DNA of 64,000 nt from an uncultured Methanosarcinales archaeon (lineage in GTDB: Archaea; Halobacteriota; Methanosarcinia; Methanotrichales; Methanotrichaceae). Below, piece after piece: positions 1-64,000 of this stretch. The notes beneath the pieces were generated by a model. It was not told the origin of the DNA, searched no databases, and saw only the letters and a program-made list of their open reading frames with translations. Position 1 is the first letter of the stretch. Every line of letters begins with the position of its first letter. Both the position numbers and the translations under genes were made by a program. Where the stretch lies: NCBI GenBank assembly GCA_903871465.1, contig CAIQHB010000037.1, forward strand, positions 1-64,000, read 5' to 3'.

Positions 1-1
1 A

Positions 2-130
2 ATTGTTAGAAAAGAAGTAGCGGCATGGGAAAAATTCAGGGACAACAAAAAAGCAAAGGTAAATTGGCATTTCACAACTAAAGATGCAAGGGTAAAACTA
101 TCTCGCCTTTATCCGACATTACAGAGCTGA
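2..130 (+). pseudogene. IS630-family transposase, C-terminal fragment
   Basis: The reading frame is open from the left edge to a TGA at 128-130 and gives about 42 residues. It carries the tail typical of IS630/Tc1-like DDE transposases: WHFTTKDARVKLSRLYP, preceded by an AAWEKFRDN stretch. Only the C-terminus lies in the window, so whether the rest of the element to the left is intact cannot be judged. The fragment runs straight into a second broken gene (HNH nuclease), as expected if the element inserted into that gene. Family recognition is from memory of the motif. Confidence 0.7.
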
Positions 131-131
131 C

Positions 132-344
132 GAGACACTAGGGTACATACATGTCCATCATCTCAGGCAACTAGCTGAGATTAATTCTAGATACAAAGTT
201 GATCCTATAGCTGATCTTCGTCCTGTTTGCCCGACATGCCATTCAATAATTCATTTGAGAACACCACCTTATTCAATCGAAGAATTACGAGAATTGATCA
301 AGTCAAAAGAGGCATCTAGCTCATCTACGAGCGTTGCGCATTAA
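132..344 (+). pseudogene. HNH endonuclease, C-terminal fragment
   Basis: The frame is open from about 96 and reads as HNH nuclease from about 147 to the TAA at 342-344. Visible motifs are IHVHHL, VDPIADLRPVCPTCH and a PPYSIEELRELI tail, which together form the HNH/McrA-like metal-binding and nuclease core. The N-terminal half and any start codon are missing, and the upstream sequence belongs to the IS630 transposase fragment. The simplest reading is a restriction-type or mobile nuclease gene decapitated by insertion. It is not expected to make a functional enzyme unless a fusion is expressed. Confidence 0.65.
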
Positions 345-377
345 TAGAAGCGGAGATCAAGATTCTGGAAGGAATCC

Positions 378-527
378 ATGAATGATGAGGGGCTGGAGAC
401 CATGAATATTAGCTTCCTTCGCGGCCATGTATCGCAGCTCACCCAAATCGTAAGCCAATTTGCCCTCAAGCCGGGCGAAGAGGAGGTCAAGAAAAAGGGC
501 TGGTGGCACTTTTGGATGCAAAAATGA
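378..527 (+). CDS. Small hypothetical protein (49 aa), coupled to next gene
   Basis: An ORF starts at ATG 378 after a GGAAGGA-like ribosome site and ends at TGA 525-527. The stop overlaps ATG 524 of the next gene as ATGA, the classic arrangement for translational coupling. The product is a 49-residue soluble-looking peptide with a basic/aromatic end (KKKGWWHFWMQK). I do not recognise it. The overlap is the main reason to think it is real and argues for ATG 524 as the start of the downstream gene. Confidence 0.35.
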   Translation: MNDEGLETMNISFLRGHVSQLTQIVSQFALKPGEEEVKKKGWWHFWMQK

Positions 528-1546
528 TCGAAATAGTTTACCTTATAGCCAACACCGGAGCCTCGATTAGCCGTTCTGCACTGGAAAATACTTCGTCGTT
601 AAATATAAATGTCAATTCAAGCACAGATTGGAATTTGATATTTGCCACGATATTTCTAGGTATATGTGCACTTTTAGTTCCCTTTATAGAACGCATAGAA
701 CGCTTTATAGATAGACCAAAACTAAATTTTTCATTTAGACTAGCTCCACCTGATTGTCATTTAACCAAGCGTATGATTACAAGAGGAACTCAAATCTCCT
801 TCGAGCCTGTTTATTATTTCCGATTAAAAATTGATAATACGGAAGGAAAGTCGCAAGCAAGAAAGTGTGAAGTGGTGTTGGAGAAGATATCGGTAGTAGA
901 AGACGCAATCGAAAGCGAGGTTCCCAATTTTCCTCCGGGAAATCTAATATGGGTGGGTACAAAGGAACAATACATTGACATAAACCCTCGCCGAAGTGTT
1001 TTTTGTGACATAGGTCATATAGCATCACGGCAGTATCAACTAACTGAAGAACTCGATCAGCGCGTATCTCTGCCCGGATACCGAAGAGATGATCTTTGTT
1101 TTATGCTGGAACTTCTTCATCATTTCAAAGCGCAGCCGAATTGTTTGCATCGAGGGAAATATATTTTGGATATCGGCGTATATTCTGAAAACGCCGCATA
1201 TCAAAAGGCGCGTTTCGAAATTTCATGGTCCGGAGAATGGAAAAACAGTGAAACCGAAATGTTCAGCGGAAGCGGGCAGCCAGGTGGAGAAATCAATATC
1301 ATAAAACTTAGCAATGATGATCATCCTCAAATATCTGAAAGATGCCTTTTATTCTGTTCTCGATATGTATGTCCATTACGTCCGGACCGGATTATCTGGA
1401 TTCTAGATAATAATGGTGGCCATATGGATAAGAACACCTTACAGCGATGCATAGGGATGAGCGATGCCTTACTTGACCCAACTCTCGATGAACTTGCCAG
1501 GGAAGGCAAGATCAGGATAATCGGAGAGATAGTCACATTATTATAA
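524..1546 (+). CDS. Hypothetical membrane-anchored protein
   Basis: A protein of about 340 aa with one hydrophobic segment near the N-terminus (about residues 35-55, FATIFLGICALLVPFI) followed by a long soluble region beginning RPKLNFSF. Topology suggests an anchored protein with a large cytoplasmic domain. A GTG at 503 would add 7 residues; ATG 524 is preferred because it overlaps the stop of the 49-aa ORF as ATGA. The last 60 residues (RPDRIIWILDNNGG to GEIVTLL) look like a small winged-helix-type fold, but this is a guess. The function is not recognised. Codon use is more AT-rich than in the core genes to the right, consistent with the accessory nature of this end. Confidence 0.6.
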   Translation: MIEIVYLIANTGASISRSALENTSSLNINVNSSTDWNLIFATIFLGICALLVPFIERIERFIDRPKLNFSFRLAPPDCHLTKRMITRGTQISFEPVYYFRLKIDNTEGKSQARKCEVVLEKISVVEDAIESEVPNFPPGNLIWVGTKEQYIDINPRRSVFCDIGHIASRQYQLTEELDQRVSLPGYRRDDLCFMLELLHHFKAQPNCLHRGKYILDIGVYSENAAYQKARFEISWSGEWKNSETEMFSGSGQPGGEINIIKLSNDDHPQISERCLLFCSRYVCPLRPDRIIWILDNNGGHMDKNTLQRCIGMSDALLDPTLDELAREGKIRIIGEIVTLL

Positions 1547-2207
1547 ATTCTCTAATGCCCTATAATCAGTGATCTCCAGATATGATCAATGATAGGCCAT
1601 ACCTGGACATCGCTTGATAGCTGTGGGATGGCATGGCAAAGGACCCCTTTGCAATCCACATCTAGACTTGAAAGCAATGGGAAGACTTCGCGCAGAATCT
1701 CTTGAGAAATGAGGTTATCAGAAGCGAGGAACATCCCTGACTCAGGGGATGGAAATCGGATATGTCGCGAAGGGTGCCAAGAGGCGGAGGTGGAGCAAGA
1801 GAGGATGGCGGCGGAGTTTGATGTTTGGTATATAGGAAGCTGCTGGAGAAAGCATGGGATGAGGTTTCATTCGTGATTAAGAGGAATAATTGATAGTGGT
1901 GTAGCTCTGTCGATCATCACGACGGGGAAAAAAGAGGTCCTTCTCCATTTCCAGTGGCTAACCTCAGGCTATTTTGGTCTTTCAGTTTGTAGTTCGTCTC
2001 CGTGCGTACTCTGTGAACTTTGTGTCTCTGTGGTTGAAACGTCGTTAGCCACTGGTTTATGACCAATGGTCACGAACTACCACCACAGAGGCACAGAGCG
2101 CACGGAGGACTCACAGAGTGCTCCACGATCTATTACCCACTCGATACAGCGAGGAACCAAAAAAAGTATACTAGTAATTATGTTATATCATAAGATTGAT
2201 TCCTGTT
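1547..2207. other. 661-bp intergenic region
   Basis: No convincing gene. A 60-codon minus-strand ORF (1552-1734) has no recognised domain. At 1740-1895 protein-like fragments lie in different frames (for example AEVEQERMAAEFDVWY, then KLLEKAWDEVSFVIKR), suggesting a decayed gene. The region 1951-2120 is a large interrupted inverted repeat, listed separately. Confidence 0.5.
1951..2120. repeat. Interrupted inverted repeat with CACAGAG motifs
   Basis: Several arms pair in nested order. CCAGTGGCTAAC (1951-1962) pairs with GTTAGCCACTGG (2044-2055). GTAGTTCGT (1989-1997) pairs with ACGAACTAC (2072-2080). The segment around 2000-2034 (CCGTGCG, ACTCTGTG, CTCTGTGGT) is mirrored by ACCACAGAGGCACAGAG, CGCACGG and CACAGAGT at 2081-2121. 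ACCACAGAGGCACAGAG-type words are seen as dispersed intergenic repeats in many prokaryotic genomes; that statement is from memory. It could fold into a long imperfect hairpin RNA or be a palindromic repeat element. Confidence 0.6.
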
Positions 2208-2849
2208 TCACATCATGCTGCTCGCAAACCTGAGGCTCATTTGAATCTGGCGATTGACATCCCTGCTCGTGATCTCCATGTGGCCCGGATACATGGTCTT
2301 CACATCCAATTTCGCCAATCTCTCAATGGACCTGACCAGCTCCGCTGTATTGCCACCCAGCATGTCCGTCCGGCCTATGTTTCCGTCCGGGAACACGGTG
2401 TCGCCGGAGAAAAGCACCAACTCATTCTTTTCATAAAGGCACAGGCTGCCCAGAGAGTGGCCGGGTGTCTCCATGACCTCCAGCTTCCATTTTCCGGTAT
2501 CCAGGACCATGCCTTCCTTAAGGATCTCGTCCACCTTGTATTCCGGGGCTTGCTGGCCGAAGAGATAGGCCACAGAGGCGAGATCGTCGCCCACGCAGCC
2601 CACCTCTTTTTCGCTGAGCATAAGCTTTGCGCCGGTGGCTTCTTTCAAGACTGGAGCCGCGCCGGAGTGATCGTGGTGGCAGTGAGTGAGAACGATCATT
2701 TCTATTTTGGCAGGATCAATAAATTTTTTGATATTTTTTAAGATGGGTCCGGCCATCATGCCTGCGTCTACCAGAATGGGCCTCTCATCCATAACCAGAT
2801 AGACATTGCCATCGAAGGCGGCACCGCTAACCTTATGCACTTCAACCAT
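2208..2849 (-). CDS. MBL-fold metallo-hydrolase
   Basis: A protein of 213 aa, usual for a stand-alone metallo-beta-lactamase-fold hydrolase of the glyoxalase II type. It carries the HxHxDH zinc motif (THCHHDHSG, about residue 56), a downstream ETPGHSLGSL histidine, the SGDTVF aspartate, and a C-terminal YPGHME histidine, so all five metal-ligand motifs are present. It probably hydrolyses a thioester or phosphoester; the substrate cannot be told from sequence. It is transcribed divergently from thiC with under 60 bp between the starts. Confidence 0.85.
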   Translation of the reverse strand: MVEVHKVSGAAFDGNVYLVMDERPILVDAGMMAGPILKNIKKFIDPAKIEMIVLTHCHHDHSGAAPVLKEATGAKLMLSEKEVGCVGDDLASVAYLFGQQAPEYKVDEILKEGMVLDTGKWKLEVMETPGHSLGSLCLYEKNELVLFSGDTVFPDGNIGRTDMLGGNTAELVRSIERLAKLDVKTMYPGHMEITSRDVNRQIQMSLRFASSMM

Positions 2850-2904
2850 TAGATAAACACCAACAGAATCGAATGTAGCTCTTACAATATATTAGTTGGT
2901 ACCA

Positions 2905-4194
2905 ATGACCCTGATGGAAGAAGCAAGCAGAGGGCGCGTGCCCCGCGAAATAGAAGCAGTGGCGACTCGTGAAGGAATAGAGCCGGCAAAGCTAGCTCGT
3001 CTGGTGGGAGCGGGCCGGGTGGTGATTCCTGGAAACCTGCGTCGAGAGGGCCTGGAGCCCGCAGGCATCGGGGAGTGGCTCACCACCAAGGTGAATGTGA
3101 ATGTAGGCACCTCCCAGAACCTGGACTCGCCAGAGAATGAAGTGGAAAAGGCCATGGCCGCGGTTGAGGCGGGCGCGGATGCCGTGATGGATCTGTCCAC
3201 AGGCAGAGACCTGGACCTTGTCCGGAGAAAGATCCTGGATGCTGTCGGCGTTCCATTGGGCACGGTTCCCATCTATCAAGCGGCAGTAAAGAAGGAGCTG
3301 ACCAGTCAGGGCATGTTCAACGCCCTCGAGAAGCACGCCAAAGATGGCGTGGACTTTGTGACGGTGCACGTCGGTGTGAACAAGATCTCTCTGGAGAGGC
3401 TGCGGCAGGATCCGCGCGTCATGGGCGTGGTCAGCCGGGGCGGATCTCTAACTATGAAGTACATAGCCGAGACCGGAGAGGAGAACCCCTACTACGCTGA
3501 GTACGATTATCTCCTGGAGATGGCAAGGGAGTACGAGCTTACCCTCTCTCTGGGCGACGGCCTCCGTCCGGGTTGCATTCAGGATGCCTCCGATCGGGCC
3601 AAGTACATGGAGTTCATCATGCTGGGCGAGCTGGTTCGTCGGGCGCGGGCTGCGGGAGTGCAGGTTATGGTCGAAGGGCCGGGTCATGTGCCCGCAGATG
3701 AGATTGAGACCAGCGTCCGGGCCATGAAACATTTGACGGATGGCGCGCCTCTGTACCTGCTGGGCCCTCTTGTCACGGACATCGCGCCCGGCTATGACCA
3801 CATCACCGCCGCCATGGGTGGAGTGATTGCGGGCATGGCGGGAGCAGACTTCCTCTGCGCTACCACGCCCTCCGAGCATCTGGATCTGCCCACCAAAGAG
3901 GACGTGATCGAGGGCACCTATGTGACGCGCGTAGCAGCCCACGCCGCGGACCTCACCCGTCCGGGCGTGCGGGATCGAGCGCGCGCCTGGGACCTGGATA
4001 TGGCGAAAGCACGCGCGAAATTAGATTGGCCAGGTCAGTTCCATGCTGCCATAAATCCAGCCCGCGCAAAGCAGATCCGGCACCGGCGGGGCGTGGAGAC
4101 CGACACCTGCACCATGTGCAGTGAGCTATGCGCCATCCGGCTGTCGAAAGAGGCCATGGAGAGAGAGTTGGAGAATGAGAAGGATCGAAAGTAA
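2905..4194 (+). CDS. thiC: Phosphomethylpyrimidine synthase ThiC
   Basis: ThiC converts 5-aminoimidazole ribotide to HMP-phosphate, the pyrimidine of thiamin, using a [4Fe-4S] cluster and SAM. About 430 aa, the size of the shorter archaeal/bacterial form. Family sequence is visible throughout: [52 protein letters not shown]. The C-terminal cluster site is [13 protein letters not shown] (CX2CX3C), the spacing I expect in archaeal ThiC. ATG 2905 gives the familiar MTLMEEA start; a TTG at 2896 is an alternative. No TPP riboswitch fits in the short upstream gap. Confidence 0.95.
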
Positions 4195-4207
4195 GATTGA
4201 ATCGCAT

Positions 4208-4672
4208 TCAGTCAAACCGACGCATTCCTCTCCTTATGCCTTCGAGTCTCTCCCTCCCGCATCGGTATAGTTTTCTCAGCTCTTCCTGGTATGCGAAAGA
4301 TGCCGGCACAAGCAATAATGGAATCGCGGCTATCGCTCCAGCCCCGTGAAGAATTGGCAGCGTGGACAAGAAAACAGCTCCCGTAACGCCATAAATGGGA
4401 ACTATTGGAATTAAGATAGCCAGACCGAATGTCCTGTTGAAATGGATTCCTACCTTGCCGGCTAAGAAACCGTTATTTCCAATAAGTAAACCAGCTCCAA
4501 TGCTTGGTCCTATTCTCTCAAAGAGATTATAGGATGGCCCGATATAAATCCCAAAATCAATGCCGAAAAAGGAAAAAAGTCCGTGAAATTGATTCCTATC
4601 CTGGCTGGAATTTCCTCCCAGGCTTGAGACAACCAGACCTATGTCGAGCTGTAGAGCTCCTCTATCTGCCAT
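4208..4672 (-). CDS. Hypothetical protein with glycine-rich hydrophobic core
   Basis: A 154-aa product of unknown family. The N-terminal 60 residues are polar/glycine-rich (IGLVVSSLGG, FFGIDFGIYIG). Residues of about 80-125 are hydrophobic and could form one or two membrane passes (FGLAILIPIVPIYGVTGAVF, then IAAIPLLLVPASFAY). The tail is strongly basic (RKLYRCGRERLEGIRRGMRRF). It lies 44 bp downstream of the papain-like protease on the same strand, so the two may be co-transcribed. Confidence 0.5.
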   Translation of the reverse strand: MADRGALQLDIGLVVSSLGGNSSQDRNQFHGLFSFFGIDFGIYIGPSYNLFERIGPSIGAGLLIGNNGFLAGKVGIHFNRTFGLAILIPIVPIYGVTGAVFLSTLPILHGAGAIAAIPLLLVPASFAYQEELRKLYRCGRERLEGIRRGMRRFD

Positions 4673-4716
4673 ATGCAGTCAGATGGCTCTCAATACAGAT
4701 TAATCTTTTTGATCCA

Positions 4717-5559
4717 TCAATAGAATTGTCCCAGATCCAGCCACTCCTCTGATATTAGGGCCCACCAATCGGCTGCTAATGTCACTTCGAAAAAGGGCTT
4801 TGTTACATAATCATAAGGTAACCAGAAGTAACCATCCATACCCCAGGAAGCGCCCCAGGAGTTGCGGCAAAGAATGGCCCCCATGGTAGCATTGGGACAC
4901 TGTACTTTATCGTCATATCCGACAGCCACAACAGCATGGCCTCCGATGTTCGCATCCCCTGGCTTGGGATAAGCTACCAATCCGTCCTTGCCAACTGACT
5001 TGAACTGCGTGAAGACCTCAAAGCCAAATTCAAGCGGCATACCCGCGAAGAGCTGTCCTTTTATGCCGGTAAGAACCGCGGTTCCAGTCAAACCCGGTTG
5101 GTCGATGAGGACATACTTCACTGCCTGGAAGCTTTGCGCCATCAGTCCAAGCCTGTAGGCAGGCTCCATCTTGAATGCCTCTATCGAATAGGGAAGCAAC
5201 TTCTCTGAGACCGTGCCGAATGCAGCCAAACTGCCCATTGTGCCTCGAATGGTTGCGCCAGCATCCTCTTCCGCAGAGCTTCCTTCCAGCCAGCGGGTGT
5301 ACCAGTAGTTGAATAATCGGCTTGCTGCGAACTCCTTTCCCGTCGACTTCTTGATGAAGTAGCCTATCAGGCCGGCTAAAGCGTTGGCTGTGCAGCTCCC
5401 TAGATCACCCTGGTCGACTATAGCAGTACAATATTTACGAAGATCAACATTTGAAGACAGGCCGACGGGGAGCTGTACCAGGAGACGGGCAACATCAGGC
5501 AGATCAATTGAATAGTCTCTTATATCTGGTTTCTGGCGAATCCATCCTAATTTTTTTAT
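4717..5559 (-). CDS. Papain-like (C1A) cysteine protease, non-canonical start
   Basis: An ATG at 5238 would give only 173 aa and leave out the active-site cysteine. The same frame stays open upstream to a TAG at 5611. That extension contains VDQGDLGSCTANALAGL (5374-5418), the C1A oxyanion-hole Gln and catalytic Cys motif. Downstream are the catalytic His (GGHAVVAVGYDD) and the Asn/Trp motif (CRNSWGASWGMDGYFWLP), so the full domain is about 270-280 aa with the complete triad. No ATG, GTG or TTG occurs in frame between 5611 and 5238. The given start is an ATA (5557-5559) 9 nt after a GGAG; the nearby ATT codon is an alternative. No signal peptide is visible. It is either a rare start codon, a lost start (pseudogene) or a sequence error. 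Confidence 0.6.
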   Translation of the reverse strand: MKKLGWIRQKPDIRDYSIDLPDVARLLVQLPVGLSSNVDLRKYCTAIVDQGDLGSCTANALAGLIGYFIKKSTGKEFAASRLFNYWYTRWLEGSSAEEDAGATIRGTMGSLAAFGTVSEKLLPYSIEAFKMEPAYRLGLMAQSFQAVKYVLIDQPGLTGTAVLTGIKGQLFAGMPLEFGFEVFTQFKSVGKDGLVAYPKPGDANIGGHAVVAVGYDDKVQCPNATMGAILCRNSWGASWGMDGYFWLPYDYVTKPFFEVTLAADWWALISEEWLDLGQFY

Positions 5560-5881
5560 TGCAATCCACTCCTTTATTACAATATGCCATTCATTACTTA
5601 TTAAGTATTTCTAATAAGATCGCCGACCAGACGATTTTTGGGGCTCTCTGCACCGCAGATGATTCTTCGCAAGATGCGTGCCTTATGCCAGCCTTATGAT
5701 GCATCCTGGTGAATTGAAAGCCTTCACATCTTCACGCGAATAGAAAAGGTCTTACGAATGGGCCAACGCCCAAACGGCCTCCAAATCTGCCTCGACCGTG
5801 AGAATCCTGGGCATCATTCCAGTCATATGATTCAAAGTTGTTCCAAAAAGGTTTTACCTTGGCAGTGCCTAAGAGCCGGGG
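5560..5881. other. 322-bp intergenic region before pycA
   Basis: This divergent gap between the protease frame and the biotin carboxylase gene should hold both promoters. The protease frame is still open to the TAG at 5611-5613. No recognised gene or RNA. Only a GGGG directly abutting ATG 5882 could serve as ribosome site, so pycA may be translated from a leader with a weak site. Confidence 0.4.
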
Positions 5882-7366
<1,485 letters not shown>

Positions 7367-7368
7367 GA

Positions 7369-8328
7369 TTGGCCGCACATGATATCCTGTCATCCTTAGG
7401 ATCTGGAGATTGGGTCTCCGGAGAGGAGATGGCGGCAAAGCTTGGCATCACCCGGGCTGCTGTCTGGAAGCAGATCCGGAACCTTCGCAGGAGAGGATAT
7501 GAGATTGAGGCCTCAACCAAGAAAGGGTACCATCTGACCTACAAACCGGACCTTCTGGATGCGGATGTGATCCGCTCTGGCCTCAAGACGAAGTGGCTGG
7601 GAAGGGAGCTATGCAGCTTCTCGGAGGTCAACTCCACAAACGAGATTGCCAAATCCAGGGCCGCCGATTGCCCAAACGGCACCGTCATTCTGGCCGAGAC
7701 CCAGACGCGAGGTCGCGGCAGACTGTCCCGGCCCTGGGCATCCCCACCGGGAGGAATCTGGATGAGTCTCATCCTCAAGCCAAAGATGCCACTGGCATCG
7801 GTCTACCAGATTAACATGGCTATTAGTGTGGCCGTATCCAAAGCCATTTTCTCCCTATTGGGCCTGAAGGCCGGCATCAAGTGGCCCAATGATCTCTTGA
7901 TCCGGGAACGAAAGATCTGCGGCATCCTCATGGAGATCAGCGCCGAGGTTGGACGTCTGGATTATGCGGTAGTAGGATTGGGCATCAACGCCAATGTCGG
8001 ATTGTCCGATTTTCCGGAGGAGTGGAAGTCCACTTCCCTTTCTCACGAACTGGGCCATGAGGTGTCCCGAATTGATTTGATCCAAAGGATTCTTTTTGAG
8101 ATCGAGGAAGCATACGAAAAAATAGGCTCAAGAGTGATCTATGACGAGTGGCGCAGTCGTTCCGTTACCATGGCAAGAGCCGTGCGCATCAAATCGAACT
8201 CTGGAGATCTCGTGGGTGTGGTCGAGGATCTGGCAGAGGATGGTGCCCTTTTGCTGAAGACCGAAAACGGATGTCAGCGAGTACTGGCAGGAGACTGCAT
8301 ACATCTGCGAGCCCTGGAGGCAAAGTGA
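7369..8328 (+). CDS. birA: Biotin-protein ligase BirA with N-terminal HTH
   Basis: Attaches biotin to the carrier domain of biotin carboxylases via biotinyl-AMP. It is 319 aa, the two-domain (class II) form. Residues 1-60 make a winged helix (VSGEEMAAKLGITRAAVWKQIRNL). The catalytic core has ETQTRGRGRLSRPW (about 110-123), KWPNDLLI and GILMEIS, and the C-terminal SH3-like part ends about 319. It starts with TTG at 7369, directly after the pycA stop, with AGGGGAG upstream. The HTH suggests it may also repress a biotin-linked operon, as in E. coli; no operator was identified. Confidence 0.9.
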   Translation: MAAHDILSSLGSGDWVSGEEMAAKLGITRAAVWKQIRNLRRRGYEIEASTKKGYHLTYKPDLLDADVIRSGLKTKWLGRELCSFSEVNSTNEIAKSRAADCPNGTVILAETQTRGRGRLSRPWASPPGGIWMSLILKPKMPLASVYQINMAISVAVSKAIFSLLGLKAGIKWPNDLLIRERKICGILMEISAEVGRLDYAVVGLGINANVGLSDFPEEWKSTSLSHELGHEVSRIDLIQRILFEIEEAYEKIGSRVIYDEWRSRSVTMARAVRIKSNSGDLVGVVEDLAEDGALLLKTENGCQRVLAGDCIHLRALEAK

Positions 8329-8768
8329 TGTCGAGAAAGGTTCGCGGCATTGCCAGGGACACTCTGAAGTTCATCCTGGAGGCGTCCAGGTCGTCACTGC
8401 CGGCAGAATTTGCGGGGCTTCTTCAGGTCGAGAATGAGATCATCACTGAAGTTCTGATATTACCGGGCACGGAAAATTCGAGGATGAGCGCACTCATCCG
8501 GCTCTACATGCTTCCCAACATGCAGGTAGCGGGCTCTGCTCATAGCCATCCCTCCGGTGTCCTCAGGCCCTCCGAACCTGATATCCAGTTCTTCTCTCGC
8601 ACCGGAGACTATCACATCATCGTCGGTCCGCCTTTCGATGAGCATAGCTGGGTCTGCTTCGATGCAACTGGAGACCGGCGTGACCTTGCCATCCTGGATG
8701 TGGAGTTCAAAGACGATGACTTTGAAGGCGATGACTTTGAGGATGATCTCGATGAAGATTTCAGCTGA
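8328..8768 (+). CDS. JAMM/MPN-domain metalloprotease-like protein
   Basis: A 146-aa protein starting at ATG 8328, which overlaps the birA TGA as TGATG. It has a JAMM metal site: the upstream glutamate region LPAEFAGLL (about 24) and AHSHPSGVLRPSEPD (about 67-81), matching HxHPxxxxxPSxxD. JAMM proteins remove ubiquitin-like (SAMP) modifiers or sulphur-carrier tails in archaea. The C-terminus is a striking acidic run (DDDFEGDDFEDDLDEDF). A longer frame opening at 8148 is a shadow within birA. Its place between birA and ribL suggests co-transcription with cofactor genes. Confidence 0.8.
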   Translation: MSRKVRGIARDTLKFILEASRSSLPAEFAGLLQVENEIITEVLILPGTENSRMSALIRLYMLPNMQVAGSAHSHPSGVLRPSEPDIQFFSRTGDYHIIVGPPFDEHSWVCFDATGDRRDLAILDVEFKDDDFEGDDFEDDLDEDFS

Positions 8769-8786
8769 ACCAGACCCGGTGGATGC

Positions 8787-9206
8787 TTGACATTGGTCGT
8801 CGCCACGGGCACTTTTGACCTTCTCCATCCCGGCCACGTTCTCTATCTTGAGAGGTCTAAAATTCTGGGTGACGAGCTGGTGGTAATAGTTGCCAGGGAT
8901 GTGAATGTGCGCCACAAGCCCAAGCCCGTCCTGCCTGAGGAGCAGAGGCGCAGGATGGTGCAATCTCTGGCGGCGGTGGACAGGGCCATCCTGGGAGAGG
9001 AGAGTGATATCTTTCGGACCATTGAGCAGCTCAACCCGGACATAATCACGCTCGGCTTCGATCAGCACTTTGATATCGGCCATTTGGAGACGGAATTATC
9101 CCGCCGAGGTTTGCATCCAAGAATTGTGCGGATCGAGGCCCATGAGACCTGCGACTTATGCAGCTCGAGGCGCATTGTCACCAGGATCCTGGAGCGTTTT
9201 CGGTAG
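8787..9206 (+). CDS. ribL: FAD synthetase RibL (archaeal nucleotidyltransferase)
   Basis: Makes FAD from FMN with a nucleoside triphosphate. A small (139 aa) cytidylyltransferase-like enzyme with the nucleotidyltransferase signature GTFDLLHPGHVLYL near the N-terminus. The C-terminal ETCDLCSSRRI CxxC is characteristic of archaeal RibL as I recall it. The likely start is TTG 8787, 5 nt after a GGTGG; a second in-frame TTG lies at 8793. It is followed by another nucleotidyltransferase gene, coaD. Confidence 0.85.
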   Translation: MTLVVATGTFDLLHPGHVLYLERSKILGDELVVIVARDVNVRHKPKPVLPEEQRRRMVQSLAAVDRAILGEESDIFRTIEQLNPDIITLGFDQHFDIGHLETELSRRGLHPRIVRIEAHETCDLCSSRRIVTRILERFR

Positions 9207-9230
9207 CGGCGAATCCAGGCCGTCAAGTAC

Positions 9231-9238
9231 TTATATAG
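9231..9238 (+). promoter_or_regulatory. TATA box for coaD
   Basis: TTATATAG lies 22-29 nt before ATG 9260. At the usual archaeal spacing, transcription would start at or just before the ATG, so the mRNA is probably leaderless. This also favours ATG 9260 over the upstream in-frame TTG at 9248. Confidence 0.6.
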
Positions 9239-9259
9239 CACCCTCGTTTGCGGGCTCGT

Positions 9260-9724
9260 ATGGCCAGAGTCGCTGTAGGAGGCACTTTCGATCCCATCCA
9301 TGATGGGCATATCGCCTTGCTCCGACGTGCGTTTACGCTCGGTGAAGGAGGAGATGTGGTCATAGGCCTCACCTCCGACGAGATGGCCAGAGGGAGCAGA
9401 ACCCGCCCTGTGCGCGACTTTGAGACACGGGAGAAGAATCTGCGGGGAATCGTTCTCAGATGCTTTGGCATCAAAGAAGCTTGCATAACAAAGATCATTG
9501 ACCAGTGCGGTCCTTCTATCTATGAAGACTTCGATTTTATTGTAGTCTCACCGGAGACGCTGCCTATGGCAGAGAAGATCAACCGATTGCGAGGGAAGAG
9601 AAATTTGTTGCCGATGCAGATATCGGTGATTGAATACCAGCTCGCACAAGATCGGGTCCGCATAAGCTCCACCAGGGTCTCCGAGGGAAAGATCGATCGG
9701 CACGGCAAGATCTTGATAAGATAG
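9260..9724 (+). CDS. coaD: Phosphopantetheine adenylyltransferase, archaeal type
   Basis: Fourth step of CoA synthesis: adenylation of 4'-phosphopantetheine to dephospho-CoA. About 154 aa, with the motif VAVGGTFDPIHDGHIALLRRA at the N-terminus, a TxxGLTSDEMARG region, and C-terminal ISSTRVSEGKID resembling the ISST substrate motif. This matches the archaeal/eukaryal PPAT branch, not bacterial CoaD. It is the second nucleotidyltransferase in tandem with ribL but probably has its own promoter. Confidence 0.88.
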   Translation: MARVAVGGTFDPIHDGHIALLRRAFTLGEGGDVVIGLTSDEMARGSRTRPVRDFETREKNLRGIVLRCFGIKEACITKIIDQCGPSIYEDFDFIVVSPETLPMAEKINRLRGKRNLLPMQISVIEYQLAQDRVRISSTRVSEGKIDRHGKILIR

Positions 9725-9797
9725 TTAACATATAAAAATTGAACTTAATCGCCCCTGAAAAAATTAAAAGTCATTGGGAAATCCTCCCACGAGATGC

Positions 9798-9822
9798 AAA
9801 AAAAGGCGACCCGCCGGGATCC
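9798..9822 (-). terminator. T-rich terminator of the 9878 gene
   Basis: Read on the minus strand, a GC-rich stretch containing CCGG-ATC-CCGG is followed after a short spacer by seven Ts (complement of 9798-9804). It lies about 75 nt after the stop of the secreted-protein gene. Confidence 0.45.
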
Positions 9823-9877
9823 GGGGCTTCGGTTAAGACTTTTCATGACTATCCCGGCATCCGCGTGGGGTCCTATT

Positions 9878-10582
9878 TTACAGGTCCGCCATCCTGGGCA
9901 GTATGTTGGGATCGATTCCTCTGGCCAGCTCTGTTACATCCTTGAATTTGCTCTTTGACACCGGAAGAGCTGGCTGCGGCAAAGTTGCATTGTTCTGCTC
10001 AACGATTTTTTGCGACGTTTCTGCTGAAGATGTGGATACAACGTGAATCACCGCAGGAGTGTAACCAGAGGTATCAGGGCTGATCAACATGGCTGTAAAT
10101 TCGCCTCTGGTGGCTTTACCGCTGCTGTCGGATCGGATGAAGGACCCATTCATCGAGTCGCCTTCGACGGTTCCGCTTATGTGGGTGGATGCAAGCGTCT
10201 CAGCTTCCACTGCTGCCAGGGATACGGATATTGCATTTCCTGATAGCGAACCTGCCACTGCCCCGTTCCAGGGGTTGTCGCCTTCAAATTTGGCCTGGCC
10301 GAATATGGATTCTCCAGACTGGCTAATGGCGGCGATAATATCCTTCTCCCCCAGAGAGATTTTCCAGATGCCCTGCACGCTAGCACTGCTGATGCGGTCG
10401 CTTGTGTGGGTGCTATTATCTACAACGGCTACGTTGGAGGCGTTTGCCGTATCGTTCGCGAGCTGGCTCGTATTAGCTGTTGAGGCATCCTGTGCCTGTC
10501 CAAAGCATACCGATACCATTAATGCCAATAGGAGAACTGAAGTCACTCCCAAATATCTTATCTTCAAATCCAAGACCTCCAT
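9878..10582 (-). CDS. Secreted hypothetical protein
   Basis: A 234-aa protein with a clear signal peptide (VTSVLLLALMVSVCFGQAQ). The mature part begins with a Thr/Asn/Ser-rich linker holding several N-glycosylation sequons, then a domain rich in beta-strand patterns (GIWKISLGEKDIIAAISQSG, NGAVAGSLSGNAISVSLA). The C-terminal 40 residues are separate (ELARGIDPNILPRMADL). No membrane anchor is seen at the C-terminus. The start may instead be TTG at 10567, 7 nt after GGAGG, which gives a basic n-region (KIRYLG). The family is not recognised. Confidence 0.65.
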   Translation of the reverse strand: MEVLDLKIRYLGVTSVLLLALMVSVCFGQAQDASTANTSQLANDTANASNVAVVDNSTHTSDRISSASVQGIWKISLGEKDIIAAISQSGESIFGQAKFEGDNPWNGAVAGSLSGNAISVSLAAVEAETLASTHISGTVEGDSMNGSFIRSDSSGKATRGEFTAMLISPDTSGYTPAVIHVVSTSSAETSQKIVEQNNATLPQPALPVSKSKFKDVTELARGIDPNILPRMADL

Positions 10583-10666
10583 TATCCTTCAGATTATCTA
10601 TTACGGTTAGACTTCATTTTCGATATCAATTTAATCCAACTCTTCGGAAAAAGAGAAGAGCGATTT

Positions 10667-11590
10667 TCAAGCGCCCGCCACATTGAGGAAGGGAATCAGG
10701 CCGCTGCCGCCTGCTGAATATACTGGCAGCACGCCGTTCCACTTTTCTATGAATTTTATGGTCGCTACATCTGGATTTTGTTTAAGCGCATTGCCCTGCA
10801 ATTCAAGCTCCCTGGCCTTGGCAGTGGCGTTGATGACAACCATATCCGCCTGCACCTGGCTGATCTGCTTTTGCGTCTGGGCTTGCAACAACCGCTGCTT
10901 GGCGGTGTTTGCTGCCTCAATGCTATCCTCGAACTGTTTACTGAATGCGAAATTCACTATCCGAACGCCATCTACAACGATGTAGTAGTTCCCCAGCTCT
11001 TGCTTGAGCCTGTTCGAGATCATGGCCTCGACATTGGGTCTCTGTTGAATAAGTTCAGGTGCGGTGAATTGTGCCGTTGCATTCTTGACCGCGTCCTGCA
11101 CATTGGGATCGATTATTATTGCTTCATAATCACTTGACAACTTACCATATATTTTCACAACATCGGTGGGCTCAAAGTGGTAGTTAACAGCGATTGTCGT
11201 ATCGACCAGCTGCAGATCTTTAGACGCGCTGGAAGCCGGCGCTGAATGCACCTGGACCCTCACCGGATATGTATGAACAGCCTGGATGATCGGCCATTTG
11301 AAACCAAGGCCGGGCTGAAGAGGATCCGGGCTCGTCTTGCCAAAGGAGGTCATGACCCCCCTCTCGCCCTGGTCGATGGTGTACCAGGGAAGCCCCCCGA
11401 TAGCAACGAACGCTAACGCCAGTACGACCACCGCCGCCACAATTCCTATTCTTCTTGCGGCTTTTTCCTTTACCGCCTTGGCGAGACGCTCCATCTCGCG
11501 CCGCTGATTTTGCTTCTCCGGAGAAGGACTTACGGGATCAGGGCCCACAGGGGCTACTGTACCTACAGATTCGCCATCGCTATCTACCAT
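10667..11590 (-). CDS. SPFH/prohibitin-family membrane protein
   Basis: A 307-aa protein with an N-terminal cytoplasmic tail rich in charge, one membrane segment (about 48-70, IVAAVVVLALAFVAIGG), then a band-7 domain: DQGERGVMTSFGK, GLGFKWPIIQAVHTYPVR, a VNYHFEP strand. A long helical region follows (SIEAANTAKQRLLQAQTQKQISQVQAD) and a hydrophobic end. Prohibitin-like proteins form ring scaffolds in the membrane and often control proteolysis; whether that holds here is unknown. An AAGGAG precedes ATG 11590. Confidence 0.85.
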   Translation of the reverse strand: MVDSDGESVGTVAPVGPDPVSPSPEKQNQRREMERLAKAVKEKAARRIGIVAAVVVLALAFVAIGGLPWYTIDQGERGVMTSFGKTSPDPLQPGLGFKWPIIQAVHTYPVRVQVHSAPASSASKDLQLVDTTIAVNYHFEPTDVVKIYGKLSSDYEAIIIDPNVQDAVKNATAQFTAPELIQQRPNVEAMISNRLKQELGNYYIVVDGVRIVNFAFSKQFEDSIEAANTAKQRLLQAQTQKQISQVQADMVVINATAKARELELQGNALKQNPDVATIKFIEKWNGVLPVYSAGGSGLIPFLNVAGA

Positions 11591-11693
11591 TTTCGTGTCT
11601 CCTTTTGTCCAATGCTCTTCAAAAAATACATATTATTCTGGCTCTAAGTCTGGCTATAAGATAGTCCTTATTGCATCAATCGGATTTATAGTA

Positions 11694-12449
11694 TTAATGC
11701 CAGGGCAGCAGGACACCGCCCAGATACATTAGCCCGATAAGCACCGGCTGGTGGGCGAGGTAGATGGCCAGCGAGTTCCGGCCCAGGAATGCGAACCCAT
11801 TCACCAGGGATGATCCGGCAATATCCGGTACTGGAATCCTGCGACTGTAACCCCTGTAGAAGAGATCGCCAAAGGCCACACCAATGAGGATCACCCCGAA
11901 CCAGGGAAGGAGGGGAAAGTAGTCCACTGAGCGGAAGTCCATCGGCGCCAGTCCCAGCCAGAGCAGCCATGGAAAGTCCACGCTGAGGCTCTGAAAAAAT
12001 AATCCTATTAATATAAATAGTAATCCTAAAAGGAAGTTCACGCCATGCAGCCGGAGGAAGGGATAGGCCAGCAGTAGAGAAACGCTGATGAGATGTAGCA
12101 CTCCGAAAACAATGAAGCCTCTTCCCATGAAGAGATAGGTGACCAGTGTTACGCCCATCGCCAGGCTGAATATCCAGAGGCCCCTCTTCATAAGCCGGTA
12201 GCGAAATCGGTCTATCTGCCCCAGAAGCCGTGCCCGAGAGTGGCTGAGTGTGAGGGAGACTCCGACCAGCAGGAGGAAGAGCGAGGCCGTGAAGCGAGCC
12301 AGATAGAACCAGAATCCAGAGGCTACTTCGATCTGTTGGACGCCAAAATAATTGAGGTCAAAGAACAGATGGAAGAGAACCATCAGGACAATGGCCATTC
12401 CTCGCAGGAAGTCCACCTCCCAGAATCTGACCAGCTGCCTATATTCCAT
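11694..12449 (-). CDS. DUF1624 membrane acyltransferase
   Basis: About 251 aa with seven or eight membrane segments and the heparan-alpha-glucosaminide acetyltransferase-like (DUF1624) pattern: EVDFLRGMAIVLMVLFHLFFDLNYF at the N-terminus (catalytic-type His in LFHLFFD) and AFLGRNSLAIYLAHQPVLI at the C-terminus. It probably transfers acyl groups to surface sugars or other envelope molecules. ATG 12449 is preferred over 12488 because a TATA box lies about 29 nt upstream. Confidence 0.75.
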   Translation of the reverse strand: MEYRQLVRFWEVDFLRGMAIVLMVLFHLFFDLNYFGVQQIEVASGFWFYLARFTASLFLLLVGVSLTLSHSRARLLGQIDRFRYRLMKRGLWIFSLAMGVTLVTYLFMGRGFIVFGVLHLISVSLLLAYPFLRLHGVNFLLGLLFILIGLFFQSLSVDFPWLLWLGLAPMDFRSVDYFPLLPWFGVILIGVAFGDLFYRGYSRRIPVPDIAGSSLVNGFAFLGRNSLAIYLAHQPVLIGLMYLGGVLLPWH

Positions 12450-12472
12450 AAATATGCTTTGCCGCCTATGCC

Positions 12473-12483
12473 TTATAGATATA
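12473..12483 (-). promoter_or_regulatory. TATA box for the DUF1624 gene
   Basis: Reading TATATCTATAA on the minus strand, centred about 29 nt before ATG 12449, the spacing of a leaderless or near-leaderless archaeal transcript. It sits back to back with the TATA of the next gene. Confidence 0.5.
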
Positions 12484-12500
12484 GCCATTTCTTGAGATGA

Positions 12501-12512
12501 GATTAAATAAAA
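12501..12512 (+). promoter_or_regulatory. TATA box for the acylphosphatase-like gene
   Basis: GATTAAATAAAA lies about 26 nt before ATG 12533. The in-frame ATG at 12497 would be upstream of this TATA, which is why 12533 is preferred. Confidence 0.45.
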
Positions 12513-12532
12513 AGAGTGCCCACAGAGTAGTA

Positions 12533-13144
12533 ATGCGAAGGCTTACGGCTTATATCTCCGGCAAGGTCCAGAAGACAGGCTATAGGGCCAGAGTTATTTC
12601 TATCGCCAGGGACTTCGGGCTGTTGGGCTACGTCCAGAACCTCGATGACGGTCGCGTTAAGGTTGTAGCAGAGGGCGAGGATTACGATCTTGAGAGCCTG
12701 CTTGCGGCTCTGGACATCAAGAATACACTTATTCGAGTGGCTGATATCCAGAAAGAGTATTCTGCCGCAACCGATGAGTTTCAGGGCTTTTTTAAGGCTA
12801 TTGCTGGCAACGGCGAGACAGATCAGAGACTTGATGAGGCAGCGGAATTGCTTAAGCAGCTAATAGATGTTAACAAAGATGTGCTGAAAGAGATAAAAGC
12901 TACGCGTGTGGAATTGCGAGATGAGATAAAAGCTACGCGAGATGACCTGAGAACTGAGATTGGTGGTGTGAGGGATCAAGTCAAGTCCTCTGGAGATCTG
13001 CTCGCCGCAAGAATCGACAGTGCCAAGGACGAGATCGCTGCCAGTATCGAGGATATTCATTCCGATTTGAGAGATGACCTTAAAGAAAGGTTGGTAAAAA
13101 TAGAAGCAGACGTATCTCAGATAAAGGCTAAAACCGGCATTTAA
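12533..13144 (+). CDS. Acylphosphatase-like domain fused to coiled coil
   Basis: About 203 aa. Residues 1-65 match acylphosphatase: AYISGKVQKTGYRARVISIARDFG, LLGYVQNLDDGRVKVVAEG. The catalytic Arg (TGYR) and Asn (VQNL) positions are kept, although the usual VQGVGFR loop is VQKTGYR. The rest is a long heptad-rich coiled coil with tandem EIKATRVELRD / EIKATRDDLRT repeats, ending VEADVSQIKAKTGI. Free acylphosphatases are about 90 aa, so the coiled coil implies a scaffold or multimer. An ATG at 12497 would add 12 basic residues. Confidence 0.7.
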   Translation: MRRLTAYISGKVQKTGYRARVISIARDFGLLGYVQNLDDGRVKVVAEGEDYDLESLLAALDIKNTLIRVADIQKEYSAATDEFQGFFKAIAGNGETDQRLDEAAELLKQLIDVNKDVLKEIKATRVELRDEIKATRDDLRTEIGGVRDQVKSSGDLLAARIDSAKDEIAASIEDIHSDLRDDLKERLVKIEADVSQIKAKTGI

Positions 13145-13227
13145 TTTTATTCAATCGAATTCTGATCGCGATAATTTAAAACTGCGAAGGAAGATTTTGC
13201 TTATAAAAGAAACGAGGAGATAACCCG

Positions 13228-14241
13228 TCACAGGATTATCTCAATATCCAGCTCTTCTGCCAGTTCCTTGTAGCGGTTTCGGATGGTGACTTCCGTCACA
13301 CCCGCCACATCCGCCACCTCGCGCTGAGTCCGCCGGTCTCCGCAGAGGATGGAAGCGATGTAGATCGCGGCTGCGGCCACGCCCGTGGGACCACGCCCGC
13401 TGGTGAGTTCCTTCTCAGCCGCCTGGCGGAGTATCTCAATTCCCTTTGCCTGCACCTCGCCCTTCAGATTCAGGCCGGAACAGAAGCGCGGAATGTAGTC
13501 GATGGGGCTGGTCGGCATCAGCTTAAGAGCCAGCTCTCTGGACACGAACCGGTAGGTTCTGCCGATCTCCTTTCGGGATACCCTGGAGACCTCTGCGATC
13601 TCGTCCAGAGTACGGGGCACGTTGCACTGGCGGCAGGCTGCATACAGTGCTGCGGCGGCGACGCCCTCAATGCTCCGCCCGCGAATGAGGTTCTTGTCCA
13701 CAGCCTTACGGTAGACCACGGCTGCCGTCTCTCTTACATTTCGAGACAGGCCAAGGGCCGAAGCCATCCTGTCCAGCTCCGACAATGCGAAGGCCAGGTT
13801 TCGTTCCGTGGCATTGCTGACCCGAATGCGCCTCTGCCATTTTCTCAAGCGGTAGAGTTGAGCCCTGTTTTTGGAGGAGATGGTCTTGCCGTAAGAGTCT
13901 CTGTTCCTCCAATCGATCATGGTGGAAAGGCCCTTGTCGTGGATTGTATACGTCATGGGCGCCCCAACCCTCGACCTCTTCATGCGCTGATCGTGGTCGA
14001 AGGCTCTCCACTCCGGACCCTGGTCGATGAAATTCTCGTCGATTACAAGTCCGCAATCAGAGCAAACAAGTTCCGCACGTTCGTAGTCTCGCACCAGTGT
14101 ATGGCTCTTACACTCCGGACACTCGACCGTGAATTTCTCGAACTCATCTACCTTCTCCTTCTCACGCTTGAGCCGGGTCCGCTCTTTCAGCTTCTCCGGC
14201 TCCGTCCTCTCTATCTCTCTCAGCTTCTCAATCTCTTCCAC
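13228..14241 (-). CDS. tfb: Transcription initiation factor IIB (TFB)
   Basis: TFB bridges TBP-bound promoter and RNA polymerase. 337 aa with the full layout: an N-terminal charged helix, zinc ribbon CPECKSH...CSDCG (about residues 39-60), the B-reader/linker with EWRAFDHDQ and [15 protein letters not shown], then two cyclin repeats (about 130-230 and 235-330). These hold [17 protein letters not shown] and [16 protein letters not shown]. The C-terminal HTH ([23 protein letters not shown]) would contact the BRE. Its start overlaps the end of gar1 by 22 nt, so the two are probably one transcript. Confidence 0.97.
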
Positions 14242-14504
14242 TTGCTATCTCTCCCCGACGCCTCGTCGATATAGAGCTTCTTTCCGACGTGGGCAGCGGC
14301 ATCTATTCCTCTATTTGGTCGAACGATGATGTATGGATGATCAATTGGGCCGAATATATCGAAAACTTTTCCGACCTTGGTCCTCTTCTGGTCCACAACC
14401 CAGGAATTCGTTCTGGGGATATTGGTCTCGCTTCCAACAATTTGCTCGGTCTGGACGATTAACTTATTTTGTACCACATGAAGCGCGGTGCCTAATCTCT
14501 TCAA
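14220..14504 (-). CDS. gar1: H/ACA RNP protein Gar1
   Basis: Subunit of the H/ACA guide RNP that pseudouridylates rRNA with Cbf5, Nop10 and L7Ae. It is 94 aa, the archaeal size, with the Gar1 beta-barrel pattern [38 protein letters not shown]. The start is TTG 14504 after GAGGTGG. It overlaps tfb by 22 nt; gar1-tfb adjacency recurs in archaea. Confidence 0.9.
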
Positions 14505-14535
14505 GAGGCCACCTCATCTATATAGATAAGGAGGC

Positions 14536-14546
14536 AATATATAAGC
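14536..14546 (-). promoter_or_regulatory. TATA box for gar1-tfb
   Basis: CTTATATATTG on the minus strand about 35-40 nt before TTG 14504, leaving room for a short leader that carries the GAGGTGG ribosome site. It lies in the divergent gap shared with the NOG1 gene, whose own likely TATA is GCTTTATC near 14590-14597. Confidence 0.55.
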
Positions 14547-14624
14547 CTTCCGAAAACCATTTATTAAATGAATAGTTAGGGCGGGCCTAAAGCTTTATCT
14601 GCCAATGCCGATAACCAGTATCTA

Positions 14625-15605
14625 ATGTTCGAGCAGCTTCCAACCGTTCCCACATCGCAGGAACTTCTGGATAAGTCCTTCAGGCGCGCCTCCCGCGCCA
14701 CTGACAACGAGTCCATGGTCCAAAACGCCGGCAATATACTCTCTGACAATCTCAGCAACCTTGTCCACAAATTTCCGTCCTTTGAGAATCTGCCGCCTTT
14801 CTACAGAGAAATGGCCGATATAACTGCTGGTGTAGATCGCATGCGAATCAGCCTATCGCGTATGCGCTGGGCTGCCAGGCAGATAAGACTGATCTCAAGA
14901 GAGTATGTGGGCAAGATGAAGAGAGCTCAAGGACTGGATAGCGCTCCGACCAGAAAGGCGGCATTTGGACGCTATTCTTCCGTCATGAGGTCCATTGAGA
15001 AGGATCTGCTATTCCTGAATGAAGCCAGAAATCGGCTTCGTAAGATGCCTACAATAGACCCGAATGTGCCAACCATCCTCATTGCCGGATACCCTAATGT
15101 GGGCAAGTCAAGCTTCATTATCCGTGTCACCGGAGCCAGACCTGAGATTGCCAGCTATCCATTCACCACGCGGGGAATCTTTGTGGGCCACTTTTATAGG
15201 GGCCACCAAAAGTATCAGGTCGTGGACACGCCCGGACTGCTTGACCGGCCCTTGTCCGAGCGTAACGAGATTGAGCGGCAGACCGTGGCTGCTTTAAGCC
15301 ATCTGCAGGGCGTAGTGCTCTTCATCCTCGATCCCAGCGAGCATTGCGGTTATCCTCTGGATTCGCAGCTTCGTCTTGCAGAGGATCTGAAGAACTGGAT
15401 CCATCTGCCCTTGTTGGTTGTGGCCAATAAGGCAGATATCTTGAGATATAGAGATGTGCCTGAAATGTCCACAGAAACAGGCCAGGGTGTTAGTGAAGTA
15501 CTTGAAACGCTTGTCACCTTACTGGTGGACGCCTTGCTGGTGGATCCCGTGCCAGTGGACCGCATGCGAGGGGACAAGGACGCCGCCCAACAAAATGAAA
15601 TTTGA
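14625..15605 (+). CDS. NOG1-type GTPase
   Basis: A 326-aa GTPase of the NOG1/Obg-related family, acting in large ribosomal subunit assembly. The N-terminal 150 residues are helical (SFRRASRATDN, MRISLSRMRWAARQIRLISREY). The G domain follows: G1 AGYPNVGKSSFI (about 152), G2 TTRGIFVG, G3 VVDTPGLLDRP, G4 VANKAD, G5 in the STETGQG region. Eukaryotic NOG1 has a long C-terminal extension; the archaeal form is short as here. It may be leaderless. Confidence 0.9.
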   Translation: MFEQLPTVPTSQELLDKSFRRASRATDNESMVQNAGNILSDNLSNLVHKFPSFENLPPFYREMADITAGVDRMRISLSRMRWAARQIRLISREYVGKMKRAQGLDSAPTRKAAFGRYSSVMRSIEKDLLFLNEARNRLRKMPTIDPNVPTILIAGYPNVGKSSFIIRVTGARPEIASYPFTTRGIFVGHFYRGHQKYQVVDTPGLLDRPLSERNEIERQTVAALSHLQGVVLFILDPSEHCGYPLDSQLRLAEDLKNWIHLPLLVVANKADILRYRDVPEMSTETGQGVSEVLETLVTLLVDALLVDPVPVDRMRGDKDAAQQNEI

Positions 15606-15655
15606 GATCTCGGCATGACGCAGCTCTATTCCAGGGTCTAGACATCACCCTGGCC

Positions 15656-16273
15656 CTAATGCTTATGCGCGACCTTTAGCCTGAGCACATAAAGCTGCTC
15701 AAAAAAGCATCCAACACTCGCCACCGTCTCCACTGTCAGGCCCGCGACCAAGGCCATCTCTTGCACCTCTTTCAGTCCGGTCAGGCTGGATATGAGAAGG
15801 AGGGCTCTCCCACCAGGGCAGAGATGATCCGGCAGACTTTTCAGAAATCGATCGATAGTCTCCCTGCCGCTCTCTCCCCCATCCAGGGCATAGTTGATCC
15901 ATTGATCATTCCTTTCTTCCGCATTAGTGGGAAGATAGGGCGGATTGAAAAGTATAAGATCGAACTTTCCTCTGATTCCCTGGAACAGATCAGCTCTAAC
16001 GGTATCGATTCCCTTTGCCTTTGTTGCCCTGACAGCATGAGGGTTTATATCCGTCGCGAGCAGGCTCTCAACCATTAATGCCAGCTCTCGGGAGATGAAG
16101 CCGCTGCCACAACCGACCTCAAGCACGCGATCCTCTGATTTGGCCTCGGCCAGGGCGCTATTGAGGAGGAGAAAAGTATCTTCCTCAGGAGTATAAACCT
16201 CCTCAGATCGAAATTGTAGAGATATACTCTTGGCTCCGGCAATGCATTCGATGACGCGATTTTGATCTATCAC
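15656..16273 (-). CDS. HemK2/Mtq2-type methyltransferase
   Basis: A 205-aa class I SAM methyltransferase with motif I LEVGCGSGFISREL and the catalytic NPPY (FNPPYLP, about residue 111), which marks amide/amine N-methylation. The small size and YTPEEDTFLLLNSAL start match archaeal HemK2 (Mtq2), which methylates the GGQ glutamine of release factor aRF1. It starts with GTG 16273. Confidence 0.85.
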   Translation of the reverse strand: MIDQNRVIECIAGAKSISLQFRSEEVYTPEEDTFLLLNSALAEAKSEDRVLEVGCGSGFISRELALMVESLLATDINPHAVRATKAKGIDTVRADLFQGIRGKFDLILFNPPYLPTNAEERNDQWINYALDGGESGRETIDRFLKSLPDHLCPGGRALLLISSLTGLKEVQEMALVAGLTVETVASVGCFFEQLYVLRLKVAHKH

Positions 16274-16335
16274 TTATGCTCAGAATTATTATGTTGTTAT
16301 GATGTCCTTATAATTATCCTCAAGATTATCCGGTT

Positions 16336-17121
16336 TCAAGGTTGGCGGCACCGGCGCAGATCGTCGATGTAGGCGCAGATATCTTTGAGAACATTGGGAT
16401 CATTCAGCCAGATGCCTGCTTCGTAATTATCGTCGATTCCTCCTTTGGAGAGATTGGCAGAGGTCACTATCGCCTCACGCCTATCTATCACGTAGATCTT
16501 GGCATGCAGGGAATGCACAAACAGGACCTCGCCGCCAAGGCTTTTGACTGCATTCTGGATGTCGTCGCTCATGCCCGAGCTGTAGTCTGACTCGCAGCCT
16601 CGCATGAATACCACAAGCCTTCCACCCTGGCGAGAGAACTTGTGCAGTGGCGCTGCGATCCTGTCCCACATCTGCCTCTTTATCCAGGGGGAGACTACTA
16701 TCACCTCGAACCTTGCATTCTCCAGCATGCGGGTCAAATGGCTCTCGATGGAGTGAAGGCCTCGGGGCGGAAAGGTGCCGAGGAATAGAGCTGCCGGGGT
16801 GGCTCCCTGATGGGCGATATAATCCTCCAGGTATCGCAGCCTCTCTGCCGATTTGTACTCTGCAGTATGCTTCGTTCTCTTGAGTTCATCTTCCAGATCA
16901 GAGGCGCGGGTCTTCAGTTTGAGCAACTGGCTGTAACCCCTCTGGAGGCGATCGAGCTTTGTCTCGCGCTCCCTTATCTGATCCTGCAATCCGTGAACAT
17001 TCATCTGCATTTGGCGGCAATCTCTTTGCAGTCTTCCACTACGGCCTGCCTGGAGCTGGATAATGCTGATGGAGAGTATTACCAGTGCAAGAAAGATCAG
17101 CCATATCAAGTACCCCTCCAT
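16336..17121 (-). CDS. Membrane-anchored PLD-like (HKD) protein
   Basis: About 261 aa: an N-terminal membrane segment (LIWLIFLALVILSISII), a coiled coil of about 80 residues (ETKLDRLQRGYSQLLKLKTRASDLEDELKRTK), then a single PLD-like domain. That domain has one HKD motif (HSLHAKIYVIDRREAIVTSANLS, given in part), i.e. HxKx4D plus the Asn. Single-HKD proteins dimerise to make one active site, and the coiled coil would serve that. It could be a nuclease or phospholipase; the substrate is unknown. GTG 17127 is an alternative start. Confidence 0.75.
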   Translation of the reverse strand: MEGYLIWLIFLALVILSISIIQLQAGRSGRLQRDCRQMQMNVHGLQDQIRERETKLDRLQRGYSQLLKLKTRASDLEDELKRTKHTAEYKSAERLRYLEDYIAHQGATPAALFLGTFPPRGLHSIESHLTRMLENARFEVIVVSPWIKRQMWDRIAAPLHKFSRQGGRLVVFMRGCESDYSSGMSDDIQNAVKSLGGEVLFVHSLHAKIYVIDRREAIVTSANLSKGGIDDNYEAGIWLNDPNVLKDICAYIDDLRRCRQP

Positions 17122-17332
17122 CCTCACTAACCTCGCAAAATAGATTCATTTGCAAGTTATATAAAGATGACTCAATCAATATGCATATACAATATTCAGT
17201 ATTAATTTCTCGTTACAAATTAGGAATAGTCGGAATAATATATTATTATCTAATTCGGAGAACACGGTTAGATTAAAATAGACAAGATGGATTAAATAGA
17301 TTAGATAAAAAGAGAATTCAGGAGATGTCGCC

Positions 17333-19024
17333 TTAGAACATCCCCGGCGGCATGCCGCCCATTCCGCCCATTCCGGGCATTCCACCCATGCCCCCCATAC
17401 CGCCCATGCCACCCATTCCTGGTGGCATGCCGCCTGGTGCCCGAGCTGGCGGCTTCTTGGTCGAGGCCAGGACATCATCGATACGAAGAATGAGACAAGC
17501 GGCATCGGTTGCCGACAAAATGGCCTGAATCTTGACGCGCAGCGGCTCGACAACACCGAGCTTGTACATGTCCTCGACAACGCCAGTGTAGGCATTCAGA
17601 CCCATGTTCTTGTTCTCCGCATGCTTATTCTTGAGTTCAGCGACCTTGTCGATGGCGTCGAATCCGGCATTCTCTGCCAGGGTCTTGGGCACGATCTCCA
17701 CAGCTTCTGCGAACTTGGTGACCGCCAGTTGCTCACGGCCTTTCAGAGTGGCTGCATATTCCCGGAGGCGCATAGCCAGCTCGATCTCTGGGGCTCCACC
17801 GCCCGCCACCAGCTTATTGTCCTCAACAACATCGGCGACAGCATGCAGTGCATCATCCAGAGCTCTCTCCAGACCGTTCAAGACCTGCTGAGTGCCGCCC
17901 CGGAGAAGCAGGGTTACGGCAGGATTCTTGGTGCCGGTGACAAAGGTCATGATACCGTTTCCAACCCGCTTCTCTTCCACCAGAGCGGCTGAGCCAAGAT
18001 TGCTGGGATTGAGTTCATCAAGGCTGTTGACGATAATAGCGCCCGTTGCTTTGGCGAGTTTGTCAATGTCCTTCTTGATGACGCGACGGAGAGCAAGAAC
18101 GCCCGCAGTGGCCAGGTAATGCTGGGCCTGGTCGTCGATGCCCTTTTGGCAGAAGACGGCAGTCGCTCCGCTGGCAATCACTTTATCCACGGCTTCCTTT
18201 ACTCTCTTCTTCTCGTGCTCCATGAATTGCTGAAATTGTGTTGATGATGTGATCTGGAGCTCGGTCTTGGTCTCTGTATCCTTGGCTTCAATGGCCGTGG
18301 AGAGAAGGGCGATCCTGGCATTCACAATCTTGCGGGGCATATTCTGATGGACGATCTCCTTATCAATCACTACGCCCTCGATGATCTCTGAATCCATGGT
18401 GCTCTCGCCGACCTTCTTTTCCACATTGACCCTATCCATGTCAAAGCTCCTCTTGTCTCCATAGGTCTCAGTAGCGTTGAGGACCAGGTCGACGGCAAAC
18501 TTGGCGATCTTGTTGTCGGGAGACTCCGCCAATTTACCGGTCATGGCGGTCTCGGCGACCCTCTCCAGCAGGGCGCGGTCGCTCTCCTGGACATCGAAGG
18601 CGATGGACTTCACGATCTCCACTGCCTTTTCGGAGGCCATTCTGTAGCCCTGCACAATCATTGTGGGGTGAACCTTCTGGTCCAGAAGAACCTCCGCCTT
18701 CTTGAGCAGCTCGCCAGCCAGGACAGCCACGGTGGTTGTGCCGTCGCCTACCTCTTTATCCTGGGTTTTGGCAGCCTCGATGAGCATTTTGGCGGCAGGG
18801 TGCTGCACATCCATCTCTTTTAGGATAGTCACGCCGTCATTGGTGATGGTTACATCTCCCATGGAGTCCACCAGCAGTTTGTCCATGCCCTTGGGGCCCA
18901 TGGTGCTGCGCACGGCATTGGCCACGGCGCGGGCAGCCATGATGTTATTCGAAATGGCTTCTTTTCCCGACTCTCTGCGGGTGTCTCTCAAAATGATAAC
19001 TGGTGTTCCGCCCATTCCTGCCAT
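17333..19024 (-). CDS. ths: Thermosome subunit (group II chaperonin)
   Basis: ATP-driven protein-folding chamber subunit. From ATG 19024 it is 563 aa, normal for a thermosome subunit; the 52-residue upstream extension in frame is leader, since GGAGG sits 10 nt before ATG 19024. Motifs: [43 protein letters not shown] (ATP site), [19 protein letters not shown] and [17 protein letters not shown]. The tail is a Gly-Met repeat (GGMGGMGGM...PPGMF), as in many archaeal thermosomes and GroEL. Confidence 0.97.
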
Positions 19025-19080
19025 ATATGATAATCCTCCAATAAGTATTTCTATTGATCTCACGTTAACAGTATTTGATC

Positions 19081-19091
19081 TTCTATAAAAC
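19081..19091 (-). promoter_or_regulatory. TATA box for the thermosome gene
   Basis: GTTTTATAGAA on the minus strand, preceded by GGAAAC-type sequence that could be a BRE. Transcription would start near 19060, giving a leader of about 35 nt that holds the GGAGG ribosome site. Confidence 0.5.
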
Positions 19092-19155
19092 CGTTTCCAT
19101 AAGATACGGCAGCATAAGATTGTTCTGGGGAAAGGATTGAGGGGCCAGCCAGCAA

Positions 19156-19164
19156 CTTTAAGTA
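19156..19164 (+). promoter_or_regulatory. TATA-like box for the cold-shock gene
   Basis: CTTTAAGTA about 55-60 nt before ATG 19217 predicts a leader of about 30 nt, which contains TGAGGAAT as ribosome site. Confidence 0.4.
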
Positions 19165-19216
19165 CTTGAAGATCATGCAAGTTCGCTAGTACGCTAACCG
19201 TATTGAGGAATCAAAA

Positions 19217-19411
19217 ATGGTAAATGGAACAGTAAAGTTTTTCAACAGAGTCAAGAGCTTTGGATTCATAGCAGGCGACGACGGTAAGGACTATTTTGTA
19301 CACGTAACTGGCTTGAAGCCCGGTGTCACCATCGATGAGGGTGACAAGGTAAGCTTCGAGGTCATTGAGGGCGAGAAAGGCCCCAAGGCTGACAAAGTAG
19401 AAAAGCTGTAG
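19217..19411 (+). CDS. Cold-shock domain protein (CspA-like)
   Basis: A 64-aa single cold-shock domain binding single-stranded RNA/DNA. RNP1-like SFGFIAGDDGKDYFVHVTGL and the N-terminal GTVKFFN are clear. FVHV stands where bacterial proteins have FVHF/FVHY. CSD proteins are patchily distributed in archaea and are usually thought to have come from bacteria. It is divergent from the thermosome gene, so a heat and a cold stress gene share one intergenic region. Confidence 0.92.
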   Translation: MVNGTVKFFNRVKSFGFIAGDDGKDYFVHVTGLKPGVTIDEGDKVSFEVIEGEKGPKADKVEKL

Positions 19412-19668
19412 ATACTCGCAGTAAAAACAATAGAGATGCAATAGAGAAGCCGAAAGGGTTTTCTATTATATCTTCTATCTATAACCAATACATTTCTTTT
19501 TATTCTGGCATTCTTTGAACCATTATGGCTATTTTGCTTACCAGATCACGGATCACCGCCTGAATTCTAGCCCCTTTAAACCTCGTCCGCCTTTGCTCAC
19601 ATGGTTGCCTTCTTGAATGGTTGCGCTCTTCACCGCTCAGGACCATTCCAATACCAGTATCCCGAATT

Positions 19669-20622
19669 TTATTTAATATCAGACTTCAGCGGTCTCGTGC
19701 CCGCCTTCCCGTCGGGCAGGATCACGGACATAACAATGGATATGGCCAGTACGAAGACGATTACGCCCAGAGCGACGACTGCCGGGATCTCTATAAACCC
19801 GGAAGCAAGCATCTTGGCTCCTACAAAGATGAGGATAGCGGTAACACCCTGGTTCAGGTAGCGGAACATAACCATACATCCGGCCAGAGCGAAGTAGAGA
19901 GCCCGCAGGCCCAGAATGGAGAAGATATTGGAGGTGTAAACGATTGTCGGGTTGAGGGTGATCCCGAGAATGGCGGGCACTGAGTCAAAGGCGAAGAGCA
20001 CGTCAGACGTCTCGATTATCAGCAGTACTATAAAAAGAGGCGTCACAAAGCGCCTGCCGCCTTTGCTGAGTATGAAATTTCCGTCTCCATAATCCTCTGT
20101 GGTGGGCAGGAATCTTTTGCAGAGCCTGAGAACCGGATTTCTTCCCACATTCATCGGCTCCTCATCCTTCCTCAGAGCCAATTTCAGGCCGCTCACAAGG
20201 AGAAAAGCTCCGAAGATATAGACGATCCACTGGAACTTGTCCATCAGCTCGATGCCGGCAATTATGAATGCGCCTCGCATGACCAGGGCCGCTATTATGC
20301 CCCAGAAAAGAATTTTGTACTGGTAAATACTTGGCACCTTGAAATAGGAGAATATGAGCAGGAAGACAAAAAGGTTGTCGAAGCTGAGGGTTCTTTCCAC
20401 CAGGTAGCCTGCTGCAAATTCGATGGCACGCTCCGTACCCATCCAGAAATAGATGAGCAGGTTGAAGGCAATTGCGACTATCAGCCAGATGCCGCTCCAG
20501 GTCAGGGCCTCTTTGATGCCAACTTCATGAGATTTTTTATGAAAAACACCAAGATCCAAAGCAAAAAGGATCAAAATTACAGCCGCAAAAACAACCCATA
20601 ACATTGCCTCGTGGCTAATCAA
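19669..20622 (-). CDS. TerC-family membrane protein
   Basis: A 317-aa protein with about nine membrane segments and TerC/Alx hallmarks: LTWSGIWLIVAIAFN, ERTLSFDNLFVFLLIFSYF, IETSDVLFAFDSVPAI and GLRALYFALAG. The acidic intramembrane residues (ERTLSFDN, ETSDVLFAFDS) are those thought to bind metal. TerC/Alx members handle Mn2+ export and are linked to tellurite resistance. It lies next to a GDT1-type transporter on the same strand, about 150 bp apart. A GGAGG precedes the start region. No known riboswitch was recognised upstream. Confidence 0.9.
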   Translation of the reverse strand: MISHEAMLWVVFAAVILILFALDLGVFHKKSHEVGIKEALTWSGIWLIVAIAFNLLIYFWMGTERAIEFAAGYLVERTLSFDNLFVFLLIFSYFKVPSIYQYKILFWGIIAALVMRGAFIIAGIELMDKFQWIVYIFGAFLLVSGLKLALRKDEEPMNVGRNPVLRLCKRFLPTTEDYGDGNFILSKGGRRFVTPLFIVLLIIETSDVLFAFDSVPAILGITLNPTIVYTSNIFSILGLRALYFALAGCMVMFRYLNQGVTAILIFVGAKMLASGFIEIPAVVALGVIVFVLAISIVMSVILPDGKAGTRPLKSDIK

Positions 20623-20773
20623 AATTTTTATCCTCCAAAGAATACTACCAGCTTTTTCCCTTATACTATTTCTCTTTTTTTACGAATTATCATACTCTCT
20701 GCCGGGAGCAGTTCCTTCTGAAATAGCATTCCCCTGCTACAAGAACTTTTCTCTGCAAATGCCGTGTCTTTTT

Positions 20774-21364
20774 CTAGATCATGTCGGCAAACGCAGACGA
20801 CATGACGGCAGAGAGCATAAATGAGAGGCCGATCAGCAGGAAAACGACTCCTGCAATCCTGGTGATTTGCTTTCTATCGATCCTGCTCGAGAGGAGCTTG
20901 CCCAGGTAGATCGCCATCGCCGATAAGATCAAGAGAGCCGTCATGACTCCGACGAAAACCAAGAGGGGATCGTACTCCGTGGCAAAAAGGGCGGAGGCGA
21001 TTTGGGTCTTATCCCCCCATTCCGAGAGGAAGATCATGGAAAAACCGGATACAAAAGCGTTCCTGGGAGATAGGCTGCCCTCCTCTTCCTGCTCTTTGTC
21101 GCCCCTCAAGATCATCACGCCAAAGAGAATGAACACTGCGCCGGATACCAATTTCACCAGATGGACGGGAATGACGTTGGTTACCCAAGAGCCCACCAGG
21201 ATGGCAAATCCGTCTGCCAACAGAAACGCGAGCATGATGCCGGCCAGCAGTTGCGCATACTCCCGTGTCCGTGAGGAGAGGAGAAGAACGGAAAGCTGAG
21301 TCTTATCTCCCATCTCGGCAAGGCCCACGGCCAGCAGAGGAATCATGATATCGTTTAATGGCAT
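20774..21364 (-). CDS. UPF0016/GDT1 (TMEM165) cation transporter
   Basis: A 196-aa protein with six membrane segments in two inverted halves, each with the family motif E-x-GD-[KR]-[TS]: AEMGDKTQLS (about 17) and SEWGDKTQIA (about 116). GDT1/MneA proteins move Mn2+ or Ca2+ out of the cytoplasm. With TerC just downstream, the pair looks like a divalent-cation export module. The regulator is not evident. Confidence 0.9.
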   Translation of the reverse strand: MPLNDIMIPLLAVGLAEMGDKTQLSVLLLSSRTREYAQLLAGIMLAFLLADGFAILVGSWVTNVIPVHLVKLVSGAVFILFGVMILRGDKEQEEEGSLSPRNAFVSGFSMIFLSEWGDKTQIASALFATEYDPLLVFVGVMTALLILSAMAIYLGKLLSSRIDRKQITRIAGVVFLLIGLSFMLSAVMSSAFADMI

Positions 21365-21432
21365 GATTATTTTCCGATTTCAGAACAGATCATTTGAAAC
21401 GCTCGTGATCCATTTTGATGCATGTTGATCGG

Positions 21433-23241
21433 TTACCTTCCCCAGAAGGGGTCTTTCTTGCGCTTGATCTCCAGGAAATCCTCCAGCACCTCGCGCTCAT
21501 CCTCGGCGAGCTTCGGCTTCAGCTCCATCTCTACGATGCGGGCGTGCTTTTCAGGAATATTGACATAAAGGATATCGCCCTCATGGATCTGGCGCCCCAC
21601 CGTGGGGCCGTCGATGGATATGGCGACTTCCTGGCCGACGGTTGCCGATCCCTGGTTCTCATTATGAGCCTGGATTCCCTTTACCACGCCCACATTGGCA
21701 CCATCCTCTCGCATGAGATTGACCTGAGTCCTTACTATCCCACCGATGACCTGGACGCCTACCACAGCCGGCTTGGACTGGCGGAAGACGCAGTCCGGCA
21801 AAATTCGCACAGCACCCGGCCTGATGACGGCTTCCAGGCGCTCTTGTTCTATCTTCATCTTTTGGTCTTCGACCCACTTCTCATAGTTCTCAATGATGGA
21901 ATAGATGATCTCGCTGGAAAAGACGGGCACGTTGGTCTTTTGGATCTCAGTGATGGCATCGGGCAGGATATCTACATTGAAACCCATGACTGCCGAAAGC
22001 AGAGGATCATTGATGGCAGCGGCCTTAATTACATCCCTTCTTGATATGGGCCCAACATCAGCAAAGTGTATTGGTATTTTTCTAGCCTTCAGCTCGCCTA
22101 CCAGAGCCTCCAGCGATCCGAGGGTATCAGATTTGAGAATCACACCTTCGTTCTCAGTGTCAATCCTCACTGCTTCCAGCTCCGATTTCAATTCCATGGA
22201 TAGAGCCTCAACCTCTTCCGGGGAAGAGACCACTCGAATGGTCGATCCTGCCAGGGCATTCTCGATCTTTGGCGCCGATATTTTGACTCCAGAGGCTGCA
22301 GCAACATGCTTCACCGGCAAAAATCGCTCTTCGCTCCGGATCTCAGCCAGCGGTTTGGGCTTGAGCAGGGCTCTTATTTTTGTTACCACCGGCTCGTGGG
22401 CCGTGCCAACAATTACCGTATCTCCGGAGTTGAACTCTCCGTTGTAGAGGATGACATCTAATGTCACGCCCAGCCCCTTTTCCTCCTTGACCTCTAGAAT
22501 TGTGCCCACGCCAGGCCCCGTGGCCGTGAGCTTCAGATTATCCTTCAAGAACCTCTGGGCAAGTCCCGCCAAGATCATGAGAAGATCGGGCACGCCCTCG
22601 CCAGTGACGGCACTGATGGGGACGATTCCCACAGTTCTGGTAAAATCTCCGATCCGATCGTACCTGTCCCCGTCGAATCCATATTTGTAGAGCTCTCCCA
22701 CCAGTTCGTAAAGCCTGGTGTCAAGCACCTCTGTGACTCTCTCATTTTGCGCTTTCAGGCTTGTGGCAAACGGAGCGTTGGCAGTAGGATGCCAGCCGCC
22801 GATTCGATCCATCTTGTTGGCTGCGACGACGAAGGGGGTCTTGTAGCGCTTGAGAATGCTCAGTGACTCGATGGTCTGGGGCTGAAAACCCTCATTTATG
22901 TCTACGATCAGCACCGCCAGATCGGCCAGGGAGCCGCCCCGACTGCGCATGGAGGTGAATGCATGGTGTCCCGGCGTATCGATGAATAGCAGTCCCGGAA
23001 TCTGCATCTCATTTCCAAAGTGCGACCCGCAGAAATCCTGGATGACATTCAGGGGGACCTCAGTAGCTCCGATGTGCTGGGTGATAAGCCCGGCCTCACC
23101 CTTGGCAACAGCCGTTCCCCTAATCTTATCCAGGAGTGTGGTCTTGCCGTGGTCCACATGCCCCATCACCACCACGATGGGTGTTCTGAGGCTGGATTCA
23201 TTGCCCTTCGATTTGCTGGCCTTTTTGGACTTCGGTTGCAT
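21433..23241 (-). CDS. infB: Translation initiation factor aIF5B (IF-2 homologue)
   Basis: GTPase that promotes subunit joining. 602 aa, matching archaeal aIF5B, which lacks the long N-terminal extension of the eukaryal protein. G1 [19 protein letters not shown]2/G3 QHIGATEV and [15 protein letters not shown]4 [10 protein letters not shown]5 ISAVTGEG. Domains II-IV follow ([21 protein letters not shown], given in part). It ends the L7Ae-S28e-L24e-Ndk cluster, a conserved archaeal arrangement. Confidence 0.96.
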
Positions 23242-23341
23242 ACAGATCGCTTCTCGGGAAAGTGACTCTAAAAAATGGGTTTATTTTTTGAGAACTTAAA
23301 GGCTCCCATGAGAGGGAGGCAGAAATGCTTTCAGCCAGAAC

Positions 23342-23800
23342 TCACTCATAGAGCCATTCTTCGTCGATTCGCCTGAAGCACACAAGTTCCGAGGCGTCAA
23401 AGTGGAGAGCTATCTCGCGAGCTGCGGACGCGGCTGAATCTGAGCCGTGCACGACATTTCGTCCGGTTTCGATTCCCAGGTCACCTCGAATGGTTCCTGG
23501 AGTGGCATCCACCGGATTGGTAGCTCCGTTCATCTTCCTCATGGCCGCAATTGCGCCCCGTCCTTCGACCACCAGGGAGACCGAGGGTCCAGAGGTAATG
23601 AAATCCACCAGATCCTGGTAGAACTTCTTGCCCACATGTTCAACGTAGTGCTCTTTGGCCTTCTCCACAGGCATCCGGGTCAGCTTCATAGCCACAATCT
23701 TGAAGCCTTTCTCCTCGATGCGCTGCAGTATATTGCCCACCAATCCACGCTGCACTCCATCTGGCTTTACCATGACGAAGGTTCTCTCGTTCTCAGCCAG
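23342..23800 (-). CDS. ndk: Nucleoside diphosphate kinase, probable CTG start
   Basis: Transfers phosphate between nucleoside di- and triphosphates through a phospho-His. The first ATG (23773) gives 143 aa beginning MVKPDGVQRG, cutting off beta-strand 1. Upstream in frame is GLAENERTFV, the conserved ERTFV that opens the family, followed upstream by the TAA of L24e. The only plausible start there is CTG 23800, with AAAGGGGG about 8 nt before it. The active-site motif NVVHGSDSAASAAREI is intact. No ATG, GTG or TTG exists in the extension, so this is a likely non-canonical start. Confidence 0.88.
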   Translation of the reverse strand: MAENERTFVMVKPDGVQRGLVGNILQRIEEKGFKIVAMKLTRMPVEKAKEHYVEHVGKKFYQDLVDFITSGPSVSLVVEGRGAIAAMRKMNGATNPVDATPGTIRGDLGIETGRNVVHGSDSAASAAREIALHFDASELVCFRRIDEEWLYE

Positions 23801-23803
23801 GCC

Positions 23804-23974
23804 TTATGCCCCCTTTCTGGCCCACTTGATTCTCCTTGTTACTCGGCCGAGGGCAACGTTATTCTCGCACTTGGCTGAGCAGAAGTAAAAGACGGTTCCG
23901 TCTTTTTTAGCATAGAGCTTGCCGGTGCCCGGCTCGATGGTCTTGCTACAGAAGGTACACTTTCTTGCTTCCAT
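23804..23974 (-). CDS. rpl24e: Ribosomal protein L24e
   Basis: A 56-aa zinc-ribbon ribosomal protein of the large subunit. The sequence begins [18 protein letters not shown], with the second CxxxC pair in [11 protein letters not shown] and a basic end ([13 protein letters not shown]). The four cysteines match the L24e zinc site. ATG 23974 lies just after the S28e stop (23981-23983), and the TAA directly precedes the ndk frame, so the genes are tightly packed. The length and cysteine spacing are as expected for the archaeal protein. Confidence 0.93.
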
Positions 23975-23980
23975 CTTCCA

Positions 23981-24193
23981 TCACCTGCTGGTAAGCTTCT
24001 TAGCTTCTCTGGCAGTCTCCAGCAGCATCAGAACATCGCCGATGCGAATGGGGCCCATGCTGTTCCTGGTGATAATGCGGCCCTTATTATTGCCTTCCAG
24101 GATACGGCACTTGATCTGCATAGCCTCGCCATGCATGCCAGTGACGCCGATGACCTCGATGACCTCTGCCGGTATGCCGTTTTCATCCTCCAT
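23981..24193 (-). CDS. rps28e: Ribosomal protein S28e
   Basis: A 70-aa small-subunit protein with an OB-like fold. [24 protein letters not shown] and [24 protein letters not shown] cover the family pattern, including the conserved C-terminal LLETEREA-like end. It sits 10 bp after L7Ae and 6 bp before L24e. Confidence 0.95.
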
Positions 24194-24203
24194 CGGATAT
24201 CAC

Positions 24204-24572
24204 CTACTTGAGAGCTGCGATTTTTTGGACGATTTCATCCAACAGTTCTTTTCCTTTTCCTGGCTCCACGATGGCCGCAGCCGCGCTCTTTACGCCTAAG
24301 CCGGCGGCAGCTCCAAGCTCGCTCTGCTTCTTGACATAGATATAGGGTGTCTTCTTCTCTTCGCAAAGAGCTGGAATATGAGCCACAATCTCAGGGGGCT
24401 GAACATCTTCGCCGACGATTACCAGACGGGCCACACCGCGCTCGATGGCCTTAGTGGCTTCGTTTGTCCCCTTCTTTATTCTGCCAGTATCACGAGCCAG
24501 CTCGAGGGCCTCTAGAGACTTCGTAGCCAGCTCAGCTGGAACATCAAACCGCACATATATTGGTCTTGCCAT
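24204..24572 (-). CDS. rpl7ae: Ribosomal protein L7Ae
   Basis: A K-turn-binding protein of the ribosome, of box C/D and H/ACA sRNPs and of archaeal RNase P. 122 aa; core motifs are [40 protein letters not shown] and a YVKKQSELG end with AAAGL. A strong GGAAGGAG lies 8 nt before ATG 24572. First gene of the L7Ae-S28e-L24e-Ndk-aIF5B operon. Confidence 0.96.
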
Positions 24573-24684
24573 AATTTAATTCTCCTTCCGGGCCAAAACA
24601 CGCCCATCATCATTCATCGCAAAAGCGCCTTTTCAGATTAGACCTTTCAGATCAGCCTGAAGCTCCACATGTAAAAAGGTTGCG

Positions 24685-25548
24685 CTAGGGTTTGAGAAGA
24701 CCCACCAGCACATTAGTTAGCTTCTCCTTAGCTATAAATCCAGATAGTTCTGAGTCAGTGCCTTTCGTAGTATAGTTTAGACTATTCTTTCCGGCGAGAT
24801 CCAGCACCTTCTGGTTCACACTTCCTGATGGCAGAAGATACTTGGCGTAGAGATCAAAGCCGTTGGCCTGATCCTTTGAGACGCTTACACCCAGGTAAAA
24901 CTCCTTGTATCCGCCTGAGAGGGGCATGCTCGCGCCCCCACGGCCCAGAGCCTCCACCTGCAGGTCAGCTTGATGGTCGTCAATAAGCGTGAAGTTTCCT
25001 GCGGACAGGCCGCCCGCGATCACATCTATGACTTGCTTTGCGGCGTCTTGCGTGCCGAAGAGAACCGGCTTGCCCATAACCATCGTATATTCAGAGCCTG
25101 CTGGGATCATCATGTAGCCTTCATATGGTATGACAAGCCCATTGTAGCCCACTTTGAAGGGCTGAATCCAGTGGAATTCCAGCGACGTTTTATTGAAATA
25201 GACATAAGCCAGCTTTTCGATCTTAGTGGAATAGATCTGGCTTCCGTAGGTCAAGCCGAGAGACCCTGGAAATGCGGCCTTTGCTGCATCCGTCAGATCC
25301 TGCGAGGGGGTCAGGTTGATCCAATACGCCATCATAGTGCTCTCTGGCGACATCTCCAGGACATCTTGCAATCCTTCGAAATTCCTGTCCACCAGGTTGC
25401 CCTGCACCCCGAAGGTCTGCAAGGAATTGGAGTTAGATACAACGATAGTCGAATTCTGGTCGCTGCCCCTGAGCACGAAACCTGCAAAGGCGGAGATTAC
25501 CATAATAGCGCCTACGAAGATAGCGAAAGCCTTCTGATTCATCCGCAT
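24685..25548 (-). CDS. Hypothetical membrane-anchored extracytoplasmic protein
   Basis: A 287-aa protein with one N-terminal membrane segment (AFAIFVGAIMVISAFAGFVL) acting as signal anchor, then a soluble domain with several N-x-S/T sequons (NQNSTIVV-type, NLTPS, NKTSLEF, NFTLID, NYTTKG). Internal tracts such as YWINLTPSQDL and IPYEGYMMIPAGSEYTMVMGKPVLFG suggest a folded lipoprotein-like surface domain. I believe related proteins occur in Methanosarcinales, but no function is known to me. It is unlinked to the ribosomal operon, lying 112 bp upstream on the same strand. Confidence 0.7.
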   Translation of the reverse strand: MRMNQKAFAIFVGAIMVISAFAGFVLRGSDQNSTIVVSNSNSLQTFGVQGNLVDRNFEGLQDVLEMSPESTMMAYWINLTPSQDLTDAAKAAFPGSLGLTYGSQIYSTKIEKLAYVYFNKTSLEFHWIQPFKVGYNGLVIPYEGYMMIPAGSEYTMVMGKPVLFGTQDAAKQVIDVIAGGLSAGNFTLIDDHQADLQVEALGRGGASMPLSGGYKEFYLGVSVSKDQANGFDLYAKYLLPSGSVNQKVLDLAGKNSLNYTTKGTDSELSGFIAKEKLTNVLVGLLKP

Positions 25549-25569
25549 CCCTTACAAGACTATTATTAT

Positions 25570-27021
25570 TTAACTTTTCTCTGAGGGCCAGAGGGGTTCA
25601 TCCTGATTATAGCTGCGTTTCAAGGCAAGGGCAATCTCCGCCTTCTCCAGCTCGCGACCCAGGTAGCCGGCATGATCCAGACGCGTAACCAATCCCATAT
25701 TGATGAGCGTATTCAGGATATCACGGGCGATGCCTCCCGCGACAGTTATGCTGCCGTTTCCGGCCAGGATCATATCCCGGGAAAGGGTTATTCTGAAGCT
25801 ACCGGCATTGTCCGGTTCGTATTTGTGCCTATTTTCGGCTTCCACAAACACCTCAGGCATAGGCTCCAGAGGAAGGCGCCTCTTCTCCTTCAAGACCAGA
25901 AGGTCCAGGCCCAGGTCTTTTGGCGGCGTATGGCGCCATTGGGCAAGACCCATCATTCGCGCGGCTATGCCAAGTTCATGCACGCTACCTCTGGTTTTCG
26001 CGCTGTACTCAGGTGTGAAGAGCAGAGATGCCCCCATCTCCGCCCCCAGTGCTGCGAGCAGGGCATTGGCCCCAGTGCAATCGGCATCCAGCAGCTCAGT
26101 GACATTGCCCACGCCAAAGAAGAGTGGAATATGCGGGTGAGCCTCTCGAAATAGAATGTACTCATGCAGCGACGAGGCCAGCCCCAGGGCGGGAGGATCG
26201 AGAACCGGATCGGCTATAACACTTATTCCGTACCCCAGAGCCTTGTCCAGGTTCTCCTCCAGAGAGACAGGCCCGGGTCCCGGAATGACCACGGCCGGAA
26301 CACCTGCGGCAGCAACGGCCTCGCCTACGTGGGGAAGATTATCGCCGTTCAGGCTCAAGATCAGGTCAGCCCCGGCATGAAGCCCGGCCAGAATCAAGTC
26401 GGGGACGACTGTATCCACGCTTACCGGAAGACTTGTGGCACTCTTGGCAGCGTTCAATGCCGCCGTGACATCTGACATACCGGCATCCAGAGGGACCCCC
26501 AGGTCGATCAGGTCTGCGCCTTGAGCCTCGAAATAGCGTACTCTTGCGATCAGATCTTCGGCACCAAATCGCGTAGCATCGACAACTTCGGCCAGAACCT
26601 TCATGCGGGAGTTGCCGCCGATCTTGACCCCCTTGAGGGTTATTCGACCGGTGGCCGCCTCCTCCAGCCGCTCCGCCCGGGCCTGGGCCTCCGATCGATT
26701 CTCGCCATCCATCAAGACGCACGCAGGGATACGGGAAGAGAGCTCAAATTCACCCAGGTGTCGAAGAACAAAGCCCAAGTCCGCGGCGTGCTTGGGCCCC
26801 AGGCGAATCTTGGCCTTGAGCCTCCGTTCCGCCTCCCGGAAATCAGCGGTTATGGCCCCAGGAATCAGGATGAGATCGTAACCATCAGGTTTCGCCCGGC
26901 AAAGCATCTCCGGGGTGATGAACGCCGCTACATCCACATCCAACACCAGCACATCTGACCCTGGGGCTGTTGCCCTGACCTGGTCAAGAGCCAGCCTTCC
27001 TGTGACGAGGAGAACCTTCAT
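25570..27021 (-). CDS. Dihydropteroate synthase-like protein
   Basis: About 483 aa, with an N-terminal archaea-specific region (KVLLVTGRLALDQVRA...VLDVDVAAFITPEML) and a C-terminal TIM-barrel domain resembling dihydropteroate synthase (ADLIDLGVPLDAGMSDV, LPVSVDT). The last 120 residues hold FRITLSRDMILAGNGSITVAGGIARDILNTL. This matches the methanogen DHPS-related family, thought to act in tetrahydromethanopterin synthesis; the exact reaction is uncertain. ATG 27021 is chosen over a TTG at 27033. Confidence 0.8.
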   Translation of the reverse strand: MKVLLVTGRLALDQVRATAPGSDVLVLDVDVAAFITPEMLCRAKPDGYDLILIPGAITADFREAERRLKAKIRLGPKHAADLGFVLRHLGEFELSSRIPACVLMDGENRSEAQARAERLEEAATGRITLKGVKIGGNSRMKVLAEVVDATRFGAEDLIARVRYFEAQGADLIDLGVPLDAGMSDVTAALNAAKSATSLPVSVDTVVPDLILAGLHAGADLILSLNGDNLPHVGEAVAAAGVPAVVIPGPGPVSLEENLDKALGYGISVIADPVLDPPALGLASSLHEYILFREAHPHIPLFFGVGNVTELLDADCTGANALLAALGAEMGASLLFTPEYSAKTRGSVHELGIAARMMGLAQWRHTPPKDLGLDLLVLKEKRRLPLEPMPEVFVEAENRHKYEPDNAGSFRITLSRDMILAGNGSITVAGGIARDILNTLINMGLVTRLDHAGYLGRELEKAEIALALKRSYNQDEPLWPSEKS

Positions 27022-27083
27022 GGCGAACAGCAAATCGATTTTAGGCTAAAATCTCAAAAAGTCTCGATGAAGAAAAAGGCGCA

Positions 27084-27482
27084 CTAGCGTGCGTCGCAGT
27101 ATCTCACCTCATCCACATCCAGGGTAAGAGGCGTTCCCGGTTCAATGGAGGCAATCCTTCTTACCCGACCTACTCCCACCATCTGGAGTTGCAGTCTAGC
27201 CGCCTGAGATTCACTCTCTTCATAGTAATCCTCGCTGGATTGAATTGTCCGGTGGGTAATAATCTGCAGTGCTTTTATGCTGGTGATGAGGCCACTTGTG
27301 CCTGGAACTATATCCGGAGCGCTGGCTTCTGTAAGAAAAATCCGATCACCCGGCTGGACGGCCAAAAGCGCCAGGAAGTTATTGGGGCTCCGAATCTCCA
27401 CGGTCCTGACTCTGGCAGCGAGCAGTTCCTTCATCACGTGTCTTGCTAATCCCGTTAGTGCTGTGTAGATCATTGGCATCAC
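27084..27482 (-). CDS. DUF473 family protein
   Basis: A 132-aa protein matching the methanogen-enriched DUF473 family: YTALTGLARHVMKELLAARVRTVEIRSPNN, then LQPGDRIFLTEAS-like sequence and a PGTSGLITSIKALQI strand. No function is established. ATG 27482 overlaps the stop of the PAC2 gene (ATGA), so the two are translated together, which ties DUF473 to proteasome-assembly-like genes. Confidence 0.75.
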   Translation of the reverse strand: MMPMIYTALTGLARHVMKELLAARVRTVEIRSPNNFLALLAVQPGDRIFLTEASAPDIVPGTSGLITSIKALQIITHRTIQSSEDYYEESESQAARLQLQMVGVGRVRRIASIEPGTPLTLDVDEVRYCDAR

Positions 27483-28222
27483 CCGTACATGGGGAACTCT
27501 TTGGGCATCTGAGATTGCTGTTCTTCGGGTGTGACGGCTTTCATCTGCTGAGCTAGTTGAGCCATCTGCACCTCGATCTCATCCGCCTGCTCGGTCAACT
27601 TCGCAGTGCTCACGCCTAAATCATAAATTTTGTTGAGAGTCTCAATAGCAGCAATTGCAGCTCTCGGATCCGGCTCGGGGGACGCCGTCTCACCCAAGAG
27701 GCAGACGGCAGAGAGATTCTTCATGCGGCATTCGTTCATAATGCTGCCTGTGATGCCTGTGATTGTCCCCATATCAAAGATCTCTACCTTATCTCTTATC
27801 TTATCGAGCAAATCCGATTTGCTTACTGCGCCAAAGACCCTGTGCTGGTCGTCCATCACCGTTATGCCTGCCAGGCAGACCATCTCTCGAACATTTATGG
27901 ACTCGGCCCAGGATACTATCTCCCTTCCAATCTCATAAGAGGCCAGGGGATGTACAGGAATGTCGGCTGTGAGAACCACTATGCCTTTGCCCGCATCCTC
28001 GTAGATGCGAACGGGCATATTCACCACTCCGCCCAAGAGAACTGCCAGGGGCGGGAAGTATCTGGAGCTCATGGCTCCGAGATAGGTCATTTTGAGTTCG
28101 TTGACGATGTACTGGCTGGCGATATTCCCTACCAGGCCAATTCCCGGGAATCCCTCTATCAAAAGGGGATTTTTGACGGAGAGCTCCTTCTCAAGGATGA
28201 CCTGGACGATTTCCTTATCCAT
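27479..28222 (-). CDS. PAC2-family proteasome assembly chaperone-like protein
   Basis: From ATG 28222 it is about 247 aa, starting MDKEIVQVILEKELSVKNP. The PAC2 pattern is LIEGFPGIGLVGNIASQYIV, VVLTADIPVHP, MVCLAGITVMDDQ and GSIMNECRMKNLSAVCLLGET. Archaeal PAC2 homologues (PbaB-type) help 20S proteasome assembly or bind PAN-like ATPases. A 33-residue extension upstream is in frame but lacks family sequence. Overlaps DUF473. Confidence 0.82.
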   Translation of the reverse strand: MDKEIVQVILEKELSVKNPLLIEGFPGIGLVGNIASQYIVNELKMTYLGAMSSRYFPPLAVLLGGVVNMPVRIYEDAGKGIVVLTADIPVHPLASYEIGREIVSWAESINVREMVCLAGITVMDDQHRVFGAVSKSDLLDKIRDKVEIFDMGTITGITGSIMNECRMKNLSAVCLLGETASPEPDPRAAIAAIETLNKIYDLGVSTAKLTEQADEIEVQMAQLAQQMKAVTPEEQQSQMPKEFPMYG

Positions 28223-28448
28223 GTGAATATACTGGTTTTTATCTGAGATAAGTTCATCGCTTCCAAAGATCAATACGGTAGATAAGAGGCCGGTTTGGTG
28301 CAAAATGTTTATCAACATCATGACAGGGAACTGCTTTCCACTGAAATTGCAGAAATAATGAAAAAAATTCGGAATTCGGGCGCGCTTACGGCACCCAAGT
28401 TCCGGAATTCAAAGTGCAAAATGGAGTCGGTTCGATCCGGAGGTCAAA

Positions 28449-30521
28449 ATGACAGAGCTATCTAAAGAGATTATAGATCAGGCGAAGGCGGTCGGCAGGA
28501 CTTATCTGATGGAGCATGAGAGCAAAGCCATTCTGGAGAGCCTCGGGATTACCACGGCTAAATCCATAGTGGCAAGGACGGAGGATGAGGCCGCAGAGAT
28601 ATTCATGTCGCTTGCGTCTCCCGTGGCCTTGAAGGTGCTCTCCCCGGATGTAGTTCATAAATCCGATGCAGGCGGAGTCAAGCTCAACTTGAAGGATGCA
28701 GATGAGGTGCGAAGAGCCTTTCGGGATATTGTTCGAGCATTTCCGGGCAAAAAGGTGGAAGGCATCTCCGTGCAGAAAATGGCCCGGCCGGGATTAGAGG
28801 TCATCGTGGGAGTCACGAATGATGCCACATTCGGGCCGATGTTGATGTTTGGTCTGGGTGGCGTATTCGTTGAGGTTCTTATGGACGTATCCTTCCGGTC
28901 CATTCCCATCACCGAGTCGGATGCACAGGATATGATAGAGGAGATCAAAGGCTATGCTCTCTTGAAAGGGTATCGCGGCCACTCTGTCGATATCAAGGGG
29001 CTTATAGATTTGCTGATGCGAGTATCGGACTATGTGATGAAGAATCCCGATATCGCGGAAATGGACTTGAATCCCGTATTCCTCTATCCGGACGGCTACA
29101 TGGCGGTTGACGCCCGCATAATTCTGGGCGAGCCGCGGCCTTCGCCCCCCGCTTTGGTCAGCCGGGATCTTCACGACCTCTTTTATCCGAAGAGTATCGC
29201 CGTCATCGGCGCCTCCGGGACTCCCGGAAAATTGGGCTGGAACGTCTTCACCAATCTTGTCAGCCACAACTTCAGAGGTATGCTTTATCCAATCAATCCC
29301 AAGGCAGACGAGATTCAAGGCCTCAAGGCATATCCATGCATCAGCGCTGTGCCGGAACCAGTTGACGTGGCCATCATCCTGGTCTCTGCGGGTGTGACGC
29401 CGGATGTCGTTGAAGAGTGCTGCCAGTGCGGTGTGCGCTACATTGTGGTTGAGTCCGCAGGTTTTGCAGAGCTTGGTCCGGAAGGCCAGAAGATAGAGCT
29501 GCGGATGAAAGAGATCGCAGATAGATACGGTGTTCGGCTGCTGGGCCCCAACTGTTCCGGCATCATCAATACCCATTGTAGTATGGTCCAATCCATTGGC
29601 ATTGTCGATGCCCTCAGCACGGGCAGTATCGGCCTTGTCTCTCAAGCTGGAGTCTGCGCCGCAGGAATGCTCTGGGGGCTGCGCCAAATAATGGACTTCG
29701 GCATCATCGCCACCATCGGGAACAAGCTGGACATCAACGAGACCGATATCATGGAGGCGGTGAGCAAGGACGAGAACATCAATGTCATCTGCATGTATCT
29801 CGAGTCGGTGAAAGGAGGGCGGCGTTTCATTGACGAGGCCCGCCGCATCACATTGGATAAGCCGGTGGTGGTGCTCAAGTCCGGCCGCACCGATGCCGGC
29901 AAGAAGGCAGTCGCGTCACATACTGCATCTTTGGCAGGCAACGACCGGATTTTCAGCGCCGCCTTCCGTCAGTCGGGCATTATCAGAGCCCGCGATTACG
30001 AACACATGTTCAACCTGGCCCGCGCCATCTCCAAGCAGCCCTTTCCCGACCGAGAAGGCGTATTCATAATAACCTATGCCGGCTCCCTGGGAGTCATTGC
30101 TGCCGATGCCATCACCGACAACGGCATGCGGCTCGCTGAGCTTGAGCCGCACCTCAAGCTGAGACTGAAGAAGCTGCTGCCGGATTATGTCTGCGGCATG
30201 AATCCCGTGGATTACACCTTCAGCCAGGATGCTGAGACGGTGAAGAGGACCATTGAGATCGGTGTGGATAGCAGCGACGTGGGCAGTTTCATCGTGATTC
30301 TTCAGGCTGAGATTCTGGAGAGCTACCCGGATACCCTGAAGAGCATCGACTACAAGGGAAAACCCATCATTGCCTGCGTGGCGGGAAAGGAGTTCGCAAT
30401 GCCTGGCGTCATCAAAATGGAGAAAGCAGGCATCCCGGTCTTCTCCACTCCCGAGCAGGCGGCCGATGCTCTGGGCATCATGTACAGGCACTACACGAGA
30501 ATCAAGAAGCAGAAGACATAG
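28449..30521 (+). CDS. Acyl-CoA synthetase (ADP-forming), fused beta-alpha
   Basis: Makes acetate (or another acid) plus ATP from acyl-CoA, ADP and phosphate, or the reverse. 690 aa in the order ATP-grasp (about 1-230, PVALKVLSPDVVHKSDAGGV), CoA-binding (about 240-370, SIAVIGASGTPGKLGWNV) and ligase domains. The phospho-histidine region reads VASHTASLAGNDRIFSAAFRQ (about 485-505). Many archaeal enzymes are separate alpha and beta chains, or fused alpha-beta; here the ATP-grasp comes first. Substrate is not certain. It is followed by a terminator. Confidence 0.88.
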   Translation: MTELSKEIIDQAKAVGRTYLMEHESKAILESLGITTAKSIVARTEDEAAEIFMSLASPVALKVLSPDVVHKSDAGGVKLNLKDADEVRRAFRDIVRAFPGKKVEGISVQKMARPGLEVIVGVTNDATFGPMLMFGLGGVFVEVLMDVSFRSIPITESDAQDMIEEIKGYALLKGYRGHSVDIKGLIDLLMRVSDYVMKNPDIAEMDLNPVFLYPDGYMAVDARIILGEPRPSPPALVSRDLHDLFYPKSIAVIGASGTPGKLGWNVFTNLVSHNFRGMLYPINPKADEIQGLKAYPCISAVPEPVDVAIILVSAGVTPDVVEECCQCGVRYIVVESAGFAELGPEGQKIELRMKEIADRYGVRLLGPNCSGIINTHCSMVQSIGIVDALSTGSIGLVSQAGVCAAGMLWGLRQIMDFGIIATIGNKLDINETDIMEAVSKDENINVICMYLESVKGGRRFIDEARRITLDKPVVVLKSGRTDAGKKAVASHTASLAGNDRIFSAAFRQSGIIRARDYEHMFNLARAISKQPFPDREGVFIITYAGSLGVIAADAITDNGMRLAELEPHLKLRLKKLLPDYVCGMNPVDYTFSQDAETVKRTIEIGVDSSDVGSFIVILQAEILESYPDTLKSIDYKGKPIIACVAGKEFAMPGVIKMEKAGIPVFSTPEQAADALGIMYRHYTRIKKQKT

Positions 30522-30593
30522 ACCCGGGAATCAGGAGCCCAGGGACGGGAATCCTTGCGAAATGGAGCGCCTCTCGGGCTCTTTTTGCCTGCG

Positions 30594-30636
30594 GCAGCGG
30601 AAGACCTTTCCGTCTGCATTTTTTATTTGATTTTTT
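30594..30636 (+). terminator. Intrinsic-type terminator after the acyl-CoA synthetase
   Basis: GCAG-C-GGAA pairs with TTCC-GT-CTGC across a 4-5 nt loop (30594-30617), followed by T6 (30619-30624) and another T-run near 30631-30636. Confidence 0.6.
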
Positions 30637-30673
30637 ATTGGGTGGCATTATTTGAAGGCGCCGGGTCAAGGTT

Positions 30674-32740
30674 TCATAGATCGACATTATACAGAAGTGG
30701 TGGGCCCATCAAAGGATATCCATCCTCCTCCGAGCCTATGCTATGAGCTAGGTCACTGATGCCATCACCGTTGTCGTCTCTCATCCGACCGTTGTTCCAG
30801 TAGTTTCCAAGGCGACTGTGGAAAGCCTTTGAATGGTATTGATATTGCAGTGCCGCATTAGAGCTCCAGGTGTTTTCTGAGAGGAATGAGTAGACATCCT
30901 GCCCATTGCCATAGAAGCTATTGAGATAGATCTCGTTATTGCTGGATTTCTGGGGATATACTCCTTCGTCCAGATAAAGGCCCTTCTGGCATTTGCTGAG
31001 ATTGTTGAGGAAAATCCTGTTATGGCTGCAATCGATAAGTCTTATTCCCTGCCGGCAGTTGCGAGCGATATTATCGGTGATATTGCATTTCGTGCAGCTG
31101 ACGAGATCAAGACCTGCATCCTTGCATTGAACTGTGTTCCCGGCCAGCTCGGTCTGCACGGAGCTGGTGATGAGGATTCCGTTATCATCTTCCGAAAGCT
31201 CGTTGGATTGCAGGCGGTTATTGAGAGACCGGTCTAGCTTTATGCCGAGCAGGCTGCGAATTATGATGTTTTCCCCAATCTCGTTTTGGCTCGAAGCCTG
31301 AACGATAATGCCATTCTTGACGCCCTGTAATCGATTGCCGGAAAGATTATTCTTCTGGCCGTTCTCCAGGAATATGCCCTCAGGGCAATTGGTTATATCA
31401 TTTCGAAGGAGATCGTTCTTCATAGACGAGTTGAGATATATGCCATGAATAACGGTTTTGAGGAGGTGGTTTTCTTTGAGCGTATTGTTGCGCGACTCCT
31501 TTAGCATTATACCGGTATCTCCTCCGCTCACCAGATTCCCCCCGAGCAAATTCTCTTCGCTTATCCCAGATATCACTATGCCCACAGGGTTTTGACGGAT
31601 GGTATTGTTTGCAAGGTTATTTCGGCTTGAATTCTCAAGCTGTATTCCTTGATCAAAATTGTCATCTACTGTATTCCCGGTGAAGTTGTTCTGGATGGAT
31701 TCCTCAAAGAATACACCGCTTCCGGCAGTGATATTGCTGAAGCGATTCCTCAAGATACGGTTATTATTTGAGGATATGAGATGAATTCCGTACTGCTTAT
31801 TGAAACCGGCAATATTATCGAGGAAGCTATTTTCATGGGAAAAGAAGAGCGTTATTCCGCTACCATCATTATTCCCCAGGTCGTTTTCCTTGATAATGTT
31901 ATCTGTTGAATCCCAAAGATAGATGGCATAGTCGTTCTTGTAGGCAATGTTATTGGAGATCACGTTGCCTTTGGAGAGGTATGGATAAATGCCGTAATCG
32001 TTATTGATGGCGGAGTTATTCACTATCCAGTTATGATCAGCAACAGAAAGGACGATGCCGTAGTCGTTGGTGATCAGTATATTTTTTTCCACAATGTTGT
32101 CCAGGGATTGGAAGAGCTTGATTCCTGCGCCCAAATTGTCGCTCGCATTGTTTCCTGCCAGCGAGTTATTTCCAGACCGGATGAGCATAATGCCAGCATC
32201 GTTGTTCTCATAAACCTGGTTATCCATGACCCTGTTTCTTGCCGCGGAGAGGAGAATAATGCCGCCTAGATAGTTCCCATTCACCTCATTGGAGTCTATG
32301 GTATTGTTGCCGGAGGCCACATAAATGCCATAACTATTGTTCTGAACAGTATTGTTTGCAATTATATTATTCCGGGACATCACCCTGATCCCGGACATGG
32401 TCCCATTATCGGCACCAGTCAACTTTAAGCCTTCCAGCCCGGTGTTATCGGCCAGAATGCTAACCACGCTAAAATGACCGCCGGAGTTCAATATCGGCCG
32501 ATCCTCACCCATTACGCCTCGCAAGGCTAGGCTTTTGGTTATATTGATGCTTTCATTATAGACTCCAGGGCTGATCTGAATAATGTCCCCAGGAGAGGCG
32601 GCATCAATTGCCTCCTGAATGCTCTGGCCAGGGTTCAAGGTAACGATCGATGCCTGCGCGGTCACTGCCAGCATGAAGACGGCAATAAGGCAAATCCAGA
32701 GCCAAAAGGGCGGCAACTTATGAGTTCTTAATGGCATCAT
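30674..32740 (-). CDS. NosD-like beta-helix secreted protein
   Basis: About 688 aa from the signal peptide (PFWLWICLIAVFMLAVTAQA). The mature part opens with VTLNPGQSIQEAIDAASPGD, the standard beginning of NosD/pectate-lyase-like right-handed beta-helices. About 25 repeats of the type NNIIANNTVQNNSYGIYV, rich in Asn, stack as a parallel beta-helix. The C-terminal part reads FYGNGQDVYSFLSENTWSSN. Likely a surface carbohydrate-binding or structural protein. The frame stays open upstream to ATG 32998, close to a TATA-like ACTATTTAAGT near 33030. Either there is an 86-residue N-terminal extension or a long leader. Confidence 0.82.
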   Translation of the reverse strand: MMPLRTHKLPPFWLWICLIAVFMLAVTAQASIVTLNPGQSIQEAIDAASPGDIIQISPGVYNESINITKSLALRGVMGEDRPILNSGGHFSVVSILADNTGLEGLKLTGADNGTMSGIRVMSRNNIIANNTVQNNSYGIYVASGNNTIDSNEVNGNYLGGIILLSAARNRVMDNQVYENNDAGIMLIRSGNNSLAGNNASDNLGAGIKLFQSLDNIVEKNILITNDYGIVLSVADHNWIVNNSAINNDYGIYPYLSKGNVISNNIAYKNDYAIYLWDSTDNIIKENDLGNNDGSGITLFFSHENSFLDNIAGFNKQYGIHLISSNNNRILRNRFSNITAGSGVFFEESIQNNFTGNTVDDNFDQGIQLENSSRNNLANNTIRQNPVGIVISGISEENLLGGNLVSGGDTGIMLKESRNNTLKENHLLKTVIHGIYLNSSMKNDLLRNDITNCPEGIFLENGQKNNLSGNRLQGVKNGIIVQASSQNEIGENIIIRSLLGIKLDRSLNNRLQSNELSEDDNGILITSSVQTELAGNTVQCKDAGLDLVSCTKCNITDNIARNCRQGIRLIDCSHNRIFLNNLSKCQKGLYLDEGVYPQKSSNNEIYLNSFYGNGQDVYSFLSENTWSSNAALQYQYHSKAFHSRLGNYWNNGRMRDDNGDGISDLAHSIGSEEDGYPLMGPPLLYNVDL

Positions 32741-33099
32741 AGCGGTATATCCTGCGAGAGGCTTAAAGCTACATAATTTCAAGCGGAATAATTTCAAGCT
32801 GCATATTTCCTTAAGACGGTGCCTCATGGCATGTGCCACTCCAATATGGGATATTTGACTATGCTCGAGCCGCCTGATGCAGCATTGACGGATAGGCAGA
32901 TGCCATTTGCCGTCTCCATCAGTGCGGCCTTCCTTGCCGTTGCCAAAGTCGCTATAATGATTTCCCACAACACCTTTCGTATTTAGTCTATCTGACATTT
33001 TAAGTTTCTGGTGACACTTGGGGCGCTTTACTTAAATAGTTTTTTTATTTTTAAATATTTACAAGCGGCAGGACACCGACTGACATTCTAGGAGCCAAA
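32741..33099. other. Leader/intergenic region upstream of the NosD-like gene
   Basis: This stretch holds the in-frame upstream extension of the NosD-like gene (to 32998) and an AT-rich promoter region near 33020-33060 (TATA-like on the minus strand at about 33028-33038). No other gene or RNA is recognised. Confidence 0.35.
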
Positions 33100-33786
33100 C
33101 TAAGCCAATCTCCATTTAGGATTGATAGAATCAAGGTACTTGAAATCAGTGAAGCTGTAGGGCGCCGTATAGTACTCCGGATCTGTCATTGCCCCATAGT
33201 AGCTATCCACTGCGAGCCAGGTATCGGGATGGGCTTTATCCTCCACAGCAACCCAGATATGGCCCTGGGAAGCAAATCCGCTTGGGTCATACAGGAAGAT
33301 CACTTTATCACCCAAGCTCTTGTAAGCATTTTCCAGCTTTTGAGAACCGTCGTAGCACATTCCCAAAGGAGTCACGGGAAATATGGTATATCTGCTGATA
33401 GTCTTTATGAACTCGGTATCACTTGTCTGCGCATAAGTGATATTGATCCGGATGGCGTCGTTGGATATCACCTTTATAGGGCCTGTCTCGGTGGTAGGAG
33501 GGGTCATCCATAGATCTCCCAACCTTGGCGAGGCACCATTTGGTGTGATATAGACTTCATTTCCGCCTTTCAGCTTGACGGTAACATAGGACTGATTGGA
33601 GGCGGGTTCTGCATTGTATCCATGCGTCACGAGAAAAAATGCCAGATCCTTTGTCGTGATGCCTATATCCTCATAGCTGGATAGGAGCAACCATAGATCG
33701 TTCTCTTCCGAGGCCCGGCAGACTGGGGAATACAAGATCAATAGCATCAATATAATGACTTTGTATCCCTTCAACCCTACCACCAA
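33100..33786 (-). CDS. Secreted transglutaminase-like protein
   Basis: A 228-aa protein with a signal peptide (VIILMLLILYSPVCRA). The C-terminal half looks like a transglutaminase-like cysteine peptidase core: LGMCYDGSQKLENAYKSLG (nucleophile Cys), GHIWVAVED (His) and WLAVDSYYG (Asp), in the expected order and spacing. A proline/Asn-rich strand region precedes it. The catalytic role is inferred from the triad alone; it could also be a substrate-binding domain that lost activity. Confidence 0.6.
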   Translation of the reverse strand: MVVGLKGYKVIILMLLILYSPVCRASEENDLWLLLSSYEDIGITTKDLAFFLVTHGYNAEPASNQSYVTVKLKGGNEVYITPNGASPRLGDLWMTPPTTETGPIKVISNDAIRINITYAQTSDTEFIKTISRYTIFPVTPLGMCYDGSQKLENAYKSLGDKVIFLYDPSGFASQGHIWVAVEDKAHPDTWLAVDSYYGAMTDPEYYTAPYSFTDFKYLDSINPKWRLA

Positions 33787-34014
33787 AGACCTACAATTCG
33801 AAGCACATTGCGTTTTCTGTAGTCATATTTGGTAACACGTCTATAAAGATTTGTTGATTCTTGAGAAATTTAAAGAGTAAAGAGACACAGGATAGAATCA
33901 AATCGTATTGTTAAGGCAATAATGCTAATTTATTGTAAATCATATTGAATTATGACAAATCATATTGCAGCAATTGCACTATAATTATCGGCAAAGCTAA
34001 ACAAAAGATAATCT

Positions 34015-34034
34015 AAAAAAAGTGGCCGATCGGC
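34015..34034 (-). terminator. Terminator of the 31-aa membrane-peptide gene
   Basis: On the minus strand, the perfect palindrome GCCGATCGGC (34025-34034) is followed by CAC and seven Ts. It begins about 10 nt after the TAG of the small gene. Confidence 0.55.
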
Positions 34035-34044
34035 TTCTTAAACC

Positions 34045-34140
34045 CTAGAAGAGGGTAGTTAAGAAGAAGAGGGGCACTAAGAACAGAATTACAAAGCCTA
34101 TAACCATCATACCAATTGCCACGCCATTACTGCCTGCCAT
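34045..34140 (-). CDS. Small single-pass membrane peptide (31 aa)
   Basis: ATG 34140 to TAG 34045. The peptide begins MAGSNGVAIGMMVIGFVILF and ends in LVPLFFLTTLF, i.e. one hydrophobic helix with a short polar start. An excellent AGGAGGATCTTC lies just before the ATG, and a palindrome plus T7 terminator follows the stop, so the whole transcription unit is visible. The family is not recognised. Confidence 0.6.
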   Translation of the reverse strand: MAGSNGVAIGMMVIGFVILFLVPLFFLTTLF

Positions 34141-34361
34141 GAAGATCCTCCTACTACATTTGCGCTACTGCTTGTAAGAGGTAATATTAATTACTATCGG
34201 AACACATTGCCCGGAGACGACTGAACCGTATCTCTGGAGCTTTCGGTTCCGGCTTATGGAGTTGTTCCCTCGATTCATTTACTTCTTGCTCGGATCGATT
34301 TCGAACCGGCAATGCGGCAGGGCAATCCAATGTCCGGGTCAGATACGATATCAGTGCTCCG

Positions 34362-35510
34362 TTGAGCAGGCCAATACATTTAACTATCTTTGACTGCAAG
34401 ATTTCTATCGTGCGATCTATCCAAAAGAGCCAGACCAAGGCCCAGGGGGCAAAGCCGGGGAGAAGAAAGGCAGTAGGCGCAAGATTTGTGCTCTTGCGGC
34501 CGGCGGGCTACCCTTTGAAGAGCATTTTTCAGGAACATCCAGTAGTCTCCGATCCCAAGCTCTTCGAGCTTTATGCCCAGGAGCAGTGGTATGGGGAGGC
34601 GCTAAAGCCTGGTTGTTATCTATTTGACCGCAGGCTCTATCCGGACTTCGCCTTTCAGGTGGTAAAGGTGCACCCCAGGCACTCCGTCGTGGGAACGGAA
34701 ACCACCATCAAGGTGGAACAGAAGGCCGAGCCCAAGAATAAGATGAAGTTTGACGTCAGCTTTGATGATGTCATCGGCCAGGAGACCGCCAAACGCAAGG
34801 TCAAGATAGTAGAAAAGTTCCTGCAGGATCCGGAGAAGTTCGGACGCTGGGCTCCGCGCAACATTCTGTTTTACGGTGTTTCGGGCACAGGAAAGACTAT
34901 GATCGCCAAAGCCCTCTCAGCCGAGGCAGGCGTGCCGATGCTCGCAGTGAAGTCCACCAGCCTGATCGGCGAGTTCGTGGGTGAGGGAGCCAGGCAGATT
35001 CACAACCTTTACGATAAGGCGGAGGAGATGGCACCCTGCATCATCTTCATCGATGAGCTGGACGCCATTGCTCTCGACCGGAGGTATCAGGATCTGAGAG
35101 GCGACGTCTCGGAAATTGTGAACTCGCTGCTTACAGAGATGGATGGAATTTCGAACCGGCTCGGTGTCTGCACCATCGCCGCCACTAACCAGATCGAGGT
35201 TCTGGATGCATCCGTTCGATCCAGGTTCGAGGAGGAGATTGAGTTCAAGCTGCCCAATCTCGAAGAGCGGCTAAAGCTTTTGGAGAAAAATGCTGCGACT
35301 TTGCCCCTGGAGCTGGAGAATGTTAGCTTGCGAGAGATCGCCCGGCAGACGGAAGGCTTCTCGGGGCGAGACCTTGTGGAAAAAGTTCTGAAGGCAGCGC
35401 TCCATCACGCCATCATGGAAGAGAGCAACATCACGCAAAGGCATCTGGAGGAGACCATTCCCAAAGCCCGGAAGGAATACAGGCAGCCTCCCAAAGAGAT
35501 GTTCTCCTGA
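34362..35510 (+). CDS. AAA-family ATPase (26S/FtsH-like AAA module)
   Basis: 382 aa at most. The AAA module (about 128-370) is complete: DDVIGQETAKRK, Walker A YGVSGTGKTMIAKAL, pore-like region SLIGEFVGEGARQI, Walker B CIIFIDELDAIA, SRH TIAATNQIEVLDASVRSRFEEEIEF and sensor region EGFSGRDLVEKVL. The N-terminal 100 residues (FVLLRPAGYPLKSIFQEHPV) are not a known domain. The TTG start at 34362 is weak; GTG 34488 is another choice. No protease domain is attached. It lies 45 bp before an ACT-domain regulator. Confidence 0.8.
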   Translation: MSRPIHLTIFDCKISIVRSIQKSQTKAQGAKPGRRKAVGARFVLLRPAGYPLKSIFQEHPVVSDPKLFELYAQEQWYGEALKPGCYLFDRRLYPDFAFQVVKVHPRHSVVGTETTIKVEQKAEPKNKMKFDVSFDDVIGQETAKRKVKIVEKFLQDPEKFGRWAPRNILFYGVSGTGKTMIAKALSAEAGVPMLAVKSTSLIGEFVGEGARQIHNLYDKAEEMAPCIIFIDELDAIALDRRYQDLRGDVSEIVNSLLTEMDGISNRLGVCTIAATNQIEVLDASVRSRFEEEIEFKLPNLEERLKLLEKNAATLPLELENVSLREIARQTEGFSGRDLVEKVLKAALHHAIMEESNITQRHLEETIPKARKEYRQPPKEMFS

Positions 35511-35555
35511 AAGGAAGGCCTTTTGTACTTCTAAGTGAATTGGCGATAGAGCAAC

Positions 35556-36059
35556 ATGTGGCAGGATATTCTAAACAAGTTCAAGAGGTTTCCGGCTCAG
35601 GAGAAGGTCATCCGACTCATCCTGCAAAGAGGCTTCCAGATCAACGATGAGGCTCGCGTTGTATCGGGTCATATAGAAATCCCACACGCTCAGATCGCCA
35701 GAGAGCTGGATGTGGACCGCAGGGTGGTGGACACCACGGCCCAGGCTATCCGCGAGGATGAAGCTCTCCGGAAGGTCTTCAAGAATGTGCATTCCATCAC
35801 TTTTCTAGGCGATGTGGCACCCATTTTGGGCTTGGGAGTCATTGAGATTACGCCGGTTGATGCCGCGAAGACGGGCCTTCTGGGAGACGTGGCCAGCGCA
35901 GTGGCCGGGTTTGGCCTCTCCATCCGCCAGGCCGTATCGGATGACCCATATTTTGTGGAGAGCCCCAAACTTACTATTATCACGGAGGGCAAGATTCCCG
36001 GAGAGCTGGTGGGGCTGCTTATGGAGATCGAGGGAGTGAAAAGGGTGACCGTGTATTAG
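35556..36059 (+). CDS. HTH/ACT-domain regulator (COG2150-like)
   Basis: A 167-aa protein. The N-terminal half looks like a helix-turn-helix unit (EKVIRLILQRGFQIN, IARELDVDRRVVDTTAQAI). The C-terminal half is an ACT-like amino-acid-binding fold (GLGVIEITPVDAAKTGLLGDVASAVAGFGL, given in part; PKLTIITEGKIPGELVGLL; GVKRVTVY). It matches archaeal regulators of amino-acid metabolism, and the ligand is not known. Probable operon with the AAA ATPase. Confidence 0.8.
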   Translation: MWQDILNKFKRFPAQEKVIRLILQRGFQINDEARVVSGHIEIPHAQIARELDVDRRVVDTTAQAIREDEALRKVFKNVHSITFLGDVAPILGLGVIEITPVDAAKTGLLGDVASAVAGFGLSIRQAVSDDPYFVESPKLTIITEGKIPGELVGLLMEIEGVKRVTVY

Positions 36060-36157
36060 CAACGGACCCTGCGGCAGCTCTTTTGAGACTTCGATGCTAC
36101 TTTTTGGGATGACAGAATCAATCAACAAAGGAAATGAGACCTAAGAATTCTTCCCTC

Positions 36158-38122
36158 CTAAGAAGAACCCTTGGACCTGAACAATGCCAGCGCCAGTATA
36201 TTTGCGAATGCCTCTAACAGCCGCCTCTGTTCCGGCAGCAGAAGTTGATCGGCCTTGCTGAGTCCAACGCCGAGGACTCCGACTGTCACCTCTTTTGTCC
36301 TCATGGGAAGATAAGAAAATGTCGCTGACGATAGAGTCTCAGTGCCGTGACCTGCAGGCTTTGCATGTTGAAAAACCCACGTTGCCACGCCCAGAGTTCT
36401 CTCGTCGAAGATCATGTGTTCACCTATTTGCGATCGAACCGACAAACTTCCATTTTCATCCGGCAGCAAGATCATAACCTCGCATTCAAAAGCCTCTGCA
36501 ATCTCTTTGGCAGCATAGCGAAGAAGCTCTTCCAGGTTCCCAGTGGCCATCAGGTCACGACTGAAGGAATAGAGGGCGGAGACAAAACGCTCCCTCTGAT
36601 GGGCGCTCTCTCCTTGCCACCTGACCAGATCCGCCAGGAAGCTGGTCACAATTCCTACGATGAAGAACACGCCAAACATGGGAAGATAGCGAATGTCTTC
36701 AATGGCAAGATTAAACCCAGGCGGGACAAAGAAGAAATCCAAAGACACCACGGCCAAAAGCGATGCCACCCAGCCGGATCGTCTGCCCCAGGCCATTCCG
36801 CTGTAAACTACGGGCAGCAATAGAACCATGGCAATGTTGATGAGACCCAGCCATTGTTGAAATATCCAGCAAAAACCCACTGTCGCCGCCACACTCGCCA
36901 GGCTGCCATAGAACGGCTGCCAGCTTCCGCTGACCGCGTGGGCGGTGTCCACTTCTTTTTTCGGATCGATCTCGGTCCCGCCTATGACCAGTACATGAAT
37001 CTGTCCGCTCTGGCTTATGACATCGTTGACCACGGACCCCCGCAGCCACCTGTTCCACAGGCTGCGGCGGGGAAGGCCGACGACTATAAGGGTGACATTA
37101 TGCTCTCGGGCGAAGCCGTGTATCTCCTCCGCAATATTTTGCGCTATCAGGACCTCTACCCTGGCACCAAGTTCCCTTGCCAGTCTCAGATTACGTGACA
37201 ACTGGTCCTTGGCGGCTTCTGTTGATGGGGCCTCCTGAGGGGACTCCACATAGACTGCAAACCATTCCGCGTCCAGGTCGGCAGCCATGCTCTGACCCGT
37301 TCGAATCAGGCGTTCAGAGAGGGGACTGGTGCTGATGCATACCAGCAGCCTCGAACCTGCGGGCCATGGTCCAATGATGCCGTGGCCCTGCATGTAGGAG
37401 CGCATATCTTCGTCCACCTTGCGGGCTGCATACCTCAGCGCCATCTCCCGCAGCCCCAACAGGTTGCCCTTGCGAAAGAAGCGCTGCATGGCTTGCTCGG
37501 CCTTGTGAGGGATATACACCTTACCGTCCTTTAACCGCTGAAGAAGCTCTTCCGGTGGCAGGTCCACAACTTCGATCTCCTCTGCCAGCTCCACTATCCT
37601 GTCCGGCAAGGTCTCCCGAACCTTCACGCCTGTAATCTGATAAACGATATCGTTCAGGCTCTCAATGTGCTGGATATTCAGGGTCGTGTAGACATCGACC
37701 CCCGCCTCCAGCAGCTCTTCGACATCCTTGTACCTTTTATCATGGCGTGAGCTCGGAGCATTGGTATGAGCAAGCTCATCCACCAGAGCTATAGCCGGAT
37801 GGCGCTGCAAAACCGCGTCCAAGTCCAGCTCTTCCAGGGTGACACCACCATGCTCTATGTGGCGGCGAGGAATTACCTCCAAACCCTCCAGGAGAACTTC
37901 GGTCTCTGGCCGTCCGTGAGTCTCGACGACCGCGGCCACCACATCCACGCAGTCCTTCCGGAGAGACTGCGCCTCTTCCAGCATGTGGTAAGTCTTGCCG
38001 ACGCCGGCAGCCGAGCCGAGGATGATTTTGAGTGCTCCTCGGCCCAGTTTTTCCTCCTGCTCAACGCGCTTCAGCCTGCGCAGCAAAGAATCGGGACTTG
38101 GTCGACACTCCCTGTCCATCAA
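36158..38122 (-). CDS. kdpD: KdpD sensor lacking the histidine-kinase domain
   Basis: KdpD senses K+ supply and turns on kdp genes via KdpE. This 654-aa product has the N-terminal KdpD domain with Walker A (GSAAGVGKTYHMLEEA) and DELAHTNAPSSRHDKRYKD. A USP domain with KdpD-type IVVGLPRRSLWNRWLRGS, four DUF4118 membrane segments (about 400-490) and a GAF-like domain (about 520-645) follow. It stops where a full protein (about 890 aa) would begin HisKA/HATPase. A stop at 36158 and a convergent gene beyond leave no room for the kinase. The start overlaps the kdpC stop. Confidence 0.9.
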   Translation of the reverse strand: MMDRECRPSPDSLLRRLKRVEQEEKLGRGALKIILGSAAGVGKTYHMLEEAQSLRKDCVDVVAAVVETHGRPETEVLLEGLEVIPRRHIEHGGVTLEELDLDAVLQRHPAIALVDELAHTNAPSSRHDKRYKDVEELLEAGVDVYTTLNIQHIESLNDIVYQITGVKVRETLPDRIVELAEEIEVVDLPPEELLQRLKDGKVYIPHKAEQAMQRFFRKGNLLGLREMALRYAARKVDEDMRSYMQGHGIIGPWPAGSRLLVCISTSPLSERLIRTGQSMAADLDAEWFAVYVESPQEAPSTEAAKDQLSRNLRLARELGARVEVLIAQNIAEEIHGFAREHNVTLIVVGLPRRSLWNRWLRGSVVNDVISQSGQIHVLVIGGTEIDPKKEVDTAHAVSGSWQPFYGSLASVAATVGFCWIFQQWLGLINIAMVLLLPVVYSGMAWGRRSGWVASLLAVVSLDFFFVPPGFNLAIEDIRYLPMFGVFFIVGIVTSFLADLVRWQGESAHQRERFVSALYSFSRDLMATGNLEELLRYAAKEIAEAFECEVMILLPDENGSLSVRSQIGEHMIFDERTLGVATWVFQHAKPAGHGTETLSSATFSYLPMRTKEVTVGVLGVGLSKADQLLLPEQRRLLEAFANILALALFRSKGSS

Positions 38123-38715
38123 TGGCCGCCCCTATTTAGCTCGTCCAGCGCCAGATTGAGATTGAGCACGTTCACCCTCTCCTGGCCCATTATGCCAAAC
38201 TGTGCAGGCTCAATATGTTGATAGACCAACACTTTTGCTTCAGACTCAGGAATGCCCCGGGCGACGGCCACCCGTGGCACCTGAAGCATCGCTCCTTCCA
38301 CGCTTATGTGCGGGTCTAGGCCACTGGCTGAGGTAAGGACCAGCTCACTTGGCACCGCTGCATTACTGGACAGGTTGTTTTCCGCTCTGACCTCTGAAAT
38401 TCTCTGACTCACCAGCTCCATGAGCTTTTTGCTAGTCGGACCAAAGTTGCTGGCACCCGAGCCATTGCCTGCGTAGTTTACCGCCGATGGTCTTCCATGG
38501 AAGTAGCCCGGGCTTGTGAAGTTCTGACCGATTAGCTCCGAGCCCACGACCGATCCATTCACAACGATCAAGCTCCCGCTTGCAGGCTCAGGCATAGCAA
38601 TCTGGATTATGCCCGTCATGAGGAGGGGATAGATCAGGCCCGTGAGCAGAGAGAACGCTATGAATAGCAGCATTGCAGTCTTTAAATCATCTGTAATCTT
38701 GTTCATTTTCCTCAC
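38119..38715 (-). CDS. kdpC: K+-transporting ATPase subunit C
   Basis: A 198-aa single-pass assembly subunit of KdpFABC. N-terminal membrane helix ([23 protein letters not shown]), then the conserved [20 protein letters not shown] and [11 protein letters not shown], and a soluble tail with [22 protein letters not shown]. It starts with GTG 38715 overlapping the kdpB stop (GTGA) and overlaps kdpD by 4 nt, so the kdp genes are translationally coupled. Confidence 0.96.
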
Positions 38716-40748
38716 TCCAGGTGTAGCATCACTACCAGTACGTCAATCAGTTTGATGCCGATGAAAGGCACAATCAATCCACCGAATCCGTAGAGGAGGA
38801 GGTTTCGGCGCAGCAGATCTGTCGCTGTCGTCGGCCGGTACTTAACGCCCCGCAATGCTAGCGGAATGAGCAGAGGGATGACGACGGCATTGAAGATGAT
38901 CGCCGAGAGAACCGCGCTGGTAGGCGTGGTTAGCTGCATGATGTTCAGGATGCTCAGCATGGGATACTGCGCCGCAAATATGGCAGGCAATATGGCGAAG
39001 TACTTGGAGACATCGTTGGCCATGCTAAAGGTGGTAAGAGCACCGCGGGTGATCAGGATCTGCTTACCTATCTCCACTATGTCCAGCAGCTTGGCAGGGT
39101 TGGAGTCGAGGTCGATCATGTTGGCAGCCTCACGCGCAGCCTGGGTGCCTGCGTTCATGGCCACAGCCACGTCTGCCTGGGCCAGAGCAGGTGCATCGTT
39201 CGTGCCGTCTCCTATCATCGCCACAAGATGCCCTTCCTTCTGGTATTTTCGAATGGACTCCAGCTTCATCTCAGGTCGAGCCTGACCGATGAAGTCGTCA
39301 ATTCCCGCTTCTGCGGCGATAGCTGCGGCCGTCATGGGATTATCTCCCGTGATCATGACCGACCGTATGCCCACAGTGCGCAGATGAGAGAGACGCTCCT
39401 TGATGTTCTCTTTGAGCACGTCCTTCAAACGTATAGCTCCCAATACTCTCGGGCCTTCCGCCACCACCAGTGGGGTGCCTCCTTCTCGGGCTATGCTTTC
39501 CACAGCAGTCTTGATGCCGTCCGGCATGACGCCACCTTCATTCTTGACATACTCTTCTATGGCGTCGTGTGACCCTTTACGTATCTTTCGGCTGTCCCAG
39601 TCTATTCCGCTCATGCGCGTCTCCGCGCTGAAGGGGATGAACGATGAACCAGCCGGTGCTCGAATGTCTCTGCCGCGCACGCCCAGCGTCTCCTTGCAAA
39701 GATCTACAATGCTGCGACCTTCGGGCGTCTCGTCGGCCAGTGAGGAGAGCATAGCCGACTCCGCAAGATCCTCGTTGCTGACGCCGCTCGCAGGGATGAA
39801 CTCCGTGGCCATCCTGTTGCCGAGGGTGATGGTGCCGGTCTTGTCCATTAGAACGACGTCTACATCTCCTGCAGCCTCAACTGCCCTGCCGCTCAGAGCT
39901 ATGACGTTATGCTGGAGCAGCCTATCCATTCCTGCAATGCCGATGGCAGGCAGAAGGCCGCCAATGGTTGTGGGCATCAAACAGACCAGAAGAGCAACGA
40001 GAACGGGCACTGACACAACCATGCCCATATAGCCGGCAAAAGCCTCGAGGCTGACAACTACTACCAGGAACAGACCCGTCAGGCCAATCAGCAGTATCTC
40101 CAGCGCCTGCTCATTGGGCGTCTTCTGGCGTTTGGCGCTCTCGACCATGCCGATCATTTGATCGAGGAAGGTCTCGCCTGGATCTGCCGTGATGCGGATC
40201 TTGATCTTTCCGGAAAGGACTCTTGTGCCGCCAGTCACTCCGCAGAGGCTTCCTCCTGCCTCCCGGACTACGGGCGCGGACTCGCCGGTAATGGCCGACT
40301 CGTCCACCAGGGCTACTCCTTCTGCTACCTCTCCATCGCTGGGAATGATATCGTTGTCTCCCACCAGGACCAAATCGCCCTTACGAAGCACCAGAGCTGT
40401 CACCTGCTCTGTGCTGCCGTCAGGAAGCAACCTGCTAGCGGAAGCCTCGCTGCGGGCCTGGCGCAGGGTTTCGGCCTGGGCTCGACCCCGTCCTTCCGCC
40501 AGTGCCTCGGCAAAGTTGGCAAATAGTATGGTGAACCATAGCCAGATGCTGATTTGGGCATCAAATCCATAGTTCAATTTAGAGATTATATCGTGTAAGG
40601 TGATCAGGGTCGTCAGTATTGCGCCGATCTCCACCGCGAACATCACCGGATTTCTCCAGAGCGATCGCGGGTCCAGCTTAGGAACCGAATCCTTCACAGC
40701 CTGCCAGACCTGGGCTGACTGCCAGAGGCTCGACATGTTGGTCTTCAT
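38712..40748 (-). CDS. kdpB: K+-transporting P-type ATPase subunit B
   Basis: A 678-aa catalytic subunit. P-type signatures: phosphorylation loop [11 protein letters not shown] (about 303-313), TGES motif [12 protein letters not shown], hinge [17 protein letters not shown], and six to seven membrane segments. Length is normal. It lies 10 bp after kdpA. Confidence 0.97.
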
Positions 40749-40758
40749 CTAGATCACC

Positions 40759-42462
40759 TCAGAAGGTCCTTCCTGCCTGCATGAGCAGCTGTTCCAGTAT
40801 CGGTCCCAGCACAAAGACCGGGAAGAAGGTCAAAGCACCTACTATTATGACGGTCCCTGCCAGCATTATGACGAAGAGCGGGCTGGCGATAGGCAGAGTG
40901 GCAACGCTTGTAGGCACTATCCTCTTCTGGGCCAGGGAACCGGCTATTGCCAGGGCCGGGAGGATGGTGGCAAATCTTCCTACTATCATTCCCAGAGCTG
41001 TCGCCAGGTTGTAGAAGACGGTGTTCGCATTCAGCCCGGCGAATGCAGATCCATTATTGCCGCAGGCTGATGCGAAGGCATAGAGGATCTCTGACAGACC
41101 GTGGGGTCCAGCGTTGTTCAGGCTCGACAGGCCCGTCGGCAGAATTATGGCGACTCCCGCCAGGATCAGCACCATCACAGCCGGTCCCAGCATACCTATC
41201 ACCGCCATTATCATCTCGAAGGGCTCAAGTTTCTTGCCGAAGATCTCCGGAGTTCTTCCGATCATCAGTCCGGCCAGGAACATGGTCATGATAGCATAGA
41301 AGAGCATGCCTATGAGGCCGACTCCCACCCCACCGAAGATCACCTCGCCTATGGCCATATTGAAGAGAAACACGAGTCCGGTTAAAGGCATCATGCTGTC
41401 ATGCATGCTATCAACGGCTCCGTCTGAGGTCACGGTAGTAGACTGGGCAAAGAGCACCGAGGGGACGACTCCGAATCGCGTTTCCTTGCCCTCCATGTTC
41501 ACGCCTCCAGCTATGCCCATCTTTTCCAGAAACGGGTTTCCTCGGGTCTCAGACCAGAGGGCCAGGCTCAGACCCATCAGGTAAAGCACCAGCATGGCCG
41601 CGAATATCGCCCGGCCCTGTTTGGGGTTATTGATAATGTGCCCCAGTGCGAAGGGAAGCGAGGCGGCTATCAGCAGCATCCCCAGTACCTGCAGAAAATC
41701 CGTTAGAGGCGTTGGACTCTCGTAAGGATGGGCTGAATTGGCATTGAAGAAACCGCCTCCATTGGTTCCCAGGACTTTGATGGAATCCTGCGAGGCGGTG
41801 GGTCCGACGGCGATAGTCTGCACACCACCGTCAAGCGTTTGTGCGTTGACGTAAGGGCCCAGGGTTTGAACCACGCCCTGGGATGCAAATATCAATGCCC
41901 AAATGATCGCCAGGGGCAGCAGCAGATAGAGGACTGATCGGGTTAAGTCGACCCAGAAGTTGCCAATTGTTGCCGTATTCTTGCGAATGAAGCACCGGAT
42001 AACGGCCATGGCAACTGCTATTCCTATAGCGGCAGATAGAAAGTTCTGCACAGTCAGCCCCAGCATCTGAGTCAGATAGCTCATCGTCTGCTCACCGCTA
42101 TAGGACTGCCAGTTCGTGTTGGTCATGAAAGAGACAGCGGTGTTCAATGCGGTATCCCATCTGACGGGACCCTGGGCTTGAGGATTGAGAGGAAGCAGAA
42201 GCTGCACTTCCTGAAGCCCATAGACCGCTATCAATCCCAGCGCGTTGAAGATCAAGAGAGCTGTCGCATAGCTCTTCCAGGACATCTCTCCGAGCTCATC
42301 CACGTTGCAAATTCTGTAAAGCCCCCGCTCCATAGGTCGCAGGAGCGGCGAGAGCAGCGTACGATTGCCGCTGAAAACGTTCGCAATATATCTTCCCATG
42401 GGCTCCGCCAGTATTATCAATACAACCAGCAACAGCGCCACATACGCTAATTCCATCAACAT
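40759..42462 (-). CDS. kdpA: K+-transporting ATPase subunit A
   Basis: A 567-aa channel-like K+-binding subunit with about ten membrane segments. The K+ filter-type motifs are visible: SFMTNTNWQSYSGEQ (about 110), LGTNGGGFFNANSAHPYESP (about 230) and the later AFASACGNNGSAFAGL (about 460). It starts the kdpABCD operon; no kdpF is seen upstream. Confidence 0.97.
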   Translation of the reverse strand: MLMELAYVALLLVVLIILAEPMGRYIANVFSGNRTLLSPLLRPMERGLYRICNVDELGEMSWKSYATALLIFNALGLIAVYGLQEVQLLLPLNPQAQGPVRWDTALNTAVSFMTNTNWQSYSGEQTMSYLTQMLGLTVQNFLSAAIGIAVAMAVIRCFIRKNTATIGNFWVDLTRSVLYLLLPLAIIWALIFASQGVVQTLGPYVNAQTLDGGVQTIAVGPTASQDSIKVLGTNGGGFFNANSAHPYESPTPLTDFLQVLGMLLIAASLPFALGHIINNPKQGRAIFAAMLVLYLMGLSLALWSETRGNPFLEKMGIAGGVNMEGKETRFGVVPSVLFAQSTTVTSDGAVDSMHDSMMPLTGLVFLFNMAIGEVIFGGVGVGLIGMLFYAIMTMFLAGLMIGRTPEIFGKKLEPFEMIMAVIGMLGPAVMVLILAGVAIILPTGLSSLNNAGPHGLSEILYAFASACGNNGSAFAGLNANTVFYNLATALGMIVGRFATILPALAIAGSLAQKRIVPTSVATLPIASPLFVIMLAGTVIIVGALTFFPVFVLGPILEQLLMQAGRTF

Positions 42463-43160
42463 TTATATCGCCTTCGTAAGAATATAATCCAAAGTAAATG
42501 AGCAATTAGTATACTATCATAGTCTGTTTTCGACTATAATAGAGTTCTGAATTTATCTGGAACGCTGTCCCGATACAAAATTGTTTATGTTCGGAGAATA
42601 TCTACAAGTCAAAACATCTGCATCTATTCCCGAGATCGGGCTAATAGATGTTGCTGCGATTTTTGGCTCAAGCAAGCGGAAGATCGCGGATAGATCACAT
42701 TCGACTCCGCCCTGAAATTTTCTCATCGTTTAATCCCTCAGGAAAAAGGTCGCGGATTTTTTTAATAGACTCCGGCCATTCTCCATGAGAGGATGCCAAA
42801 TGCTGACACCAATATATAAATGTATTTGTGAAGAAATCACATCCCTGCGGTTACAACTTAGGCGGCACCTTTGGTCATCCGGCCCACCTTCTCCACCCGC
42901 CTTCCATGCCTGCGCCCATATACGGGCATGCGTCCCCACGACCGCAGGCGCACGGGAACGCAGGAGCACGCTTCGGCGGCGCCGCTGGAGAGCATGCTGA
43001 GAAGAGATGATGTGAAACATATGTAACGCCGGAGATGTCCGAGATGATCGATGAGGTCATGAAAGAGCATCTTGCGGGAAAACTCAGGAGGACCAAAAGA
43101 AATTGCGTCCTAATCCATTAAATACGGTGAATGCATATAGTTGGAAACGAGTGTCAGACT
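42463..43160. other. About 700-bp region between kdpA and a secreted-protein gene
   Basis: The kdp promoter must lie at the left part, in AT-rich sequence such as ATGATAGTATAC near 42505-42520. A 42-codon plus-strand ORF (42587-42715) has no recognised family. An ATATATAAA TATA box (42811-42819) precedes a GC-rich stretch and a possible broken ORF, listed separately. Confidence 0.4.
42828..43121 (+). pseudogene. Possible broken ORF with in-frame TGA
   Basis: From GTG 42828 the frame reads 60 codons with a His/Pro/Gly-rich stretch (GGTFGHPAHLLHPPSMPAP, HGNAGARFGGAAGEHAEKR), then TGA at 43008. The same frame resumes with TPEMSEMIDEVMKEHLAGKL and basic residues to TAA 43119. The second part looks protein-like (amphipathic helix). 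It could be a gene broken by a small indel, a TGA read-through, or chance. A TATA (ATATATAAA) lies just upstream. Confidence 0.25.
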
Positions 43161-43706
43161 ATGAAGGCTATCTTGGTCATTTTCCTATTAGCGGGATTAC
43201 TGTTATCATCTTTTGCTGCATCGGGATCATCTGATAAGGTAACATTGGGACCATTTTCTGTCAGCTTCAATAATAATACGACCGAAAATTCGGCCACGGT
43301 TATTCAGGAGCACGTGTTACATAATGACTCTACAGAATACGGGTTCCAATTACAGGCAGGGGCCAAAGGAAGAGAATTAATCGGTGTCGCCATCTTTGAT
43401 TATAATAATAGCACTGATGTATCTGAGAACCGTCTTATGGAATTCATTACAAATAGGCTAGCTTCGCAGTCATACAGAGCCACATGGGACCGGGCGACCG
43501 TCGGGATTTTTCAAGCCATAAGAGCCAAGATTAGTTCATCCGGAAGGTCGTCTTACATTGCTGCCTATTCTCCTGATGAAAAGAACAAGACGGGTAGGAT
43601 AATCGTGGTAGTAGAATCATTTGAGCCGCTTGTTGTGACAGACTCATTCCTTCGGGACCTTCAAGTTTCATATACGATGAAAGCGATTATTCCTTTAGGT
43701 GAATGA
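43161..43706 (+). CDS. Secreted protein of unknown function
   Basis: From ATG 43161 (an in-frame ATG at 43131 is less likely) it is 181 aa with a signal peptide (AILVIFLLAGLLLSSFAASG). The mature protein has sequons (NNTTENS, NDSTEYG, NNSTDVS) and a compact domain ending DLQVSYTMKAIIPLGE. It directly precedes the 75-aa PGF-CTERM-like gene, with the stop abutting that ATG, so they form an operon. Confidence 0.65.
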   Translation: MKAILVIFLLAGLLLSSFAASGSSDKVTLGPFSVSFNNNTTENSATVIQEHVLHNDSTEYGFQLQAGAKGRELIGVAIFDYNNSTDVSENRLMEFITNRLASQSYRATWDRATVGIFQAIRAKISSSGRSSYIAAYSPDEKNKTGRIIVVVESFEPLVVTDSFLRDLQVSYTMKAIIPLGE

Positions 43707-43934
43707 ATGAAATGGTTCATGAAAATTCTGCTTGCAGCATTCATTATGCTCGTAACATCGATGGCGCCTGTTTATGCTGATGACGATGAAGGCAATGAAG
43801 GGGCCAACGGGAGCGAAGCAGACTCTGGTGACTCCGGAAACGATGAAAAGGAGAGCGCACCCGGCTTCGAGTTCGCCTTTGCGGTCGGCGGGGCAATAGC
43901 TGCTGCCCGTCTTCTCAAAGCCCGAGTGCTTTGA
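43707..43934 (+). CDS. Minimal PGF-CTERM-like surface protein (75 aa)
   Basis: The protein is an N-terminal signal peptide (WFMKILLAAFIMLVTSMAPVYA), an acidic Gly/Ser-rich linker of about 25 residues (DDDEGNEGANGSEADSGDSG), then APGFEFAFAVGGAIAAARLLKAR. The last part has the layout of PGF-CTERM sorting signals cut by archaeosortase A: PGF, a hydrophobic helix, a basic end. It has essentially no folded domain of its own. Its ATG follows the previous stop directly. Confidence 0.7.
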   Translation: MKWFMKILLAAFIMLVTSMAPVYADDDEGNEGANGSEADSGDSGNDEKESAPGFEFAFAVGGAIAAARLLKARVL

Positions 43935-44009
43935 AACCACGTTAATCCCAAGATCTCTTTTTCTCAAATATCGAAACGGTTAAGGTCTATTTGGTGCAAT
44001 AGAATCCCC

Positions 44010-44735
44010 ATGACTTTTTCATTCTTTCCCGCTGTCGATCTACGCAGCGGCAAGTGCGTGCAGCTCGTGGGTGGCGTCCCTGGAACTGAGGTTGTCGCCC
44101 TGGATAACCCGCTGGAGCAGGCAGAGCGCTGGCAGGCGGAGGGCGCGGACCATCTGCACATCATCGATCTGGATGGGGCCATCCTGGGGAGAAGAGTGAA
44201 CGCCTCCATCCTGAGCCGGATCGTGAAGAAGCTGGACCTCTACACGCAGGTTGGCGGCGGCATCAGAACGAAAGAAGATGTGAAGACAGTCCTCGATCTG
44301 GGCGTGGACAGGGCGATCCTTGGCACCGCAGCACTGAAAGATCCGGAGATGGTCTCCCAACTGGCAGAAGAGCACGGCTCGGAGAGGATCATGGTCGCCC
44401 TGGATGTGCGGCGAGGAAGTGTAACCACGGAAGGCTGGCAGAGAACGCTTGGCAAGAAGGCCGTGGACCTGGGAAAGCTCTTCATGGAGAAGGGTGCGGG
44501 CTCCATCCTCTTCACCAACATCGATGTGGAAGGCAGAGAGCGAGGAATCGACATCGAGCCCACCCGTGCTCTGGTACAGGCGCTGAAGATCCCGGTGGTC
44601 GCTGCCGGAGGCGTTACCTCTGTCGATGATGTCCTGGCCTTGCGCGGAGTAGGCGCAGCCGGGGCCGTGGCGGGCACTGCCATTTATACAGGAAAACTGA
44701 GCGTGCGTGGGACTATGCAGGCGCTTCGAGAGTAG
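44010..44735 (+). CDS. hisA: HisA, ProFAR isomerase
   Basis: Isomerises ProFAR to PRFAR in histidine synthesis. 241-aa (beta/alpha)8 barrel: FFPAVDLRSGKCVQLVGG with the first catalytic Asp, LHIIDLDGA, VGGGIRTKEDVKTVLDLG, ILFTNIDVEGRERGID with the second Asp, and VVAAGGVTSVDDV. Family length is normal. hisB follows 17 bp after the hisA stop. Confidence 0.95.
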   Translation: MTFSFFPAVDLRSGKCVQLVGGVPGTEVVALDNPLEQAERWQAEGADHLHIIDLDGAILGRRVNASILSRIVKKLDLYTQVGGGIRTKEDVKTVLDLGVDRAILGTAALKDPEMVSQLAEEHGSERIMVALDVRRGSVTTEGWQRTLGKKAVDLGKLFMEKGAGSILFTNIDVEGRERGIDIEPTRALVQALKIPVVAAGGVTSVDDVLALRGVGAAGAVAGTAIYTGKLSVRGTMQALRE

Positions 44736-44751
44736 AGAGGAAATCAGTGAT

Positions 44752-45324
44752 ATGGTGATGATGATGAGAAAGGGTGATGCAAACGCAGAGTTTCGAGGAA
44801 GCAAGGCCTCGGCCAGTCTAGATCTGGACGGATCCGGAAAGGCGTCTGTCCGCTCAGGATCGGGATTCATGGATCACATGCTCACGGCACTGGCCAGGAC
44901 TGGACAGCTGGACTTGACAGTGCAGGCGGAGCCGGGCTTTTATAAGACCGAAGCCCTGGGGGCCGCCATCGGCCAATCTCTGGATAGTGCCCTGGCGGAC
45001 CGCAGCGGAATTCGCCGCTATGGCAGCGCGTCCGTGCCCATGGATGAGGCTCTGGCCGATGTGGCCCTCGATTTCAGCGGCCGGCCCTATCTAATCATCA
45101 CCGGAGAGTTTCGAGGCGAGAGGATAGGCGACTTTGATGTGCAGCTCCTGCCGCCATTCCTGGAGTCAATATGTGTGGGAGCCAGGCTGACGCTGCACAT
45201 TCGCTTCTATGGCGAGAACGACCACCACAAGATGGAGAGCGTCTTCAAGGCCCTGGGTTTTGCCCTCCGCCAAGCTGTGGCAAAAGAGGGGACGGGCATT
45301 CCAAGCACAAAAGGGGTGATTTAG
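44752..45324 (+). CDS. hisB: Divergent imidazoleglycerol-phosphate dehydratase
   Basis: HisB dehydrates imidazoleglycerol phosphate with a di-Mn site built from two HHxxE-type motifs. Context (after hisA) and much of the sequence fit: FMDHMLTALARTGQLDL, VPMDEALADVALDFSGRPYL, the second metal motif NDHHKMESVFKALGFALRQAV, and the end GIPSTKGVI. The first motif, usually DxHHTVED, reads PGFYKTEALG, so the two His ligands appear replaced by Phe and Tyr. The N-terminal substrate region is also unusual. The start is ATG 44752; several Met codons follow. Either a diverged enzyme or one with altered function. Confidence 0.8.
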   Translation: MVMMMRKGDANAEFRGSKASASLDLDGSGKASVRSGSGFMDHMLTALARTGQLDLTVQAEPGFYKTEALGAAIGQSLDSALADRSGIRRYGSASVPMDEALADVALDFSGRPYLIITGEFRGERIGDFDVQLLPPFLESICVGARLTLHIRFYGENDHHKMESVFKALGFALRQAVAKEGTGIPSTKGVI

Positions 45325-45381
45325 GGATAAACAGAAAGTCTGAAACCATTTCCGGAAACCATAGATTATAAAATTTTTAAA

Positions 45382-46167
45382 TTAGAATAGATTTTCAATC
45401 TGCTTGAAGTCGATCCTCGCGGTCGAGTCCAGCGTGAGCGGTGTCAGGGAGATCTTTTTGTCCTGATAGATGGTCTGCACATCCGTTCCTTCCTCATCAC
45501 AGCAGATCAGCTCGCCGTCAATCCAGTAGTAGGGCCGGCCTCGCGGGTCGAAGCGCTCCTGCACTTTGGTCTTAAAGATCTTGCGCGCCAGCCTCGTGAC
45601 CACAATCTCCGTCTCCTCTGTGGCATTGACCGGCACATTCAGGTTCAGGAGATCCACGCCCTCGGGAAGGCCATGCTCCAGGACTTTGATCGCTACGCGG
45701 CGCAGAACTTTTGTCGCCACCTCAAAGCTGTGCTTGGATCCGTGGTGCATGTCGAATTTATCGCCCTGATCAACGGCCTGAATGGAGGCGGCAATGGATG
45801 GAATACCATAGCTCGCCGCCTCCAGGGCAGCGCCGATGGTCCCACTGGTAGTGACTGTATCGGTGCTGATGTTCTCGCCCACATTGATTCCAGATACGAC
45901 GAGATCGGGCAGCTCCTTGAGGATGGCAAAGATGCCGATGATTACGGAATCAACTGGGGTTCCCGTGACGGCATAGGCCTTGAAGCCGTTCAGGTTCACC
46001 TCCGCGAACCGCAGCGGCTCAAAGACAGAGATCGATCTTCCCACGCCGCTCTTCTGGCCAGAGGGAGCAGCTACCGTTACATCTCCCAGGCCCTGCACGC
46101 TTTTCGCGGCTGCCTGCAGTCCGGAGGCATAAACGCCGTCATCGTTGCTGACCAGTATGCGATGCAT
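45382..46167 (-). CDS. surE: SurE 5'/3'-nucleotidase
   Basis: Divalent-metal phosphatase of the SurE family. From ATG 46167 about 261 aa: ILVSNDDGVYASGLQAA with the metal-binding Asp-Asp, APSGQKSGVGRSIS, VVSGINVGENISTD and the ASYGIPSIAAS core. The long upstream extension in frame (to 46308) runs across the intergenic region toward the Mrp gene and is not part of the family. Confidence 0.92.
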   Translation of the reverse strand: MHRILVSNDDGVYASGLQAAAKSVQGLGDVTVAAPSGQKSGVGRSISVFEPLRFAEVNLNGFKAYAVTGTPVDSVIIGIFAILKELPDLVVSGINVGENISTDTVTTSGTIGAALEAASYGIPSIAASIQAVDQGDKFDMHHGSKHSFEVATKVLRRVAIKVLEHGLPEGVDLLNLNVPVNATEETEIVVTRLARKIFKTKVQERFDPRGRPYYWIDGELICCDEEGTDVQTIYQDKKISLTPLTLDSTARIDFKQIENLF

Positions 46168-46211
46168 CACGACATTCCAGGGAGCCGGAGGTATAAAATC
46201 ATGCGCTTCTA

Positions 46212-47063
46212 TTAATTGAACATCTTCAGCAATCGCTCCACGATTAGGGCGAAGCTCTCTCCCGCCTGGGTCTTGCACCCCGCAAAAGTCTGACCGCTGT
46301 CGCCCCATGCGCAGACCTGTGGGTCGATGGGTATGGCCCCGAGGAACGGCGCATCCATCTCTTCAGCCATTCTTTCGCCGCCACCGCTGCCGAATATGTT
46401 GATTGTCTCCTGGCAGTGGGGGCACTTAAGGCCACTCATGTTCTCGACGATGCCAAGCACCGGCAGCTTCATGGCTTTGACCATGTTCACCGCTTTGCGT
46501 GAATCGAGCAAGGAGACCTCCTGGGGTGTGGTCACGATTATCGCGCCTGCCAAATCGGGGATGAGCTGCAGCACGCTGAGCGGCTCGTCGCTCGTGCCCG
46601 GAGGCAAGTCAACGATCAGAAAATCCAGGTCGCCCCAGTTGACATCCTGGATGAATTGCTTGATGGCGGCCATCTTCATCGGCCCGCGCCAGACCACAGG
46701 CGTCTCCCTACTGGAGAGAATTAGAGCCATGGACGCCGCTTTGATGCCGTTGGCATCGGCGGGCTCGATTCCCTCCGATCCCTGCATCAGCTTCTGATCT
46801 TCTATTCCGAGGAGCTTGGGAATATCGGGGCCGGTGATGTCGGCATCAAGAACGCCTACCTGCAAGCCTTTCATCTGCAGAGCACGGGCCAGGTTGACAG
46901 AGATGGTGCTCTTGCCTACACCACCTTTGCCGCTGGCGATGATGATCTTGTGCTTGATCCTGGCCATACGGTCAACTATACATGTGCCTTCCTTTCCTGC
47001 GTCCTTATCTTTGCATGAGCCCTTTTGGGCGCAGGAATCGCATTTCCCATTCTCTTCAGTCAT
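46212..47063 (-). CDS. Mrp/Nbp35-type P-loop ATPase (Fe-S carrier)
   Basis: A 283-aa ATPase for loading or carrying Fe-S clusters. It has the deviant Walker A IASGKGGVGKSTISVNLA, switch VGVLDADITGPDIPKLLG and LIVDLPPGTSDEPLSVLQ. The C-terminal Cys pair GLKCPHCQETIN can bridge a cluster at a dimer interface. The N-terminal tail has extra cysteines (CDSCAQKGSCKDKD), as in Nbp35. Methanogens use this protein in place of bacterial scaffolds. Confidence 0.92.
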   Translation of the reverse strand: MTEENGKCDSCAQKGSCKDKDAGKEGTCIVDRMARIKHKIIIASGKGGVGKSTISVNLARALQMKGLQVGVLDADITGPDIPKLLGIEDQKLMQGSEGIEPADANGIKAASMALILSSRETPVVWRGPMKMAAIKQFIQDVNWGDLDFLIVDLPPGTSDEPLSVLQLIPDLAGAIIVTTPQEVSLLDSRKAVNMVKAMKLPVLGIVENMSGLKCPHCQETINIFGSGGGERMAEEMDAPFLGAIPIDPQVCAWGDSGQTFAGCKTQAGESFALIVERLLKMFN

Positions 47064-47137
47064 CGAAAATCATCCATACGCACTGTTTATTATGATTGGT
47101 ATAATAACAATAATAATTAGAATTAATAATCTCATAA

Positions 47138-48058
47138 TTAAATTTTCTTTTGATTATAATAAGGCTTCACCGCGACTTGAAAGCATAGCTTGCCTCCACA
47201 TAGCCTCCTTGAGATCAACCCATCGCGCTCCATGATCTTGCAGTATTTGATGGCGTCGCTGCCGGCCAAATCCAAACGGCCGCAGATCTCCTCCAGGGTG
47301 CAGGTCTCAAAGGAAAGAAGGTTCAATAACTTATCGCGAGTCGCAGGCGGAACGCTCCAGTCCCAATCCGGAATCAGCTCCGCCCCTGGGAAGATCTCCA
47401 GCATCTTTTTCATCTCTTCCTCGCTCAAGGGCTCGACCGGCTCCGCTGGTGTCCTGACCACTGTATTGAGCTGAATTCGGTCCGGCTCTGTGGATTCGGC
47501 AGCTCTGGCAATCAATTCTGCATCGCGATCATTGATGCCCTTCACCAGCATCACCTCCAGCCAGATCTCTCCGGAAAACTCTTTCCGGAAGTCTTTAAGA
47601 CCCTGAATTATTTTATCGATCTTGAGATCTGAAGCTGGTCTGTTTATGGCCCGGAAGGACTCAACAGAAGCCGCATCCAAAGACGGCAAAACCACATCAG
47701 CCGCAGCCACCTCCCGTCGAACAGCGGGGCTGGTAAGAAGGGTGCTGTTTGTGATCACAGCCACAGGTGCCTCAACTATCTCACGGGCCTCTGCCACTAT
47801 TTTTCCCAGGTCCAGGCTCAGCGTCGGCTCACCAGATCCCGCAAAGGTGAGATAATCAAAGGGCTCACTCCTTCTGGCTTTGATCTCTTGCAGGACTTTC
47901 TGCGGCGGCACAAAACGATCACGGTAACGGGTGAGGCATCTGGTTCTGCCCAGCTCGCAGTATATGCAATCCAGGTTGCAGGTCTTGTGCTTGAGCAGGT
48001 CGACGCCCATGGAAAGGCCCAGGCGGCGAGATAGCACCGGTCCGAAGAGGTATCCCAT
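47138..48058 (-). CDS. Radical SAM protein with C-terminal HTH
   Basis: A 306-aa protein with the radical-SAM CX3CX2C motif in CNLDCIYCELGRTRC, then the FAGSGEPTLSL strand and a later NDRDAELIARA region. The N-terminal GPVLSRRLGLSMGVD matches the COG0731-like subfamily. Residues of about 235-300 look like a winged helix (LEEICGRLDLAGSDAIKYCK). The extra HTH may bind DNA or RNA. The reaction is unknown. Confidence 0.8.
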   Translation of the reverse strand: MGYLFGPVLSRRLGLSMGVDLLKHKTCNLDCIYCELGRTRCLTRYRDRFVPPQKVLQEIKARRSEPFDYLTFAGSGEPTLSLDLGKIVAEAREIVEAPVAVITNSTLLTSPAVRREVAAADVVLPSLDAASVESFRAINRPASDLKIDKIIQGLKDFRKEFSGEIWLEVMLVKGINDRDAELIARAAESTEPDRIQLNTVVRTPAEPVEPLSEEEMKKMLEIFPGAELIPDWDWSVPPATRDKLLNLLSFETCTLEEICGRLDLAGSDAIKYCKIMERDGLISRRLCGGKLCFQVAVKPYYNQKKI

Positions 48059-48239
48059 TTTTCAGTCCCGATCTTTTATTTGCCGAGATGTCTTTTATTG
48101 CTAAAACATTACATGCCCTGCAGGCTTCTTCAATATAACTTTCTTCCCGAATGACCTTCTTTCCTTCTTTTCTAGACTCTCCTCTCAGTTGATATTCCTT
48201 TCAGCAAAGCTTAAAAGACGGCTGTGCCGATGAATTCGT

Positions 48240-49184
48240 ATGGACAAGGCTCTTGAACTGGTCAGGGTACTCGGCCAGAGCGATGACTACTTTGAACGCC
48301 AGAAGGCGGCATGGGCCCTGGTGAATTTGGGTGAAGATGCCGTAGACGACGTTGCCGGTGCCCTGGAGAATGGCGAGTTCTCCGACCTGCGATACAAATC
48401 CGCCTGGGTCCTGGGAAAGACGGGATCCCCCAGAGCCGTGGACTCCCTCTGCCGGGCCATGCTCAGCGATCCGGATCATGTAGTTCGCGAATGGTGCGCG
48501 GCCGCGCTGGAGGCGATAGGAAACCAGGATGCAGTACAACCGCTGGTCCTGGCCATGAAGCGAGACAGCTCCAAAGATGTGCGTCTGCGAGCGGCAATGG
48601 CACTGCGGAGCCTGAAGGCCGCGGAGGCGCTTCGAGAACTATTGAGCTATAGCGAACCCGAGACACGGGGCATGGCGGTGACTGGTCTCGCAAAAATTGG
48701 AGACATTGAATCACTGGCGGATGTGGCCAGGCTGCTGAACGACGAAGACCCTGATGTTCGGCGCAGAGCTGCGGCATACATGGCTGAATTCAATTGCAAT
48801 GAGTCATTGAACTACCTATCTCAAGCGGTGCAGGACAGCGAGTCAACGGTGAGGTGCGAAGCGCTGAAGTCCCTAGGAAAGATGAAAAGCGAGAGGGCCT
48901 GCAGTCTAGCGCTTCCAGCGCTGAAAGACGAAGACTGGCAGGTTCGCATCACTGCCGTGACAACGTTGGGCGAGATCGGCCACAACAAAGCGCTTGATCA
49001 TCTGGTCGAATTCATGTTTAGCCAGGACGACGAGGAGATCCGGGCCTGGGCAGCCTGGAGCCTGGGCGAGATTGCCGACGAGAGGGCGGTGGAACCATTA
49101 AAGCTGGCTTACAAGACCTGCCCCACGGAAGTGATGAAGAAAGCCAAGGACTCGCTGACGGAGGTCTTCAAGAAGGAGGTATAG
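48240..49184 (+). CDS. HEAT-repeat (PBS-lyase-like) protein
   Basis: A 314-aa all-helical repeat protein with about nine HEAT units, e.g. RQKAAWALVNLGEDAVDDV, RYKSAWVLGKTGSPRAVDSL, REWCAAALEAIGNQDAVQPL, RAWAAWSLGEIADERAVEPL. Likely a protein-protein scaffold. Scaffolds of this kind are common in methanogens and bind Fe-S, phycobilin-like or corrinoid proteins in some cases; no partner is evident here. Confidence 0.85.
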   Translation: MDKALELVRVLGQSDDYFERQKAAWALVNLGEDAVDDVAGALENGEFSDLRYKSAWVLGKTGSPRAVDSLCRAMLSDPDHVVREWCAAALEAIGNQDAVQPLVLAMKRDSSKDVRLRAAMALRSLKAAEALRELLSYSEPETRGMAVTGLAKIGDIESLADVARLLNDEDPDVRRRAAAYMAEFNCNESLNYLSQAVQDSESTVRCEALKSLGKMKSERACSLALPALKDEDWQVRITAVTTLGEIGHNKALDHLVEFMFSQDDEEIRAWAAWSLGEIADERAVEPLKLAYKTCPTEVMKKAKDSLTEVFKKEV

Positions 49185-49395
49185 AGTTATGTCTGTAGCA
49201 ATATAATATATATTATATTTTTTAATGCATTATATCAAAAAATTTTATGATTAAGAATGCAACACTCGAAGCGTGCCACCTGGAGCTATTACCTGAATTC
49301 CCCGTTGGTGGAAAATAAACATCGCTCCTCCGCGTCCCTGGTTTTCTTCCTCGATCCGGTTAGTTTCAGGAGTTCTAACAGGCAAATGACGCAAA

Positions 49396-49417
49396 CGAGT
49401 TGTCATGTCACAACTCG
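49396..49417. terminator. Hairpin between the HEAT-protein and large-propeller genes
   Basis: CGAGTTGT (49396-49403) pairs with ACAACTCG (49410-49417) around a 6-nt loop, an 8-bp perfect stem. The two flanking genes converge here (the plus gene ends at 49184, the minus gene at 49471), so it may end either transcript. It lacks a strong T-run. Confidence 0.35.
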
Positions 49418-49470
49418 CTTGCTCTAACGAAGGGAACTGATCTGCCCCATGCCTGGGTTAAAATTTCATA

Positions 49471-52400
49471 CTAATCCTCGTCTTCCTCATCTTGAAAATG
49501 GTCGTTCGCACTCCCCTCACAACAACACTCCGTATGGTGCTTGGTGCAACAGCCCTTCTGGCAATCATCGCAGCACTTTTTGCAGCAACACTCATCCCAA
49601 ATGGTGTAAGCCATTACATCCAGAGTCTTAACCGGAGTGATCGGGTCGTCGCTCATTATGACCAGCTCACAACATACTGGACATTTTTCGGTGGCTTTGT
49701 ACCTGACCACAACGCTTAGACACGAGCCGGGATGCAGAGTCGCCGGGAATGGATTGTTGATCAACTTCCAGTGACGGTTCTTGCGCTTGAACGCAACGCT
49801 AGTCACGTGCAGGTCGCAATCGCCGACGTTGCAGATGGAGATTGTGCGCTCGGCGCGGCAGCAGGCCCTTACTCCGCCGAAGCACATCGAGCCCGTCACG
49901 GCGAGCTTGCCGGAGGGCGCGAAGCCTGAGAAGGTCACGGTGTGTGGACTGGTTGGATCATCGCTACTGATCGTGACCTTGGCGGTCTTCGATCCGAAGC
50001 TAGCTGGCTGGAAGCGGATGGGCACTTCGAGAGAGCCTCCAGCCGCGATCGTGATAGGATACACCGAAACTTGCGGCACAACAAACTCGCTCTCCGACGA
50101 AGCGATATTGGTGATAGACAGCGGACACGGTGCGCTGTTGAAGAGGGTTAGCGGCTCGTCCACAAACGATCCAATGCAGATCTTGCCAAAGTTGCCGCCA
50201 TCTGGGATCAACTGATTCAGGCGAGGCGCCGGCACGAATCCAGACACATCCACCGTCCTGGCACCGGCCGGGTCGTTGCTCAGCAGAGTGAGAGTGGCTG
50301 ATTTGGCACCGAAACTGGACGGTTGGAAGCGAATGACCAGGTCGATTGATCCGCCGGAGCTTACAATCAATGGGTAAGAAACGACACTTGGCGTCTTGAA
50401 TTCCAGCGAGGACGAGATTATGTTGAATATGGAAAGCTGGCAGGATCCAGTGTTGTTGATCGTCAACTTCTCTTCCGCAAAGGAACCCAGGCAGACGCTG
50501 CCCAGATTGCCGCTGTCCGCGATAGCTGCTGCAAGAGTTGCTGTCCCGAGCAGACCTGTTGCCGAGAGATCAACGAAAGGTGCCGTGGGATCGTTGCTGA
50601 TGATGCGGATGGTTGCGGTTTCAGGCCCGCTAGCCGCCACTGGATCGTACACGACCGTGAACTCGATATGCTCGCCCGGCGCGACGACCAGCGGTGTACC
50701 GGGTGTAGAAAGCACCGAGAAGCTAGTAGAGCCCATGAGACGCTGGACGCTTTTGATGACGAGATCCTGGGCGCCGACGTTGAAGATATCCAGGGTTAAG
50801 TAATTCGGCCCCTGGCAAATGGTTCCGAATGCCAGGTTGTCTTCGAGACTCACCGCGATGGAGGGGCCAGCTGGCTTGACGAAAGCGAACACGCCGCGGC
50901 CATAGGTGGCGGCGCGCAGCATGCCGTTCCTGAGCACCAGGTCGATAACCGGAACACGAGGGAAATGAATGTCATCATGCACCGACCACAAAGATCCGCC
51001 GTCTACAGAGCGCAGCACGCCGAGCTCAGTGCCCACATAAATAGCACTGGGTATATCCGAGCCGTCCAGAGCGATGGAGCTGAAGGGAAGATTGAGTGCA
51101 GGCGAGATATCCGTCCAGGAGGAGGCCCCGATGCTGGTGCGGAAGACGTGTCCGATGTTCCCGGGTCCAAGGTTGAACCCACCAAGAACGGCGTAGATCA
51201 CGGTGGGATCGTTGGGATCGTAGATCGCGCGCGCAACGTTCCGACTAGGGAGGTTCCGGGTTATGTTGGTGAAAATCACTCCCGAGGGCAGACCTACGGT
51301 GGCGGCTAGTGCATTGGTTGAGACGAATACCTGGTTGCCAACTGCGATAACAACATTGTTCCCATTGGTCCTGGCCACATCTATGTTGCCGGTTCCGCTG
51401 AAGGGGGACAGAATGCGCCAGGTTGCTCCGCCATCCCTGCTCTGCCACAGGTTCTGATTGCCACTTACATAGATAATACCAGCAGCGCTGGGGTCGGTGG
51501 TGATGGGAAAGAGACCGCAAGCTTGATCGCTTGTCGTACCCCACGGCGTAATGTCCTGGGTCGATGGGACCGTGGGTGAGAAATCTGTGCCGTCCGCATT
51601 GGAGACCCACACTCGCGTGCAGGGCGCCGGCCAAAAGCCACTTGTCCCGTAGACGCGGCCCACGGTCACTCCGTCATAAACGATATCCCAGCCATCGCCA
51701 CCCTGAGGACTGTCCCAGCCTGGTGCAGCAACTCCTGCGGTGGTCTGCAATCCGTCATCCTGCGGAGCACCCACAGTGACGCTCCCAGTGGCATCAGGCC
51801 TTATGTCGATGTTATAGAAAAGGCCGGTCTGCAGGCCGCCGTCGTTGAGCGAAGTCCAGGTCACCCCTGCATCGATAGACCTGAAGATTCCGCCATCGTT
51901 GCCACTATAGATGATCGAAGGTGTGGGACTGAGCTGTCGGACAAACGCCCAGGCATGACAGTCCGCATGCGGGACGGGCATGGTGGTAAAGCTTGCTCCA
52001 GAGTTTGTGGACCTGGCCATACCAACGGCACCGAAACAGATGATGTCGTTGACCCCGTCACCAGGAGAGGCTGGATCTACTGCCATGTGGAAGCTGTACC
52101 CGCCCTGAGTGTTGCCAGGCATTCCGGTGGCGGTCTGCTGTGTCCACGACCCGCCCTGATTCGTGCTCCGGAAGACTCCGATCGGATCAGGCGCACCACC
52201 CGTTCCCTGAAGGCTCACATAGAGCACTTGCACGCCCCCAGGGTTGGGCGGCAAGGTAGGCGGAGCAATGTCGACAATGACTTTTCCAAAACCTGCAGGT
52301 GCAGGACCTACCGCTGCGGATACTGCAGCAGTGGTGCCGCTCAAAATCTGTGTCCAGTTCTGCCCACCGTCGTTGGACCTGAAAACACCACGTCCGGAAA

Positions 52401-53007
52401 TGCCGGAGTACAGGATGCGATTGCCAGCCGGAGAAGAAGCGTCCAGCACGAGAGAGCGTGCGTCTCCGCCACTATTGGCGCCCTGCGTCCAATTGAGGCC
52501 GGCATCGGTAGAGCGGAAGACCCCACTCCCCGAGGCCAGATAGAGGATGTTGCTGTTGGCAGGATCGACTATGACGACATTTATAAACTGGTTTACGAAC
52601 TTTTTGGCTGTGGTGGCTGCGTTGCCCGTATTGCCGGAGGGGTAACCGGAACCGAGACGGATCCAACTGGCGCCTCCGTCGATCGATTTGAACAGACCCG
52701 CCCCACCTCGTCCGGGATTGGCAATGCGTCCGCTGGTCCCGATATACAAGATGTCGTGATTGTTGGGGTCGATGGCCAGGCCGCCAGGCTCGCCTATTCC
52801 AAGCTCTATCTGGCGGTCGAAAATCGGAGTCCAACTGTTGCCCCCGTCAATGCTGCGCCATACACCTCCGGCGGCCGTACCGATGTAGATGACGTTGGAG
52901 TTTGAGGGGCTGATGCCGATGGTTGAAACCAACCCGTTGACACGATTGCTGCCCTGATTCATTGGGCTAGGGCCGATGGGAGCCCACACTGTCCCCTGGA
53001 GGGTCAT
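49471..53007 (-). CDS. Giant beta-propeller/ASH protein with Cys-rich tail
   Basis: 1178 aa with no signal peptide. Residues up to about 720 hold at least ten sortilin/BNR-like Asp-box repeats (GGVWRSIDGGNSWTPI, GLFKSIDGGASWIRLG, GVFRSTDAGLNWTQG, GIFRSIDAGVTWTSL), which form a propeller. Then come three full ASH/choice-of-anchor-D domains and one shorter one (about 730-1110), each with NVG/NTG and an SNDP turn. The last 50 residues contain CCCKKCCDDCQKGCC and HHTECCC, i.e. about 11 Cys plus two His, and end in acidic DEEDED. The start overlaps the stop of a small charged protein (ATGA). Codon use and GC differ somewhat from the core genes; transfer is possible. Confidence 0.75.
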   Translation of the reverse strand: MTLQGTVWAPIGPSPMNQGSNRVNGLVSTIGISPSNSNVIYIGTAAGGVWRSIDGGNSWTPIFDRQIELGIGEPGGLAIDPNNHDILYIGTSGRIANPGRGGAGLFKSIDGGASWIRLGSGYPSGNTGNAATTAKKFVNQFINVVIVDPANSNILYLASGSGVFRSTDAGLNWTQGANSGGDARSLVLDASSPAGNRILYSGISGRGVFRSNDGGQNWTQILSGTTAAVSAAVGPAPAGFGKVIVDIAPPTLPPNPGGVQVLYVSLQGTGGAPDPIGVFRSTNQGGSWTQQTATGMPGNTQGGYSFHMAVDPASPGDGVNDIICFGAVGMARSTNSGASFTTMPVPHADCHAWAFVRQLSPTPSIIYSGNDGGIFRSIDAGVTWTSLNDGGLQTGLFYNIDIRPDATGSVTVGAPQDDGLQTTAGVAAPGWDSPQGGDGWDIVYDGVTVGRVYGTSGFWPAPCTRVWVSNADGTDFSPTVPSTQDITPWGTTSDQACGLFPITTDPSAAGIIYVSGNQNLWQSRDGGATWRILSPFSGTGNIDVARTNGNNVVIAVGNQVFVSTNALAATVGLPSGVIFTNITRNLPSRNVARAIYDPNDPTVIYAVLGGFNLGPGNIGHVFRTSIGASSWTDISPALNLPFSSIALDGSDIPSAIYVGTELGVLRSVDGGSLWSVHDDIHFPRVPVIDLVLRNGMLRAATYGRGVFAFVKPAGPSIAVSLEDNLAFGTICQGPNYLTLDIFNVGAQDLVIKSVQRLMGSTSFSVLSTPGTPLVVAPGEHIEFTVVYDPVAASGPETATIRIISNDPTAPFVDLSATGLLGTATLAAAIADSGNLGSVCLGSFAEEKLTINNTGSCQLSIFNIISSSLEFKTPSVVSYPLIVSSGGSIDLVIRFQPSSFGAKSATLTLLSNDPAGARTVDVSGFVPAPRLNQLIPDGGNFGKICIGSFVDEPLTLFNSAPCPLSITNIASSESEFVVPQVSVYPITIAAGGSLEVPIRFQPASFGSKTAKVTISSDDPTSPHTVTFSGFAPSGKLAVTGSMCFGGVRACCRAERTISICNVGDCDLHVTSVAFKRKNRHWKLINNPFPATLHPGSCLSVVVRYKATEKCPVCCELVIMSDDPITPVKTLDVMAYTIWDECCCKKCCDDCQKGCCTKHHTECCCEGSANDHFQDEEDED

Positions 53008-53315
53008 GTCAGATCCTCCTTGTCCTCTGCATCATCGGCCATAGGTCTCGCTTCCGGCGGCTTGAGAGGCTTCTGGGCAGGCGGCAGCGTCACGTCTGTT
53101 GGCGTCCGCATTACTGATCCTGGTAGTTTCTGCCATTCCTCTAGCGCTCTCGTATACGCATCCATTGTCGGAGGCGCTCCACCTTCCAGGCGCTTCGCAA
53201 CGATTTCCTCATGTACCACTCTCTCCCTGCCCTTGCCTGTCGGCCCTTGGTGGTGCCGCTCCTCATCCTCATCATGGTCCTTTCGCTTAGGCTTGGAGTC
53301 GCCGGAATTCTTCAT
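53004..53315 (-). CDS. Small charged protein coupled to the giant propeller gene
   Basis: From ATG 53315, chosen because AGAAGGTG lies about 5 nt before it, about 103 aa. It is highly charged (KPKRKDHDEDEERHHQGPTG), with a short helical middle (DAYTRALEEWQKLPG) and a proline-rich end (LPPAQKPLKPPEARPMADD). The stop overlaps the ATG of the 1178-aa gene, so expression is coupled. It may be a disordered partner or chaperone of the big protein; this is inference. Confidence 0.55.
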   Translation of the reverse strand: MKNSGDSKPKRKDHDEDEERHHQGPTGKGRERVVHEEIVAKRLEGGAPPTMDAYTRALEEWQKLPGSVMRTPTDVTLPPAQKPLKPPEARPMADDAEDKEDLT

Positions 53316-53882
53316 TATGACACCTTCTTTCTGCTTATTCATCGATGGATGTAGCGTTATTTGTCGTCGCTCTGCTTGTCGAATTGATCGCGATACTGCA
53401 ATTTGTATATCCATTATATTCTTCTGCGATACTATTTAATTTTACCGAGGAGGATTACTATTAACCTCTTATTTTGGGCAGCGCTTTATAAATACTGTAT
53501 AAAGCCCCAAGATTTTTGGCGGTTTTTAGGAATCCGCCGAGATTTCAGACCGGGTGTGTAGTCCCGAAACTCTCAGAACTACACAAGATTTCAGACCTGG
53601 AATGATATCCGCTTAAGTGGCATCAATACGCCAACAATTGTGCATTATAGGTGTTTGCATTAGTACTCGTCTAATACTATTAATACTATTTTTTCCAAAA
53701 TCTAAGATCATGCAGTCTATATTTGATCTGAGAACCGATGAAACTTTCGAAGATAGAATATGAAATTTTTTATTATATTTATCGTAAACAAAAAGATTTA
53801 TTAGTTTGTAAGAATGCCTGAGTTTTAAGCATATAAGAAGAGCGTAAACAACATAGGACTGTGACTTTGGGAGGACCCTATA
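53316..53882. other. Intergenic region upstream of the propeller operon and pit gene
   Basis: Divergent promoter region of about 570 bp. It contains the repeat cluster at 53540-53597 and a TATA-like AAGCATATAAGAAG (about 53828-53841) plus GGGAGG before ATG 53883 of the phosphate permease. The frame of the 53004 gene is also open upstream to 53414. No gene is recognised. Confidence 0.45.
53540..53597. repeat. Direct repeat flanking a hairpin
   Basis: AGATTTCAGACC occurs at 53540-53551 and 53586-53597. Between them TGTGTAGT (53555-53562) pairs with ACTACACA (53578-53585), giving an 8-bp stem with a 15-nt loop. The unit could be a regulatory site, or a short repeat element. Confidence 0.55.
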
Positions 53883-54847
53883 ATGACAAGTCTTTTTTCC
53901 ATATCAGCTCCTGTTGCACTAGGATTGGCCATAATGTTCGTTATGGCTTTTGCAGAAGGAGCCAACGATATCTCAAAAGTAGTATCAACTTTAGTCGGAA
54001 GTGGCATAACGACCTATCGAAAGGCTATATTTTTTGGAACATTTTGCACAGCCATCGGCGCTTTAGCAGCCATTGTTTTAGGAAAAGCGGTGGCAGTGAC
54101 TCTTACAACAGGTATCATCACCCCTACTGCATCCGCCAGCACTGCCTACGCCCTTGCTGCTTTGATTGGTGCTATTAGTTGGACGCTCCTGGCAACGAGA
54201 ATCGGTATGCCTATCTCCACATCTCATGCCATAGTGGGGTCGATCGTCGTTTTGGGCGTCATTGCCTTCGGGCCCGGGCAGGTCCACTGGAATATCATCG
54301 TGGAGGACGTCACTCTGCCCATGGTAGCCAGTCCCTTAATCGCTATTCCTATGGCACTAGCTCTCTTCCTTATCTTTGAACCATTGTCCCGAAAATTCTC
54401 GCTGGCCACTTCGCATTGGGTTTCTTCAGGAGCTGCAAGTTTGGCCGAGGGGTGAACGATGCTCCAAAGATTGCAGCTCTTGGTGTATTTTTTTCCCTGA
54501 CTAGCGAAAGTGGATGGTCTTCGATTCCAACAACGCTGCTCTTTTCAATTGTGGCCCTCGGGATGAGCATGGGTAGCATCTTTGCCGGCCTAAAGGTTAC
54601 AAAAACCTTAGCAGAACACGTAACTCCTATGGACAATGCTGAGGGCTTAGCTGCCAATGCGACCACTGCCTTTTTGCTTCTATTTGCTTCTGAATTGGGT
54701 TTACCTGTTTCGGTCACTTATGTGATCGGATCGTCCGTCATTGGTTTAGGCGTGAGGAGAGCTATCAAGGATGTGTCATGGAGGACTGTAAAAAGGATGA
54801 TACTATCGTGGGTTGTGACGGTTCCTGCAAGTGGCTTTATTGTATAG
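53883..54847 (+). pseudogene. PiT-type phosphate permease split by a frameshift
   Basis: Inorganic phosphate transporter (PiT). The first frame (53883-54455) has EGANDISKVVSTLVGSGITT and four to six membrane segments, then ends SSGAASLAEG-stop. The second frame (54416-54847) continues GVNDAPKIAALGVFFSLTSE, the second PiT signature, to FIV. Joining them needs one extra G in the G4 run at 54449-54452 (GAGGGG TGA to GAG GGG GTG AAC). So it is a one-base deletion, a sequencing error in a short homopolymer, or a programmed -1 frameshift. The two halves together make about 320 aa, normal for archaeal PiT. Confidence 0.8.
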
Positions 54848-55222
54848 GTCTTTCTTCGTTATAAATCATATAGGGTCTTAGGAATAAATGGAGAGGGGTC
54901 TGGTTATGGAAGCAATTTTAGTATCTCCCAATGGATATACGGCCTCGCCCTTATTAGCTCTGGTAATAAGCCTTCAATGATTGGACTTGAAACCTCATCT
55001 ACTTGACGATTACTTGCACAACTTGATCTCCTCAGTGAATTTTCTTCGCAATTGCGGAGGAAGGGTTCCAAACCATATTTATAGCTCGGCCGTTATCCTG
55101 GAGAATCTTAACAGATCCACTATATTGATCCACCACGACTTTTGAGCGAAAATCGTTACAGGCAATTTTATTCCACGAAGATTGCTGCAAGGTGCGCCTC
55201 TGCCGTTTCACTTTTTAACCTT
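54848..55222. other. 375-bp intergenic region after the pit gene
   Basis: A 24-codon ORF (54906-54980, starting MEAILVSPNGYTASPL) follows GGAGAGGGG; its frame is short and the family is unknown. The rest shows no recognised gene or RNA. It separates the pit gene from the convergent YkgJ-like gene. Confidence 0.35.
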
Positions 55223-55810
55223 TTAGATCGAATCCAATATGCTCTTGAGATCTTTTTTGGCCGCTCTTACCTCTTCCGGATCGACCGCTGCAGAGTCCAA
55301 TTGTCCCTTGCGAGCCTCTTCTACAACCTCAGTCAGGATCTTCATCGTCTCCACCGATCCCGGACAGGACTCGTTAACCTTGACCTGATTCTCGGACCCG
55401 TAGATTCCGAGGAACGGAAAAATGCGACATGACCAGGGACGCAGCTCATAAATCTTGCAGCCTTTCGCCCCGGCATCATAAAATTTGCAGGGAAGGATAT
55501 GCTTGAAGTCCAGGACGCCTGGGCGGTCGGGGTCTGGAATGGTGTACTTCTTGAGGGCCTTGTCGATGGGAATCTTGAGGTGCTTTGCCAGGAGGGCCGC
55601 GTCCTCGGGCAGCAGCCTGATGGGGTCGCCAGTTGTGCAGCATGTCCCGCACCTGTGGCATTTGAGAATAATGTGGCAGGCCATGCGGACGTAATCAACC
55701 GAGGTGTATTTTGGTGCATCCAACTCCCTGAATACCTGTTCGTCCGTCAGTGCCGTGGCCTTGAGGAGCAAAAGGGCGATTCTTTTAGGGTCCTTTTCTG
55801 ATTCCATCAT
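55223..55810 (-). CDS. YkgJ-family cysteine cluster protein
   Basis: A 195-aa protein with the CxxCGxCC-type signature LKCHRCGTCCTTGDP (about 50-64) and the later PCKFYDAGAKGCKIYELRPWSCRIFPF (given in part). The cysteines fit a metal (Zn or Fe-S) site. The family has no established enzyme function. It is divergent from engB with a 56-bp gap. Confidence 0.8.
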   Translation of the reverse strand: MMESEKDPKRIALLLLKATALTDEQVFRELDAPKYTSVDYVRMACHIILKCHRCGTCCTTGDPIRLLPEDAALLAKHLKIPIDKALKKYTIPDPDRPGVLDFKHILPCKFYDAGAKGCKIYELRPWSCRIFPFLGIYGSENQVKVNESCPGSVETMKILTEVVEEARKGQLDSAAVDPEEVRAAKKDLKSILDSI

Positions 55811-55866
55811 TACGACGCCAATTCAGATAGACATCCTTTTCAAGCTTGCCCTTCCTCCTGGGTTCT

Positions 55867-56445
55867 ATGTCCAAGGAGATCGTCCTGATCGGCAGGTCCA
55901 ATGTCGGCAAATCCACACTTTTTTGGGAGCTTACTGGAACGAAAGTCCGGATCGGGAAGCGCCCGGGTATCACCCAGTACCCATTCAAGACAAAGGTCGG
56001 AAACGTCTTCTATGTGGATATGCCCGGTTACGGCTTCATGTTCAAGACAACTAAAGCCGAACAGGAGAAGACCAAGGATCTGATCGTTCACTACTTTGAG
56101 AGCCGGGCCGCGGAGATCCTGTTGGCGGTGCAGGTGATCGACGCCGCCTCTTTCCTGGACATTGCCGACCGCTGGGAGGACCGGGGCGAAATCCCCTTTG
56201 AGATCGAGCTTTGGGAGTTCCTGAATGACATGGGGCTGGATGTGGTCTTGGCTGCGAACAAGATGGACCGCATCGCCAAGGTTGATCTGGACGGGGCGCT
56301 GGACCTGATCTGCGAGAGGCTGGGCATGCTGCCGCCCTGGAACCAATGGCCGGACAAGATCGCGCCAATTAGCGCCAAGCGGGGCCAGATCGAGCCGCTT
56401 CGAACCATTATCTCGAAAAGAGTATCGGTAAATCATCCCGACTAG
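55867..56445 (+). CDS. engB: EngB (YihA) GTPase
   Basis: Small GTPase of ribosome assembly. About 192 aa from ATG 55867 (TTG 55846 adds 7 residues). G1 IVLIGRSNVGKSTLFWEL, G2 RPGITQYP, G3 VDMPGYGFM, G4 AANKMDRI, G5 ISAKRGQ. The sequence is normal for the archaeal branch of the EngB family. Confidence 0.9.
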   Translation: MSKEIVLIGRSNVGKSTLFWELTGTKVRIGKRPGITQYPFKTKVGNVFYVDMPGYGFMFKTTKAEQEKTKDLIVHYFESRAAEILLAVQVIDAASFLDIADRWEDRGEIPFEIELWEFLNDMGLDVVLAANKMDRIAKVDLDGALDLICERLGMLPPWNQWPDKIAPISAKRGQIEPLRTIISKRVSVNHPD

Positions 56446-56476
56446 GGCATATCCCCTGACCCGGATCGTCTCCTAT

Positions 56477-57400
56477 CTAAGGCGTGGGTGCAGGAAGTAT
56501 GCCCTGTACTTCAAACTCTTTCTTTACAGCCTCTCGTATGTCGCTGCTTATCACTTTGGCCTTATTCCGCCCAGGGATGGTTACCTCCAGCCTTAGAGTT
56601 AGCTCGGAGTACCTGGAACTGATGAGTAGAACGTCTATGGGTCTGTCTTTCAGCACCATCGGATTGCTGCGGGCCTTATCAACGATTATTTCCCGGGCCC
56701 GATCTATGTCTCCCGCCTTCTCCAGATCGAAGTCCACCATCCAGACAATCTCCGGCTCCCTGATGGACCAGTTTATTATGGGCTCCGTGCTCATGATGCT
56801 GTTTGGCACAATGATCCTTCGGTTGTCCGAGGTGCGAATTACCGTATGTCTCAGGGTCAGGTCCTCCACCTGTCCATAATCCGCTCTGAAATCCACGAAA
56901 TCGCCCACTCGAAAAGGCTGAAAAACGGCAATGAAGATGCCCGATGTGAAATTGGAGAGGGAGTCCTTGGCGGCATAGCCTATGGCCAGACCCGCTATGC
57001 CAGCACCTGCCAACAGGGCGGTGGCCAAACTATGCAGTTGTGGTATCTGAAGGATGACGAGCATCAGGCCTATCAAATAGATGGTTGCTGAGACCAGCCT
57101 CCGTATCATGAGCTGCATGGTCGCATCCATCTTCACTTCTACCTTGTGTACCACTTTTGGGATATAATTCAATAGCATACGGTCCACGAAACGAACTGCA
57201 GATCGCGTAAAAAGTATTATAAGGATTATTATTATGAAATTTACTAGAATAGATATAATATCGATGCCATCGACGGTATTTGCCAGAACCTGAAGAGGGA
57301 CCAGATCGATGTGCTTCCCTGCCGCCAGGTCGACTCGATTTTGAATCTGATCGGCCAGGAATTGGGGATCAGCCAAACTCGTTGCTGCAGAGAGATCCAT
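56477..57400 (-). CDS. Small-conductance mechanosensitive channel (MscS)
   Basis: About 307 aa: N-terminal region, three membrane segments (IILIILFTRSAVRFVD and following), the pore helix LATALLAGAGIAGLAIGYAAKDSLSN, then the MscS beta domain (FRVGDFVDFRADYGQVEDLTLRHTVIRTSDNRRIIVPNSIM, given in part) and the C-terminal cage. ATG 57400 is chosen over TTG 57403. It releases solutes on hypo-osmotic shock. Confidence 0.93.
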   Translation of the reverse strand: MDLSAATSLADPQFLADQIQNRVDLAAGKHIDLVPLQVLANTVDGIDIISILVNFIIIILIILFTRSAVRFVDRMLLNYIPKVVHKVEVKMDATMQLMIRRLVSATIYLIGLMLVILQIPQLHSLATALLAGAGIAGLAIGYAAKDSLSNFTSGIFIAVFQPFRVGDFVDFRADYGQVEDLTLRHTVIRTSDNRRIIVPNSIMSTEPIINWSIREPEIVWMVDFDLEKAGDIDRAREIIVDKARSNPMVLKDRPIDVLLISSRYSELTLRLEVTIPGRNKAKVISSDIREAVKKEFEVQGILPAPTP

Positions 57401-57504
57401 CAAAGAGAAGGACTGAAAGAGTATACTTAAAAGTTTCTATAAAAGAGTAAGATTTAACAAATCGTTATAAATCTTCAAAAGAATTTAAAGCGGCAAATTG
57501 CCGC

Positions 57505-58740
57505 TTAAGAGAACATGCGTAAAGCTTCTTCCGATCCTTCGACCTCATCCCCGAGTACCTTCCGGATGGCCTTCTCGAAGTCATCTCTGGCGACAGAGGT
57601 CGCATTTCTTCGCAGAGCATTCATGCCCGACTCCACCACAATGGCCTTAAGGTCGGCACCGCTTGCCTCGTCGGTATTCTTCGCGACCTCTGCTAAGTCA
57701 ACGTCTCCATCCATCCTCATCTTCCTGGAATGTATTCCCAGGATCTTGAGCCGACCTTCCATGGAAGGCATGGGGATCTCGATGATCCGGTCAAAGCGTC
57801 CCGGTCTCAGCAGCGCGGGATCGAGGATATCGATCCTGTTCGTGGCAGCGATGATCTTAATGTCTCCCCTGGTTCTGAAGCCGTCCATCTCCGCCAGGAG
57901 CTGCATCATGGTCCTATTTACCTCCGCGCTTCCGGTCGTGCCGTCATGCGTCCTGATGCTACCCACTGCATCTATCTCATCGATAAATATGATGCTGGGG
58001 GCCTTCTCGCGAGCCATTTGGAAGATATCGCGAACGAGCTGCGCGCCTTCACCAATAAACTTGTGCACCAGCTCTGAGCCGGACATGTGGATGAATGTGG
58101 CCTTGGATTCATGTGCTACGGCCTTAGCGAGCATGGTCTTTCCTGTTCCCGGCAGTCCGTAAAGCAAGACACCTCTGGGCGGCTCAATGCCGATATCTTT
58201 GAAGATTTCGGGATTGGTCAGCGGCAGCTCCACGGTCTCCCTGATCTCCTGGATCTGGGTTTCTAGACCTCCAACCTGTTCATAGGCTACATCCGGAAGC
58301 TCAACCAGCTCCATGACTTTAGCCCGGACATCCACAGAACGATCTAAGATGCGAACTATCGTCAGTGAGTTGTTTATGGCCACGCGGGAGTTGGGCTGCA
58401 GCTTCTCCATCATCTCTGTCGCAACAGTGGTGATGAACTCCTGGTTATTTCCATGCTGCCTCAGCAGGACATAGTCCGGTCCCATCTCCACAACCGTCGC
58501 CAGAAACAGCGGCATCCTCTTCAGGAGAATATTCTCTTTCTTAAGCCGCTCCACCTCACGCAGATATTTTTTATTGGCAATGAGGGACTCGAAGAGCTTT
58601 GCTCTTACTTCTTCCCTCTCTACCCTGGTGGTCTCCAGCTCTTCGGCGAGACTCTTGGTATCGGATTCGAGAGCGGCTATCCTCTTTGAAAATGACTCCT
58701 GGATCGTGTCTTGACCAGAAAAGGCCGTTGATTCACTCAT
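57505..58740 (-). CDS. pan: Proteasome-activating nucleotidase PAN
   Basis: AAA ATPase ring that unfolds substrates for the 20S proteasome. From ATG 58740 411 aa: N-terminal coiled coil (about 20-75), OB domain (about 80-150), then AAA core: GGLETQIQEIRETVELPL, Walker A YGLPGTGKTMLAKAVAHE, pore HKFIGEGAQLVR, Walker B SIIFIDEIDAVGS, SRH ATNRIDILDPALLRPGRFDR. The C-terminus is ALRMFS. PAN normally ends in a hydrophobic-Tyr-any (HbYX) motif that docks on the proteasome; here Phe stands in place of Tyr. Confidence 0.95.
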   Translation of the reverse strand: MSESTAFSGQDTIQESFSKRIAALESDTKSLAEELETTRVEREEVRAKLFESLIANKKYLREVERLKKENILLKRMPLFLATVVEMGPDYVLLRQHGNNQEFITTVATEMMEKLQPNSRVAINNSLTIVRILDRSVDVRAKVMELVELPDVAYEQVGGLETQIQEIRETVELPLTNPEIFKDIGIEPPRGVLLYGLPGTGKTMLAKAVAHESKATFIHMSGSELVHKFIGEGAQLVRDIFQMAREKAPSIIFIDEIDAVGSIRTHDGTTGSAEVNRTMMQLLAEMDGFRTRGDIKIIAATNRIDILDPALLRPGRFDRIIEIPMPSMEGRLKILGIHSRKMRMDGDVDLAEVAKNTDEASGADLKAIVVESGMNALRRNATSVARDDFEKAIRKVLGDEVEGSEEALRMFS

Positions 58741-59132
58741 ATAATTAAGACCTGCGTTTTTCAAGCTTATAAATTCATGCCCAAGACAGAATCCGAAAAT
58801 CGGAGACCACAAGAGGTCGTGACTTAAATCAACCCCGTTGTAGATATGGTTCTGATCCCGGCGGGCAGAAGCGCTCCGCGGTTTGGAGGCTCCTCGATCC
58901 CAAAGCCACCCTCGGGGTCAGGGGGGCCAGCACGGCCATACGTTTGCCCCGTCGCCCTTGCGTGTAACACCCGCGCGGAACCCGGAAAAAAGAGGCGGGA
59001 TAATTTATTGCGCCCAAATAGAGAGTACAAATGTTGGGCCAGGTCTTTTCGCATGCATATCGAGTTAATGATGTCAAAGCATCTCGATTTTCATCCGCCG
59101 CGCGTGAGCTTTGTCCGAATTTCATGGGCGTT
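58741..59132. other. Intergenic region with a GC-rich island
   Basis: About 390 bp between the PAN start and the DUF5611 stop. The part 58846-58995 is markedly GC-rich compared with both sides, and is described separately as a possible ncRNA. The frame open at 58829-59260 on the minus strand overlaps the DUF5611 gene and has no recognised domain. Confidence 0.5.
58846..58990. ncRNA. GC-rich candidate structured RNA
   Basis: On the minus strand the island can form stacked hairpins: GGGGC with GCCCC around 58920-58950, GGTGGCT with AGCCTCC around 58880-58910, and TTCCGCG with CGCGGAG closing the outside. An AT-rich TATA-like AATAAATTAT lies upstream on the minus strand at about 59000-59010. 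A TATA-like TTAAAT on the plus side (58824-58829) makes strand uncertain. It does not match SRP RNA, RNase P RNA or tRNA as I know them. Confidence 0.3.
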
Positions 59133-59447
59133 TCAGTCCGCTCCCTTTGTAGCCTCTTTTTTAGCCATCTGCAGCCTCTGTTTAGCGGTATAGCCCGTAG
59201 CCTTCTCCAGGAAATTTCGAAAGCGCTTGTTGGTATCCAGAGCGACCGCGTCGCTAACACCCAATTCCGACTCCGTGGTCACATTGAGCTTCTTGCCATT
59301 TATCGATACATAGATGCTTTTCAGGGCCCCGAAACTGAGAAAGAGCTTGCTGCCCTCTTGTTTTATGTCAACCGGAAATTCTTCTTCCAGTGCTTTTTGA
59401 ATTCGCTCCATATCGGGGTTGAAGCCGCGCTTGAATGAGTAATCCAT
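59133..59447 (-). CDS. DUF5611-like archaeal protein
   Basis: From ATG 59447 about 104 aa: MDYSFKRGFNPDMERIQKAL, then KLFLSFGALKSIYVSINGKK and a basic tail (KRFRNFLEKATGYTAKQRLQMAKKEATKG). The N-terminal FKRGFNPDMERI resembles the archaeal DUF5611 family. Function is unknown. A 29-residue upstream extension is in frame but unlike the family. Confidence 0.65.
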   Translation of the reverse strand: MDYSFKRGFNPDMERIQKALEEEFPVDIKQEGSKLFLSFGALKSIYVSINGKKLNVTTESELGVSDAVALDTNKRFRNFLEKATGYTAKQRLQMAKKEATKGAD

Positions 59448-59565
59448 GAAAGCATGATGGGTGCTGATCGAGTATAGATGTTTCGTGCCTGAATTGGGCT
59501 GCCGAAAAAATTGCGCTTTCCCTCGATTTCGCAAGGGAAAAGCTCGAACATAGCAGATATGCGAT

Positions 59566-60816
59566 CTAAATAACGGTGTAGCTTGCAGCCTCGTCCAGTT
59601 CCTCCTGGATTCTCAGCAGCTGGTTATACTTGGCTGTGCGCTCGGATCGGGCTGGCGCGCCGGTCTTGATCAGTTCGCATCCCAGTGCAACAGCCACATC
59701 AGCCAGAGCTGAATCCTCTGTCTCCGCGGAGCGGTGGCTGGCCATGACCTTCCATCCTGCCCGGAAAGCCATTCTGGCGGCGTCAAAGGCCTCAGACACG
59801 GAGCCTATCTGGTTGAGCTTGAGCAGCAGGGCGTTGCTGGCACACATCTTGATGCCCTTCTCCAGGCGCTTTATGTTGGTGACGTACAGGTCGTCTCCTA
59901 CTATTATCGTGCCTGGCAGCTTGGCTGTCAGCCTGGCAAAATCGTCGTAGGCTTCCTCCTCGAAGGGGTCTTCCAGCAAAATTATGGGATAGGTATTCAC
60001 CAGATCTACATAATAATCGAGGAGCTCCCCGGGAGACAATCGGTTTCCATCTACCGAGTAGCCGCCCTCCATGTAGAAGCTGGAGGCTGCGGCATCAAGG
60101 CCGATCCGGATCTCCTCTCCGTAGCCAGTCACATCAAGAGCGCTCATGATGGCATCCAGAGCATCGCGGGTCTTTATGAGGGGAGGGGCATATCCACCCT
60201 CATAGCCGACGTTGGTGGCGCCCACTCCGTACTTTCCCTGCAGGATCTTTCCCAAAGCATGATAGGTCTCTGCTGACATGCGCAGTCCCTCGCTGAAGGT
60301 CTTGGCCCCGGTGGGCTGGATCATGAATTCCTGAATGGACAACTCGTTTCCGGCGTGCTTTCCGCCGTTCAGGACGTTGAAGGAGGGAATAGGCAGCATG
60401 GCTGTATTCACTCCGCCCAGGTACTTGTAGAGAGGCATCCCGGAAGATGAGGCCGCTGCTTTGGCCGTGGCCAGGGATACCCCTAAGATCGCATTTGCGC
60501 CCAGATTGCATTTGTTGGGGGTTCCGTCCAGCTCAATCATGAACTCATCGATCTCCCTCTGGGCGGAGGCGTTCATGCCCAGCATCTCTGGGGCAATTAT
60601 TTCATTTACATTCTTGACGGCCTTAAGGACGCCCTTGCCATCGTATCTATCGCCGCCATCGCGTAGCTCCAGGGCCTCGTGCGTGCCCGTGGATGCGCCT
60701 GAGGGCACAGCAGCGCGTCCGAAGCCGCAGCATGTATAGACATCGACTTCGATTGTAGGGTTTCCTCGTGAATCAAGGATCTCACGAGCATGAATTCTCT
60801 CGATCTCGAATGACAT
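59566..60816 (-). CDS. eno: Enolase
   Basis: Interconverts 2-phosphoglycerate and PEP. From ATG 60816 416 aa, close to the usual 420. Motifs: IHAREILDSRGNPTIEVDV, PSGASTGTHEALELRDG, LPIPSFNVLNGGKHAGN, the metal ligands ILLEDPFEEE and VGDDLYVTN, and the catalytic KLNQIGSVSEA and SHRSAETED. The upstream in-frame extension to 60981 is not part of the protein. Confidence 0.96.
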   Translation of the reverse strand: MSFEIERIHAREILDSRGNPTIEVDVYTCCGFGRAAVPSGASTGTHEALELRDGGDRYDGKGVLKAVKNVNEIIAPEMLGMNASAQREIDEFMIELDGTPNKCNLGANAILGVSLATAKAAASSSGMPLYKYLGGVNTAMLPIPSFNVLNGGKHAGNELSIQEFMIQPTGAKTFSEGLRMSAETYHALGKILQGKYGVGATNVGYEGGYAPPLIKTRDALDAIMSALDVTGYGEEIRIGLDAAASSFYMEGGYSVDGNRLSPGELLDYYVDLVNTYPIILLEDPFEEEAYDDFARLTAKLPGTIIVGDDLYVTNIKRLEKGIKMCASNALLLKLNQIGSVSEAFDAARMAFRAGWKVMASHRSAETEDSALADVAVALGCELIKTGAPARSERTAKYNQLLRIQEELDEAASYTVI

Positions 60817-60915
60817 GGTATACCACGCCAGCCACTTCGCAGCCTTATTAATTAAAGTTTGGGCGACAAGGAAATGATCGTCAGTATTTTCTATCTTTGC
60901 CGCAAAGTTGGAGAG

Positions 60916-61374
60916 ATGGAAGAGGTTTCTGAAAATGCCTGCGTCTTTTGCGAGATTGTGGGAGGAAGAGCGCCTTCCCATAAGATCTACGAAGACGATC
61001 TGACGATGTGCATCCTGGATATCAATCCCTTATCGAGAGGCCAAGCTCTGGTGATCCCCAAGAGGCATGTTCCCTGGTGGCACGAGCTATCCCTTGAAGA
61101 AAACGCCAGCCTCTTCCGGGTGGCGAAGATTGTGGCAGAGAAGATGATGCATTCTCTCCAGCCGGACTTTGTCTGCATGTATGCTCGCGGCAGAAGAATT
61201 CCTCACACCCACATCTTCCTGGTTCCGACCTACAACGGAGACGTTCTGGACAGGTTCTTCAATGCTCTGGAACTCTTTCAGGAGTCGCCAAAGAGGCTCG
61301 CGGCTCTGAGTGAACCAAAATCTATGGAAGAGACGGCGGATTCGATCCGGAAAGCCAGAATCGAGACTGAATGA
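60916..61374 (+). CDS. HIT-family nucleotide hydrolase/transferase
   Basis: From ATG 60916 about 152 aa. HIT signatures: NACVFCEIVGGRAPSHKIYEDD (given in part), ALVIPKRHVPWWHELS, and the active site RRIPHTHIFLVP, i.e. the HxH-type core of the His triad. The Cys pair CVFC near the start is typical of HIT proteins with a zinc-like site. The substrate is probably a nucleoside phosphoramidate or dinucleoside polyphosphate; not determinable. Confidence 0.85.
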   Translation: MEEVSENACVFCEIVGGRAPSHKIYEDDLTMCILDINPLSRGQALVIPKRHVPWWHELSLEENASLFRVAKIVAEKMMHSLQPDFVCMYARGRRIPHTHIFLVPTYNGDVLDRFFNALELFQESPKRLAALSEPKSMEETADSIRKARIETE

Positions 61375-61464
61375 GGCGAGCAATCCTAATTAGAATGCAA
61401 TCGGGACATCTTCGCGATTAAAAATGAAATATGGAGATATATAAAGCAGACAACACCTGATCTT

Positions 61465-62643
61465 CTAAGCTTCCGCCTCACCCATCAGCCTATCCACCAG
61501 CCATGCAGGCTCGAACTTCACCAGATCCGGATAGGTCTGGCCCACGCCCAAGAAGAGCACAGGTTTGCCGGTGATGTAGGCGATGGAGATGGCAGAGCCA
61601 CCTTTGGCATCGGCATCTGTCTTGGTCAGGATCGATCCGTCGATGGGCACAGACTCATTAAAGAGGCGCGCCCTCTCCACTGCATCGTTGCCTGCTATTG
61701 CTTCGTCGACAAAGATGAGCAGATCGGGTTTGGTCACCCGGACGATCTTTCTCATCTGATCCATGAGATTGATGTTGGTGTGCAGCCTTCCCGCAGTATC
61801 CGCCAGGACGATATCTTTGTTATGCGCCTTGGCATACTCAATGGCGTCGAAGATCACAGCCGCCGGATCGCCGCCGGTCTTGTGCTTGACAACCTTCAAG
61901 CCCAGGTTTGTTCCATGCACTTCCAATTGCTCGATGGCGCCCGCCCGGAAAGTGTCACCTGCCGCCAGGACTACGGAATAGCTGTGGTCCATCAGGTACT
62001 TGGCGACCTTTGCGATGCTCGTCGTCTTCCCTGTGCCGTTCACGCCCACAAAAAGGATCTTGACAGGTTTATCTTTGGTCTTGATGTACTCGTCGAAGTC
62101 CAGATGGTTCCTGGACAGAAGGCTAATGAGAGCCTTTCTCAGGGAGTCCTCGGCCAGCTTGCCGGTGTTTGCCCCGATCTTCTTCCTCTTTCCCACCAGA
62201 TCGGACTTGACCTCTTTGACGATCTCTTCTGCCACGGGAAGGGCCACGTCGCTCTCCATGAGGGCCATTTCCAGTTGCCACATGGGCTCGTCCAGATCCT
62301 TCTCTTCCAGGATTATCTCCTGCTCAAAGACCAGGCTCTTGGCCTTTTCCAGGAAAGAGAATCTGCTTTTAGGTTTGTTGGCCTCGCCTTTCTCTATGGG
62401 CAAGGCTTGGGTCGTACGGGATTCAGAACGAATGAACTCGGTCTTCTGCTTAGACTTTTTATCGGCGGATTTGACGGGAGATTTATCGGGAGATGGTTCC
62501 GCGGCCCTGACTTCGCAGGCCTTCGATTCATCTTCCCCGGATTTTGGCTCCGCCTTTAAGCCGGATGCGGAGACTTTCTCCGCAATCTTGGAGGATAATG
62601 CCTCTTTGAATCCCGAGAGCTTCTCCTTAAACCGGTTAAACAA
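61465..62643 (-). CDS. ftsY: SRP receptor FtsY
   Basis: GTPase docking the SRP at the membrane. 392 aa: acidic/basic N-terminal A-region (about 1-100), the four-helix N domain, then the G domain with G1 LFVGVNGTGKTTSIAKVA, G3 VLADTAGRLHTN, G4 LTKTDADAKGG and the C-terminal GVGQTYPDLVKFEPAW. It starts with TTG 62643, overlapping the end of pfdA by 8 nt, so translation is linked. Confidence 0.95.
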   Translation of the reverse strand: MFNRFKEKLSGFKEALSSKIAEKVSASGLKAEPKSGEDESKACEVRAAEPSPDKSPVKSADKKSKQKTEFIRSESRTTQALPIEKGEANKPKSRFSFLEKAKSLVFEQEIILEEKDLDEPMWQLEMALMESDVALPVAEEIVKEVKSDLVGKRKKIGANTGKLAEDSLRKALISLLSRNHLDFDEYIKTKDKPVKILFVGVNGTGKTTSIAKVAKYLMDHSYSVVLAAGDTFRAGAIEQLEVHGTNLGLKVVKHKTGGDPAAVIFDAIEYAKAHNKDIVLADTAGRLHTNINLMDQMRKIVRVTKPDLLIFVDEAIAGNDAVERARLFNESVPIDGSILTKTDADAKGGSAISIAYITGKPVLFLGVGQTYPDLVKFEPAWLVDRLMGEAEA

Positions 62644-63091
62644 CCCCTTCGCTCCCTTGACCCTGCGCTGCTGCGTCTTCGTACTGCTGCATTATGGACT
62701 GGATCTTCTGCATCTCTTGATCGATCTTTGCAAGCACTTCATTGAGCTTTTTAGATCCTTCCAGAACTTCAGCTTTGCGAACTTTCAGAATCTCACGAGT
62801 CTCGGCAGGAGTTTTCTCTACGCTCACGCCTGCGCCTACATTCAAAACTACTTTCTCCTTAGAGGCAAGTTTGCCGTGGATGAACGACCCGGACCCAATT
62901 GGAACAAGGATCTCTTGTCCGACTTCTGCCGCATCCAGAGCTTCGACGGCTCCTTGAGCCCTCTCCAGACCATCGGCCGTCATCTGCGTAATGCTCAGCT
63001 GGTGCATGATGTTCTCAGCCTGGGCCTGATACTGCTGGTATGCGGCCAGGAGTCTTCTGACTTCCTCCTCGCCTCCAGGAGAGCTACTCAA
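62636..63091 (-). CDS. pfdA: Prefoldin subunit alpha
   Basis: 151-aa coiled-coil chaperone subunit: N-terminal helix (EEEVRRLLAAYQQYQAQAENIMHQL, given in part), the beta linker with EILVPIGSGSFIHGKL and VVLNVGAGVSVEKTPAE, and the C-terminal helix. Start TTG 63091 overlaps the L18a stop. Matches the archaeal alpha class (about 140-150 aa). Confidence 0.93.
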   Translation of the reverse strand: MSSSPGGEEEVRRLLAAYQQYQAQAENIMHQLSITQMTADGLERAQGAVEALDAAEVGQEILVPIGSGSFIHGKLASKEKVVLNVGAGVSVEKTPAETREILKVRKAEVLEGSKKLNEVLAKIDQEMQKIQSIMQQYEDAAAQGQGSEGVV

Positions 63092-63272
63092 CTGCCTTCA
63101 CCTCGTCTATCCGGATGAGGCCCCTCTTCAGGCCATGTTCGCTTCCCATGAGGGAATAGACTTTGTTGGTGGCATTCTTCTCGTTCTGGCTCTCCACAAC
63201 CTTGCGGAAGGGCAGCCAGGTCTTGCCGACAATGCCTCCCTTGTACCTTCCTTTAATCTCGAAATTGATCAC
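63084..63272 (-). CDS. rpl18a: Ribosomal protein L18a/LX
   Basis: 62 aa: INFEIKGRYKGGIVGKTWLP, then FRKVVESQNEKNATNKVYSL and GSEHGLKRGLIRIDEVKAVE. The short archaeal LX form. Start GTG 63272. Part of the aIF6-L18a-pfdA-ftsY group, a standard archaeal cluster. Confidence 0.93.
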   Translation of the reverse strand: MINFEIKGRYKGGIVGKTWLPFRKVVESQNEKNATNKVYSLMGSEHGLKRGLIRIDEVKAVE

Positions 63273-63352
63273 AATTCCACCCCAACTCTACTATATTCAT
63301 CAATTTTAGGATTGAAACCGGAATAACCCCTGGGAGACTCGCCCCTCGGAAA

Positions 63353-64000
63353 TTATTCCAGGAAACCCAATGCATCAACAATGCGACCCAACTCCGGGCC
63401 GCTTGTATCTTCCCCAGCGAAGTATCCGTGGCTGTTTGCCAGCACCGCTGAGCCTACCAGAGGCGATCCGAGGTTCACTGTGCCTATGTCCACAGGCAGC
63501 CCGAAGAGCTCCTCTATGACTGCGACCTCCTCCTCAGTGACCCGTGGGTGCACGAGAAGACCTTTATTGGTTGCGACGCCAGCCATTCCTACTGTTTTTA
63601 GACCGCCGATGGTGCCTTTCTCCACCTTGACGCCCAGCGTCTCAGCTATGGCCTCGCATGCCCTGATGGATAGTCCCGGATGGACCAGGGCAGCACTGTC
63701 GTTGGCCAGAATCACATTGCCCGCGGCATTGATCTTGGCAGGCAGCCTGGTTACCTTTCCATGCTTGCGAAGAATTTTTAGTTCCTCCTCACCGGCATGA
63801 TGGGTAACAACGAATCCATTGCTGTTGGCAGAGACGAGGGACCCCAAGACTGAGCCTACCCCGGCCGTCACTCGCACAGCCTCGACCTCGAGGCCTGTCT
63901 GCAGAGTCTCTATATCTGCCGGCCCGACTTCAAGTGGAACGAGGACGACCAACTCTGTGCACCTGGCGAAGACTCCCAAGAGGGAACTGCCCGCGATCTT
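63353..64000 (-). CDS. eif6: Translation initiation factor aIF6 (partial, start off window)
   Basis: Anti-association factor of the large subunit. The stop is at 63353. A TTG at 63979 would start with GVFARCTELVVLVP, but the frame continues upstream as KIAGSSLL before it. This resembles the family's N-terminal beta-strand (…GVFARATE), so the true start lies beyond 64000. Repeats of the five-fold pentein are visible: SVLGSLVSANSNGFVV, NVILANDSAALVHPGLS, GVATNKGLLVHPRVTEEE, GSAVLANSHGYFAGEDTSGPE. First of the group with L18a, pfdA and ftsY. Confidence 0.92.
   Translation of the reverse strand, partial: KIAGSSLLGVFARCTELVVLVPLEVGPADIETLQTGLEVEAVRVTAGVGSVLGSLVSANSNGFVVTHHAGEEELKILRKHGKVTRLPAKINAAGNVILANDSAALVHPGLSIRACEAIAETLGVKVEKGTIGGLKTVGMAGVATNKGLLVHPRVTEEEVAVIEELFGLPVDIGTVNLGSPLVGSAVLANSHGYFAGEDTSGPELGRIVDALGFLE

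Follow-up and report, generated by a model that had tools for sequence, protein, structure and literature searches.

Tandem propellers made of two Asp-box rings are designated type 3 in Quistgaard and Thirup 2009 (PMC2716378). The GH74 xyloglucanases (OXG-RCBH, PDB 1sqj/2ebs; 6p2k) have such a tandem, composed of seven-bladed rings, but carry neither a string of ASH domains nor a Cys cluster like the one described below. Other Asp-box proteins are the Vps10 receptors such as sortilin, in which a single ten-bladed ring is combined with a 10CC module and a membrane anchor, and the F510_1955 family glycosylhydrolases (NF045728), the members of which are short single propellers. Choice-of-anchor D proteins contain ASH-type domains together with a signal peptide and a C-terminal anchor, while dense clusters of Cys residues are found in metallothioneins, which are small free proteins. 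Here, we describe two overlapping genes of an uncultured Methanosarcinales archaeon, the larger of which encodes a protein (BIG) that resembles each of these systems in part, whereas the smaller one encodes its charged partner (SMALL). Both lie in the window, i.e. the whole stretch of 64,000 nucleotides that was analyzed, which belongs to a 3.13 Mb genome assembled in 81 contigs.

Architecture of the large protein

BIG is a protein of 1178 amino acids encoded on the minus strand (49471..53007, stop codon included), and its gene is supported by the ORF call, by purifying selection and by orthologs in four phyla. Ten Asp boxes, scored with the pattern S-x-[DN]-x-G-x-x-[WF], were counted in its sequence, as compared with a mean of 0.09 and a maximum of 2 in 1000 shuffles. 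An AF2 model of residues 1-715 (50863..53007, minus strand), calculated from 16 sequences, reached a pLDDT of 79 and a pTM of 0.84; the good model covers these residues only, and a full-length model based on six sequences was poor. The 25 best Foldseek matches of the modelled part in the PDB were all GH74 proteins (best E 2e-29, TM 0.59-0.65), sortilin was not among the 50 best structural matches, and a viral structure library yielded nothing close over the whole propeller part. Based on this model, the propeller is predicted to be a tandem of two seven-bladed GH74-like rings and not a ten-bladed sortilin ring, and since the propeller part would consist of two such rings, the count of ten Asp boxes does not imply a single ring of ten blades. 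At the profile level, BIG gave a partial match to the Vps10 family (Pfam PF15902), although it has ASH domains after the propeller, and a match of 121 bits to NF045728, which is below the curated cut-off of 175.

The propeller is followed by four ASH or choice-of-anchor D domains (residues 716-1136; 49600..50862, minus strand), with Cys pairs in domains 2 to 4. The choice-of-anchor D profile NF012200 (NCBIfam) matched four stretches of the protein with 120 bits against a cut-off of 45, and the Pfam ASH profiles PF22544 and PF15780 scored 96 and 83 against cut-offs of 25.5 and 27, respectively. Both the propeller and the ASH domains are of types typical of exported proteins. However, unlike choice-of-anchor D proteins, BIG has neither a signal peptide nor a C-terminal anchor, and it carries a Cys/His cluster with an acidic end instead. 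The cluster spans residues 1140-1163 (49519..49590, minus strand) and comprises 11 Cys (1140, 1141, 1142, 1145, 1146, 1149, 1153, 1154, 1161, 1162 and 1163) and two His (1157 and 1158) in 24 residues. The acidic C-terminal end comes next (residues 1164-1178; 49474..49518, minus strand), and the orthologs L004, L007 and L008 end in acidic residues as well. With respect to the N-terminus, the first 60 residues hold no hydrophobic segment (best 15-residue Kyte-Doolittle mean of 1.07), and the start is preceded, eight codons upstream, by an in-frame stop; signal peptides in BIG, its orthologs and its more distant cousins were judged by hydropathy only. The initial annotation had proposed about ten Asp-box repeats, about four ASH-type domains, a tail with about 11 Cys and two His in under 30 residues, followed by an acidic end, and the absence of a signal peptide. 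All these features were recovered, and the last of them is additionally supported by a start shared by seven orthologs.

The partner gene and conservation of the pair

SMALL (53004..53315, minus strand) is a charged protein of 103 amino acids, the gene of which overlaps the start of BIG by ATGA. A Shine-Dalgarno-like site for BIG, AAGGAGG (53015..53021, minus strand), can be read within the 3' end of SMALL. A longer, 136-aa reading of the SMALL ORF from position 53414 is possible, but the start is most likely at 53315, because a Shine-Dalgarno-like AAGGTG precedes this ATG and the orthologs start there. Alignment revealed a conserved core at residues 31-74 (53094..53225, minus strand; vHEEI..kRLeGG..PT..AYaRALE.WqkLPGS..RpPTD) between variable charged flanks, and hydropathy analysis indicated no hydrophobic segment in the protein.

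Orthologous pairs were found in seven genomes: this archaeon, two Desulfobacterales, one Bacillota metagenome-assembled genome (MAG) and three Ruegeria. The scan used one genome per species and covered the collections with short peptide patterns, by which distant members can be missed; three of the seven orthologs come from one genus and three from MAGs. The six full-length relatives of BIG, 49-67% identical to it in their best segments, are L004 and L008 (Desulfobacterales MAGs), L007 (Bacillota MAG) and L005, L006 and L009 (Ruegeria), and the frameshift present in L007 may be an assembly error. In all seven loci, including the window, SMALL is located directly upstream of BIG with the same ATGA overlap. 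Furthermore, every orthologous BIG starts at M-x-(L)-x-GTVW-x-P-(I/L)-GPSP, and hydropathy revealed a signal peptide in none of the seven, which represent four phyla. Purifying selection was indicated for both proteins, with dN/dS values of 0.04-0.06 within Ruegeria and 0.16 between the two Desulfobacterales for BIG, and of 0.05-0.21 for SMALL.

The Cys cluster is kept in the orthologs, though not in one place. Similar Cys-rich tails are present in the Desulfobacterales and Bacillota proteins (L004, L008 and L007; e.g. GCDDCRNGCCEKHHESCC and CCCKLCCERCREGRWCSCRHKACC), whereas the Ruegeria proteins have no such tail and instead contain CDSCGCDCDCGCDCGC as part of an insert within their last ASH domain. 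Thus, the cluster is C-terminal in four orthologs and relocated in three, and since its presence is conserved but its position is not, a bulk thiol property, i.e. metal binding or linking, is favored over a precise site. The initial annotation had proposed metal binding or cross-linking for the tail, and the cluster may serve either. Its dense CC and CCC clusters, and the CxC runs of the Ruegeria proteins, are reminiscent of metallothioneins, though here they form a tail or an insert of a protein of 1178 residues.

Judged by its conservation, the pair is a real two-gene unit, and a rare one. The SMALL profile matched only genomes bearing BIG: 2 of 298 in the family of the Ruegeria, 2 of 291 in the order of the Desulfobacterales, 1 of 43 in the phylum of the Bacillota MAG and 1 of 393 in the archaeal phylum, where the other 392 genomes gave no match. 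SMALL was not detected in the plasmids or viral contigs searched, and there was no HMM support for a SMALL-like fused N-terminus in the BIG paralog of the same genome or in distant relatives. Because SMALL has so far been found only with BIG, it constitutes a specific and testable marker of the unit. These results agree with the initial annotation, which had noted the ATGA coupling to a small charged protein and had suggested a search for the Cys-rich tail and the partner in other genomes: both were recovered in orthologs, the partner in all of them. Its statement that no system with this layout is known also stands, as none was matched in Pfam, NCBIfam, PADLOC, PHROGs, the PDB or the literature, where we did not find the architecture of BIG described.

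Ancestry and genomic setting

The closest relative outside the seven orthologs was L083, found in a Desulfobacterota genome (G1269), which is 32% identical to BIG over residues 3-1135 (E 4e-124) and was the one such cousin among 395 Desulfobacterota genomes. It has the same propeller, the same order of ASH domains and the same ASH Cys pairs as BIG, but differs in having a signal-like N-terminus and a longer C-terminus, and in lacking both SMALL and the Cys tail. The N-terminus of L083 is strongly hydrophobic (2.73), and this segment ends just before the residues where BIG starts. Other double-propeller relatives, found in Bacteroidota, likewise have signal-like N-termini. Phylogenetic analysis grouped the seven orthologs into one clade (100/100), with the archaeon placed among bacteria, and L083 as the sister of this clade with moderate support (85/87). 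Since this nearest outgroup has a signal-like N-terminus, the parts of BIG come from an exported family. We read the tree and the alignments as suggesting that, in this clade, the signal peptide was lost while SMALL and the thiol cluster were acquired, and that it later spread between phyla. The pair is thus a rare, horizontally moved, signal-less offshoot of that family. The initial annotation had named close homologues with both a signal peptide and a known role, or a tail that is not conserved, as findings that would speak against its proposal. Orthologs of the same clade are signal-less and keep the cluster, in line with the proposal, whereas L083, with its signal-like N-terminus and no tail, is at odds with it. 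The pair represents a natural switch: the signal peptide of an exported protein with a GH74 fold and choice-of-anchor-type domains disappeared, the protein now invariably occurs with a fixed partner and a thiol cluster, and the unit as a whole moved between archaea and several bacterial phyla.

The surroundings of the pair were compared with those in related archaea. BIG was not found in 60 relatives of the host. The stretch 49185..55222, comprising BIG, SMALL and a broken PHO4-type phosphate transporter gene, is missing from the same place in three congeners (G004, G012 and G014), in which the genes flanking it here, a HEAT-repeat gene (48240-49184) and a CxxCxxCC-domain gene (55223-55810), are adjacent to each other. 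Therefore, the stretch is either an insertion of about 6 kb or has been lost in the congeners, a shared loss in all three being less likely. A transposon was rejected, as there are no terminal or flanking repeats and no mobile-element genes at the insertion, and Rfam indicated no RNA element at the locus. A conserved third gene was also dismissed, as neither the small membrane proteins nor the MFS transporters encoded close to the pair proved orthologous from one lineage to another. Phage origin was rejected as well: there were no relatives in viral contigs, and the only matches were to choice-of-anchor D in Erwinia phages and one PHROG.

Possible roles of the pair

The explanation that we consider best, albeit tentatively, is that BIG acts as an intracellular binding scaffold with SMALL as its dedicated, coupled adaptor or chaperone, and with a cluster that binds a soft metal. 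In this scheme, BIG and SMALL would form a mobile, rarely held unit. BIG would descend from exported proteins combining a GH74-type double propeller with choice-of-anchor D (ASH) domains, and its clade, which does not have the GH74 catalytic Asp, would have lost the signal peptide, leaving the start codon at the would-be mature N-terminus, and gained the thiol cluster and the coupled partner. Staying inside the cell, BIG might offer the face of its double propeller to a ligand, with the ASH string as a stalk, and the Cys/His cluster might bind a soft metal or, through its thiols, link BIG copies together. SMALL, translated from the same transcript immediately ahead of BIG, may bind nascent or folded BIG through its core of about 40 residues, as a dedicated chaperone or adaptor; should it prove to be either, propeller proteins would have a novel type of coupled partner. 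The scaffold is supported by the following observations: (i) BIG is signal-less in all seven orthologs, as opposed to the signal-like outgroup L083, (ii) SMALL is always paired with it and was detected in no sampled genome lacking it, (iii) both genes are under purifying selection, (iv) the Cys cluster occurs in all seven orthologs but not in L083, (v) the fold is GH74-like while the catalytic Asp is missing, and (vi) a single clade unites the archaeon with bacteria, the pair being inserted relative to the congeners. A storage role, also raised initially, found no support. The main evidence against the scaffold comes from ASH domains 2 to 4, whose Cys pairs are kept almost unchanged; in the exported cousin L083 these pairs probably form disulfides, and their retention is more in keeping with an oxidising environment than with the cytosol.

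The same Cys pairs, like the domains themselves, come from an exported family, and they lend some weight to a possible though less probable explanation, akin to the extracellular machine delivered by an unusual route that the initial annotation considered. According to it, BIG is still exported without a signal peptide of its own, SMALL having taken over targeting and the Cys-rich tail attaching BIG to the cell surface or joining its copies. SMALL occupies the very position of the former signal peptide, and the Cys tail that of the anchor in choice-of-anchor proteins. On the other hand, SMALL has no hydrophobic segment, and no export system common to a methanogen, Desulfobacterales, Bacillota and Ruegeria is known that would take such a protein. 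Furthermore, no transport gene is conserved beside the pair, as the transporters encoded next to it in Ruegeria and in Bacillota resemble each other by only 24-26%. If export has nevertheless been retained, it would point to an undescribed route.

It is unlikely that the pair is not a housekeeping scaffold but an accessory module, spread horizontally because it is occasionally advantageous, e.g. in metal tolerance or defence. The very patchy distribution and the insertion in one species only are in line with it, and short Asp-box propellers accompanied by DUF1573, copper or thiol genes do occur in plasmid metal loci, but these are distant relatives only, and the insertion carries no mobile-element genes or repeats. 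A known anti-phage defence system was rejected, since neither BIG nor SMALL matches PADLOC models. A somewhat more doubtful idea is that SMALL replaces the signal peptide in trans: as a translationally coupled adaptor, mostly disordered but for its conserved core, it would direct the Cys-rich BIG to its destination, whether extracellular or an assembly within the cell, in archaea and bacteria alike.

We regard it as improbable that BIG is a GH74-type glycoside hydrolase, intracellular or exported, even though its nearest fold is GH74 and its sequence matches in the PDB are GH74 enzymes. GH74 enzymes have two catalytic residues, one of which is Asp35 in OXG-RCBH. In a profile alignment this Asp corresponds to Ala45 of BIG; the six aligned full-length orthologs all share the Ala, and L007 has Val at this position. 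The comparison covers the Asp35 position, as there was no reliable alignment at the second catalytic residue, Asp465. Because Asp35 is missing, an enzymatic role of this type is unlikely. Finally, the pair might serve an extracellular contractile injection system (eCIS) as cargo or fibre, and release by lysis would then account for the lack of a signal peptide. This suggestion is attractive because the host archaeon encodes such a system, with PF13699 on contigs C9 and C6 and the tube family PF06841 on C9 and C74, and eCIS genes are also present in one Ruegeria carrying the pair. However, it is highly improbable and was rejected: PF13699 and PF06841, searched in the seven genomes, are not common to them, the tube gene exceeded the cut-off in only two of the seven and in neither of the Ruegeria isolates G063 and G066, and the pair itself lies on C37, away from the eCIS loci. 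Among the carriers, Ruegeria is a cultured host of the pair.

Surroundings of the BIG-SMALL pair

The insertion that carries the genes for BIG, the signal-less Asp-box propeller/ASH protein, and for its charged partner SMALL also holds a PHO4-type phosphate transporter gene (window 53883-54847). This gene is split between two frames that overlap, lacks the central part of its domain, and looks like a pseudogene. Both Desulfobacterales loci with the pair encode a 73-aa predicted membrane protein immediately upstream of SMALL (L004:1316-1537 and L008:3686-3907); this protein is missing from the remaining lineages with the pair. In the congener G006, an ORF adjoining the HEAT-repeat gene (L058:765-2699) contains another Cys cluster, with 8 Cys in 30 residues.

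Other propellers in the host and on plasmids

The archaeal genome encodes a second Asp-box propeller protein without a signal peptide (1157 aa, L035:4180-7653, contig C16), directly preceded by a gene for a small membrane protein with the motif WIE..F...DNGNGSLEW (L035:3758-4063). This membrane protein resembles one encoded on a Rhodococcus plasmid (L038:3395-3622), where it likewise lies upstream of a propeller that has no signal peptide. On a Gemmatirosa plasmid, a charged 61-aa ORF (L040:3498-3683) overlaps the start of a distant signal-less propeller gene, the same layout as in SMALL-BIG, and shows no sequence similarity to SMALL. Short Asp-box propellers were also present on Rubrobacter, Jiella and Rhodopseudomonas plasmids (L061, L063 and L064), and their neighbors, DUF1573, DsbE/TlpA, SCO or copper-related genes, hint that this branch may have a role involving metals or thiols.

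Contractile injection genes of the host

Extracellular contractile injection system genes, encoding sheath-like, tube and eCIS_core proteins, occur in at least two places of the archaeal genome (C9, about 9,000-36,300, L069 and L070; C6, L071; C74:37285-38725).
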